Assembly: GCA_944325535.1 (NCBI GenBank)
Contig: CALVAL010000010.1
Coordinates: 1-40,497 of the forward strand
Direction of reading: 5' to 3'
DNA: 40,497 nt
Source: Candidatus Gastranaerophilales bacterium
Lineage (GTDB): Bacteria > Cyanobacteriota > Vampirovibrionia > Gastranaerophilales > Gastranaerophilaceae
Below the pieces are notes generated by a model that had not been told where the DNA came from, made no database searches, and saw only the letters and a program-made list of their open reading frames with translations. Position numbers and translations under genes: made by a program. This document shows positions 1 to 40,497 of this stretch, piece by piece (position 1 is the first letter of the stretch; each line of letters opens with the position of its first letter).

Positions 1-64
1 TTCTAGCTCTAAATCCGCTTACATGCTGTCTTTTAATCTTTGTTCCTTCTAGTGTACGTCTCAT
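1..64 (-). CDS. rpmH: 50S ribosomal protein L34 (partial, 5' end only)
   Basis: Reading leftward from an ATG at 64-62, 21 codons fit before the window ends. They give MRRTLEGTKIKRQHVSGFRA and one further Arg, which matches the L34 N-terminus. The RTLEGT start and SGFRAR block resemble cyanobacterial L34, against the MKRTFQPS start of proteobacterial versions. L34 is a small basic protein of the large ribosomal subunit. In many bacteria it heads an rpmH-rnpA-yidC operon, which would lie beyond the left edge. The gene is divergent from proC. Only half of the protein is visible, so the identification rests on motif similarity. Confidence 0.88.
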   Translation of the reverse strand, partial: MRRTLEGTKIKRQHVSGFRAR

Positions 65-119
65 TTTTCTATTTCCTTTTCAGCTAATTTTACTTATAAT
101 GTACTCATGTAACCATGAA

Positions 120-142
120 CATGTATTCTAGTCAAATACATG
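120..142. promoter_or_regulatory. Inverted repeat in the rpmH/proC divergent intergenic region
   Basis: CATGTATT (120-127) and AATACATG (135-142) form perfect 8-bp arms around a 7-base centre. The site lies between the divergent starts at 64 and 178. A TTGACT hexamer, reading leftward, overlaps the centre and could be a -35 element for rpmH, although I see no well-spaced -10. The site is either an operator or chance in AT-rich DNA; no factor can be named. A TATAAT (95-100) also sits in this region. Confidence 0.3.
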
Positions 143-177
143 ATTAAGTTTGATTAAGCAAAAAAGGAGAGCATATT

Positions 178-987
178 ATGACAAAGTATAAAATCGGATT
201 CATTGGTGCTGGTAAAATGGCTAGTGCTATCATTAAGGGACTTATAAGGACTGAATTTTTAAAGCCTGAAAATATTATTGCATCTCAAGTAGAAGAGAAT
301 ATAGAAGAAAAATCTAAAATTTTAGGGATTAGAGTTATAAACGATAATTTGGAAGTTGCGAAGGATTCAGAAATTGTTTTTATTGCAACAAAACCTAACC
401 AAGTCAAAGATGTACTAGCAGAGATTTCAAAGGAAATTTCTACTAATAAGCTTGTTGTATCAATAGCAGCAGGAGTAACAACAGAAAAATTAGAAAATAA
501 TTTACCTGAAAAAACAAGAGTAATAAGAGTTATGCCTAATACTCCTGCCTTAGTAAGTGAAGGTATGAGCGGTATGGTAGGTGGAAAATATGCTAAACAA
601 GAAGATTTAGACTATATTCAAAAGCTTTTATCAACAATAGGTAAATGTATAGTAGTTGATAATGAAGCTCAAATTGATATTGTAACAGCAATTTCAGGTT
701 CAGGCCCTGCATTTTATTACAAAATAATAAACGAAATAGCTCGTGCTGGAGAAAAATTAGGACTAGATTATGAAAAATCTTTAATGCTTAGTATTCAAAC
801 TGCTATTGGTTCTGCTAAAATGGCATTGAACAGAGAAATTTCTATGGAAGAACTTATTTCAAATGTAGCTACAAAAGGTGGTTGTACGAGAGTTGGTGTA
901 GATTGCATGGATGACAATAATACAGAAAAACTCTTTTTTGATGTAATCGAAAGCACAACAAAAAAAGCCCATGAGTTAGGGCAATAG
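178..987 (+). CDS. proC: Pyrroline-5-carboxylate reductase
   Basis: This enzyme catalyses the last step of proline synthesis, NAD(P)H-dependent reduction of 1-pyrroline-5-carboxylate in the cytoplasm. At 269 residues it has the usual length. The N-terminal Rossmann motif is IGFIGAGKMASAI (residues 6-18). NTPALVSEGMSGM lies mid-protein, and the family signature SGSGPAFYY (about 173-181) is followed by the helical dimerisation region. The ATG at 178 follows a clear ribosome binding site (AAGGAGAG) with good spacing. The gene stands alone and is divergent from rpmH. It converges with the next gene, the two stop codons being only about 2 bases apart, and I see no hairpin terminator between them. 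Confidence 0.95.
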   Translation: MTKYKIGFIGAGKMASAIIKGLIRTEFLKPENIIASQVEENIEEKSKILGIRVINDNLEVAKDSEIVFIATKPNQVKDVLAEISKEISTNKLVVSIAAGVTTEKLENNLPEKTRVIRVMPNTPALVSEGMSGMVGGKYAKQEDLDYIQKLLSTIGKCIVVDNEAQIDIVTAISGSGPAFYYKIINEIARAGEKLGLDYEKSLMLSIQTAIGSAKMALNREISMEELISNVATKGGCTRVGVDCMDDNNTEKLFFDVIESTTKKAHELGQ

Positions 988-989
988 TT

Positions 990-3092
990 TTAATTTCGTT
1001 TATATAATTCAACTTTTTTTATAGAAATCGGCTTGGATGAGTTTAAGTCGATTTCTTTTATTTTATCCTGTAAAAGCCAAGTTGGATAATTATCGATAGG
1101 AATTAGAATATTTTGAGATTTAGATTTAAACTTTAAGATTGAAGGTAGTCCATTCATTTTAACTTTAAATAATACTTCTTCTGCAGTTGTTGTTTCATAT
1201 TCTACATATAATAAATCAGCATCTATTGGCGATAAATCTTTAAATAAAATCTCATTATTATCAAAACTAATATCCTTGTTGATTTTTTTCATAGGTAATG
1301 TCTTAGTTGAATTACCCCAAACATCAGGTAAATAGTTTAAGTCATATGCTGATATGATATCTAATTCTTTGATTGGCTTAATCTTGTTAGAAATATTTGT
1401 GCGCTTTAAAAAATATCCTCTATCTGTTTCAATAAATTCATATTGATTTGATAAAAAAATCCAACGATAAATAGAATTAATTCTTTGGGGAATAAATGTG
1501 CTATCAAGATTATTTGTTAAATTTTTTATATACAAAATAATAATTTCAGGAGGATTTTGTTCAAATTTTTTTAAAATTTCTTTTGTTTGTGCTGTATTTA
1601 CTATATTGTAATAAGATGAATATGCTATAGCAGGCTTTTTATCTAAATAATAATAAATCATTCCACAGTTATTTAGATCTAAAATTTCTGTATTGTTCTT
1701 AGTGAACATTTTATTTTCTAGTTTAGGTAGTGATAATTTTTGAATGGTTAGAGATATTTTTAATGGATTATTTGTCTTAGTAGCATTTATATTTAACATT
1801 ATACTAAATGTAATTACTAAAACTAAAAAATTATACAATTCAAAACATTTTAATCTATAACGATAAAATAAGTAAGGTAGAATAGTTCCAAATAGCAAAT
1901 ATGAAATTCCAATAGCTCTTGGTGGAAAATCATTATTATCCAACCTGCCAAATGAATAATTTAGCATTACAAGTGTCATTAAAATAGTAAATATTATCAA
2001 ATGTTTTATGTTTACACTTCTTGTTTTTATCAAAAATAATAAATTTACAGGTAATAACAAAAAGCCAGATAGTGCAATAAAAAGACGGATGAAATTAATT
2101 TTTTCTGGATAGAAATTCCCAAATGCATATAAATTAGAAGATACATAGTATTGGGCTTTATCCAAATACATTAAAATCTCTTGACCGAATATATATGATA
2201 CAAGGCTTATAAAGAGTATTGAAATAATTAGACCTGCTTTTTTATTTTCGTTTATTTTCTGCCATAAAAAAGGCAAAGAAGCTATAAAATATGCTGTTCC
2301 AAAAGTTGTGTGATAAGCTAACCCTACAAGTATTAAGGAATAATATACAATAAGCCATAGTGAATAGTTTATTTTTTTTGAAATTTTCAACATAAAAATA
2401 TATGCCAAAGTAAAAGTAATGTAATGGATTTGTAATGAAAAATTATTAAGATAAAGAAGAATATTTATGCAAATTAATAAAAAAGATTTTTTTTTGAATA
2501 TTATAGCAGTAAGTCCACAATTTAGGATTAGTAGGAATAATTGAAAAATATGCGTACATAATTTTTCGTTATATTCATTTAAGTTACCTAAAAGCTTATC
2601 TGCTAAAAAAGAAGGAATAACATCTAAATACCCATGAACAAGCATAATATCTTGGTAATATTTCATGCCAAATTTTGCATGAGCGTAATATACAGCGATT
2701 TTTTCACCAAGATGATGAAAATCTAAAATTTCCATATTAGGGAAAAAATAAATTCCTGAAAATAAAACAATTCCTGCTGATAGCCAATAAAAAATTTTAT
2801 TAAATTTAGAAAAATTAAAATTTATTTTGGGAAATTTAATTTTATTAATAAAAAAAATAAAAAAGAATAGAATTACATAAATAAAAAATATTCCAATATC
2901 TAAAAATTTGTTATGGTTTTCATAAATTGATATCCCAACGTAAAAATCATTCAAATTAGAATAGTGACATATTGGAAATAAAAATTTATAAATAATACAA
3001 GAAAAAATAAATGATGATAGTATGGAAAATAATATATTCAAGAAATTAAATTTTTCAGAAATAAGTATATTTAAATTTTTATACCATTTCAT
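990..3092 (-). CDS. Multi-spanning membrane protein, probable GT-C-type glycosyltransferase
   Basis: The 700-residue protein has roughly a dozen hydrophobic segments in its first two thirds and a soluble C-terminal domain of about 230 residues. Between the early membrane segments lies a loop with DFHHLGE and, further on, YYQDIMLVHGYLDV. This resembles the first luminal or periplasmic loop of polyprenyl-phosphate-sugar-dependent GT-C enzymes (PMT/ArnT-like), where an acidic residue is catalytic and an HG-type motif follows. That assignment is an inference from architecture and has not been shown by alignment. Its ATG lies inside the last codons of the upstream TPR-glycosyltransferase gene, a 14-base overlap, so the two are translationally coupled and probably act on the same glycan or glycoprotein. 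Confidence 0.6.
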   Translation of the reverse strand: MKWYKNLNILISEKFNFLNILFSILSSFIFSCIIYKFLFPICHYSNLNDFYVGISIYENHNKFLDIGIFFIYVILFFFIFFINKIKFPKINFNFSKFNKIFYWLSAGIVLFSGIYFFPNMEILDFHHLGEKIAVYYAHAKFGMKYYQDIMLVHGYLDVIPSFLADKLLGNLNEYNEKLCTHIFQLFLLILNCGLTAIIFKKKSFLLICINILLYLNNFSLQIHYITFTLAYIFMLKISKKINYSLWLIVYYSLILVGLAYHTTFGTAYFIASLPFLWQKINENKKAGLIISILFISLVSYIFGQEILMYLDKAQYYVSSNLYAFGNFYPEKINFIRLFIALSGFLLLPVNLLFLIKTRSVNIKHLIIFTILMTLVMLNYSFGRLDNNDFPPRAIGISYLLFGTILPYLFYRYRLKCFELYNFLVLVITFSIMLNINATKTNNPLKISLTIQKLSLPKLENKMFTKNNTEILDLNNCGMIYYYLDKKPAIAYSSYYNIVNTAQTKEILKKFEQNPPEIIILYIKNLTNNLDSTFIPQRINSIYRWIFLSNQYEFIETDRGYFLKRTNISNKIKPIKELDIISAYDLNYLPDVWGNSTKTLPMKKINKDISFDNNEILFKDLSPIDADLLYVEYETTTAEEVLFKVKMNGLPSILKFKSKSQNILIPIDNYPTWLLQDKIKEIDLNSSKPISIKKVELYKRN

Positions 3093-4545
3093 TCAAAATA
3101 TCCTCAAATACACCTTTCCAATCACCAATTTTATGTTGGCGGAATAATTTTACACTATCGTACCAATCACATTTACTCAAATAGCTATGCCATCTCCAAT
3201 TAACTTCGTAAGGCAATACAATCCAACAAGGAATTCCCATTGCTCCTGCAAGATGCGCTAGTGATGTATCATTACAAATTACTAAATCTAAATTGGCTAA
3301 AGCTGCAGCAGTTTGCGAAAAATTGATTAAGTCTTTTCCAATATCTATGATATTTTTTAGTTTAGAAATATCCTCACTACCTTCAAATGTTTGGAAAGAA
3401 TAGTATTGAGTATTTTCTACTTGCATTAGAGGTATAAATTCTTCGCTAGGAATTACCCTATCCATGTCGAAATAAGTATTTCCTTGCCATTTTATACCAA
3501 CCTTGATTTTATCGTTATTAAAATATTTTTCTTTATATTCTTTAGCTAAATTTTCATCAGCTTTTAAGTATCCTTCAGGATAGGCAAAAACTCTTTCACC
3601 TTTTAGTTTTAATAGATATGGTAAACTCAATAGCGGAGCATGAACATCAAATTCAATATTCTGCTCAGGAATGTAGCTATCAATTATTTCATCTACTCCT
3701 AGTGGGTTTAGTTTAAATAATGGTGTCAAAGATTTTTGACAACTCAAAATTAGTTTTTTACAACGATTTGCAACAAGCGGAAGATATCGTGCAAACATAA
3801 TTGTATCACCAAATCCGGCTTCATAATATACTAAAAGCGTTTTATCTTTGATATTTTCACCTTTCCAAAGTCTATCTATTGAAGCTTTATTCGGATAGCT
3901 TTTATTTTGCAATGCTATTGCAGTTTCACGAGAAATTCTATTTTCGAAAAGCTTTAGCCCTTTATCATAATCTTTTAGTTGCATAAGAGCTAAACTTAAG
4001 AAATATTCAGTATCTTTATCTTTAGGACGTAGCTTTTGACATATTTTTAGTGCTGATACCGCATTTTTTACTTCACCTTCAATGCTGTATAAATGCGCAA
4101 GATTAAACCATCCATCATAAGATGCCGGATTAACTTTTAAAGCTTTATCATAATAGTTGATAGCTTTTTTTGTATCTTTTAAATTCTTATATGCTAAAGC
4201 TAGATTAAAAAGTAATGAAAAATTATTAGGAAATTTTTCTATAATATTGTTTTCTCTTTTTACTATTTGTTTGTATAGTTTTGCTCTAATGTAGACTTGG
4301 AAAAGATTTTCATAAAAATATTCATTATCCATCATTTCTACAGCTTTTTCTGCCCAATAAAGAGCAGAAATTACATCGTTTTGTTGAAGCTTTAGAACTC
4401 CAAGTAGATTATAAATTTCAGCATTTTCACTATCAACTTCCAATGCCTCTTTGTATGCATTTTCTGCATCTTCTAATTTGCCTTGCTTATGTAGTGAAAA
4501 TCCAACATTAATAAGCTTGCTTGAATCATTTTTTAACTCAGTCAT
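3079..4545 (-). CDS. TPR protein with C-terminal GT9-like glycosyltransferase domain
   Basis: Residues about 8-205 form five or six tetratricopeptide repeats, for example GKLEDAENAYKEALEVD and KKAINYYDKALKVNPASYDG. From about residue 230 the protein resembles family 9 (heptosyltransferase-type) transferases. Visible blocks are YYEAGFGDTIMFARYLP, VGIKWQGN, and NDTSLAHLAGAMGIPCWIVL followed by NWRWH. TPR-GT fusions of this kind are known in bacteria and often lie in polysaccharide or flagellin glycosylation loci; the acceptor here is unknown. The TPRs probably bind the protein acceptor or a partner. A purine-rich TAAGAGAGTA precedes the ATG at 4545. The gene overlaps the downstream GT-C-like gene by 14 bases and is divergent from the EF-hand protein. 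Confidence 0.8.
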   Translation of the reverse strand: MTELKNDSSKLINVGFSLHKQGKLEDAENAYKEALEVDSENAEIYNLLGVLKLQQNDVISALYWAEKAVEMMDNEYFYENLFQVYIRAKLYKQIVKRENNIIEKFPNNFSLLFNLALAYKNLKDTKKAINYYDKALKVNPASYDGWFNLAHLYSIEGEVKNAVSALKICQKLRPKDKDTEYFLSLALMQLKDYDKGLKLFENRISRETAIALQNKSYPNKASIDRLWKGENIKDKTLLVYYEAGFGDTIMFARYLPLVANRCKKLILSCQKSLTPLFKLNPLGVDEIIDSYIPEQNIEFDVHAPLLSLPYLLKLKGERVFAYPEGYLKADENLAKEYKEKYFNNDKIKVGIKWQGNTYFDMDRVIPSEEFIPLMQVENTQYYSFQTFEGSEDISKLKNIIDIGKDLINFSQTAAALANLDLVICNDTSLAHLAGAMGIPCWIVLPYEVNWRWHSYLSKCDWYDSVKLFRQHKIGDWKGVFEDILNEMV

Positions 4546-4549
4546 ACTC

Positions 4550-4638
4550 TACTCTCTTATTTTTATTAAGCATTGTTACACTTTATATGATACACGAAAT
4601 TGGCAAAAAAATCATGTTTTTATATTAGTAAGAGAGTA
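4550..4638. promoter_or_regulatory. Divergent promoter region with mirrored TAAGAGAGTA leaders
   Basis: The 100-base gap between the divergent starts at 4545 and 4646 carries TACTCTCTTA (4550-4559) and its exact reverse complement TAAGAGAGTA (4629-4638). Each gene therefore has the same 10-base leader just upstream of its start codon, most simply as a ribosome-binding sequence. For the rightward gene, TTGGCA (4600-4605) and TATATT (4621-4626) make a possible promoter, though the spacer of 15 is short. Confidence 0.35.
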
Positions 4639-4645
4639 AGATAAA

Positions 4646-6538
4646 ATGAATGAAATTCAAACTACAGATTTTAGAAAAATTGTTTTTACGAGAGATACAA
4701 AAGTAGATTACAAAAATGGTAATCCAATTATAAACTGTATTTTTAGACAATTTGATACAGACGGAAATGCAAGTTTCAGCGATGAAGAATGGAATAATTA
4801 TCAAGCTCATCTAAAAAAATTAGAACAAAGAAAATCTGAAATAGCAAAGTTAAAAATTAATGATAAAGCTGTCAATTATTACGAAAAAAAATTAATAAAA
4901 ACAGCAAAAGAATTTGAAAAATTACAAACTGAGTTTGAACAATTAGTTAAAACCAATTATTTTGAAAATTTGCTTGAATTTGAAGAAAAACATCCGAATG
5001 TCACAAGAGAAGGATATCTGGATTCGAAAGAGTTGCCAAAAGACGCTAAAAAATACGATATTTCAGCATTTAAAATGGGTATTTTTGATGAAACAAAAAA
5101 AGAATTTTCAGACAAATGTTATGAAAAAGGATATTTACGTGGTTTTGAAACACTAAGTAAAGACGAACAAAAAGAATATTTAGAATTGTTAGATAATGCA
5201 ACAAAATTCGCAAAAAAAGCTGAAGAATTAGAAGAAAAAATTAAAAAATTAGATATAAAATATGAAAAATATAGAGCAATGAATGATCTTGCTAGAAATG
5301 GAATGATTAATAAAATTGGCTCTAAAGAATATGAAGAGCAAGTATATGAAAAATATAAGGAAATAAGAAGCGAAGCAAACCCGTTTTATAATGAAATTAA
5401 AAAAATTGAAGTTCAATATAGCACACTTGCAAGAAAAAATAATAGAACACTAGAAGAAAATAAGCAGCTTGAACAATACCAAATTCAACTAAATCAATTA
5501 AGAGTAGCAAGTGAAAACTGGTCAATTCAAGATTTTGAAAAGAATATAAATTTTAAACTCACACAAGGGTTTCAAATAACTGATCTGTCAGAAAAAGTAG
5601 TTTATACAACAGAAGAGCAAAAAATTACAGATTCTCATTCTCTAGGTGCAATGTATTCAAATGAGAATTGGTCAATTATGAATAATTTCACTAAAGAAGA
5701 AAAATATACTCTTTCTTCTGATAAAAATGTAGAAAATGCTTATTCTAATTACTTAAACCTTGAATATAAAACCCCCGATTTAAATATAAATTCTTCAATC
5801 TCTTTCTCGGCTGATAATAATTCCATAATGATTAACCCAAGTGTTATTGGAAAATATAAGAATTTTGGGATTCACTATTCAGATGAGACAAGCATTATAA
5901 AAATGGAAATGCCAAATGAAAATGGAGAAATTGAGACTCAAAAAAACATCACTCATACATCAACAGTTGGAGCTATTATTGATGCTGGAGATTTTACAAA
6001 TACTGCGAATGTTTCATTTGCAGAAGAAGGGGTTTCTTATAAATTAGGAAGTAGTTGGAATTTCAACAAAAATTTTTCTTCTCAAAAAGGAAGTATTTCA
6101 TTAAACCCTCAATTAGATACTACATATAACCAGAAAAATAAAACGACATCAATAAATCCACAAATTAATGCTAACTTTTCGTATAGCAATAAGAGTTTCA
6201 GAACAAATTTGAATATAAACGAAAATTGGAATAGAACACTTTCAAGAAAATCATCACCAGTCGATAATCATAATTTGACAGTCAGTTCCAACACTTCATT
6301 TAAAGGTTTTGCATTAGGCTTGAATTTTAATGATGCTGACAATAGCTACTCTCATTCTAATACCTATGGAACAAGTCTTTCGTATAATAATGATAAAGCA
6401 GGACGGTTTGAGGTTAATTATTCATATCTAAAAAATCAAAATAAGTCTTCAAATAATAATACTGAAAGTCATACAGTATATTTTAATTATTCTGCACCAT
6501 TGGAAATATTTAATAAATGGTTTAAAAAAAATAAATAA
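4646..6538 (+). CDS. Unknown protein: EF-hand-like loop, coiled coil, beta-rich C-terminal half
   Basis: The 630-residue protein is not one I recognise. Near residues 32-43 is an EF-hand-like calcium loop, DTDGNASFSDEE, with acidic or oxygen-bearing residues at positions 1, 3, 5, 7, 9 and 12. Residues about 50-280 are Lys/Glu-rich and strongly helical, with coiled-coil character. From about residue 310 to the end the sequence becomes Asn/Ser/Thr-rich with alternating hydrophobic residues and aromatic strand ends (for example FGIHYSDETS, GLNFNDADNSYSHSNTYG, FNYSAPLEIF). This resembles an outer-membrane barrel or stacked beta repeats. There is no N-terminal signal peptide, which is odd for a barrel. 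The gene is divergent from the TPR-glycosyltransferase and abuts the lipA stop codon. Confidence 0.75.
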   Translation: MNEIQTTDFRKIVFTRDTKVDYKNGNPIINCIFRQFDTDGNASFSDEEWNNYQAHLKKLEQRKSEIAKLKINDKAVNYYEKKLIKTAKEFEKLQTEFEQLVKTNYFENLLEFEEKHPNVTREGYLDSKELPKDAKKYDISAFKMGIFDETKKEFSDKCYEKGYLRGFETLSKDEQKEYLELLDNATKFAKKAEELEEKIKKLDIKYEKYRAMNDLARNGMINKIGSKEYEEQVYEKYKEIRSEANPFYNEIKKIEVQYSTLARKNNRTLEENKQLEQYQIQLNQLRVASENWSIQDFEKNINFKLTQGFQITDLSEKVVYTTEEQKITDSHSLGAMYSNENWSIMNNFTKEEKYTLSSDKNVENAYSNYLNLEYKTPDLNINSSISFSADNNSIMINPSVIGKYKNFGIHYSDETSIIKMEMPNENGEIETQKNITHTSTVGAIIDAGDFTNTANVSFAEEGVSYKLGSSWNFNKNFSSQKGSISLNPQLDTTYNQKNKTTSINPQINANFSYSNKSFRTNLNINENWNRTLSRKSSPVDNHNLTVSSNTSFKGFALGLNFNDADNSYSHSNTYGTSLSYNNDKAGRFEVNYSYLKNQNKSSNNNTESHTVYFNYSAPLEIFNKWFKKNK

Positions 6539-7390
6539 TTATTTCAAGGCTTCTTGCCATGATTGTTTTGCTTGATAAGAACTCCTTACAAGCGGAGCTA
6601 TTTGGTAATTTTTAAAGCCTATTTTTTGGGCTAAATTTTTTAAATCTTCAAATTCTTCCAGCGTGTAATATTTTTCTACTTTCAAATGCTCTTTAGATGG
6701 CTGGATATATTGTCCTATAGTTACAATATCTACTCCAACATTTTTTAAATCTAGAAGAGTTTCCTCTATTTCATCAAATGTTTCACCAAGTCCTACCATC
6801 ATTCCTGATTTGGTAATGATAGAAGAATTCTCTTTGATGTATTTTAAAACTTCAATCGAGCGCGAATAGTTTCCCTGTGGTCTAGCAGTTCTAAAAAGTG
6901 ATTTTACTGTTTCAATATTATGGTTAAAAACATCTGGACTTGATTCTATTATCAAATCAAGTGCTTCTTTTTTCCCTTTAAAATCAGGAGTAAGTATTTC
7001 TATTTTTGTATTTGATACTTTTCTAATTTCATCAATACAGTTTTTGAAATGCTCAGCACCACCATCAATTAAATCGTCTCTTGTAACTGATGTAATTACT
7101 GCAAATTCAAGTCCTAATTCTTTTACAGCTTCTGCTACATGTTTAGGCTCATTTATATCTAATGGCTCAGGCTTTGCAGTAGAAATATTACAGTACCTAC
7201 AATTCCTTGTACAAACATTACCCATAATTAAAAAAGTTGCAGTATTTTTTGCATAGCATTCGCCTTTGTTAGGACATCTTGCACCATCGCATACTGTATT
7301 TAGGCACTTGTTTTTTAAAATTTTTCTTACGGTTCTAGTTTTTTCTGTATCAATGATAGGTCTTTTTAAGTAATCAGGTAATCTTTGCAT
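6539..7390 (-). CDS. lipA: Lipoyl synthase (radical SAM)
   Basis: LipA inserts two sulfurs into protein-bound octanoyl groups to make the lipoyl cofactor of 2-oxoacid dehydrogenases and the glycine cleavage system. Both iron-sulfur cluster motifs are intact. The auxiliary cluster cysteines are C34, C39 and C45 (CX4CX5C), and the radical SAM cysteines are C60, C64 and C67 (CX3CX2C). The C-terminal RSSY motif is present (APLVRSSYQA). I chose the ATG at 7390, giving 283 residues and the usual start MQRLPDYLKRP. The frame stays open to a TTG at 7459, but that would add an out-of-place hydrophobic stretch. No lipB or lplA neighbour is visible. The gene abuts the convergent EF-hand protein with no space for a terminator. 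Confidence 0.95.
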   Translation of the reverse strand: MQRLPDYLKRPIIDTEKTRTVRKILKNKCLNTVCDGARCPNKGECYAKNTATFLIMGNVCTRNCRYCNISTAKPEPLDINEPKHVAEAVKELGLEFAVITSVTRDDLIDGGAEHFKNCIDEIRKVSNTKIEILTPDFKGKKEALDLIIESSPDVFNHNIETVKSLFRTARPQGNYSRSIEVLKYIKENSSIITKSGMMVGLGETFDEIEETLLDLKNVGVDIVTIGQYIQPSKEHLKVEKYYTLEEFEDLKNLAQKIGFKNYQIAPLVRSSYQAKQSWQEALK

Positions 7391-7496
7391 ACTATATTTT
7401 CTCTTTTTCTCAAATCTTATATATAAAAATATAGCAATAAACAACGTCAGTATCAACAATAAAAAAGGGCTTATTTAATTAGTTTTAGCATCATGT

Positions 7497-8078
7497 TTAA
7501 TCTTCTATAAATTTAAGTAATAATTCGTAGTTACCTCTATCAGCCGCTTGTAAAGCTATAATATATTTTTTTCTTAATTCAGAAATTTCAGTTAAATTTT
7601 TATTCTCCCAGTTTAACTCTTTTTTATCCAACATACGCATTATTAAATCAGCCATTAGACGAGAAATTCGTCCATTGCCATTGGGGAATGGATGGATTTG
7701 AACTAATCTATGATGAAATCTTATTGCAATTTCTTTTTCAGGATAAGTATGATATTTAATCCAAAATCTAACATCATCTAATAATATTCTTAATTTTGGT
7801 TGAATTTCATATGGAGCAACACCGATATTTCTTTCTGTAGTTCGGTACTTTCCAGCCCAAAGCCATATATCACCAAACATTTTTTTGTGTAATAATTTGA
7901 TAAAATTTTCATTTAAAATATCTTTTTGATTTTTTAAAAGCCAAATTTCTGCTTCAATAATTCCTTTTGTTTCAATTTCATTTAGTTCTGCTCTAGTTGT
8001 AATCCATTTAGCTTTCAGCTGCATTTTCTCTTCTTCTGTTAGTGGGGTTGAATTATCATCAGTTTCAAAAATATTCAT
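7497..8078 (-). CDS. Fic-domain protein, mobile mystery protein B family
   Basis: The 193-residue Fic protein carries the core motif HPFPNGNGRISRL. Fic enzymes usually transfer AMP or another nucleotide to hydroxyl groups on target proteins. The whole-protein pattern, including KAKWITTRAELNEIE, WLWAGKYRTTERNIGV and LMADLIMRML, matches the family named mobile mystery protein B. That family is almost always encoded directly after mobile mystery protein A, as here. The usual acidic residue of the Fic motif (HxFx[D/E]GN) is Asn, which could alter metal binding or simply be normal for this family. I chose the ATG at 8078 because AAGGAAG, inside the last codons of the upstream gene, lies 7 bases before it. 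The pair is probably a toxin-antitoxin-like or mobility-linked module; its function is not established. Confidence 0.88.
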   Translation of the reverse strand: MNIFETDDNSTPLTEEEKMQLKAKWITTRAELNEIETKGIIEAEIWLLKNQKDILNENFIKLLHKKMFGDIWLWAGKYRTTERNIGVAPYEIQPKLRILLDDVRFWIKYHTYPEKEIAIRFHHRLVQIHPFPNGNGRISRLMADLIMRMLDKKELNWENKNLTEISELRKKYIIALQAADRGNYELLLKFIED

Positions 8079-8080
8079 TA

Positions 8081-8527
8081 TTATACTTCCTTGTCCCAAA
8101 TTCTTGCAATATTTCCATCTAATAATTCTTTTATGAGGTCTTTAAGTAATTCTTCTGTATCAGCAAGTTGATTTTCTAGCTTCATATTACTATTTACTTT
8201 ATTTACAATTTTTAAAGCTTTCATTCGTGCTTGATTATTGATAATATCTTCAATATTTTCTCTAGGTATAAATGTGTAGAAAAAATTGCAATTTAAAGAA
8301 TCTGCAATTTTTTCCATAGTAGAAATTTTTATGTTATTTTCATTTTTTTCCATATTAATTATTCTAGGTTGAGATACACCTAGTCTTTGAGCTAATTGTG
8401 TTGTTGTCATTCCAAATATTTCTCTAATAGTTTTTATCCAACCCTGAGTTGGTTTTTCTATAATAACTTTTTTTATAGCATCAAATTTTTTTTGATAGGA
8501 ACGTCTTAAGATATTTTTATTGTTCAT
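8081..8527 (-). CDS. HTH regulator, mobile mystery protein A family
   Basis: The 148-residue protein has an XRE-type helix-turn-helix near residues 37-80 (GMTTTQLAQRLGVSQPRIIN followed by MEK). The preceding PTQGWIKTIREIFGMTT block is characteristic of mobile mystery protein A. It is the upstream partner of the Fic gene, and their stop and start codons are 2 bases apart. By analogy with paired HTH/Fic modules it probably binds the AT-rich upstream region and represses the operon; this is an inference. Several TATAAT-like sequences lie just upstream of its start in 8528-8580. The family is often found on plasmids and mobile regions, so the pair may have been acquired horizontally. Confidence 0.88.
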   Translation of the reverse strand: MNNKNILRRSYQKKFDAIKKVIIEKPTQGWIKTIREIFGMTTTQLAQRLGVSQPRIINMEKNENNIKISTMEKIADSLNCNFFYTFIPRENIEDIINNQARMKALKIVNKVNSNMKLENQLADTEELLKDLIKELLDGNIARIWDKEV

Positions 8528-8706
8528 TTTATAACCTTTATATTATATAATATTAATTATATTATAACACATGTATTATATATTTCAATATAAAATATAA
8601 TAAAAAAGTTATATTAAGTGGAGCAATATTGTAAAAATTTAATTTATATACGATAATAATATATGTAATATAAGCAAATTTTGTCAATTACACATATAAT
8701 TTAAGA
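8528..8706. promoter_or_regulatory. Extremely AT-rich divergent control region of the HTH/Fic island
   Basis: This is about 179 bases of almost pure A/T between two divergent HTH genes. Multiple TATAAT-like hexamers occur on both strands, including TATAAT at 8695-8700, only 6 bases before the ATG at 8707. No convincing -35 element or perfect long palindrome could be picked out. Autoregulation by one or both flanking HTH proteins is plausible but not demonstrated. Confidence 0.4.
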
Positions 8707-8919
8707 ATGGACATAAAGACACAATTAAAAATACTTTTAACACTTAAACATATATCTATGGAAAAATTAGCAGAACTTCTTTCAAAAGAAACTAATAAAA
8801 ATTATACTGCTACAAAATTATATGGAAAAATTAATAGAGACTCTATTTCATTTACAGAGTGTCAAAATATAGCAAAAATTTTAGGATATGAAATTATATT
8901 CAAAGAAATTCAACAATAA
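8707..8919 (+). CDS. Small XRE-like helix-turn-helix protein
   Basis: The 70-residue protein begins MDIKTQLKILLTLKHISMEK and has a predicted HTH covering residues about 16-50 (MEKLAELLSKETNKNYTA, then KLYGKINRDSISF). It resembles short phage-type or cryptic XRE-like regulators that consist only of the DNA-binding domain. No Shine-Dalgarno sequence precedes the ATG, and a TATAAT ends 6 bases upstream, so the mRNA may be leaderless. It is divergent from the mobile mystery A/B operon and ends in the shared terminator before typA. It may be an accessory regulator of the island; the target is unknown. Confidence 0.7.
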   Translation: MDIKTQLKILLTLKHISMEKLAELLSKETNKNYTATKLYGKINRDSISFTECQNIAKILGYEIIFKEIQQ

Positions 8920-8950
8920 AAAAGGGCTAACATAATTGTTAACCCTTTTT
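8919..8950. terminator. Bidirectional hairpin terminator between the small HTH gene and typA
   Basis: AAAAAGGGCTAAC (8919-8931) pairs with GTTAACCCTTTTT (8938-8950) around a 6-base loop, with one mismatch. A and T runs on the two sides make it usable from both strands, for the rightward HTH gene and the leftward typA. Confidence 0.8.
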
Positions 8951-8965
8951 GTTATATTTTATTTC

Positions 8966-10756
8966 TTAAATGCTCTTGAATTTAACTAGATCTTGTTTTC
9001 TCATTCTGATGTTTTCAGGAGTAATTTCAACTAGCTCATCATCTCCAATGTATTCAAGACAATCTTCAAGAGATAATTCTTTATGAGCTTGTAATGTTAC
9101 CATTACATCAGCAGTTGCACTTCTCATATTTGTTAATTTTTTAGTTTTACAAATATTAACAACGATATCTTGAGGTCTGTTGCCTTCGCCGATTATCATT
9201 CCACGATATACTTTAGTTTTTGGAGTTACAAAGAATACACCTCTATCTTCAAATTGAGCTAAAGCATAAGGAATAGCTTCACCTTGTTCATGAGCCAGGA
9301 TTGAACCGCTTCTTTGTTTAGGAATATCGCCCGCATAAGGTTTGTATTCATCAAATGTATGATACATAATACCTTCACCACGAGTCATACGGATAAATTC
9401 AGTTCTAAATCCGATTAGGCCTCTTGCAGGAATTGAGAATTTCATTTCTGTTCTATTATTAGCATTGTTCATTTCAAGCATAGTAGCTTTTCTGCCTGCT
9501 AATCTATCAATACAAGAGCCTGCATATTCTTCAGGAACATCGACAAGTAAATTTTCAAATGGTTCTTGTAAATTTTCACCTTCGCCCTTGAATATTACTT
9601 CAGGTTTTGATACCTGGAATTCATATCCTTCTCTTCTCATAGTTTCAATAAGAATACCTAAGTGTAATTCACCTCTTCCACTTACTTTGAAGCAATCAGT
9701 AGAGTCAGTGTCTTCAACCCTTAAGCTTACATTTTTTTCTAATTCGTCATATAGTCTTTTTCTAAGTTGACGTGATGTAACGAACTTACCTTCTTGTCCT
9801 GCAAATGGGCTGTCATTTACAGAGAAATTCATTTGTAGAGTTGGTTCATCAACTTTTATCAATGGTAAAGCTTCGATATTATTTGGATCACATAAAGTTT
9901 CTCCAATATGAATATCAGAAAAACCTGCAATACCAACGATATCACCAGCTTCTGCAGAATCTATTTCTATACGGCCTAAATCTTTGAATCCAAATAATTT
10001 AGTGATTTTACCTCTTTCTACTGAACCATCTGCCTTTACCCAAGCAACTTGGTCTTGAGAAGATACTTTACCATTAGCAACACGACCGATTACAATTCTT
10101 CCTACATATTCATTATAATCAAGAGTTGTAGCTCGGAATTGGAAAGGTTTATTTGCATCACCAGAAGGTTCTGAAATATTTTCCAAAATACAATCAAGAA
10201 GTGGAGTCATATCTTTTCTTTCATCATCAAGATGTTTGATTGCAAAACCATTTAAGCTGCTTGCATAAATGTATGGAAAATCTATTAAATCTTCTCTATC
10301 AGTTAATTCAGTGAATAAGTCAAAGACTTTGTCTAAAGTACCATCTGGATTTGCAGCAGGTTTATCAATTTTGTTAATTACAACAATAATTTTGATACCA
10401 AGTTCTAATGCTTTAGATAAAACAAATCTTGTCTGTGGCATAGGTCCTTCTGCTGCATCAACAATCAATAAAGCACCATCTACCATACCAAGTACACGTT
10501 CTACTTCTCCACCAAAATCTGCGTGGCCTGGGGTATCGACTACGTTTATTTTTGTACCTTTATAATTTATTGAAATATTTTTAGAAAGAATAGTGATTCC
10601 TCTTTCTCTTTCTAAATCATTATTATCAAGAACTCTTTCTTGTACTTGTTGGTTTTCTCTAAATACGCCGCTTTGTTTAAGCATACAGTCAACCATAGTT
10701 GTTTTACCATGGTCTACGTGAGCGATAATCGCAATATTTCTTATATTTTTAGCCAT
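8966..10756 (-). CDS. typA: Ribosome-associated GTPase TypA/BipA
   Basis: TypA is an EF-G-like translational GTPase that binds ribosomes and affects stress responses and large-subunit assembly. The 596-residue protein has G1 AHVDHGKTT near the N-terminus, the switch region RERGITI, G3 DTPGHADFGGEVERV and G4 NKIDKPAA. Domain II and EF-G-like domains follow, and the TypA-specific C-terminal domain includes PARGLIGFRTEF and EQGEAIPYAL. The ATG at 10756 is preceded by AGGGATT. It is monocistronic and shares a bidirectional terminator with the convergent HTH gene. Length and motifs are normal. Confidence 0.96.
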   Translation of the reverse strand: MAKNIRNIAIIAHVDHGKTTMVDCMLKQSGVFRENQQVQERVLDNNDLERERGITILSKNISINYKGTKINVVDTPGHADFGGEVERVLGMVDGALLIVDAAEGPMPQTRFVLSKALELGIKIIVVINKIDKPAANPDGTLDKVFDLFTELTDREDLIDFPYIYASSLNGFAIKHLDDERKDMTPLLDCILENISEPSGDANKPFQFRATTLDYNEYVGRIVIGRVANGKVSSQDQVAWVKADGSVERGKITKLFGFKDLGRIEIDSAEAGDIVGIAGFSDIHIGETLCDPNNIEALPLIKVDEPTLQMNFSVNDSPFAGQEGKFVTSRQLRKRLYDELEKNVSLRVEDTDSTDCFKVSGRGELHLGILIETMRREGYEFQVSKPEVIFKGEGENLQEPFENLLVDVPEEYAGSCIDRLAGRKATMLEMNNANNRTEMKFSIPARGLIGFRTEFIRMTRGEGIMYHTFDEYKPYAGDIPKQRSGSILAHEQGEAIPYALAQFEDRGVFFVTPKTKVYRGMIIGEGNRPQDIVVNICKTKKLTNMRSATADVMVTLQAHKELSLEDCLEYIGDDELVEITPENIRMRKQDLVKFKSI

Positions 10757-10927
10757 ATTCTAATCCCTATTGTTTAGTCGTCTAGTGTTATTTTTACACT
10801 TTTATTTTAATCAAACCAAAATCAAAATACAACATGGGAAATAGGATGTCATATTTTATTTGTAAAGAAATGTAAATAAAAAAAGTGGAATTTAGCAATT
10901 TAATTAAAAATAAAAACTTTTAGTATA

Positions 10928-10960
10928 TATAATCGGGGATTTATTTAATATTAAAAGGAG
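10928..10960 (+). promoter_or_regulatory. -10 box and ribosome binding site of the LysM protein gene
   Basis: TATAAT lies at 10928-10933 and an AAAAGGAGATT ribosome binding site lies directly before the ATG at 10968. No clear -35 hexamer is visible at the expected distance; that stretch is A-rich. The rest of the 211-base gap back to typA shows nothing else recognisable. Confidence 0.5.
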
Positions 10961-10967
10961 ATTAAGC

Positions 10968-12512
10968 ATGGCGGGAGAAAATCTAAATGTTACTTATGTC
11001 AAAGTGTACACTAATGATTCTTTAGAAAAAATTGCAAGAAGACATTTTACAACCGTAGAAAAAATTTTGGAGTTGAATCCTGAAATTAAAGATGCAAATT
11101 TAATAGAAAAAGGAGATACTTTAAGAATCCCTACTACAGTCTTTGAAAATTCTAATAAAGAAGAACAAGCATTAGTTGGAGATACATTAGAATTTAGTCA
11201 TAAAAATGTTGCTAATGATACTACTATTGTTGCAAATTCGGCATTATCAGATAGTTTAAATGTCGTAAATAAAAATGATTCTGTGAAAAGTGATAGTACT
11301 TATATTGATAGTACAAAAGTTGCATTAAGCAATGATTCTAATATGACTTCAAAAGAAAGTGAGCCGGAAGTTGTTACTTCAAATATTAAGGAGCAGTCTG
11401 AAAAAACTAGTTTTTGGGATACAACAGCAGGGACGGTAACAAAAACAGTTTTGGCTTTTGGATTAGGTTTTTTAGCTTTTAAAATAGGTAAAAGTGCTAT
11501 AAAATATGTTAAAAATGGAATGGCTAAAACTTCTTCAGTGACAAAAAATGCAACTGCTGTTGGACAGGAAATTTCTCAGCTAAAACCTACTGCTGAAGCA
11601 AGCAAAAAAGTTGCTGAAATTGAAAAAATCATGTCACAGCCAACAGATTATGCAAAAGTTGCAAATTCATATGTAAGTGAGGCACCATCTAAAGCTATCC
11701 ATGATGCATTACAAAAGGAATATGATAAAATGGCTGTTATGCGTCCTACACGTGAATCAAATGCAGCGGTTAGAGACACATTAAAGCAATTAAGAGGTAA
11801 AAACAATATTGATTATAAAGAATTAATAGAGTCTCGAATTCCTCTAAAACCGACAGCGTCTCAACATAACAAAGCACAAGCAATGTATGAAGACTTATTT
11901 AGAGGAGAAATTCAATCACCTGAAAGTAAAAAAATAGTAGAAGCAATAGAAAAACAATTATCACAACCAACAGATTATGCAAAAGTCGCAAATTCATATG
12001 TAAGTGAAGCACCATCTAAAGCTATGCATGATGCATTACAAAAGGAATATGACAAAATGGCTATAAGGTCAAAATCAACACCAAAACGCAAAAAAACTAG
12101 GGCTAAAAAAGGACATAGATATAATGTTCATAATGATGGAAAACCTAAGAATCTAAAAGAACTTATGGCTCAAAGAAAGAAAGAAAAGATAGAAAAAAGT
12201 GCAAAATATATAATAGGAAAAGATGCTAAGAGTGCAGAAAAGTCGGCAGAATTAAAACAAAAATTAGAACATCAAGAATATCTTGCATCAATTGGATTGG
12301 GTAGTGCAAAACCAACTAAATCATCAGGAATGACTTGGAGTAAATATGCTCAAGAGCATGGTACAAATTATCAGGCTCCAAAATCTGGGGTAGCAGAAGC
12401 AGATAGAATTGCAGCAGAGATTATTCAAAAAAATAGACAAAGAGAATTTGTTCCATTCTCATATGTATCTAGTACAAGACCAAATTTAGATTTTAAATAT
12501 GTAAATTCTTAA
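10968..12512 (+). CDS. LysM-domain membrane protein with internal duplication
   Basis: Residues about 8-58 form a LysM module (KVYTNDSLEKIARRHFTT, then ILELNPEIKD and KGDTLRIPTT), a fold that binds N-acetylglucosamine polymers such as peptidoglycan. A Ser/Thr/Asp-rich low-complexity linker follows, with one hydrophobic segment near residues 157-177 (VLAFGLGFLAFKIG) and then a basic, Lys-rich C-terminal region of about 330 residues. There is no signal peptide. A 34-residue unit (SQPTDYAKVANSYVSEAPSK and on to YDKMA) occurs twice. The positive charges after the membrane segment suggest the LysM end faces out, which is unusual without a signal peptide. The C-terminal region is unrecognised. An SD (AAAAGGAG) precedes the ATG. 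Confidence 0.8.
   Translation: MAGENLNVTYVKVYTNDSLEKIARRHFTTVEKILELNPEIKDANLIEKGDTLRIPTTVFENSNKEEQALVGDTLEFSHKNVANDTTIVANSALSDSLNVVNKNDSVKSDSTYIDSTKVALSNDSNMTSKESEPEVVTSNIKEQSEKTSFWDTTAGTVTKTVLAFGLGFLAFKIGKSAIKYVKNGMAKTSSVTKNATAVGQEISQLKPTAEASKKVAEIEKIMSQPTDYAKVANSYVSEAPSKAIHDALQKEYDKMAVMRPTRESNAAVRDTLKQLRGKNNIDYKELIESRIPLKPTASQHNKAQAMYEDLFRGEIQSPESKKIVEAIEKQLSQPTDYAKVANSYVSEAPSKAMHDALQKEYDKMAIRSKSTPKRKKTRAKKGHRYNVHNDGKPKNLKELMAQRKKEKIEKSAKYIIGKDAKSAEKSAELKQKLEHQEYLASIGLGSAKPTKSSGMTWSKYAQEHGTNYQAPKSGVAEADRIAAEIIQKNRQREFVPFSYVSSTRPNLDFKYVNS
11634..11735 (+). repeat. Internal direct repeat, copy 1 (102 bp)
   Basis: This copy encodes SQPTDYAKVANSYVSEAPSK AI and the following residues to YDKMA. 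It matches copy 2 at 11961-12062 almost base for base over 102 bases, with a few silent changes and one Ile/Met difference. Confidence 0.9.
11961..12062 (+). repeat. Internal direct repeat, copy 2 (102 bp)
   Basis: This is the second copy of the in-frame 102-base unit in the LysM gene, offset by 327 bases (109 codons) from copy 1. The high nucleotide identity points to recent duplication or gene conversion. Confidence 0.9.
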
Positions 12513-12555
12513 AAACTAAAGGCAGAAGTTTTATAAAACTTCTGCCTTTTTAGTT
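12513..12555. terminator. Bidirectional terminator overlapping the csaB-like stop codon
   Basis: AGGCAGAAGTTTTA and TAAAACTTCTGCCT form a long stem flanked by A-rich and T-rich tracts. It serves the rightward LysM gene. The convergent gene's last codons (AAG GCA GAA GTT TTA TAA) lie within the stem, so the stop codon falls in the hairpin. Confidence 0.85.
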
Positions 12556-13505
12556 AAGTCTTCAAATTCTTTTGAAAGATCGCTTTGATAAAGCTCAATA
12601 AGCGGGATATTATATTCCTCAGCGAGCTTTTTCACTTTTATATCATAATTTATTGCTAATGTTTTTACTCCGGATTTAATTCCTACAACATTAGCATGGA
12701 ATCTCATAGCAATGAGATATTCAAGCTCTGAAATTTTTTCAAAAACGTCATTGATTGACAATTCTTTTAGTATTTCGATATTTTCCAAGCCTTTTTTGTA
12801 AAGAATTCTTTTAAAATTTTCGCAAGTACTTAAATCAATTTCATCTTGTAATGATAAGATTTCTATTTTTTTATCTTTAAAGTTTTTGACTATTTCCTCA
12901 GCTAAATTATTTAAGAATTTATCATTTAATGTAGGATAGTTTCTTAGCTGAATACCTACAATTCCTTTTTTATTTTTTCTAGGTAAATCTAGTTCTAAAA
13001 TAGGGTCTTTAACCAGTTTTGCGTTGATTTTCCAGCGATTAAGTAAATTTTGAGATTTGTTATCTCTTACTGAAATTTTATAACAATTTTTTAAGGCAAA
13101 TTTTGTTAAAATTTGTCCGATTTTGGAATTAATTGGACCAATTCCTTGAGAGAATATTACAACTTTTTTTCTTAATAAAATTCCTAAAAAAATAATTCCA
13201 AGATAATATATTAAGCTTTTTTTGCTTGTAACATCTTGTAAAAGGCTTCCACCGCCAGAAATTAACACATCACAATTTTTTAGTGACTTGAAAAAATCAA
13301 GCATTTTACAAGAATTAACTTGATGTAGTTTTGCAGTTTTTTCAGGATTAGAAGAAATCAAGGTAATTTCTCGATTATCTTCGGATTTGATTTCATATTC
13401 AGTATCAAAATTTCCAGATTTAATTTTATCAACTAGAACTTTTGCGATAGCTTCATCTCCAAAATTATCGAATCCGATATATCCTGATACAAGATATTTT
13501 GTCAT
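12531..13505 (-). CDS. csaB: Polysaccharide pyruvyl transferase, CsaB-like
   Basis: CsaB-type enzymes add pyruvate ketals to cell-wall or surface polysaccharide, often creating the ligand for S-layer homology domains. The 324-residue protein starts MTKYLVSGYIGFDNFGDEAI. It has ISGGGSLLQDVTSKKSLIYY and VIFSQGIGPINS, and near the C-terminus MRFHANVVGIKSGVKTLAINY; all are characteristic of the family. It is third in an operon after the aldolase and kinase, and its ATG overlaps the kinase TGA (ATGA), implying translational coupling. No SLH-domain protein is visible in the window. Family membership is secure; the acceptor is not known. Confidence 0.87.
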   Translation of the reverse strand: MTKYLVSGYIGFDNFGDEAIAKVLVDKIKSGNFDTEYEIKSEDNREITLISSNPEKTAKLHQVNSCKMLDFFKSLKNCDVLISGGGSLLQDVTSKKSLIYYLGIIFLGILLRKKVVIFSQGIGPINSKIGQILTKFALKNCYKISVRDNKSQNLLNRWKINAKLVKDPILELDLPRKNKKGIVGIQLRNYPTLNDKFLNNLAEEIVKNFKDKKIEILSLQDEIDLSTCENFKRILYKKGLENIEILKELSINDVFEKISELEYLIAMRFHANVVGIKSGVKTLAINYDIKVKKLAEEYNIPLIELYQSDLSKEFEDLTKKAEVL

Positions 13506-14434
13506 GAAATATTCTCCATCACTTTATCATAATATGGTATTGCTTGAATTGCCCCATAGTTTTGAGTCTGCAAGCCTGATACTACAGAAGCAAATTTTGT
13601 AGCTTCAAATGGTGTATAACCTTTTGTCAGTGCATATAAAAATCCGCCATTAAAAACATCTCCAGATGCAGTCACATCAATTGCTTTTTGGGAATTATAA
13701 AATTCTCTAAAATTAACTTCTCCGCGATATCCAGTATAATAGCCATTATCAATATGAGATTTGATTACTACGATTTTAACGCCTCTATCCCACATATAAT
13801 TCATAACTTTGTCAATAGAGTCTATTTCATATAGCCTTTGAGCATCATTTTTTAAGCTTATAAAAATAATATCTGTATAATCAATAATTTCTTCAAAATA
13901 CTCTTTAGTATCAGTAGAATTCATAAAACAAGACGTATAATTTGGATCATATGCTGTCATAACATCATTAGATTTTGCAATTTTAAAGCTTTCTTTGACG
14001 AGTTCTCTTGAACTTGCACTAAGGGATTGTATTACACCTGTTGTATAAATAAGTTTTAATTTTTTTATGTAATCTTCGCTCAAATCTTGTATAGAAAGTT
14101 TTGTTGCTGCAGTTTTTCGTTTGTAATACAGTAATTCCTTTTTATCTTGGCAATTAGAGACAATATACATACCATTTTGTTCATCGTTACTTTTAATTAA
14201 AGAAGTATCAATGTGTTCTTTTTGGAGACTAGATAAAATAAATTCGCTAAAGCCATCATTACCGACTTGGGTTAGGTAAGTTACGTTTCCTCCCATTCTT
14301 GCAATTGCAACAGCTGTAGTAACTGTATCGCCTCCAAAATATTTATTTAGAGTTGATGTATCAGCTAATGTGCCATTAGCGCATAGTTCAATAAGACATT
14401 CGCCAATTACAGCTATATCTATTTTTTGCTCCAT
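13502..14434 (-). CDS. PfkB-family sugar kinase, 2-keto-3-deoxygluconate kinase-like
   Basis: The 310-residue ribokinase-family protein begins IDIAVIGECLIELCANGTL and contains NKYFGGDTVTTAVAIARMGG near residue 30 (the substrate lid region). It ends with the catalytic motif DVTASGDVFNGGF. The usual anion-hole sequence is GAGD and here it reads ASGD, while the catalytic Asp is kept. The neighbouring aldolase suggests the substrate is 2-keto-3-deoxygluconate or a similar keto-sugar acid. The gene overlaps the aldolase stop by 16 bases and the pyruvyl transferase start by 4 bases, so the three form one unit. The substrate assignment is inferred from context. Confidence 0.83.
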   Translation of the reverse strand: MEQKIDIAVIGECLIELCANGTLADTSTLNKYFGGDTVTTAVAIARMGGNVTYLTQVGNDGFSEFILSSLQKEHIDTSLIKSNDEQNGMYIVSNCQDKKELLYYKRKTAATKLSIQDLSEDYIKKLKLIYTTGVIQSLSASSRELVKESFKIAKSNDVMTAYDPNYTSCFMNSTDTKEYFEEIIDYTDIIFISLKNDAQRLYEIDSIDKVMNYMWDRGVKIVVIKSHIDNGYYTGYRGEVNFREFYNSQKAIDVTASGDVFNGGFLYALTKGYTPFEATKFASVVSGLQTQNYGAIQAIPYYDKVMENIS

Positions 14435-15048
14435 TCAGTATAATCCCTTATCTCTGCTAAAATTTCTTTTGTTCTTTCTGTTATTTCTTTTGGTGTAAAT
14501 CCTTGGAAAAAGTCTCTACCTACGCCTACTGCTGTAGCGCCAGCTTTAATGTAAGTAACAGCCTCACTTAATTTAATATTTCCCATTGGCATTAAATTTA
14601 AAAACGGCATTTGTCTTAGAATATCTTCTATATATTGAACTCCTCCCATAGCTTCTGTTGGGAATAGTTTTATTAAAGGAATTCTTGATTTCCAAGCATT
14701 ATATGCTTCGTTTGCTGTAGATGCTCCTGCTATAAAAGGAACACGTTTGTTTTTGGAAATTTTAACCATATTCATTTGAAAAATAGGAGAAGAAAATAAT
14801 TGAGCTCCACTTTCAAATGCTGCATCAGCTTGAAGTGATGTTATGATACCACCAGCGCATACGTGTGCAAATTTTGATACTTCTGAAATAGCTTTGTAAA
14901 TAGAAGGATTGTCAACATTGATTTCTAGTACTCTTATGCCACCATCTACAAGTGCTTTTGCGATTTCTATTGTTTGTTCTGCTTCTTTGCATCTGACTAT
15001 CGGATATATTTTATCCTCACCTATCATTTGAATGTAATTTTCGCTCAT
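14419..15048 (-). CDS. KDPG/KHG aldolase-like protein, divergent active site
   Basis: The 209-residue TIM-barrel aldolase of the Eda family normally splits 2-keto-3-deoxy-6-phosphogluconate to pyruvate and glyceraldehyde 3-phosphate. The Schiff-base Lys is present in IKLFPTEAMGG, and the catalytic Glu in GGIRVLEINVDNP. Other family positions differ: GAGT is CAGG in HVCAGGIITS, and the phosphate-binding PTGGI is PMGNI. The substrate may therefore differ from KDPG. AAAGGAT lies upstream of the ATG at 15048. It is first gene of the aldolase-kinase-pyruvyl transferase operon, divergent from the adenylate cyclase with only 42 bases between start codons. Confidence 0.82.
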   Translation of the reverse strand: MSENYIQMIGEDKIYPIVRCKEAEQTIEIAKALVDGGIRVLEINVDNPSIYKAISEVSKFAHVCAGGIITSLQADAAFESGAQLFSSPIFQMNMVKISKNKRVPFIAGASTANEAYNAWKSRIPLIKLFPTEAMGGVQYIEDILRQMPFLNLMPMGNIKLSEAVTYIKAGATAVGVGRDFFQGFTPKEITERTKEILAEIRDYTEWSKK

Positions 15049-15090
15049 TTATGTCTATCCTTTTTCCAAAATTTATAATATTATAATAAT
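15049..15090. promoter_or_regulatory. Compact divergent promoter, two TATAAT boxes
   Basis: The 42-base gap holds TATAAT at 15074-15079 and 15082-15087, ending 11 and 3 bases before the cyclase ATG. No ribosome binding site precedes that ATG, which suggests a leaderless or very short-leader transcript. The leftward operon has AAAGGAT in front of its ATG. Confidence 0.45.
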
Positions 15091-17070
15091 ATGAACAAAA
15101 TTAAATTTGCACTCTCTAGTATTATTGTCCTACTTGTATTCATTTTTGTCTACTTTGTTACATATCATTTTGTAGAACCTAAAGCTTATGATTTTATGGT
15201 CAAACATGTTTTGACTAATAAATTCCAATTTGATAAAAAGAAGCAAATTTATGGTAGTGGTGATATTGTTCTGGTAGTAATTGATTCCAAAACAGTAGAA
15301 AAATATCGTTGGCCTTGGAAAAGAGAGTTGAATTGTAAGCTTTTTGAATATTTTTATCAATATGCAAGACCAAGCGTAGTAGTGCATGATTCAATAATAT
15401 CAAATATCGATAAAGAGAATATTCAGTCTGATGAGAACTTTTTTAATACATTAAAAAAATTTGATAATTTAGTTGTGGGCTTTATGCCAAATATCAAACC
15501 TTGGGAAGACTCAGATAGAGGAAAGGTATACGATGAAAGGTTTTCTAATAAGTTTGCTATAAAAGCAGAAAATAAATTAAAGAGTTCTCCTTATATATAT
15601 TCTAGTCTGATTCCTTTTCCTGTAATGTATTTTGATTCTATAAAGCATACAGGTTCAGTATCTATGATTCCTGGGTTTATTGATGGGAATATTTCATCAT
15701 ATGCTTTAGATGAGATTTATAGAAATCATGAATATGTAATTTATTATAATGGTAAAATTTATCCTTCTTTGGCGTTGAGTACTTTTTTACTATATAAAAA
15801 TAATCCAGAAATGGTAGTTTCTAAAAATTACATAGAATTTCCAAATCTTGGGTATAAAATCAAGCAAAAAACTACAAAATATCAATCTATTGTCCCAATA
15901 AAATTTTATAAGCTATGGTATGGATATTCTCATCCAATGATTTCAGCTGTCGATATCATGGACTCATATGATAATTTACAAAACGGGAAAAAGCCTACTA
16001 TAAATCCGGAAATTTTCAAGGATAAAATAGTAGTAATTGGAGCGAATGTTCCTGCTGGGACAGGCTTGAATGATAACAAGAATACTCCGATTTCTGTAAA
16101 TCATCCTGGTGTCGATATTCAAGCTACAGCGATTGATAATATTGTTCATAATGATTTTCTGAGAATTGTTCCAAATTTTGTAAATTTCTTTTTAATTATT
16201 CTTGGAATGGCTCTTACCTATATTTTCATAAGATTATATGATTTAATGAAATCAACTTTTCTTACTGTATCGTTAATTCTTTTATATTTAATATTGGCAT
16301 CTTTATGCTTTTACTATGGTGTTGTAATAAATGTGATAACTCCGGTAGTCATGTTTATTGTGATGATGATTTTTGCTTATACTCACAAATTTATCTTAGA
16401 AAATAGAAGCAAAGAAAAAGTAAAATCGGCTATGGGCAAGTATATGTCTGAAGATGTTATGAAAAGAGTTATGCTCAATATTGATAATTTAGGTCTTGGT
16501 GGGAAAAAAGCAAATGTTACAGTTCTATTTTCTGATATAAGAGGTTTTACATCAATGTCTGAAAATATGTCAGCACAGCAAGTATCAGAAATTCTTAATG
16601 AATATTTTACGGAAATGGAACCTATTATTACAAAATATAATGGTATTATTAATAAATTTATTGGTGATGCAGTAATGGCAATTTTTGGAGAGCCTATTCA
16701 AGATAAAAATCATGCTAAAAATGCTGTAAAATGCGGATATGAAATGCTTTTAAAAGTAAAAGAATTACAGAAGAAATGGGTAGCTGAAGGCAAGCCAAAG
16801 ATAGAAATTGGTATTGGTATTAATACTGGTGATGTTTTTGTTGGCAATATTGGCTCTGTCAATCGTATGGAATATACTGTAATTGGTGATACAGTGAATC
16901 TTGCAAGCAGACTTGAGAGTTACAACAAAGTATATAAGACTAAAATGCTAATAAGCTCTTCTACTTATGATGAAGTTAAAGGTATTGTTGATATAATTAA
17001 AATTTCTGATGTAGAAATAAGAGGAAAATCTCATAAAATGGATATTTATGAGGTTTTAAAAGTTAACTAG
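15091..17070 (+). CDS. CHASE2-domain adenylate cyclase (class III)
   Basis: The 659-residue receptor-type cyclase should make cAMP from ATP at the membrane. An N-terminal membrane segment (about residues 5-25) is followed by an extracytoplasmic CHASE2 sensor domain to about residue 360. Three closely spaced hydrophobic segments (about 365-435) and a class III catalytic domain (about 470-640) follow. Both metal-binding Asp are present, D482 in LFSDIRGF and D526 in KFIGDAVMAIFGEP; that Lys is typical of ATP specificity. The transition-state Asn and Arg are in GDTVNLASRLES. This architecture is common in Cyanobacteria. No cAMP receptor protein is encoded in the window, so the output is unknown. 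Confidence 0.93.
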   Translation: MNKIKFALSSIIVLLVFIFVYFVTYHFVEPKAYDFMVKHVLTNKFQFDKKKQIYGSGDIVLVVIDSKTVEKYRWPWKRELNCKLFEYFYQYARPSVVVHDSIISNIDKENIQSDENFFNTLKKFDNLVVGFMPNIKPWEDSDRGKVYDERFSNKFAIKAENKLKSSPYIYSSLIPFPVMYFDSIKHTGSVSMIPGFIDGNISSYALDEIYRNHEYVIYYNGKIYPSLALSTFLLYKNNPEMVVSKNYIEFPNLGYKIKQKTTKYQSIVPIKFYKLWYGYSHPMISAVDIMDSYDNLQNGKKPTINPEIFKDKIVVIGANVPAGTGLNDNKNTPISVNHPGVDIQATAIDNIVHNDFLRIVPNFVNFFLIILGMALTYIFIRLYDLMKSTFLTVSLILLYLILASLCFYYGVVINVITPVVMFIVMMIFAYTHKFILENRSKEKVKSAMGKYMSEDVMKRVMLNIDNLGLGGKKANVTVLFSDIRGFTSMSENMSAQQVSEILNEYFTEMEPIITKYNGIINKFIGDAVMAIFGEPIQDKNHAKNAVKCGYEMLLKVKELQKKWVAEGKPKIEIGIGINTGDVFVGNIGSVNRMEYTVIGDTVNLASRLESYNKVYKTKMLISSSTYDEVKGIVDIIKISDVEIRGKSHKMDIYEVLKVN

Positions 17071-17105
17071 CAAAATTTTATTTTACGGGATTTAATATCT
17101 ATACT

Positions 17106-17690
17106 ATGAATATTAATTCCATAAATAATTTAAATTTTGGTGCAAAATATATACAAGATGCGCAAGTAAAAAAATATAATCCTAACAAAAATACTTATGA
17201 TTCACTAAAAGTTTCTTTTGTAGAAATGGATCCTGATAATATTGAGGATTTATTTGCAATTAATGATACTGTAAGGTATTGGTATAATGAAAAATATGCT
17301 TCTAATATTGCTTATTCACTTTATTTATTGAGAGATTATTGTTTACCAAGGGATTCTTATAAAGTATATGCATTGACAACACAAAAGGATAAACTTGATT
17401 TATTGAATGTAGAAGAAATATTGGCGCTTGGTGAAGTCGTTGAAAAAACTCCTAAAAAAACATTAGAATTAAATTATTTGCAAGTAGATCCAAAGCTAGT
17501 TTATTCTTCTACTCAAAGAGATTATAAGGACGTAGGTACTGCTTTTTTAAATGTTTTGAAAAATTTGGATAAAGTTAAATCAATAGTTCTAACATCAGCC
17601 TGTTCGGCAGTTGGATTCTATAAGAAAAATGATTTTAAGCTTACAGATGTTGAACATATGCGATTTATTTGGAAGAAGAGAAAAATATAA
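17106..17690 (+). CDS. GNAT-like protein with N-terminal NFGAKYI motif, copy 1
   Basis: The 194-residue protein begins MNINSINNLNFGAKYI. It is unrelated at its N-terminus to ordinary enzymes but shares the NFGA-type tag with other proteins in this window. The C-terminal half looks like a GCN5-type N-acetyltransferase: YLQVDPKLVYSS, then KDVGTAFLNVLKNL at the acetyl-CoA-binding loop position, then SAVGFYKKNDFKLTD, the usual GNAT ending. The pyrophosphate loop is weak (no full RxxGxG), so activity is uncertain. It is followed by a full-length paralogue. No good Shine-Dalgarno is close to the ATG. The substrate is unknown. Confidence 0.72.
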   Translation: MNINSINNLNFGAKYIQDAQVKKYNPNKNTYDSLKVSFVEMDPDNIEDLFAINDTVRYWYNEKYASNIAYSLYLLRDYCLPRDSYKVYALTTQKDKLDLLNVEEILALGEVVEKTPKKTLELNYLQVDPKLVYSSTQRDYKDVGTAFLNVLKNLDKVKSIVLTSACSAVGFYKKNDFKLTDVEHMRFIWKKRKI

Positions 17691-17737
17691 AGTTGAAAGT
17701 AGCAAAATTTTAATTTAGGGGTTTTAAGATATTTGTT

Positions 17738-18322
17738 ATGAATATTAGTCAAATAAATAATATAAACTTTGGTGCAAAATATATTACAAATGCACCAGTT
17801 CAGAAATTTAATTATATAAAAGCAAAATTTGAACCATATAATGCTTCATTTGTTCAAATTGAGCCTAGTAATAGAACAGATTACTCTGCAATCAAAGAAA
17901 TTGTAAAGAATTGGGAATATGGTATGTTTACTCGGGAAATATTCAAAACAATTCAAAAATTGAGAGATGGAGAGTTGCCAGATAGTTTGGTCAAGGTATA
18001 TGCTGTTACAAAGCAAAGAAATAATTTTGAAAAATTAAGAGATGATGATATTTTAGCGATTGGAGAGATTACTAAAAAAAGCGATAAAGATATTGAGCTT
18101 GAATATTTGCAAGTTAATCCTGATTTGATTTATGATTATGAGCAAAAAAAATTTAAGCATACAGGTAGTGCATTTTTAAACATATTAAAAGGCTTAAATG
18201 GGATAAGGTCGATTGTTCTAAACTCAGTATATTCTGCAACAGAATTTTATGAACAAAACGGATTTAAACTAATTGATTCAAGCAAACTTAAATATTATTG
18301 GAAATCCAAAGACAAAATGTAA
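17738..18322 (+). CDS. GNAT-like protein with N-terminal NFGAKYI motif, copy 2
   Basis: This tandem paralogue of the preceding gene has exactly the same length (194 residues) and begins MNISQINNINFGAKYI. Shared blocks include EYLQVNPDLIYD, GSAFLNILKGLNGIRSIVLN and SATEFYEQNGFKLID. The fully conserved N-terminal motif contrasts with a more variable middle. The 36 bases before each ATG align without gaps, both beginning GCAAAATTTT, so the duplication included the leader. Function is presumed acetyltransferase-like with a different or diverged substrate. It may be co-transcribed with copy 1, as no terminator is seen between them. Confidence 0.72.
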   Translation: MNISQINNINFGAKYITNAPVQKFNYIKAKFEPYNASFVQIEPSNRTDYSAIKEIVKNWEYGMFTREIFKTIQKLRDGELPDSLVKVYAVTKQRNNFEKLRDDDILAIGEITKKSDKDIELEYLQVNPDLIYDYEQKKFKHTGSAFLNILKGLNGIRSIVLNSVYSATEFYEQNGFKLIDSSKLKYYWKSKDKM

Positions 18323-18412
18323 ATTTTTGTTAAATTAATTAGTCAACTGGTCAATTTATCATTAAAAAAATACTTTACATGACTATAAGTGTTAGAAGTG
18401 TGAAGTAAAAAA

Positions 18413-19165
18413 ATGACGTTTATATCCAATACCCCAATATTGAATAATATTGCGCTACCGAAAATATCATTTAGGGCGAATCCATCTGGAATTCATCTTG
18501 ATAATCAGCTTCGTAAGGATTCGTTTAGCTCAAATCCGATTTATGATAATTTTGTAGAAAAAGCGCGATTGACTCAAATTGCAAAATCAAATCCGAATTT
18601 GATGAGTATTTTGAAGGAAAACAAAATTCCACTAAAAATTAATATAGAAGAGTTGGAAAAATTAAAGAATGGACATTTGATGGATACTCGTATTGTTGCT
18701 GCAAAAATGTATTCAGCGTTGCCAAATGAAATGAAATCAGAGGTCAATTTGCCGGATTTACAGCAAGCTGCAATGTTGCATGATTATGGAAAAGTATTGA
18801 TTCCAGAGAAAATTTTGAATAAGAATGGAAAATTAACTGCTGATGAGAAGAAAATTATGGATTTACATTCAGAACTTGGCTATGAGCTTTTAAAATCCCA
18901 GGGGGTAAAGCCTAGTGTTCTAAATATGGTTAAATATCATCATCAGACTCCTAGTGGAAATGGATATCCAAGTATTAAAAATGATTTTACATATACGATC
19001 CCGTCTCAAATTCTTGCTACAGCCGATAAATATTCAGCTTTGCGTGAGGCAAGGAGTTATAAAAATGCAATGAGCAAAGAAGATGCTTTAAATTTGATAC
19101 GCCAAGATGTCGATTCCGGAACTATTGCGGAAGAAATTTACCATGCTCTTGAAAAAGCTGTATAA
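18413..19165 (+). CDS. HD-GYP-type phosphohydrolase with N-terminal ISFRA motif
   Basis: The 250-residue protein has an HD-GYP-like domain: GHLMDTRIVAAKMYSAL (first His), AAMLHDYGKVLIPEKIL (HD pair intact), LHSELGYELL, KYHHQTPSGNGYP (HH and GYP intact) and ILATADKYSALREARSYKNA. HD-GYP proteins commonly hydrolyse cyclic di-GMP or related dinucleotides. The usual HHExWDGxGYP reads HHQTPSGNGYP, so the second-shell residues are altered. The N-terminus carries PKISFRANP (residues 16-24), similar in position to the NFGA/NFKG motifs of neighbours. It is followed by a bidirectional terminator shared with the convergent GAF/HD-GYP-like gene. Confidence 0.8.
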   Translation: MTFISNTPILNNIALPKISFRANPSGIHLDNQLRKDSFSSNPIYDNFVEKARLTQIAKSNPNLMSILKENKIPLKINIEELEKLKNGHLMDTRIVAAKMYSALPNEMKSEVNLPDLQQAAMLHDYGKVLIPEKILNKNGKLTADEKKIMDLHSELGYELLKSQGVKPSVLNMVKYHHQTPSGNGYPSIKNDFTYTIPSQILATADKYSALREARSYKNAMSKEDALNLIRQDVDSGTIAEEIYHALEKAV

Positions 19166-19205
19166 AAATAATCGGATTCGTTTTTCACAAATCCGATTAT
19201 TTTTT
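19165..19205. terminator. Bidirectional terminator
   Basis: AAAATAATCGGATT (19165-19178) pairs perfectly with AATCCGATTATTTT (19190-19203) over 14 bases. The A and T tracts allow use by both the rightward HD-GYP gene and the leftward GAF gene. Confidence 0.88.
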
Positions 19206-20571
19206 AAGAATTTATAACTTCGAATAAAGCATTAACTACTGCAGGATCCCATTTTATGCCTGCTTCTTCTTTTATTATTTCTAATGCTTTATTTTTATCC
19301 ATAGCATCGCGGTAGGATCTATCAGATGTCATAGCTGTATAAGCATCTGCAACAGCTATAATTCTTGAACCAAATGGGATTGAATTTCCTTTTAATCCTT
19401 CAGGTTCTCCACCACCATCCCAACGCTCTTTATGATAGTGAATATAAGGTATAACTTCTGAAAGGAAGTTGATATTCATCAAAAGATTTACGCCAACATT
19501 TGGATGGTTTTGAAGTTTTTCCCATTCTTCTTTTGATAGCTTACCTTTATTAGTAAATAATGATTCAGGAAGTGTAATTTTACCGATGTTTTGTAGAAGA
19601 CCTGCATAGTAGACTAGATCGGTAGTCTTTTCATTCAATCCAAGTTGTCTGCATAATTTCTTAGATAAATCTGCTGTATTTTGTGAGTGAGCTACCTTAT
19701 ACTGACCTTTTTCATCAACTGCTTTAGCTAGTTTTTCAACAAAAGCTTGTTGTTGGATACCTAAATCTGCAATTAATGCTGTCAATTCAGCTCGCATATG
19801 TTGTAATTCTTCTGCAAAAACATTATCTTCATTTATCATTTTTTCGGTTTCTTCAATTGTTTTTTGTAAATGAAGTGATGTTCCAAAAAGCTTTCCGATT
19901 GTTTCTAATAGGTTCATATAAGCTTTTTTGATTAATTTTTCTTTATAGTTTTCTATAACAATTACTCCTACGATATGAGCATTGTTATGCATAGGAACAA
20001 CTGTTAATGATTTTACATCATATTCTTTTAACTCATATTTTGGAATAAAATTGTCAATTTGAGAAACATCTTTGATTTGGATTTTTTCTAAAGTATTAAA
20101 TGCTTTTACCACAATTGATTTATCATCTTCGCTGTAGCCTAATTTTTTTGCATAAATATCTTCATCAAAATCGATAGATGAACCAACTAAGCCTAATATT
20201 TTATTATCAATATCAAGACCATTGGTAAATTCTTTAGTTAAATATATATGACAAGCATCTGCATCAAGAATTTGAGTTAAAGTCTTAGCAATAGAATTAT
20301 ATACTACATATTCATCTTGGGAATTAAATCCTAAAACACAAAGAGTATTGTTTAAAGAATATATAGAAATTAACTCTTTTAGCTGTGATTTAAGTCTGTC
20401 AGTCTTATCTTTTACATCTTTACCGATTTTATTTGCTAAGTCTTCAGAAATTAAATATTCAGAAACAAAGTCACCGATGTTAAGTGCAAAAATTTCTTCT
20501 AGTGGATCATCTTCCATCAAATCGATAGAGCGGCTGAATAATGATGCACCTAATTCTTCTTTCTCTGTCAT
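19204..20571 (-). CDS. GAF domain protein with degenerate HD-GYP domain
   Basis: The 455-residue protein has a GAF-like sensor (about residues 65-235), a short coiled coil (about 236-275) and a C-terminal HD-GYP fold (about 290-445). In the HD-GYP domain the metal ligands are changed. The HD pair is QN in AGLLQNIGKITLPE, HH is HK in IHYHKERWDGG, and GYP is GEP in DGGGEPEGLKG. Flanking residues of the fold are well kept (NHPNVGVNLL, IIAVADAYTAMTSDRSYRDA). It is probably catalytically dead and acts as a ligand-binding or scaffold sensor. GGAAGGAAAA precedes the ATG. It is convergent with an HD-GYP protein whose ligands are intact. Confidence 0.88.
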   Translation of the reverse strand: MTEKEELGASLFSRSIDLMEDDPLEEIFALNIGDFVSEYLISEDLANKIGKDVKDKTDRLKSQLKELISIYSLNNTLCVLGFNSQDEYVVYNSIAKTLTQILDADACHIYLTKEFTNGLDIDNKILGLVGSSIDFDEDIYAKKLGYSEDDKSIVVKAFNTLEKIQIKDVSQIDNFIPKYELKEYDVKSLTVVPMHNNAHIVGVIVIENYKEKLIKKAYMNLLETIGKLFGTSLHLQKTIEETEKMINEDNVFAEELQHMRAELTALIADLGIQQQAFVEKLAKAVDEKGQYKVAHSQNTADLSKKLCRQLGLNEKTTDLVYYAGLLQNIGKITLPESLFTNKGKLSKEEWEKLQNHPNVGVNLLMNINFLSEVIPYIHYHKERWDGGGEPEGLKGNSIPFGSRIIAVADAYTAMTSDRSYRDAMDKNKALEIIKEEAGIKWDPAVVNALFEVINS

Positions 20572-20807
20572 ATATTTTCCTTCCTACATGATTATAACTC
20601 TTCTTGTATTTTATATAACGGCATAATTTTTAAAAACTTTAATAATTTTTACAAATTTTATACTTTAGTTGGAGAAAAGTTATACTAAATTGTGAAAATA
20701 TTAGTTTAGAGGGGTTTACAAAACGTAATATTTCTAAAATCTTGAAATAAGGATATAGTTAATTTAGAATAGGTACAGAATTAAATTAGTTAACTTAAGG
20801 GGTATCA

Positions 20808-21515
20808 ATGAGCGAGAAAAAAAGAATATTAATTGTGGATGATGATACTGAAATAAGGGATTTGCTTGAGTTTGATATATCTTCAAGTGGTTATTTTACC
20901 GATACTGCAAAAGACGGCATGGAAGGATTAACTAAAGCATTGAATAATTCCTATGATTTAATTTTACTTGATGTCATGATGCCTAAAATGAATGGATTTG
21001 ATGTTGCTAAGAATATTCGTCAAGCAAAAATTAATGTTCCAATTCTAATGCTTACTGCAAAAGGAACTATTGATGATAAGACTGTTGGCTTTGACAGTGG
21101 TGTTGACGATTATTTAGTTAAACCTTTTGATATTCAAGAAGTTCTATTGAGAATAAGAGTATTACTCAGAAGAAATCAACCGCCAGTTGAGACTTTTACA
21201 TCGAATGAGATATTAGAGGCTGGTGAAATTGAAATTTTCCCTGATACATTAGAAGCTATTATTCTAAATAAACGCATGAAATTGACTCCTACTGAGTTTG
21301 AGATTTTATATTGTCTTATGCAGCATTTTAATAAGGCAGTTACTCTTGCAACCCTTCTTGAGGAAGTTTGGGGTTATTCTAGTGATGAAGATGTAAGAAT
21401 GCTTAGAGTGCATGTAGGAGCTCTAAGAAATAAAATTGAGCCTGATACAAAAAATCCTAGATATCTTCATACTGTAACTAATGTTGGATATAAGCTTACT
21501 CCATTTGGAGAATAG
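20808..21515 (+). CDS. OmpR/PhoB-family response regulator
   Basis: The 235-residue protein has a receiver domain with the acidic cluster D11-D13, phospho-acceptor D55 in LILLDVMMPKMNG, T83 and K105 in DYLVKPFD. A C-terminal winged helix follows (MKLTPTEFEILYCLM, ending RYLHTVTNVGYKL). It should be phosphorylated by the histidine kinase encoded 4 bases downstream and act as a transcription factor. The start is supported by AAGGGGT before ATG 20808. The 236-base leader region back to the GAF gene is AT-rich. It contains related blocks AGTTAATTTA and TAAATTAGTTAACT just upstream that could be binding sites, but these are unproven. Confidence 0.93.
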   Translation: MSEKKRILIVDDDTEIRDLLEFDISSSGYFTDTAKDGMEGLTKALNNSYDLILLDVMMPKMNGFDVAKNIRQAKINVPILMLTAKGTIDDKTVGFDSGVDDYLVKPFDIQEVLLRIRVLLRRNQPPVETFTSNEILEAGEIEIFPDTLEAIILNKRMKLTPTEFEILYCLMQHFNKAVTLATLLEEVWGYSSDEDVRMLRVHVGALRNKIEPDTKNPRYLHTVTNVGYKLTPFGE

Positions 21516-21519
21516 GAAA

Positions 21520-23184
21520 ATGGTACAATTTTTTAGCAAAAGAAGACTAAAAATCGCTGAACAAATTATTATCGTAATCTTTTTTGCGGTACTAATTCCT
21601 ATGACAGTAAGTGGAGTTATCATAAGTAATATTAACCAGCAGTCAAATCGTGCTCAATTGCGTTCAGCAGCAATTATGATTGCAAATATTGTCTCAGAAG
21701 AGATTGATGTATTTGAACATTCAATTAATAATGAATTAAATCAAATAATTTCTACAATCGAGTATTTAAATAATCCTCAGCGAGAGCAAAAATACTTAAA
21801 TAGTATCATCAAGGATTTGGTTTTTTATAAAGAGTTAAGTATTGTACATGAAAATGAACTTGAAAAGTACAATATTTATAACGTAAAAGATGATTATGCT
21901 GTATTTAAACGTCCACTCAAAGATGGCAGATATCTAGTTGCAGTATTGGATATAAAAAACTTACAAAAAAATCTTTTTAGGACTCTATCTGATGATAAGC
22001 GTCAAATTTATGTATTAGCGGGCAAAGATTTGGTTGCATCAAGTCATTACTCAGAAGAAGGATATAATAATAGTATCGCGCAGCTTCCTAATGAAATGAA
22101 GGAAGATGTTCCAGTAGTATATGGGAATAGAAAAAATCAACCTTTAGTCTATTTAAAAAAGACATCTCCAGATGCTCTTATAATTGTTAATACAACAGAA
22201 GCTGTGACGCGTCATGCGATTGACTATAATAGAGATAAAATCATACTTTCAATTATAATTACGATACTTACAGTATTCTTTGTGGTAGGATTATATACAT
22301 ATTACCTGTATATCAATATTCGCCAGTTATTTAAGGCAATAATTGCGATATCAAAAGGAAACTATGAAAGAAGAATCCGTCTTTTAACTAATGTCTTCAC
22401 TCCTTTCGAGCTTGTATTCCTTGGAACTGAATTCAATAGGATGGTTGGACAGATTCATAAGTCTTATATTCAGCTTAAAAAGAAGAATAAGGAGCTTCGT
22501 CAGTTGAATGAATTCCGTTCCAATATGGTGGATACTGTAAGTCATGAATTCAGAACACCGCTTACAAGTATTCAAGGGTATACTTCAAGACTTTTAAGAC
22601 AAGATATTGAAATTGATGAGGAAATGCGACAAAAGTCTTTAAAAATCATTAAAAAACAGGCTGAGCGTCTAAAAAGGATGATTGAAGATATTCTTGTTAT
22701 TCCTGATATTGAAGGTGCAAGGCTAAATTTCGATGTAGTGGATGTGTCTGTTGAATCCGTAATAGAAAATGCTATTTTGCTAGTGAAAAACGACGCAGAA
22801 AAAGAAATTGTAAATAATCTTGCTAATTGCAAAATTTCAGTACTAGCAGATAATGACAGGCTGGAGCAAGTCTTTGTTAATTTGATTGAAAATGCAATCA
22901 AATACTCTAAAGATGATTCCAAAATTACTCTTGATTATGAAATTGATGGTGAAAAATTAGTTGTAAGTGTAAAAAATGATTATGACGTAATTCCAAGAGA
23001 AAAATTAAAAACGCTGTTCGATAAATTTACTCGTGTTGATGATAAAACAACAAGAACAACAAGAGGAACTGGACTTGGACTTTTTATTGTAAAAGGGCTA
23101 GTAGAAGGAATGAACGGCAAAATCAGACTATATTCAAACGAAGAATGTGGATTTTGCGTAAAAGTATATTTGCCAATCGCTTAG
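21520..23184 (+). CDS. Membrane sensor histidine kinase
   Basis: The 554-residue kinase pairs with the upstream response regulator. I chose ATG 21520 (MVQFFSKRRLKIAEQ) because GGAGAATAGGAAA lies directly before it. The domain order is: membrane segment about 15-36, extracytoplasmic sensor about 37-238, membrane segment about 239-264, HAMP, and the dimerisation domain with phospho-acceptor H342 in TVSHEFRTPLTSIQGY. The ATPase domain has the N box NLIENAIKYS and the G box GTGLGLFIVKGLVEGMNG. The sensor domain is not one I recognise, so the signal is unknown. It ends three bases from the convergent GT2 stop without a visible terminator. Confidence 0.93.
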   Translation: MVQFFSKRRLKIAEQIIIVIFFAVLIPMTVSGVIISNINQQSNRAQLRSAAIMIANIVSEEIDVFEHSINNELNQIISTIEYLNNPQREQKYLNSIIKDLVFYKELSIVHENELEKYNIYNVKDDYAVFKRPLKDGRYLVAVLDIKNLQKNLFRTLSDDKRQIYVLAGKDLVASSHYSEEGYNNSIAQLPNEMKEDVPVVYGNRKNQPLVYLKKTSPDALIIVNTTEAVTRHAIDYNRDKIILSIIITILTVFFVVGLYTYYLYINIRQLFKAIIAISKGNYERRIRLLTNVFTPFELVFLGTEFNRMVGQIHKSYIQLKKKNKELRQLNEFRSNMVDTVSHEFRTPLTSIQGYTSRLLRQDIEIDEEMRQKSLKIIKKQAERLKRMIEDILVIPDIEGARLNFDVVDVSVESVIENAILLVKNDAEKEIVNNLANCKISVLADNDRLEQVFVNLIENAIKYSKDDSKITLDYEIDGEKLVVSVKNDYDVIPREKLKTLFDKFTRVDDKTTRTTRGTGLGLFIVKGLVEGMNGKIRLYSNEECGFCVKVYLPIA

Positions 23185-23187
23185 ACT

Positions 23188-24150
23188 CTACACAATCTCT
23201 TTTTCTTTGATATATCTAGGTCTTGCCTTGACTTCATTAAAAATTTGTCCCATATATTCGCCAATTATTCCAAGACAAAATATTTGAAGCCCACCAAAGA
23301 ATGCAAGTAAGATTACCAATGTCGCCCAGCCACTTGGTGCTGTATGGAGAATGTATTTTTCAAAAAGAACTTCTAAAGCTAGCAAAAAGCTGCCTAAGAC
23401 TGTTAATACTCCGACTGCTGCAATAATTCTTAAAGGCACTATACTAAAAGCTGTTATTCCATTAAGCGCAAGACTTGTTAGTGAAAAGAAATTGAACTTT
23501 GAACAGCCTAAGGCTCTTGGCTTTACATCAAAATGTACATAAGCAGTTTTTAAGCCTAACTCATGGAAAAAGCCTCTAAGAAAAAGTCCTTCTTCTGAAT
23601 ATTTTTCTAAGATATCAAGCGCTTTTTTACTTACAAGTCTAAAATCTGAATGATTAGGAGGGATTTTTACCCCTAAAATATTCATTAATTTATAAAAACA
23701 AAGTGCTGTATATTTTTTGAAGAACGAATCAGTCTTTCTATCATTTCTTATTCCTGAAACTACTTCAGCTCCGTTATGGAATTCATCAACAAAGATTTCA
23801 ATAGCATTTTCATCCTGCTGTAAATCCGCATCAATTGATACTACACAATCGCATCCAATGTTTTTCACCCCTAAAAGTCCTGCAATAAGAGCTTTTTGGT
23901 TGCCATAATTTCTTATAAACTTCGTTGCTTTTACTCTTGAGCCATATTTTGCGTGCAATTCTTCTATAATTTCCCAAGTCTTATCTTTAGAGCCATCATC
24001 TACTAAATAGATGTAGCTATCATTAGATATTTTACCCTTAGAAATTATACTGTCTAATACTTCCAAAAGTCTTTCTACAGTAGACTTTACTACAAGCTCT
24101 TCATTGTAGCATGGAATAATTATTGCAAGTTTTGTTTTATTTTCGCTCAT
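23188..24150 (-). CDS. Family 2 glycosyltransferase, GtrB/DPM1-like
   Basis: The 320-residue enzyme is of the polyprenyl-phosphate sugar transferase type. It has KLAIIIPCYNEELVV at the start, the metal-binding DxD in VSIDADLQQDENAIE, SDFRLVSKKALDILEKYSEE, and two C-terminal membrane segments (SIVPLRIIAAVGVLTVLGS and LVILLAFFGGLQIFCLGIIG). Such enzymes load a sugar onto undecaprenyl phosphate for GT-C transferases or polymer modification. I chose ATG 24150 with AAGAGGATT upstream; an upstream in-frame start would add only nine residues. The gene is divergent from the ChbG-like deacetylase, hinting at a shared glycan pathway. Donor sugar unknown. Confidence 0.9.
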   Translation of the reverse strand: MSENKTKLAIIIPCYNEELVVKSTVERLLEVLDSIISKGKISNDSYIYLVDDGSKDKTWEIIEELHAKYGSRVKATKFIRNYGNQKALIAGLLGVKNIGCDCVVSIDADLQQDENAIEIFVDEFHNGAEVVSGIRNDRKTDSFFKKYTALCFYKLMNILGVKIPPNHSDFRLVSKKALDILEKYSEEGLFLRGFFHELGLKTAYVHFDVKPRALGCSKFNFFSLTSLALNGITAFSIVPLRIIAAVGVLTVLGSFLLALEVLFEKYILHTAPSGWATLVILLAFFGGLQIFCLGIIGEYMGQIFNEVKARPRYIKEKEIV

Positions 24151-24218
24151 TGTAATCCTCTTGAAATTATAATACAATAAATTATTAGAATAGTGAATAC
24201 TAATTGAGGAAGTGAGCT

Positions 24219-25073
24219 TTGGGGAAAAAATTTATACTAAATGCAGATGATTTTGGAATGAGTGCGGCTTTCAATCAGGCAGTACTTGAAGGATACCAAG
24301 CAGGGATTTTGAAAAGTGCTAGTTTAGTTGCAAATGGTGATGCTTTTGATGAAGCTTGCAAAAATATTATTCCAGCCTGTCCTGATTTAGGAGTTGGTAT
24401 TCATTTAAATATAATTGAAGGGAAATCGCTCTGTCTAAATTTAGATAAGCTTACTGACGAGGAGGGGAATTTTAATAATTCTTTTGGTCAATTACTTCTA
24501 AAATCACTTAATCATAAAGATGATAGCTTTATGGAGCAGTTAGAAAAAGAATTCAGAGCTCAAATTGAGGAAGTTATGAAAAGGACAAAAGTTACTCATA
24601 TTGATTCTCATGTCCATACTCATTCGATTCCAAGGATTTTTGAGCTGGTATGCAGTCTTGCAAAAGAATATGGAATAAAACAAGTAAGAACTCAATTTGA
24701 AAAGCCTTATATTATGCCTGATATTCATAGGCATTTGACTCTTGCATATCCGATAAACTTAATAAAAGTCATGCTTTTGAATTTCTTCACGTTGATTAAT
24801 GAACATACTGTAAAAGATTATGAGTTGAATACAAATGATTACTTAATCGGTGTGACTTATACTTCAATGATGAATAGTCTAGCAATTTCATATGGACTTA
24901 TGGCAATAAAACAAGATGATGTGACTGTAGAAGCTTTAATTCATCCTTGCAGATATGAGGATGGCACAATAGATAATCATTTTGTAGAATTTCAGATTAC
25001 AAAGAATATGAAATTGAAAGAAAAGATTGAAAACTTAGGATTTGAAATCACAAATTATGTCGAGAAAGATTAG
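24219..25073 (+). CDS. ChbG/HpnK-family (YdjC) carbohydrate deacetylase
   Basis: The 284-residue protein has the YdjC fold markers: KFILNADDFGMSAAFNQAV at the N-terminus (metal-binding DD), DLGVGIHLNIIEGKSL, HIDSHVHTHSIPRIF (metal His residues) and ALIHPCRYEDG near the C-terminus. Members remove acetyl groups from N-acetylated sugars, including chitobiose and hopanoid-linked GlcNAc. The start codon is TTG at 24219, with GAGGAAG 8 bases upstream; no ATG or GTG in frame fits the conserved N-terminus. It overlaps the next gene's start and sits divergent to a GtrB-like transferase. The natural substrate is not known. Confidence 0.88.
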   Translation: MGKKFILNADDFGMSAAFNQAVLEGYQAGILKSASLVANGDAFDEACKNIIPACPDLGVGIHLNIIEGKSLCLNLDKLTDEEGNFNNSFGQLLLKSLNHKDDSFMEQLEKEFRAQIEEVMKRTKVTHIDSHVHTHSIPRIFELVCSLAKEYGIKQVRTQFEKPYIMPDIHRHLTLAYPINLIKVMLLNFFTLINEHTVKDYELNTNDYLIGVTYTSMMNSLAISYGLMAIKQDDVTVEALIHPCRYEDGTIDNHFVEFQITKNMKLKEKIENLGFEITNYVEKD

Positions 25074-25644
25074 CATAATAATTTTAATACTCCTAGCAAT
25101 TTGCTATTGCACTTATTTTCTTTTGACTCAAAAAGAGAGTAGTTATGTGACAAAAGTTATTTCTTCAACAGAATTTGTGCTTGATTTTAACAAAAATTTC
25201 TCGATAAAAAATGTAGATTGTTTCGATGCTTATTTTAGCGAAAAGAATAAAATCCTTGCTAAGAAATTTAATATTTCTGAAAAAGAAGCTTTTATTATCG
25301 GGAATTTAGGCAAATATTGGACAAAAAATATTCTTGAGAACAGAAAAGTACAGCCGGAAGAAAATAATCTTATTTTTTATAAATTCGGCTACTTCGAAAA
25401 ATTATCTGATACTCCTTATGCGATTATTGATGGAGAAATAAGCAATAAATACGCTTTTGATAAGCTTTTAAAATCGATTAGAAATACAGAATATGTAATT
25501 GTATCAAACGATATCGCATATCCGATAAACAAAAATTTAAAATTGGATGAATATGTAATCATAAAAAAATCTCAATATGATAGAGTATTAAAAAAAAACT
25601 CACTCAAAAGCAAACAAAATTTTATAGCTACAAGCTCGACTTAG
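25057..25644 (+). CDS. N-terminal part of a membrane-anchored PLD-family protein (frame ends after A9 tract)
   Basis: This is about 195 residues beginning MSRKISIIILILLAICYCTY, a single N-terminal membrane anchor or signal. A region follows that I do not recognise (FVLDFNKNFSIKNVDCFDA, DTPYAIIDGEISNKYAF). The ATG at 25057 overlaps the last codons of the deacetylase. The frame stops at TAG 25642-25644, 44 bases after a run of nine A's. The -1 frame is open from 25584 and continues without a gap into the PLD domains, so this is probably the first part of one longer protein. It may be made as a short product if slippage does not occur. As an independent protein it has no known function. Confidence 0.65.
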   Translation: MSRKISIIILILLAICYCTYFLLTQKESSYVTKVISSTEFVLDFNKNFSIKNVDCFDAYFSEKNKILAKKFNISEKEAFIIGNLGKYWTKNILENRKVQPEENNLIFYKFGYFEKLSDTPYAIIDGEISNKYAFDKLLKSIRNTEYVIVSNDIAYPINKNLKLDEYVIIKKSQYDRVLKKNSLKSKQNFIATSST

Positions 25645-26732
25645 GTAATATAAAGCTGGTTTTAGGCGATTTTACGATTAAATTAAAGCCTGATAGAAAT
25701 TGCACGACTGAAATTTGTAAAGAGATTTTAGGCAATATAAATAATGCAAAAAGTTCAATAGATATTGCAATTTATGGGTATTCAACAGTACCTAAAATTG
25801 AAGAAGCAATCAAAAATGCGATTAATCGTGGTGTAAAAATAAGACTTGTCTATGATTTGGATTCAAATGGTGAAAATATTTATCCAAATACTAATGATAT
25901 CGTAAAATTAATAGCTTCAAACAATTCAGATAGATTTTCAAGCGAAGCCTCAAAAATTATGCATAATAAATTCTACATTTTTGATGAAAAAATAGTTATT
26001 ACAGGCTCTGCAAATCTTTCTCATACTGATCTTTCAGGGTATAATTCCAATTCTATTCTTGTAATTGATTCAAAAGAAGCTGCAAAAATTTATCAAAACG
26101 AGTTTGAGCAAATGTATTCAGGAAAATTTCATAATGATAAGAGTCCAATCCCACAAATAAATCCTCCTAAGAATATGGAAATATATTTTTCACCACAGGA
26201 TAGAATTTATGAAAAAGCTTTAATCCCTATTATAAAAAACGCAAAAAGCTATATTTATATCCCGATTTTTGTACTTAGTGAAAAGCAAATAGTACAAGAA
26301 TTAATCAACGCTAAAAAACGAGGAGTTGATGTAAGAATAATTATTGATGCACTTAATGCAGCAGCTAAGTATTCCAAAGTCAAAGAATTAAGAGGCGGAA
26401 ACATTCTTGTAAAAACTGAGAATTTTGCAGGAAAAATGCATTCAAAAACAATGATTGTTGATGATAAGTATTTAATAATAGGCTCAATGAATTTTTCTAA
26501 TAGCGGTGCTAATAAAAATGATGAAAATATTGTTATTCTTCAAAATAGTCAAGCAGCAGTTTTTTATAAAAAATATTTTTTATACCAATGGTCAAAAATT
26601 CCTAATCGCTGGCTTAATAGCAATCCCTCAGCAGAAGGGAAATATTCTCTAGGCTCTTGTAGTGATGGTATCGACAACGACTATGACGGAAAAATAGATT
26701 TAGATGATGATGCTTGTAAAGCTAGACATTAA
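25584..26732 (+). CDS. PLD-family phosphodiesterase part, joined to the upstream frame by a -1 shift
   Basis: The open frame runs from 25584 and has no start codon suitable for the first PLD repeat; a later TTG would cut into the domain. Two phospholipase D HKD motifs are present, MHNKFYIFDEKIVITGSAN and MHSKTMIVDDKYLIIGSMN, each with the HxKx4D pattern. PLD-family enzymes include cardiolipin synthases and nucleases such as Nuc/Zucchini types. The C-terminus has SCSDGIDNDYDGKIDLDDD, a Cys-bounded Asp-rich calcium-binding-like segment. A combined protein of about 558 residues would be membrane-anchored with the catalytic domain outside. Function is open: lipid or nucleic-acid phosphodiester as substrate. 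Confidence 0.75.
   Translation, partial: SIKKKLTQKQTKFYSYKLDLGNIKLVLGDFTIKLKPDRNCTTEICKEILGNINNAKSSIDIAIYGYSTVPKIEEAIKNAINRGVKIRLVYDLDSNGENIYPNTNDIVKLIASNNSDRFSSEASKIMHNKFYIFDEKIVITGSANLSHTDLSGYNSNSILVIDSKEAAKIYQNEFEQMYSGKFHNDKSPIPQINPPKNMEIYFSPQDRIYEKALIPIIKNAKSYIYIPIFVLSEKQIVQELINAKKRGVDVRIIIDALNAAAKYSKVKELRGGNILVKTENFAGKMHSKTMIVDDKYLIIGSMNFSNSGANKNDENIVILQNSQAAVFYKKYFLYQWSKIPNRWLNSNPSAEGKYSLGSCSDGIDNDYDGKIDLDDDACKARH
25590..25598 (+). other. A9 slippery tract, candidate frameshift site
   Basis: In the zero frame of the upstream segment the codons read TTA AAA AAA AAC, which places the heptamer A AAA AAA exactly in the X XXY YYZ phase used for -1 ribosomal frameshifting. Adding one A (or a -1 slip) joins the two open frames into about 558 codons. 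A sequencing or assembly error, or a true mutation in a homopolymer, would look the same. Confidence 0.6.
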
Positions 26733-26985
26733 TTAAAATCTGGCTAAGCTCTAATAAAATTAGTATTCTTCAAATTTTTGTATAATATTAAGTTTTGTAA
26801 ACATGTTTTTCAAAAAAGTCAATTTTTTTATAAAAAAATACTTCATGAATATATAGGGAAAAATAGGATACAAAAATAGGTAGATGTAAGAATCATTTCG
26901 ATTTATGGTTACAATTTTGGGTTGACAAAGTTGTAATAAGAAAAGAGATGTAGACTTAGTGTATACCAAAGAAAGGCAGGTTTTT
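26733..26985. promoter_or_regulatory. AT-rich gap upstream of the NFKG membrane protein
   Basis: This gap is about 253 bases. It contains TATAAT at 26781-26786, a TTGACA at 26922-26927 without a correctly spaced -10, the palindrome AAACATGTTT, and a ribosome binding site AAAGGCAGG directly before the ATG at 26986. No hairpin terminator for the PLD gene and no RNA gene could be recognised. Confidence 0.4.
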
Positions 26986-28428
26986 ATGTCAGTAAATGCA
27001 GTAGATAGCATAGGATATAATCCATACTCATATGCTAACGATCAAGCTTTTTGGAATGCTTATAATTCTTATAATGTTAATTTCAAAGGTACTCAAGGAG
27101 CTACTGGTACACAAGCTGCAGCTAGTTCTACAGCAAGCACAGATTCTGCATCAACAGCTGTATCAAATTTGCCTAAAGCTGATTATAGCGATGATTCTGG
27201 TATTAGCAGTAAAGGTATTGTAGCCAGTGTCGTTGCTCTAGGGGTCGTTGGAGCAGGCTTATTATATGCTAGTAAAAGGGGAGATGGCAAAGGTATAAAA
27301 GCCGGCTTAAAAAATATTTGGAACGGATTTGTAGGTAAAAGTTCTAGTGCTGCAGATAATGTAGCGGATGCAGCTGCAGAGAAACTATCTGGAGTTATTA
27401 AAAAAGGTGGAAAAAATTTAAAAGAATATACTATTGAAAAAGATGGAATGATTTTTAAAATAAAAGATGTCGGTATTACTGAAATTATTAACAAAGAGAA
27501 AAAGGCAATTACTAATATTGCGGAATGGGAAAGAAGTAATCCGACTTTAAAGGATGCTGTTAATAAAACTATTAGTGAAATTACATCAAGTAGAGATTAC
27601 ACAAAAGTTGGACGAGAAATCGTTTTTGATGGTAAAACTTACGGATTTAAATATGATAAAGACGGTAAAATTATAGATGCTTTCATCAAGAAAGATAGTG
27701 GTGAATTTGAAAGAATTGCAGATATTACTGATTTATTCAATAAAAATTCAGATTTAGCTAAAAAAGCAGAGTCATTTACTTACAGCATGAATGGAGCTGT
27801 TCACCTTAGAGATGGTGCCGGAAATTATGTAGAAAATCTTGGTAAAGATGTAGAATTAGTAATTAGAAATGGTGAAATTTTATCAGCTCGTTATAAAAAT
27901 GGTACTGCTTGGACTGATATAGCGGATCAAGGAACTTTAGATAGATTAAAGACTACATTTAAAGATGATATCCAAAAAGCAGGTAAAGATTTTGATTTTG
28001 GTATAAATACTGAAGCTAAAGATTGTTTCTATGAATATGTAAAAGATAATGATAAGGTATTATTTAGTGCATCATCAAATAAACCTATTGAACATACTAT
28101 TACAACAACTCATAATACAACATCGACAATCAATGATTTTTGGAGTAAAAATGATGCTGTGAAAAAAGAATTAGATAATATTCTATCATCTGGAGAAGTT
28201 CCAAATGCTTATAAATTAGGTAATAATTTCATTTATAAAGATGATTTCGGACAAATCTATACAATAGAAGGTAATGAAATTAAGAAAGTAAAACTTGATA
28301 AATTAACTAATATAGATGGAACTGATTATGTTGCAGGTAGTGTTATTGATGGTGACGTTTTAACAAAATGGCTAGAAACTCCAGAAAATAATAATGCATA
28401 TCAAAAAGTTCTTGAATTATTTAAATAA
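26986..28428 (+). CDS. NFKG-motif protein with one membrane segment, unknown function
   Basis: The 480-residue protein starts at ATG 26986, supported by AAAGGCAGG; the frame extends to an upstream GTG that has no such site. The N-terminus contains NVNFKGTQG at residues 30-38, followed by an Ala/Ser/Thr-rich linker. A hydrophobic segment (about 76-96, GIVASVVALGVVGAGLLYAS) is followed by basic residues. The remaining 380 residues are soluble and unrecognised, with repeated Lys/Asp/Gly-rich strands (for example YGFKYDKDGKIIDAFIKKDS). The positive charges after the hydrophobic segment suggest the long C-terminal part is cytoplasmic. No signal peptide. The layout is similar to the LysM protein at 10968. 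Confidence 0.75.
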   Translation: MSVNAVDSIGYNPYSYANDQAFWNAYNSYNVNFKGTQGATGTQAAASSTASTDSASTAVSNLPKADYSDDSGISSKGIVASVVALGVVGAGLLYASKRGDGKGIKAGLKNIWNGFVGKSSSAADNVADAAAEKLSGVIKKGGKNLKEYTIEKDGMIFKIKDVGITEIINKEKKAITNIAEWERSNPTLKDAVNKTISEITSSRDYTKVGREIVFDGKTYGFKYDKDGKIIDAFIKKDSGEFERIADITDLFNKNSDLAKKAESFTYSMNGAVHLRDGAGNYVENLGKDVELVIRNGEILSARYKNGTAWTDIADQGTLDRLKTTFKDDIQKAGKDFDFGINTEAKDCFYEYVKDNDKVLFSASSNKPIEHTITTTHNTTSTINDFWSKNDAVKKELDNILSSGEVPNAYKLGNNFIYKDDFGQIYTIEGNEIKKVKLDKLTNIDGTDYVAGSVIDGDVLTKWLETPENNNAYQKVLELFK

Positions 28429-28458
28429 AAATATATTTCTCCTAATTAATAATATTCC

Positions 28459-28490
28459 AAGCCCCGAAATCAAAAGGGGCTTTTTATTAT
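28459..28490 (+). terminator. Rho-independent terminator
   Basis: AAGCCCC (28459-28465) and GGGGCTT (28476-28482) form a GC-rich stem followed by a T-rich tract. It lies just after the NFKG membrane protein gene and just before comF. Confidence 0.9.
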
Positions 28491-28512
28491 TTTAAAATTC
28501 TTTAGATTCTAT

Positions 28513-28518
28513 TATAAT
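28513..28518 (+). promoter_or_regulatory. -10 box directly in front of comF
   Basis: TATAAT ends 8 bases before the ATG at 28527, with a weak TTTAAA 16 bases upstream. No Shine-Dalgarno separates it from the ATG, so transcription probably starts at or next to the start codon (leaderless). Confidence 0.4.
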
Positions 28519-28526
28519 ATTTGGGT

Positions 28527-29168
28527 ATGAAAAAGTTTTTATTATCGCTGCTGGATTTAATTTATAAAAAGAAATGTTATTTTTGCAGGTCATCTAAATA
28601 CTCGCTCAAAATGTGTCCTAAATGCTACAATGAACTTGAATTTAGAAGCATTCAGCCTGTTAGAATTATTGAAGGAGTAAATATTTATTCTTGTGGGATT
28701 TATAATAAGAATCTCCAAAAACTAATCCGTGGACTAAAGTACCATAATCAAAAGGAATTAGCATATTATCTTGCAAAATTTATGTATGAATATTTTATTC
28801 TATTAGATGATAAAAGGGATTTTCAGGTAGTTCCCACTCCATTGCATAAAAACAGGATTAAAAAAAGAAAATACAATCATATGGATTTAGTAGTAGAGGA
28901 GTTTTCCAAGCTTGCAAATTTAGAGCCAAATTATGAATTAATCAAAAGAGTTAAGAATACAAAAGCTCAATATAAGCTCACAAGAGCGCAAAGGATGGAT
29001 AATTTAAAAGACGCATTTGAAATTAATCCAGAGAAAAATCTTAATAAGCCTGTACTAATTCTTGATGATATTTCAACGACAGGTGCGACATTTGAAGAAA
29101 TGATAAAAACTTTGAAGGATAAAAATATATCCGATATTTTATGTCTTGCAGCTTCAAGTCCTGATTAA
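28527..29168 (+). CDS. comF: ComF-family phosphoribosyltransferase-like protein
   Basis: The 213-residue protein is of the ComF/GntX type, linked to DNA uptake or DNA metabolism. It has an N-terminal zinc-ribbon-like Cys cluster (CYFCRSSKYSLKMCPKCY), the central VPTPLHKNRIKKRKYNHMD block and the phosphoribosyl pyrophosphate-binding motif VLILDDISTTGATFEEM near the C-terminus. The ATG at 28527 is preferred over an in-frame TTG two codons upstream. It is separated from the next gene by a short gap and is probably co-transcribed with it. The exact role is not established for this lineage; no other competence genes are in view. Confidence 0.88.
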   Translation: MKKFLLSLLDLIYKKKCYFCRSSKYSLKMCPKCYNELEFRSIQPVRIIEGVNIYSCGIYNKNLQKLIRGLKYHNQKELAYYLAKFMYEYFILLDDKRDFQVVPTPLHKNRIKKRKYNHMDLVVEEFSKLANLEPNYELIKRVKNTKAQYKLTRAQRMDNLKDAFEINPEKNLNKPVLILDDISTTGATFEEMIKTLKDKNISDILCLAASSPD

Positions 29169-29206
29169 AATGTGTTAAAATTAGTATGTAAGTAATTAGG
29201 AGAGCT

Positions 29207-30283
29207 ATGTTTAACAAGAAAAAAACTAACATGGAACTGGAAATTATTGAACAAACAAAAATTGTTCCATATATTTTGATGAAATACATTGACCCACAAA
29301 CAGGTGAAATAAAAATTGACTTGCCTCAAAATATTACAAAAATTATCCTAGTAGCAAGTGGCTCTTCTTATCATTGTGCAAGATTCGCAATAGAGCTTAT
29401 AGAAAAAATTTCAAAAATTGAGACTAGAGCAATTTATTCAAGCGAATTTTTATTAAAAAGCGTTATTCCTCATGATGAAAATACTCTTTATATTTTTATT
29501 ACCCAATCAGGAGAGACTTCTGATACGATAAAATCATTAGAAAGGGTAAAATCAATTTCAAATTTACCGACTCTATGTATTACAAATAAAGAGAATTCAA
29601 CTATTTGGAATTTATCAGATTATAAGGTTGCATGCTATGCAGGTGAAGAAAAAGGGATTGCTGCTACAAAATCCTTCACTTCACAAATGCTTTGCTTAAT
29701 TCTTATTTCATTAAAACTTATTGAAAATAGTAATGCAGATAAAAATCTAATTACAAGGTATAAAAAATCATTGTTCAGTATTCCAGCTACAATGGAAAAA
29801 GCTCTTGCAAAGAGAGAAGAAATAAAAAAGCTAGCAAAAGTATTGGCGAAAGAAAAAAATATTGTAATTACAGCAGATGGAATTTCATATTCACTAGCAA
29901 AAGAAGCAGCATTGAAAATTAAAGAAACGTCTTATAAAAACATATCAGCTGCGATATTAGGTGAATTTATGCACGGACATGTCGCTGTATTAAATAATAA
30001 ATCTACTTTAATTTATATAACTGTAGATACAATTTCAGAACGCTCAATTGCTAATTTAGAAAAAATAAAAGCCGACTACAACCCTAAATTGGTTGTAATC
30101 GGACCTGTTGTTAATCAACTTAAACCCAATTACATCATTAATATATCTTGCGAAAACGAAGTGCAGCAATTGTTTGCGAATGTTCTAATAATTCAACAAT
30201 TGGCACTTGAAATCGCACTAAAGCTTAAACGCAATGTTGACCACCCGAAAGGTCTGCAAAAAGTTGTTAAAGATAAAGTCTAG
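29207..30283 (+). CDS. Stand-alone SIS-domain protein, GlmS isomerase-like
   Basis: The 358-residue protein has two SIS domains like the isomerase half of glucosamine-6-phosphate synthase, without the N-terminal glutaminase domain. Sugar-phosphate-binding blocks are ASGSSYHCARFA, FITQSGETSDTI and EEKGIAATKSFTSQ. The second half has LKIKETSYKNISAAILGEF and a HG pair (MHGHVAVL). The C-terminus DHPKGLQKVVKDKV parallels the DxPRxLAKSVTVE ending of GlmS. It may be a sugar-phosphate isomerase or deaminase (NagB-II/AgaS-like). AGGAGAG precedes the ATG. It converges with the 80-residue orphan, whose stop codon overlaps its own. Confidence 0.82.
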   Translation: MFNKKKTNMELEIIEQTKIVPYILMKYIDPQTGEIKIDLPQNITKIILVASGSSYHCARFAIELIEKISKIETRAIYSSEFLLKSVIPHDENTLYIFITQSGETSDTIKSLERVKSISNLPTLCITNKENSTIWNLSDYKVACYAGEEKGIAATKSFTSQMLCLILISLKLIENSNADKNLITRYKKSLFSIPATMEKALAKREEIKKLAKVLAKEKNIVITADGISYSLAKEAALKIKETSYKNISAAILGEFMHGHVAVLNNKSTLIYITVDTISERSIANLEKIKADYNPKLVVIGPVVNQLKPNYIINISCENEVQQLFANVLIIQQLALEIALKLKRNVDHPKGLQKVVKDKV

Positions 30284-30522
30284 CCTTCCGCAGCTTCTTT
30301 ACCTCTATATCTTGCAGATTTTGCATTTACTGCATAACATATAGTGTTCAACTTTTGAGATAGCATAAACATATTTCTTTGAATAGTTGCTACATCATTC
30401 ATTGCTTCTAACATTTTTTGAGGATCAACCATTGATTCCATTGCTTCATGGTTATCAACTTTTTCATCCGCATACTTTTTGACTAACAATTTGTCAATAT
30501 AGTCTCTTGCTCCGACTGCCAT
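30280..30522 (-). CDS. Small unknown protein downstream of the flagellar operon
   Basis: The 80-residue, largely helical protein begins MAVGARDYIDKLLVKKYADE and contains DPQKMLEAMNDVATIQRNMF. I do not recognise it. It lies 107 bases after fliI on the same strand, with an AGGAAT ribosome binding site, so it may have its own promoter or be a distal member of the flagellar unit. It is too short to be FliJ (about 147 residues), although it sits where fliJ is often found. Its stop codon overlaps that of the convergent SIS gene by a few bases. Confidence 0.6.
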   Translation of the reverse strand: MAVGARDYIDKLLVKKYADEKVDNHEAMESMVDPQKMLEAMNDVATIQRNMFMLSQKLNTICYAVNAKSARYRGKEAAEG

Positions 30523-30629
30523 AATTCCTATTCCTTATTTTCCCTATGTATATATAAAAACATTTTGAATAGAAAAATTGACTTTATGTAAATATATATT
30601 AAGAAATCTAAATAGTATTTCTATAAATC

Positions 30630-31955
30630 TTATGCTCCAGCTAATTGACCTAGTTGTAGTAATTTAGCGACAGTTTCTTCATAATTAATTTTTTCGTCAG
30701 TAGATTGGGTTAAAAATCCGTTAATTTCATTCATCATAGCAATAGCTTTATCACAATTTGGGTCAGACCCTTTAACATAAGCTCCTATGTTGATTAAATC
30801 TTCGTTCTTTTTATGTACTGCAAGTAAATTTCTAATTGCTCCTGCTGCATTTCTATGTTCTTTAGTTGTCACATCACCCATAACCCTACTTAAGGATTGT
30901 AGTACATCGACAGCTGGATAATGATTTTTATGTGCTAATTCTCTAGAAAGCATAATGTGACCATCTAAAATACTTCTTGCAGTATCTGAAATTGGTTCAT
31001 TAAAATCATCACCTTCGACTAATACGGTATATAATCCCGTAATAGTTCCAAATTCATTGGTACCTGCTCTTTCCATTAATTTAGGCATTAATGCAAAAAC
31101 GGATGGCGTATAACCTCTAGTTGCAGGAGGCTCTCCTATTGCTAGTCCTACTTCTCTTTGTGCCATAGCAATACGAGTAACACTATCAAGCATAAATAAA
31201 ACATCTAAGCCTTTATCTCTGAAATATTCTGCAATCGATGTCGCAACAAAAGCAGCCTTTATTTTTACTAATGAAGGTTGTTCAGATGTTGCAGCAATTA
31301 CTATTGAGCGTTTCATACCTTCAGGACCTAGAATTTCCTCTATGAATTCTTTTACCTCTCTGCCACGTTCTCCAATTAGTGCTATAACATTCAAATCTGC
31401 AGAAGTATTTTTAGCCATCATACCGATAGTTGTACTTTTTCCAACGCCAGATCCTGCAAAAATACCCATTCTTTGCCCTTTACCTAGTGTCATAAAACCA
31501 TCTATTGATTTAATACCAAGGCTAAGAGGTTCGGATATACGCTTTCTTTTAAGCGGATTAATGGAATCAGCTCGAGTCGAACGATATTCTGAAAATCTGA
31601 TTTCGCCTAATGTATCAATAGGATTACCTAGTCCATCAAGTACTCTGCCGATAAGTTGATTTCCTACTCCTATTTTCATGGCACTTCCACTGTTAACAAC
31701 TAAAGCTCCGGGTCTTATTCCATCAGGGTTTCCAAGAGGCATAAGTAAAATTTTATCTTGTTTAAATCCGACTACTTCTGCCATTGTAGGTTTGTCATTA
31801 TAATCATTGTAAATATAACACAGGTCACCAATAGAGGCTTTGGGTCCATCTGATTCAATAGTTAAGCCTATAATCTCTGTTATTTTACCAATTTCTTTTA
31901 TAGATTGGGTTTTATTTATAATATTAATGTATTTGTTTTTATCCCAATTCATCAT
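30630..31955 (-). CDS. fliI: Flagellar type III secretion ATPase FliI
   Basis: FliI is the ATPase of the flagellar export apparatus, related to the beta subunit of F-type ATPase. The protein has about 441 residues from the ATG at 31955. It has the Walker A motif FAGSGVGKSTTIGMM, Walker B-like LDVLFMLDSVTRIAMAQREV, and the family block GEPPATRGYTPSVFALMPK. The AGGTG close to the start is inside the fliH 3' end, so the genes overlap; an adjacent ATG (31952) or upstream GTG (31961) are alternatives. FliF and FliG neighbours show this is flagellar and not an injectisome ATPase. It is last of the fliFGHI unit. Confidence 0.95.
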   Translation of the reverse strand: MMNWDKNKYINIINKTQSIKEIGKITEIIGLTIESDGPKASIGDLCYIYNDYNDKPTMAEVVGFKQDKILLMPLGNPDGIRPGALVVNSGSAMKIGVGNQLIGRVLDGLGNPIDTLGEIRFSEYRSTRADSINPLKRKRISEPLSLGIKSIDGFMTLGKGQRMGIFAGSGVGKSTTIGMMAKNTSADLNVIALIGERGREVKEFIEEILGPEGMKRSIVIAATSEQPSLVKIKAAFVATSIAEYFRDKGLDVLFMLDSVTRIAMAQREVGLAIGEPPATRGYTPSVFALMPKLMERAGTNEFGTITGLYTVLVEGDDFNEPISDTARSILDGHIMLSRELAHKNHYPAVDVLQSLSRVMGDVTTKEHRNAAGAIRNLLAVHKKNEDLINIGAYVKGSDPNCDKAIAMMNEINGFLTQSTDEKINYEETVAKLLQLGQLAGA

Positions 31956-32691
31956 CGACACCTGTTAACATTTTTCTTGCTATTTCAGATATCTGCGAGG
32001 AAATCCTTGAATCTAACCTGGAATTTAATGTCTCTACAATTACACCATCAGGAGATAAAGAGGTGTCTTCTATAATTTTTAAAGTATTTAGTTTTGGAAT
32101 TTCCGCTCTAAAATTTTCTATTAAATTATTTATGTTTTCTACCAATAGTGGATTTACTATTATTGTAATATTTTCTTTATCATTTAGTTGTTTGATTGCA
32201 TCAAGTGTAATATTATATAAAATTTCATCATCAAATTTTTCATGACAGACTTTATCAGCAATCATAGAAACTAAATCAACAATATCTCGTGAAGCTGAAT
32301 CGATAATATTTTTTTTCATTTCAAAGGAGCTGCTAGCAAGAGTATCAAGTGATTTTAGAGCTTCTAAAGAATCGTTTTGAAATTTTGCAAGCCCGTCTTG
32401 TTCTCCTTTTTTGAAACCTTCTTCATAAGCTTTATTTTTTATACTTTCATATTCTTGTTGTGCTTTTTTTCGAGCTTCTTCAATAATTCTTTCGGCTTCA
32501 TTGTTAGCAGTTTGGGTTACTAATTGTGCTTTATTTTCTGCATTATCTATAATTTGTTTTGCTTTAGCATCAGTTTCTTCAATAATTTTTTGTACTTTAG
32601 CTTGTTGAGCAGTAACTCTTGTCTGCTCAATTGGCAATACAAAATTATCTCCAAGCTGGATTTCTTGACTTTTTATTCTATTACTACTCAA
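31939..32691 (-). CDS. fliH: Flagellar assembly protein FliH
   Basis: FliH binds and regulates the FliI ATPase in the export apparatus. The 250-residue protein begins with a short head, then a long Ala/Glu/Lys-rich coiled coil (about residues 30-110, for example AKQIIDNAENKAQLVTQTAN), and ends with a globular domain like the E subunit of V-type ATPases (PDGVIVETLNSRLDSRISSQ). Position between fliG and fliI supports the call. The start overlaps the fliG stop by 8 bases and the end overlaps the fliI start by about 17 bases, so translation is coupled along the operon. Sequence conservation in this family is low. Confidence 0.88.
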   Translation of the reverse strand: MSSNRIKSQEIQLGDNFVLPIEQTRVTAQQAKVQKIIEETDAKAKQIIDNAENKAQLVTQTANNEAERIIEEARKKAQQEYESIKNKAYEEGFKKGEQDGLAKFQNDSLEALKSLDTLASSSFEMKKNIIDSASRDIVDLVSMIADKVCHEKFDDEILYNITLDAIKQLNDKENITIIVNPLLVENINNLIENFRAEIPKLNTLKIIEDTSLSPDGVIVETLNSRLDSRISSQISEIARKMLTGVDDELG

Positions 32692-33733
32692 TTAATTCAT
32701 CCTCTACACTAGCACGAGTAATAGTGATTTCACCAGTTGCTTCAAGATTTCTTATAGAATTAACAATGCTTGTTTGTGCTTCTTGAACTTCTTTTGCTCT
32801 TACTGGACCTAAATATTCCATATCATCAGTAAGCATTTGTTTAGCACGTTCTGACATATTTTTAAATATTTTATCCTTAATTTCGTCCTTAGTACCTTTA
32901 AGAGCGAGAGCAAGTTGTTTTGTATCGATTTCTCTAAGTAATCTTTGAATAGCTCTATCATCAAGAATAATAATATCTTCAAATACGAACATCAAGTCGC
33001 GAACTTCTTGAGCCATTTTTTGGTTTTCAATATCAAGCCATTCCATGATATTCTTTTCTGTACCTCTGTCGCAGCAGTTCAGAATATTTGCTAATGATTC
33101 AACACCACCAGCATTTGAGAAATCTTGAACCAAGAGTGCTGAAAATTTACGTTCTACAATATCTTCAATTGTAGATAAGATTTCAGGATTTGTAGGTGTC
33201 ATATCAGCGATACGCATAGATACTACAGCTTGCACATCAGGTGGCAAAAAAGCAAGTACTTGCGCTGATAGTTCCGGTCTCAGATAAGCCAAAATAAGAG
33301 CTAAAAGCTGCGGATTTTCAGAAGCAAATGTATTCGCAAGTTGTGAAGGATCTGCTTCATTGAGAAAGTAAAATGGGTTTGTATTTACCATAGAGTTTAC
33401 TTTTTCTAATAATTTAGCAGCCTCTTGCTCTCCATATGTCTGAGCTAAAAGTTGTTTAGCATATCCTACACCACCTTGAGCAATATAATTTTTTGCTTGA
33501 AAAACTGTTTTAAATTCGATTAGTACATCATTTAAATCTTCATCAGAAATTTTTCCTAAGTTTGCAATATCAAGTGTGATTTGCTCTAATAGGTCTTCAT
33601 CTTTGATATTTTTTAATATTTCAGAAGCAGTAGTCGGTCCAAGTGCAATAAGAAGTGCTGCAACCTTTTGACTAGGACGCGTAATTGTCTTTTTTGCTTC
33701 TTCTTTTGCTTTTTTAATTTCTTCTATACCCAT
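32684..33733 (-). CDS. fliG: Flagellar motor switch protein FliG
   Basis: FliG forms the rotor ring between the MS-ring protein FliF and the switch, and interacts with the stator. The 349-residue protein starts with RPSQKVAALLIALGPTTASE, the typical FliG N-terminal domain. The middle domain has ANTFASENPQLLALILAYLR, corresponding to the EHPQ motif region. The C-terminal motor domain includes FVFEDIIILDDRAIQRLLRE and QLALALKGTKDEIKDKIFKN, with the charged residues expected for torque generation. It lies 14 bases downstream of fliF and overlaps fliH. Confidence 0.96.
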   Translation of the reverse strand: MGIEEIKKAKEEAKKTITRPSQKVAALLIALGPTTASEILKNIKDEDLLEQITLDIANLGKISDEDLNDVLIEFKTVFQAKNYIAQGGVGYAKQLLAQTYGEQEAAKLLEKVNSMVNTNPFYFLNEADPSQLANTFASENPQLLALILAYLRPELSAQVLAFLPPDVQAVVSMRIADMTPTNPEILSTIEDIVERKFSALLVQDFSNAGGVESLANILNCCDRGTEKNIMEWLDIENQKMAQEVRDLMFVFEDIIILDDRAIQRLLREIDTKQLALALKGTKDEIKDKIFKNMSERAKQMLTDDMEYLGPVRAKEVQEAQTSIVNSIRNLEATGEITITRASVEDELIE

Positions 33734-33747
33734 ACTAACCTTCTACT

Positions 33748-35289
33748 TTAGTCTTTTATGAATGATGTAATTAATTTAGCTGCATCTTCCGGTGAAGCCA
33801 TTACTGCTTCATTTAATTCATTTATATTTTGTTCTTTTTGAGTTTTAATTTCTTTTTTATTAAATTCAATTTTTGGTAGTTCTTCTTCAGGTTCAATTTC
33901 GTCAATTTTTTCACTTATATCTTCTTGTACAATACGTTCATGTTTTTTAGCAGAAGGCATTTTGGCAATAAAATTCTTTAGAATATATAGTGCAAAACAG
34001 CCAAGTATTAGTACTATAACAAGAGGTATTACCGAAGATGTTATAAAGTAAAGCAATTGTTCTTGTTGATATTGTTTAGCAAATTCTTCTTGAGCTTTTT
34101 TATCAATTGTTACACCTTCAAATTGAAGACCTGATACAGAAATCACATCTCCACGTGAATAATCTACACCTGATGCTGATAATACAAGATTCTTTAATTC
34201 TTCTTTTTCTGATTCGGTTAAAATTTTATTTACAGCAACTGCAATTGATAAACGTTTAATTGTTCCAGGAGCATATACAACCTGTTTAACTTCTTTTGAT
34301 ACACTATAATTTATAGCAGTTTTCTGTTTAGAATAATTTAAATTTCTTTGATTTACATTATTAGGATTTGGGACATTATTCGGATTTTCATAAGTTTCGA
34401 CTTCTGTTTGAGAACTTGTAATAACCCCTTCCCCTTTTTCATTTACAGGTATATAGCTTTCAATAGTTGATTTTGCAGAATTAAAATCAATATCAGCATT
34501 TACTTGTACTGAAACATTACCTTTTCCTACTATTTTTTCTAAGACATCAGATACTTTTTTAGAAATATCTTTTTCAAGATTTCCTTTAAAACTCTCCATA
34601 TCTGTTGAATTTTTAGAAGTCTCATCTGAAAGAGTATTACCATTTTGATCTGTAATAAAAACTTGTTCAGGAGTCATTCTTGGAACGGCATATGCAACTA
34701 AATTTTTAATAGCCTTTACTTGAGACGCTTTAATTTTATATCCGGGTTCCAATACTAAAACAACAGATGCAGTAGGTTTTTCATCATTATCTTCAAAAAT
34801 TGAACGTTCAGGTTCTGCAAGTTGTACTCTTGCATATTTTACACCTTGAATCTTTTCAATTGAACGTGTTAATTCTCCTTGAAAAATTCTTTGTTTTGTT
34901 AATTTATTTTTAAAATCAGTAGAGCCAAGTTGCATATCATCAAGTAATTCAAATCCGGTATCACCGTTTTTGATTAAATCATTTTCAGCAACGAACACTC
35001 TCATTTCATCTCTTACATTTGAAGGTACTAAAATAGATTTATGATCCTCTGATACTTTATATTGATATCCATTTTTTTTCATCCCTTCAACGATACTAGT
35101 TGCGTTAACTTCGTTTAAATCAGAATACAAGACTACCCAATCAGGTTCCATAGCTTTTGATAAGAAAAAAGTTGCAGCTACTATCGTTACAACAATTAAA
35201 ACGAGCATACCGAACTTTTGGTTCCCATCAAGTCCGTTCCATAATTTCTTCACATCATTAGCTAGTAGTGCAAAATAATTATTTTCCAT
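33748..35289 (-). CDS. fliF: Flagellar MS-ring protein FliF
   Basis: FliF builds the membrane MS ring of the flagellar basal body. From ATG 35289 the protein is 513 residues; I chose it because GGGGAG precedes it, and an upstream in-frame start adds only five residues. An N-terminal membrane segment (FGMLVLIVVTIVAATFFLSK) is followed by the conserved ring-building region (WVVLYSDLNEVNATSIVEGM, NGDTGFELLDDMQLGSTDFK). A second membrane segment lies near the C-terminus (SVIPLVIVLILGCFALYILK), and the FliG-binding tail ends ASPEDAAKLITSFIKD. It heads the fliFGHI unit. The usual fliE or flgBC genes are not upstream. Confidence 0.96.
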   Translation of the reverse strand: MENNYFALLANDVKKLWNGLDGNQKFGMLVLIVVTIVAATFFLSKAMEPDWVVLYSDLNEVNATSIVEGMKKNGYQYKVSEDHKSILVPSNVRDEMRVFVAENDLIKNGDTGFELLDDMQLGSTDFKNKLTKQRIFQGELTRSIEKIQGVKYARVQLAEPERSIFEDNDEKPTASVVLVLEPGYKIKASQVKAIKNLVAYAVPRMTPEQVFITDQNGNTLSDETSKNSTDMESFKGNLEKDISKKVSDVLEKIVGKGNVSVQVNADIDFNSAKSTIESYIPVNEKGEGVITSSQTEVETYENPNNVPNPNNVNQRNLNYSKQKTAINYSVSKEVKQVVYAPGTIKRLSIAVAVNKILTESEKEELKNLVLSASGVDYSRGDVISVSGLQFEGVTIDKKAQEEFAKQYQQEQLLYFITSSVIPLVIVLILGCFALYILKNFIAKMPSAKKHERIVQEDISEKIDEIEPEEELPKIEFNKKEIKTQKEQNINELNEAVMASPEDAAKLITSFIKD

Positions 35290-35318
35290 GTACTCCCCAC
35301 GCACAGTCTCTCAATATA

Positions 35319-35347
35319 ATATTATCTTATCAGTAAAATCTTTTCAA
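35319..35347 (-). promoter_or_regulatory. Sigma-70-like promoter of the fliFGHI operon
   Basis: Reading leftward, TTGAAA (35347-35342) and TAATAT (35324-35319) are separated by exactly 17 bases and lie about 30 bases upstream of the fliF ATG. This fits a housekeeping-type promoter. No typical flagellar-sigma element was recognised. Confidence 0.55.
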
Positions 35348-35361
35348 ATTGTAAATTTTCA

Positions 35362-36018
35362 TTACAAACTTCCATTGATTTGTAATGTCATAGGCATTTT
35401 GCCAACTTCTCTTATTTGACGTTCAAATTCTGATATATCAACGCTTATTGCATCAAAAGTGTTGTAATGCATTGGAATAATAGCAGTAGCACCTATCCAT
35501 TCTGCAGCTTTCACTGCATGTTCAATATCCATAGTATATTTTCCACCGATAGGCAGCATTGTTATATCAGGTTGGTAGATTTCTCCAATCATTTTCATTT
35601 CCGAATTTAAACAAGTATCACCAGCATGATAGATAGTTTTATCTTCAATTTCGAACACAAAGCCGCAAGGGCAGCCACCATATATTCCATCTGGGGTTGA
35701 GCTTGAATGAAAAGCTGGCACTAAAACTACTCTTCCCCAACTATAGTCACGCCAAGAACCAAGTCCCATATCAATAGTTTTTGCACCGTTTTTAGCACAA
35801 TAATTAGCTAGTTCATATACCGCAGTAATCGGAGCACCTGTTGTTTTAGATATTTCTATTGCGCTACCTAAATGATCACCATGGGCATGTGTTACAAAAA
35901 TATCATAAATATTTTCACATTTATAATCTGGACAAGCAACTAAAAAAGGATCAACTAAGATTTTTTTACCTTTTGTTGTTATTTCAAAAGCGCTATGACC
36001 TAAATACTTAATATCCAT
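35362..36018 (-). CDS. UPF0173 metal-dependent hydrolase (metallo-beta-lactamase fold)
   Basis: The 218-residue protein begins MDIKYLGHSAFEITTKGKKI and has the metal-binding signature THAHGDHLGSAIEIS (HxHxDH). Further ligands are in PAFHSSS, YHAGDTCLNSEM and PMHYNTFDAI. The family resembles YtkL-type proteins, a group with hydrolase fold but no settled physiological substrate. Its ATG overlaps the stop of the upstream HxlR regulator, so the two are one operon and the regulator probably controls it. Length and motifs are typical. Confidence 0.9.
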   Translation of the reverse strand: MDIKYLGHSAFEITTKGKKILVDPFLVACPDYKCENIYDIFVTHAHGDHLGSAIEISKTTGAPITAVYELANYCAKNGAKTIDMGLGSWRDYSWGRVVLVPAFHSSSTPDGIYGGCPCGFVFEIEDKTIYHAGDTCLNSEMKMIGEIYQPDITMLPIGGKYTMDIEHAVKAAEWIGATAIIPMHYNTFDAISVDISEFERQIREVGKMPMTLQINGSL

Positions 36019-36356
36019 TATTTAACCCTTTCCATTAATTTTCTTAATCTTTTATATTCTTTGCCCCATTTGTGCATTGATTCAATTACCGGTCTTAGTG
36101 TGTAACCAATATCTGTAAGGTAATATTCAACTTTTGGAGGCTGAATATCATATTCTTCTCTTATAACTAACCCATCTTCTTCAAGTTCTTTTAGACAATT
36201 TGTTAAAACTTTCGCAGTGCATCCGAGATGTTTTTTAAGCTCCACAAATCTCATTTCTTTTTTTAATAATTCTTTGATTACCAAAATTTTCCATTTGGCA
36301 CCTATAAGCTGTAGAACAACACTTACAGGATTAACTGCTAAATCTTTGTACTCCAT
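36018..36356 (-). CDS. HxlR-family winged-helix regulator
   Basis: The 112-residue protein has the HxlR pattern: NPVSVVLQLIGAKWKILVIK, RFVELKKHLGCTAKVLTNCL and the wing EYDIQPPKVEYYLTDIGYTL. Many members carry an N-terminal Cys before PV that senses redox or aldehyde stress. Here that position is Asn, so a different signal, or none at that site, is likely. Two other Cys residues occur, in HLGCTAKVLTNC. It is first of a two-gene operon with the UPF0173 hydrolase, probably autoregulated through the palindrome upstream. Confidence 0.88.
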   Translation of the reverse strand: MEYKDLAVNPVSVVLQLIGAKWKILVIKELLKKEMRFVELKKHLGCTAKVLTNCLKELEEDGLVIREEYDIQPPKVEYYLTDIGYTLRPVIESMHKWGKEYKRLRKLMERVK

Positions 36357-36368
36357 TATCTTCCCATT

Positions 36369-36387
36369 TAGTATACTATTGATACTA
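36369..36387. promoter_or_regulatory. Palindrome over the HxlR gene promoter, candidate operator
   Basis: TAGTATACTA (36369-36378) is a perfect 10-base palindrome, and ATACTA recurs at 36382-36387. On the minus strand it overlaps a TATACT -10-like sequence just upstream of the hxlR start at 36356. This is a plausible autoregulatory operator. Confidence 0.45.
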
Positions 36388-36401
36388 TCATAGCATAAAA
36401 C

Positions 36402-36725
36402 TTACTGATCTTCTTTATTTTTTTCAGCATTAGTCCATAGTTCTTGGAGTTTTTCTTTGATTCCCATTCTGCCAAACCATTTAATAATGAAGCGTTCTTC
36501 ATAACCTAATCCGCCATTTAATTTAGAACCATCGCTGAGTTGAAAAACTGCTTCTGAAATAGAAATTCTTATGAAAAAATGTGCTTGTTGGTATTTTGAA
36601 GGATCCATCCAGATTTTTATATTGTTATACTTAGCTATGTTTGTACTTCTAGCATTGTGAGCATCAGATTGCTCTTGTATGATAAATCCTCTTAAACTAT
36701 CTTCCATATCTTTAAATGTAGCCAT
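36402..36725 (-). CDS. Small unknown protein, probable operon partner of UPF0210 gene
   Basis: The 107-residue protein begins MATFKDMEDSLRGFIIQEQS and contains NIKIWMDPSKYQQAHFFIR, GGLGYEERFIIKWF and a charged C-terminus. No family is recognised and no membrane or signal segment is present. It starts 11 bases after the UPF0210 stop on the same strand, so it is probably co-transcribed. UPF0210 proteins are commonly paired with a small ACT-domain protein; this sequence does not look like an ACT domain. Confidence 0.65.
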   Translation of the reverse strand: MATFKDMEDSLRGFIIQEQSDAHNARSTNIAKYNNIKIWMDPSKYQQAHFFIRISISEAVFQLSDGSKLNGGLGYEERFIIKWFGRMGIKEKLQELWTNAEKNKEDQ

Positions 36726-36736
36726 TTATTAAACCT

Positions 36737-38104
36737 TTAATTATTTAAACTATGTATCGGTGCAGGAATTCTACCACCTCTATTTACAAAATTTTCAGAT
36801 GATAAAGAGTTGACATTCATTATTGGTGCTTCGCCTAGTAGTCCACCAAAAACAACTTTGTCTCCTACTTTTTTATTTGGTGCAGGAATAAGTCTTACTG
36901 CAGTTGTTTTTTTATTAATCATACCAATAGCCATTTCATCAGCAATCATTCCTGCAATCGTACTATTAGGAGTGTCTCCAGGGATTGCTATCATATCAAG
37001 CCCTACAGAACAAACACAAGTCATTGCTTCTAATTTATCAAAGGTTAGATGACCTAAACTTGCAGCTTCAATCATACCAGCATCTTCTGATACAGGAATA
37101 AATGCGCCTGAAAGTCCTCCAACATAAGAACTTGCCATTATGCCGCCTTTTTTTACAGCATCATTAAGCATTGCTAATGCGGCTGTTGTTCCATGAGCTC
37201 CTGCATGTTCTAAGCCCATAGCTTGGAAAATTTGTGCTACACTATCACCAATTGCTGGAGTAGGAGCTAAAGATAAGTCAATGACTCCAAAAGGAATATT
37301 AAGCTTTTGAGCCATTTTTCTTCCGATTAATTCTCCTGTTGCTGTTATTTTATAGGCAGTTTGCTTAATTTTATTAGCTAAAACTCCTAAATCCGCTTTT
37401 TTATCTAAATCTAATATTGCAGCTCTTACAACACCTGGGCCAGAAACTCCAATATTCAATGCACATTCAGGTTCTCCATATCCACAATATGCACCTGCCA
37501 TAAATGGGTTATCGCCTACTGAATTACAAAATACTACTAATTTTGCGGCACCAAGACCATCCTTATCAGCAGTTAGCTGTGCAGCTTCTTTAATAGTATC
37601 AGCCATTTTTAGAACAGCATCCATATTAATTCCAGCTTTAGATGTTGCAACATTTACAGAAGAACATAAGCGATTTGTTTGGGCTAATGCTTCTGGAATT
37701 GAATCAATTAATGCTCTATCACCTTGTGTGAATCCTTTTTCTACAAGAGCAGAATATCCTCCTATAAAATCAATTCCTAAGTTTAGAGCACATTCATCTA
37801 ATGTTTTTGCAATTTTAACATAATCTTTTACTTTGCAGGATTCTCCTAATAATGATATTGGAGTAACAGAAATTCTTTTATTAACGATAGGAATAGAATA
37901 ATCGTTTTCTATATCTCCTGCATATTTAACTAAATTTTTTCCATATTTTTCTAGTTTGAATTTTATTTTGTCACAAACTATATTAATATCTTCTGAAAGA
38001 CAGTCTCTTAAACTAATTGCAAGCGTTACAGTTCTGATATCAAAATTGTAAAGCTTAATCATATTTATTGTTTCTAAAATTAAATTTTCATCAAATACCG
38101 TCAT
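36737..38104 (-). CDS. UPF0210 (PFL-family) protein
   Basis: The 455-residue protein matches the conserved UPF0210 family. Visible blocks are [20 protein letters not shown] near the start, [59 protein letters not shown] and [20 protein letters not shown]. The glycine-rich motifs and length are typical. The biochemical function is unknown, although homologues are widespread. It is monocistronic or paired with the 107-residue gene downstream, and divergent from the DAHP synthase. No frameshift or missing motif was seen. Confidence 0.9.
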
Positions 38105-38134
38105 AATAGCTTTAAGTATAACACATAAATCTTG

Positions 38135-38180
38135 TTTTGTGTATAATTAGGAATATCATTTAAATGAAAACTACACAAAA
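38135..38180. promoter_or_regulatory. Inverted repeat overlapping the -10 box of the DAHP synthase gene
   Basis: TTTTGTGTA (38135-38143) and TACACAAAA (38172-38180) are perfect 9-bp arms 28 bases apart. TATAAT (38142-38147) overlaps the left arm, and an AGAGGTAAG ribosome binding site precedes ATG 38206. The arms lie in the shared region with the divergent UPF0210 gene. Because the left arm overlaps the -10, a DNA operator is more likely than an RNA attenuator. Confidence 0.35.
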
Positions 38181-38205
38181 TAAATAGTACAAAGAGGTAA
38201 GAATA

Positions 38206-39219
38206 ATGCTAGTTGTAATGAATAGTCACGCGACTGAAAAAGATATTAAGCGTGTAGAATTATTTATCGAATCAAAAGGCTTTGAAGCGAGGGTCTCTCA
38301 TGGAGAGGCGAGAACTGTTGTGCATGCAATCGGAGTTAAGGAAGTTGACCAAAGAGATTTTGAGTTGTTGCATGGTGTCGATGAGGTAATTCGTTTAACA
38401 ACAAATTATAAACTAGCAGCTAGAGCTTGTCAGGGGAAAGATACTGTTGTAGAGGTAAATGGTGTAAAATTTGGTGATAAGTATACAGGACTAATTGCAG
38501 GGCCTTGTACTATTGAATCTTATGATCAAATGGATGAGACAGCTCAAGAGTTATCTGAATCTAATGTTAAAATTATTCGTGGTGGTGCATTTAAGCCAAG
38601 AACAAGTCCTTATGCTTTTCAGGGACTTGGCGAAGAAGGTCTAAAAATTATTAGAAGTGTTGCTGATAATCATGGAATGGCTGTTACATCTGAAATTATG
38701 GAAGTAGCTCAGCTTGAATTGTTTGAAAAATATGTTGATATTTTGCAAGTAGGTGCTAGAAATATGCAAAATTTCAATTTACTAAAAGAATTAGGGCATG
38801 CTCATAAACCTGTAATTTTAAAAAGAGGCCTATCTTCAACATATGAAGAATGGCTTATGTCTGCTGAATATATTATGGCAGGTGGAAATAATCAAGTAAT
38901 TCTTTGCGAAAGAGGGATAAGAACTTTTGAAAAATATACAAGAAATACTCTTGATTTATCGGCTATTCCTGTAATCAAGAAATTGAGCCATTTGCCAATT
39001 ATTATTGATCCATCTCATGCTACAGGTTTGCGGGATAAGGTAGAGCCTATGTCAAGAGCTGCTGTTGCGGCAGGTTGTGATGGCTTGATTATTGAAGTAC
39101 ACCATGACCCAGACAGAGCAATATGTGATGGGGCTCAATCTTTATATCCTTGGCAATATGATTTGTTGTACAAACAAATAAAACAGATTGCTCCTATTGT
39201 AGGAAAAGAAATTATATAA
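38206..39219 (+). CDS. aroF: 3-deoxy-7-phosphoheptulonate synthase (DAHP synthase)
   Basis: The enzyme condenses phosphoenolpyruvate and erythrose 4-phosphate, the first step of aromatic amino acid synthesis. The 337-residue protein has an N-terminal ferredoxin-like regulatory domain (about residues 1-88, MLVVMNSHATEKDIKRVELF) as in Thermotoga-type enzymes. A TIM barrel follows, with AGPCTIES (98-105, C101 a metal ligand), KIIRGGAFKPRTSPYAFQGL, QVGARNMQNFNLLKELG, VILKRGLSST and DPSHATG. The regulatory domain usually confers feedback inhibition by Phe or Tyr. AGAGGTAAG precedes the ATG, and a hairpin terminator follows. Confidence 0.95.
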   Translation: MLVVMNSHATEKDIKRVELFIESKGFEARVSHGEARTVVHAIGVKEVDQRDFELLHGVDEVIRLTTNYKLAARACQGKDTVVEVNGVKFGDKYTGLIAGPCTIESYDQMDETAQELSESNVKIIRGGAFKPRTSPYAFQGLGEEGLKIIRSVADNHGMAVTSEIMEVAQLELFEKYVDILQVGARNMQNFNLLKELGHAHKPVILKRGLSSTYEEWLMSAEYIMAGGNNQVILCERGIRTFEKYTRNTLDLSAIPVIKKLSHLPIIIDPSHATGLRDKVEPMSRAAVAAGCDGLIIEVHHDPDRAICDGAQSLYPWQYDLLYKQIKQIAPIVGKEII

Positions 39220-39234
39220 ATAAAGTGTAATAAT

Positions 39235-39270
39235 AAAATAACCTCCCAATAAATGAGAGGTTATTTTTTA
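39235..39270. terminator. Hairpin terminator after the DAHP synthase gene
   Basis: AAAATAACCTC (39235-39245) pairs with GAGGTTATTTT (39257-39267), followed by a T tract. It is usable from both strands, for the rightward DAHP synthase gene and the leftward unknown gene. Confidence 0.85.
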
Positions 39271-39283
39271 TATTTTAGACTAT

Positions 39284-40165
39284 TTAAATTGATTTTTTTA
39301 TCAAAGTATCAACATATTCAATAGCTTTTTGTGGAATATCTGCACTTTTTACTTTTTGTCCGACAGCATTCAATATTTCTTCTATAGAAATAGTTTTATG
39401 CGGTAGACAAACAAATTTACTGATAGATTTGTTAATATCTTGTAAAGCTTCCCAAAGTGCTTTATTTGGGTCATAAATATCTCTTCTGCTTATATCAATA
39501 AGTTGATTTTTTGATCTTAAATCTTTTAAAAATTTGATTTCAGATTCGTTTTGGGCGTGTTGTTTTTTTACATTTTCGTATGATTCACGCAATTTAATAT
39601 AATTAGTTAAATTATTATATAATTGCACTGTATTATTTCTTACATTATCAAATTCGTATTTCATTTGAACGCAAGAACTTTGAATAGGGTTTTCTCTGTG
39701 AAAAAATCCAGTTTGAGTGTCGTTATAATAATTAGCAAATCTTTGTTCACTTTTTATGGTAGAGTTTTTTACAAGTTCAGCATCATTTTTTATTGCAGAC
39801 ATTGCAGTATTTTTTATCTCTATAAATTTGTCTAATTTTTTGTTTAAAATATTTAAAGACTCTTCTCTATTCAAGGCAGGCATTTCTGTTATTGTTGTAC
39901 GCATTTTTCCATCATGATTAACATAATAAGATTCGGTCCCGAAAATGTCTTTAGATGATTCTGCTAAACCTGAACCTTTAATGTAATATTCTTCATTGTC
40001 AGGAAGAGTATGCGCATAAATATCAAATTGTTCTTTTTTTGCCATTTTAGAAGTATTATTGCTTTCCCAACTATATGGGCTATATTCCATTCTCCAATTA
40101 TCACTTGTGGATTTATTTGTAAATAATCCTTTAAAATTGCTATTATTTATTTTTTGAATTTTCAT
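39284..40165 (-). CDS. NFKG-motif protein of unknown function
   Basis: The 293-residue protein begins MKIQKINNSNFKGLFTNKST, so NFKG is at residues 10-13. It has no signal peptide or membrane segment. The middle (about residues 95-200) is Lys/Asn-rich and helical, with short coiled-coil potential (YNNLTNYIKLRESYENVKKQ), and the rest is unrecognised. AAAGGAAAAATA precedes the ATG. It starts 16 bases after the stop of an incomplete coiled-coil gene on the same strand, so the two are probably one operon. The N-terminal motif ties it to the other tagged proteins; no enzyme family could be assigned. Confidence 0.68.
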   Translation of the reverse strand: MKIQKINNSNFKGLFTNKSTSDNWRMEYSPYSWESNNTSKMAKKEQFDIYAHTLPDNEEYYIKGSGLAESSKDIFGTESYYVNHDGKMRTTITEMPALNREESLNILNKKLDKFIEIKNTAMSAIKNDAELVKNSTIKSEQRFANYYNDTQTGFFHRENPIQSSCVQMKYEFDNVRNNTVQLYNNLTNYIKLRESYENVKKQHAQNESEIKFLKDLRSKNQLIDISRRDIYDPNKALWEALQDINKSISKFVCLPHKTISIEEILNAVGQKVKSADIPQKAIEYVDTLIKKSI

Positions 40166-40181
40166 TATTTTTCCTTTTTTT

Positions 40182-40497
40182 TTATTTAATAATTTTTATA
40201 CCTTGTTTTGCATAGAACTCTTTTAAAGAATTAAACATAGGTTTTAATTCTTTTTCAACGATTAATGCAATTTGTTTATTTTTAGAAGCTTGTTCGCTTT
40301 CAAGTTTTACAATATCACCTTGATTTTGAGCAATTTTATTTTTTAATTTAGAAATTTGAGCAGTATAAGCTTTTATATCTGCTTGGCATTTTTCGATAGA
40401 GTTGCGAATTTTTGCAATTTGAGAATGTATAAAATTACTTTTTGTAAGATCTATCTTAATGACTTTTTCTGATAAAGTACTTAATTCGTAATATTTT
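40182..40497 (-). CDS. Coiled-coil protein, 3' end only (runs off the right edge)
   Basis: A frame I translated by hand ends with a TAA at 40184-40182 and stays open to the window edge. The last residues read QGIKIIK and the upstream part includes YELSTLSEKVIKIDL, NSIEKCQADIKAY, AQISKLKNKIAQNQ and VEKELKPMFNSLKEF. The heptad-like Leu/Ile pattern and Lys/Glu/Gln content indicate a coiled coil of about 100 residues. The start and any N-terminal domain lie beyond the edge. It lies directly upstream of the NFKG gene, in the same direction, and is probably in one operon. No family is recognised. Confidence 0.65.
   Translation of the reverse strand, partial: KYYELSTLSEKVIKIDLTKSNFIHSQIAKIRNSIEKCQADIKAYTAQISKLKNKIAQNQGDIVKLESEQASKNKQIALIVEKELKPMFNSLKEFYAKQGIKIIK

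Follow-up and report, generated by a model that had tools for sequence, protein, structure and literature searches.

The window analyzed here is a stretch of 40,497 nt from a single draft genome (114 contigs) of a Candidatus Gastranaerophilales bacterium, in which a gene for a membrane-anchored PLD protein is broken between two reading frames at a run of nine adenines (A9). We consider it about an even chance (roughly 0.5) that a slippery A tract has undergone a private indel of one base, displacing the frame, and that a minority of full-length product would still be made through polymerase slippage. We regard the break as a real sequence feature of an ordinary kind, a candidate pseudo-pseudogene.

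In the zero frame, the codons across the tract read TTA AAA AAA AAC TCA, and the anchor frame stops at a TAG (25642–25644) 44 bases past the tract. The PLD frame closes with a TAA at 26732, and its earliest ATG, GTG, or TTG (25857) falls within the first PLD repeat. Two heptamers stand in zero-frame phase, A_AAA_AAA (25590–25596) and A_AAA_AAC (25593–25599), and joining the frames would give a product of ~558 residues, 180 up to the tract and 378 beyond it. An earlier sequence-only reading had proposed this layout, and the distance to the stop, the lack of a start that spares the first repeat, the in-phase A AAA AAA, and the length of the read-through product were all borne out. Its description of the upstream part as a membrane anchor stands as far as one transmembrane (TM) helix is concerned, but left out what is probably a degenerate SNase-like domain. 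The arrangement of frames at A9 exceeds chance, because both parts form one ORF in orthologues and this genome has few coding runs of nine A's or more.

Features of the split gene and its upstream neighbors (positions in the window)
Feature	Position	Strand	Basis
GT2-family glycosyltransferase-like gene, syntenic	23188..24177	-	ORF; family named from sequence
YdjC/ChbG-like gene, overlaps start of anchor ORF	24219..25073	+	Pfam PF04794, E=1.4e-45
Zero-frame ORF: TM anchor and degenerate SNase-like domain (probable)	25057..25644	+	ATG 25057; ORF list
N-terminal membrane helix, residues 2-23	25060..25125	+	Helix H2-23 in AlphaFold model; hydrophobic
SNase-like domain (probable), ~residues 29-118, VxDGDT signature lost	25141..25410	+	Model, Foldseek, BLASTP
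PLD frame, -1 relative to anchor frame	25584..26732	+	ORF; PLDc_2 x2, E=4.3e-53
A9 tract, frame junction	25590-25598	+	Letters read directly
First HKD motif, HNKFYIFD	25962..25985	+	H303, K305, D310 invariant in orthologue alignment
Second HKD motif, HSKTMIVD	26439..26462	+	H461, K463, D468 invariant in orthologue alignment
C-terminal acidic Cys-containing motif, SCSDGIDNDYDGKIDLDDDAC	26655..26723	+	Conserved in orthologues

The AlphaFold model of the zero-frame product (pLDDT 93.7) has a compact domain and one membrane helix. Foldseek searches with the N-terminal domain gave top matches that were all staphylococcal nuclease/SND1, with a probability of ~1.00, E-values of at least 3e-3, and TM scores of at most 0.53. 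Pfam returned no match for this domain in the window protein, and weak SNase hints only in two relatives. By BLASTP, the N-terminal region aligned (E=6e-7) with the SNase-like part (VIDGDTIYVDFN) of a paralogue on contig C43 of the same genome, which continues into the same type of PLD part and matches SNase-type NCBIfam models below their cut-offs. Taken with the structural matches, this alignment makes a degenerate SNase-like domain the probable identity of the N-terminal part of the window protein. Two HxKx4D motifs, both intact, place the downstream part within the PLD superfamily. The C-terminal motif resembles NF033662 at a sub-threshold 24 bits (cut-off 41). As predicted from these features, the whole protein is an envelope-anchored SNase-like/PLD protein with a TM helix, an SNase-like domain, a lysine-rich flexible linker, and a two-HKD domain. 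Nuclease activity would be favored over lipase activity for the PLD domain, judging from its nearest models NucT, Nuc, and DrmC, although the NucT and DrmC scores are under the curated cut-offs. HKD motifs and a double PLDc_2 are shared with PLD-superfamily nucleases (NucT, Nuc 1byr, DrmC-like); unlike these, the window protein is a two-HKD chain that also carries a TM anchor, a probably degenerate SNase-like domain, and an acidic tail with Cys.

The order GT2 gene, ydjC-like gene, and PLD gene is common to the window and its nearest relatives, whose PLD genes are thus true orthologues, and the ydjC-like gene is the upstream neighbor in L111–L117 and other relatives too. On the 3′ side of the PLD gene lies a 489-aa ORF (26959–28428), negative in Pfam, that has a single hydrophobic segment and carries “NVNFKGTQ” as an N-terminal motif. 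Among the congeners first examined, the orthologue is one open frame of 527–631 aa, and the N-terminal domain is encoded in 60 of the 65 genomes of the genus, nearly all within ORFs of this length. An order-wide sample gave a match in 175 of 192 genomes, with frames of ~546–677 aa in nearly all of the best matches listed. Shorter frames occurred in a few, namely G040 and G063 within the genus and G182, G035, and G092 within the order, the G182 frame lying where its contig ends. Within this family, whose members go under the name Candidatus Gastranaerophilales, the gene is near-universal and normally a single ORF. The fused ORF is ancestral. That one anchored PLD protein is the natural product, as the sequence-only reading had supposed, is strongly supported, since relatives encode one ORF; the gene is fused across genus, family, and order, and homologues with two separate genes are not the pattern.

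The tract itself is private to the window. The longest A run in the orthologues examined is A8, and most have A6–A7. Conservation of A9 in relatives had been put forward as a sign of recoding, and the tract is conserved in none of those examined. The three nearest relatives (L111–L113) are 65–67% identical to the window protein across its whole length, and encode the same three lysines as AAG AAA AAA; in the window, the G interruption is gone and the sequence is one base out of frame. At the junction, SAY(S/N)RVF-KKK-(L/Q) in L111–L113 aligns with SQYDRVL-KK(K)-L in the window, so that the break falls in a variable lysine-rich linker. In the model of an intact orthologue (L036), this linker (residues 178–188) is the sole internal segment with a pLDDT of <50. 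Same-species copies across the tract were found neither in the scan of genome contigs nor in the pattern scan of viral contigs, searches from which near-identical records were possibly excluded.

Past the junction, comparison of the window with L111–L113 gave a dN of 0.18–0.20 and a nearly saturated dS of 1.1–1.6, for a ratio of ~0.13–0.16. Relative to six outgroups, the PLD part of the window has a dN ~0.015 above that of its sisters and the upstream part has no excess. If it came wholly from lost constraint, this excess would amount, as a rough estimate, to a few per cent of the branch. Of the 104 PLD columns that are otherwise invariant, the window protein differs at 3, the highest number among the orthologues (0–2 in the others). 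The low dN/dS and the small excess in dN indicate that the PLD frame was translated and under purifying selection up to very recently, or still is now, which would leave three options for the shift: very recent origin, artefact, or rescue.

We also examined A runs across the genome, of which one third was sampled as stretches partly picked around runs of A9 or longer. Expected counts were derived by shuffling synonymous codons in 386 ORFs (439 kb in all, each ORF ≥100 aa). Coding runs of at least nine A's were observed 8 times against an expected 51.7 ± 4.4, and runs of at least ten were observed 0 times against 17.3 ± 2.7. Three consecutive lysines are written AAA-AAA-AAA in 2 of 49 cases, the usual spellings being AAG-AAA-AAA and AAA-AAG-AAA. 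Judged by the Baranov 2005 criterion (PMC1088944), which does not tell transcription and replication slippage apart, this strong depletion points to A9 behaving as slippage-prone in this bacterium; replication slippage alone could account for the avoidance. Around 15 other coding runs of A9–A12 sit within intact ORFs, including an A10 in a 615-aa ORF and an A12 in an rsmD-like gene, and of the runs of at least A9 examined only the one at the junction splits a gene. A broader search, for startless frames that begin within the gene before them, gave one clear case in 664 kb, the PLD gene.

Two further sites came up as candidate second frameshifts and were set aside: at L060:9292 (A9), the signal comes from two neighboring genes, an RBS and a start being present, and at L060:14831 (T16), one gene ends and another then starts. 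The latter run is T16 on the coding strand, at the extreme end of a glycosyltransferase-like gene beside a radical-SAM-like gene. It and a second A16 homopolymer at L059:19787 (contigs C2 and C1, respectively) exceed all other A/T runs seen. The A12 of the rsmD-like methyltransferase ORF (L093:1015-1539, contig C29) is in frame despite the avoidance of coding runs of at least ten A's.

Under the favored explanation, the lysine triplet of the linker, AAG-AAA-AAA in sisters, would have lost its G interruption in this lineage together with the change to TTA just 5′, leaving an unbroken A run that is displaced from frame by one base. The indel would be real in the cells, and most mRNAs would encode no more than an anchored SNase-like fragment of 195 residues. 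Stuttering of RNA polymerase at A9 may give a smaller share of the transcripts an extra A and thereby the full protein, such that the gene would be impaired but not dead. The roughly 15 other coding runs of A9–A12 that remain in frame count against this explanation, the A9 split being one exception, as does the near-universality of the gene in the family.

Several known systems offer comparison. At A9, ~50% altered product is reported for dnaX of T. thermophilus, discussed together with 9A pseudo-pseudogenes (Baranov 2005, PMC1088944). As in those pseudo-pseudogenes, the window gene is disrupted at nine A's, has single-ORF homologues, and lies in a genome that avoids coding A9; in them, mRNA that has gained an A regains the frame, as it would here, in an organism known from a draft genome. 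In tssM1 of C. rodentium, an A11 gives a 20–25% transcriptional shift, shown by experiment, and both products are needed (PMC4256274). Here too a poly-A tract shortly precedes an early stop (28 nt, against 44 bases in the window), a membrane-associated protein is truncated, and ribosomal stimulators are absent, whereas the tract in the window is an A9. Poly(A) frameshifts in Buchnera and Blochmannia are reported to be rescued by polymerase infidelity, with 12–50% corrected transcripts (Tamas 2008, as summarised in PMC5009743). These insect endosymbionts resemble the present bacterium as AT-rich host-associated bacteria with a poly(A) frameshift, and differ in having demonstrated corrected transcripts at their tracts; in the window, the downstream part is still constrained. 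Programmed −1 frameshifts of dnaX and IS elements use in-phase A_AAA_AAA or A_AAA_AAC, as found here, but the window has neither site conservation nor a stimulatory structure, and the gene is not split in relatives.

The headline of the sequence-only reading, programmed −1 recoding, is not supported. In such a scheme, ribosomal frameshifting at A_AAA_AAC would be conserved to set a two-product ratio, and the slippery heptamers are indeed in phase. The relatives, however, lack the tract and have the gene unsplit; the 81 nt downstream (25600–25680, pseudoknots left out) hold no stimulatory RNA structure, with an MFE of −6.2 and a z-score of +1.4 that make them less structured than shuffles; and no Shine-Dalgarno-like stimulator is evident upstream of the tract. 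A conserved signal of this type is refuted by these comparisons, and we regard a programmed shift as very improbable. Transcriptional slippage requires the tract alone; slippage after a private indel is the most likely account. A related proposal, that selection has retained A9 in this species to set the ratio of a short anchored SNase-like protein to the full-length PLD protein, is improbable as well; if true, it would amount to a transcriptional-slippage switch of new origin, specific to one gut lineage. The notion that the gene has become two coupled genes, with an unanchored PLD protein made from a non-canonical start, carries hardly any weight. CTG 25656 does lie in the PLD frame 12 bases past the anchor stop, spares the first PLD repeat, and has an AGG (25643–25645) ~10 nt on its 5′ side, but this AGG is ordinary Leu-Gly coding sequence found in relatives as well, CTG starts are rare, and none of the relatives have the split.

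The chief rival is an assembly or sequencing artefact, with the tract length miscalled in a draft contig and the gene intact in cells, which we consider unlikely but worth serious attention. Homopolymers are sites of indel errors, and the break sits in one; the evidence comes from a single draft genome, the gene is intact and near-universal in relatives, and no clear relaxation of the PLD frame was seen. Against an error, the other long coding runs were assembled in frame, including the A10 and the A12, and a frameshift signature was clear only once in 664 kb; an A10 that kept this gene in frame would itself be exceptional, as 0 coding runs of at least ten A's were observed in 439 kb. Because the gene is near-universal in the family, its real loss is somewhat unlikely, and an error or a strong rescue is favored. 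A plain recent pseudogene, with a real indel and no useful PLD product made, we judge quite unlikely. The nearby stop and the three changed invariant columns speak for it, and the loss might be offset by the genome's four further PLD paralogues, but these are just 43–46% identical and occur in another gene context, the whole PLD frame and both HKD motifs are intact, and an A9 would be expected to slip at least slightly. Phase variation, in which replication slippage alters tract length between cells and switches the full-length protein on and off, has a slim chance. The homopolymer lies within a tolerant linker with a one-base offset, and replicational heterogeneity has been noted for some 9A genes (Baranov 2005, PMC1088944); yet none of the relatives examined keep a long tract, the genome avoids such tracts, and a second gene of this kind is absent in 664 kb.

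The four PLD paralogues are located at L108:2046-4070 (C11), L107:293-2488 (C97), L104:77-2830 (C43), and L109:1433-3049 (C76), each tail-to-tail with a PAPS-reductase-like gene of 255–265 aa. Both of the two PAPS-reductase-like genes scanned matched the PADLOC SspD model (E ~1e-78). Across seven genomes from five genera, 25 of 27 SspD-like matches were convergent with a PLD gene and within ~150 bp of it, with up to six such pairs per genome. Around the two copies whose flanks were read (C11 and C97), there was no sign of a DndC/Ssp operon. The pair looks like a dispersed two-gene cassette, possibly with a role in defence or mobile, and is more unusual than the A9 frameshift. The C43 paralogue (L104:833-2830) has 666 aa, with a signal-like N-terminal helix, a recognisable SNase-like domain, and two PLD repeats, and perhaps represents the ancestral form of the architecture of the window protein.

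For annotation, these results caution that a core PLD gene should be recorded neither as two genes nor as lost, and that A-rich heptamers in phase are not always programmed recoding. Coding runs of A9 or longer are strongly avoided by this AT-rich gut bacterium, apparently through AAG codons set within stretches of lysine, and from this avoidance one would predict transcription or replication that is prone to slippage.
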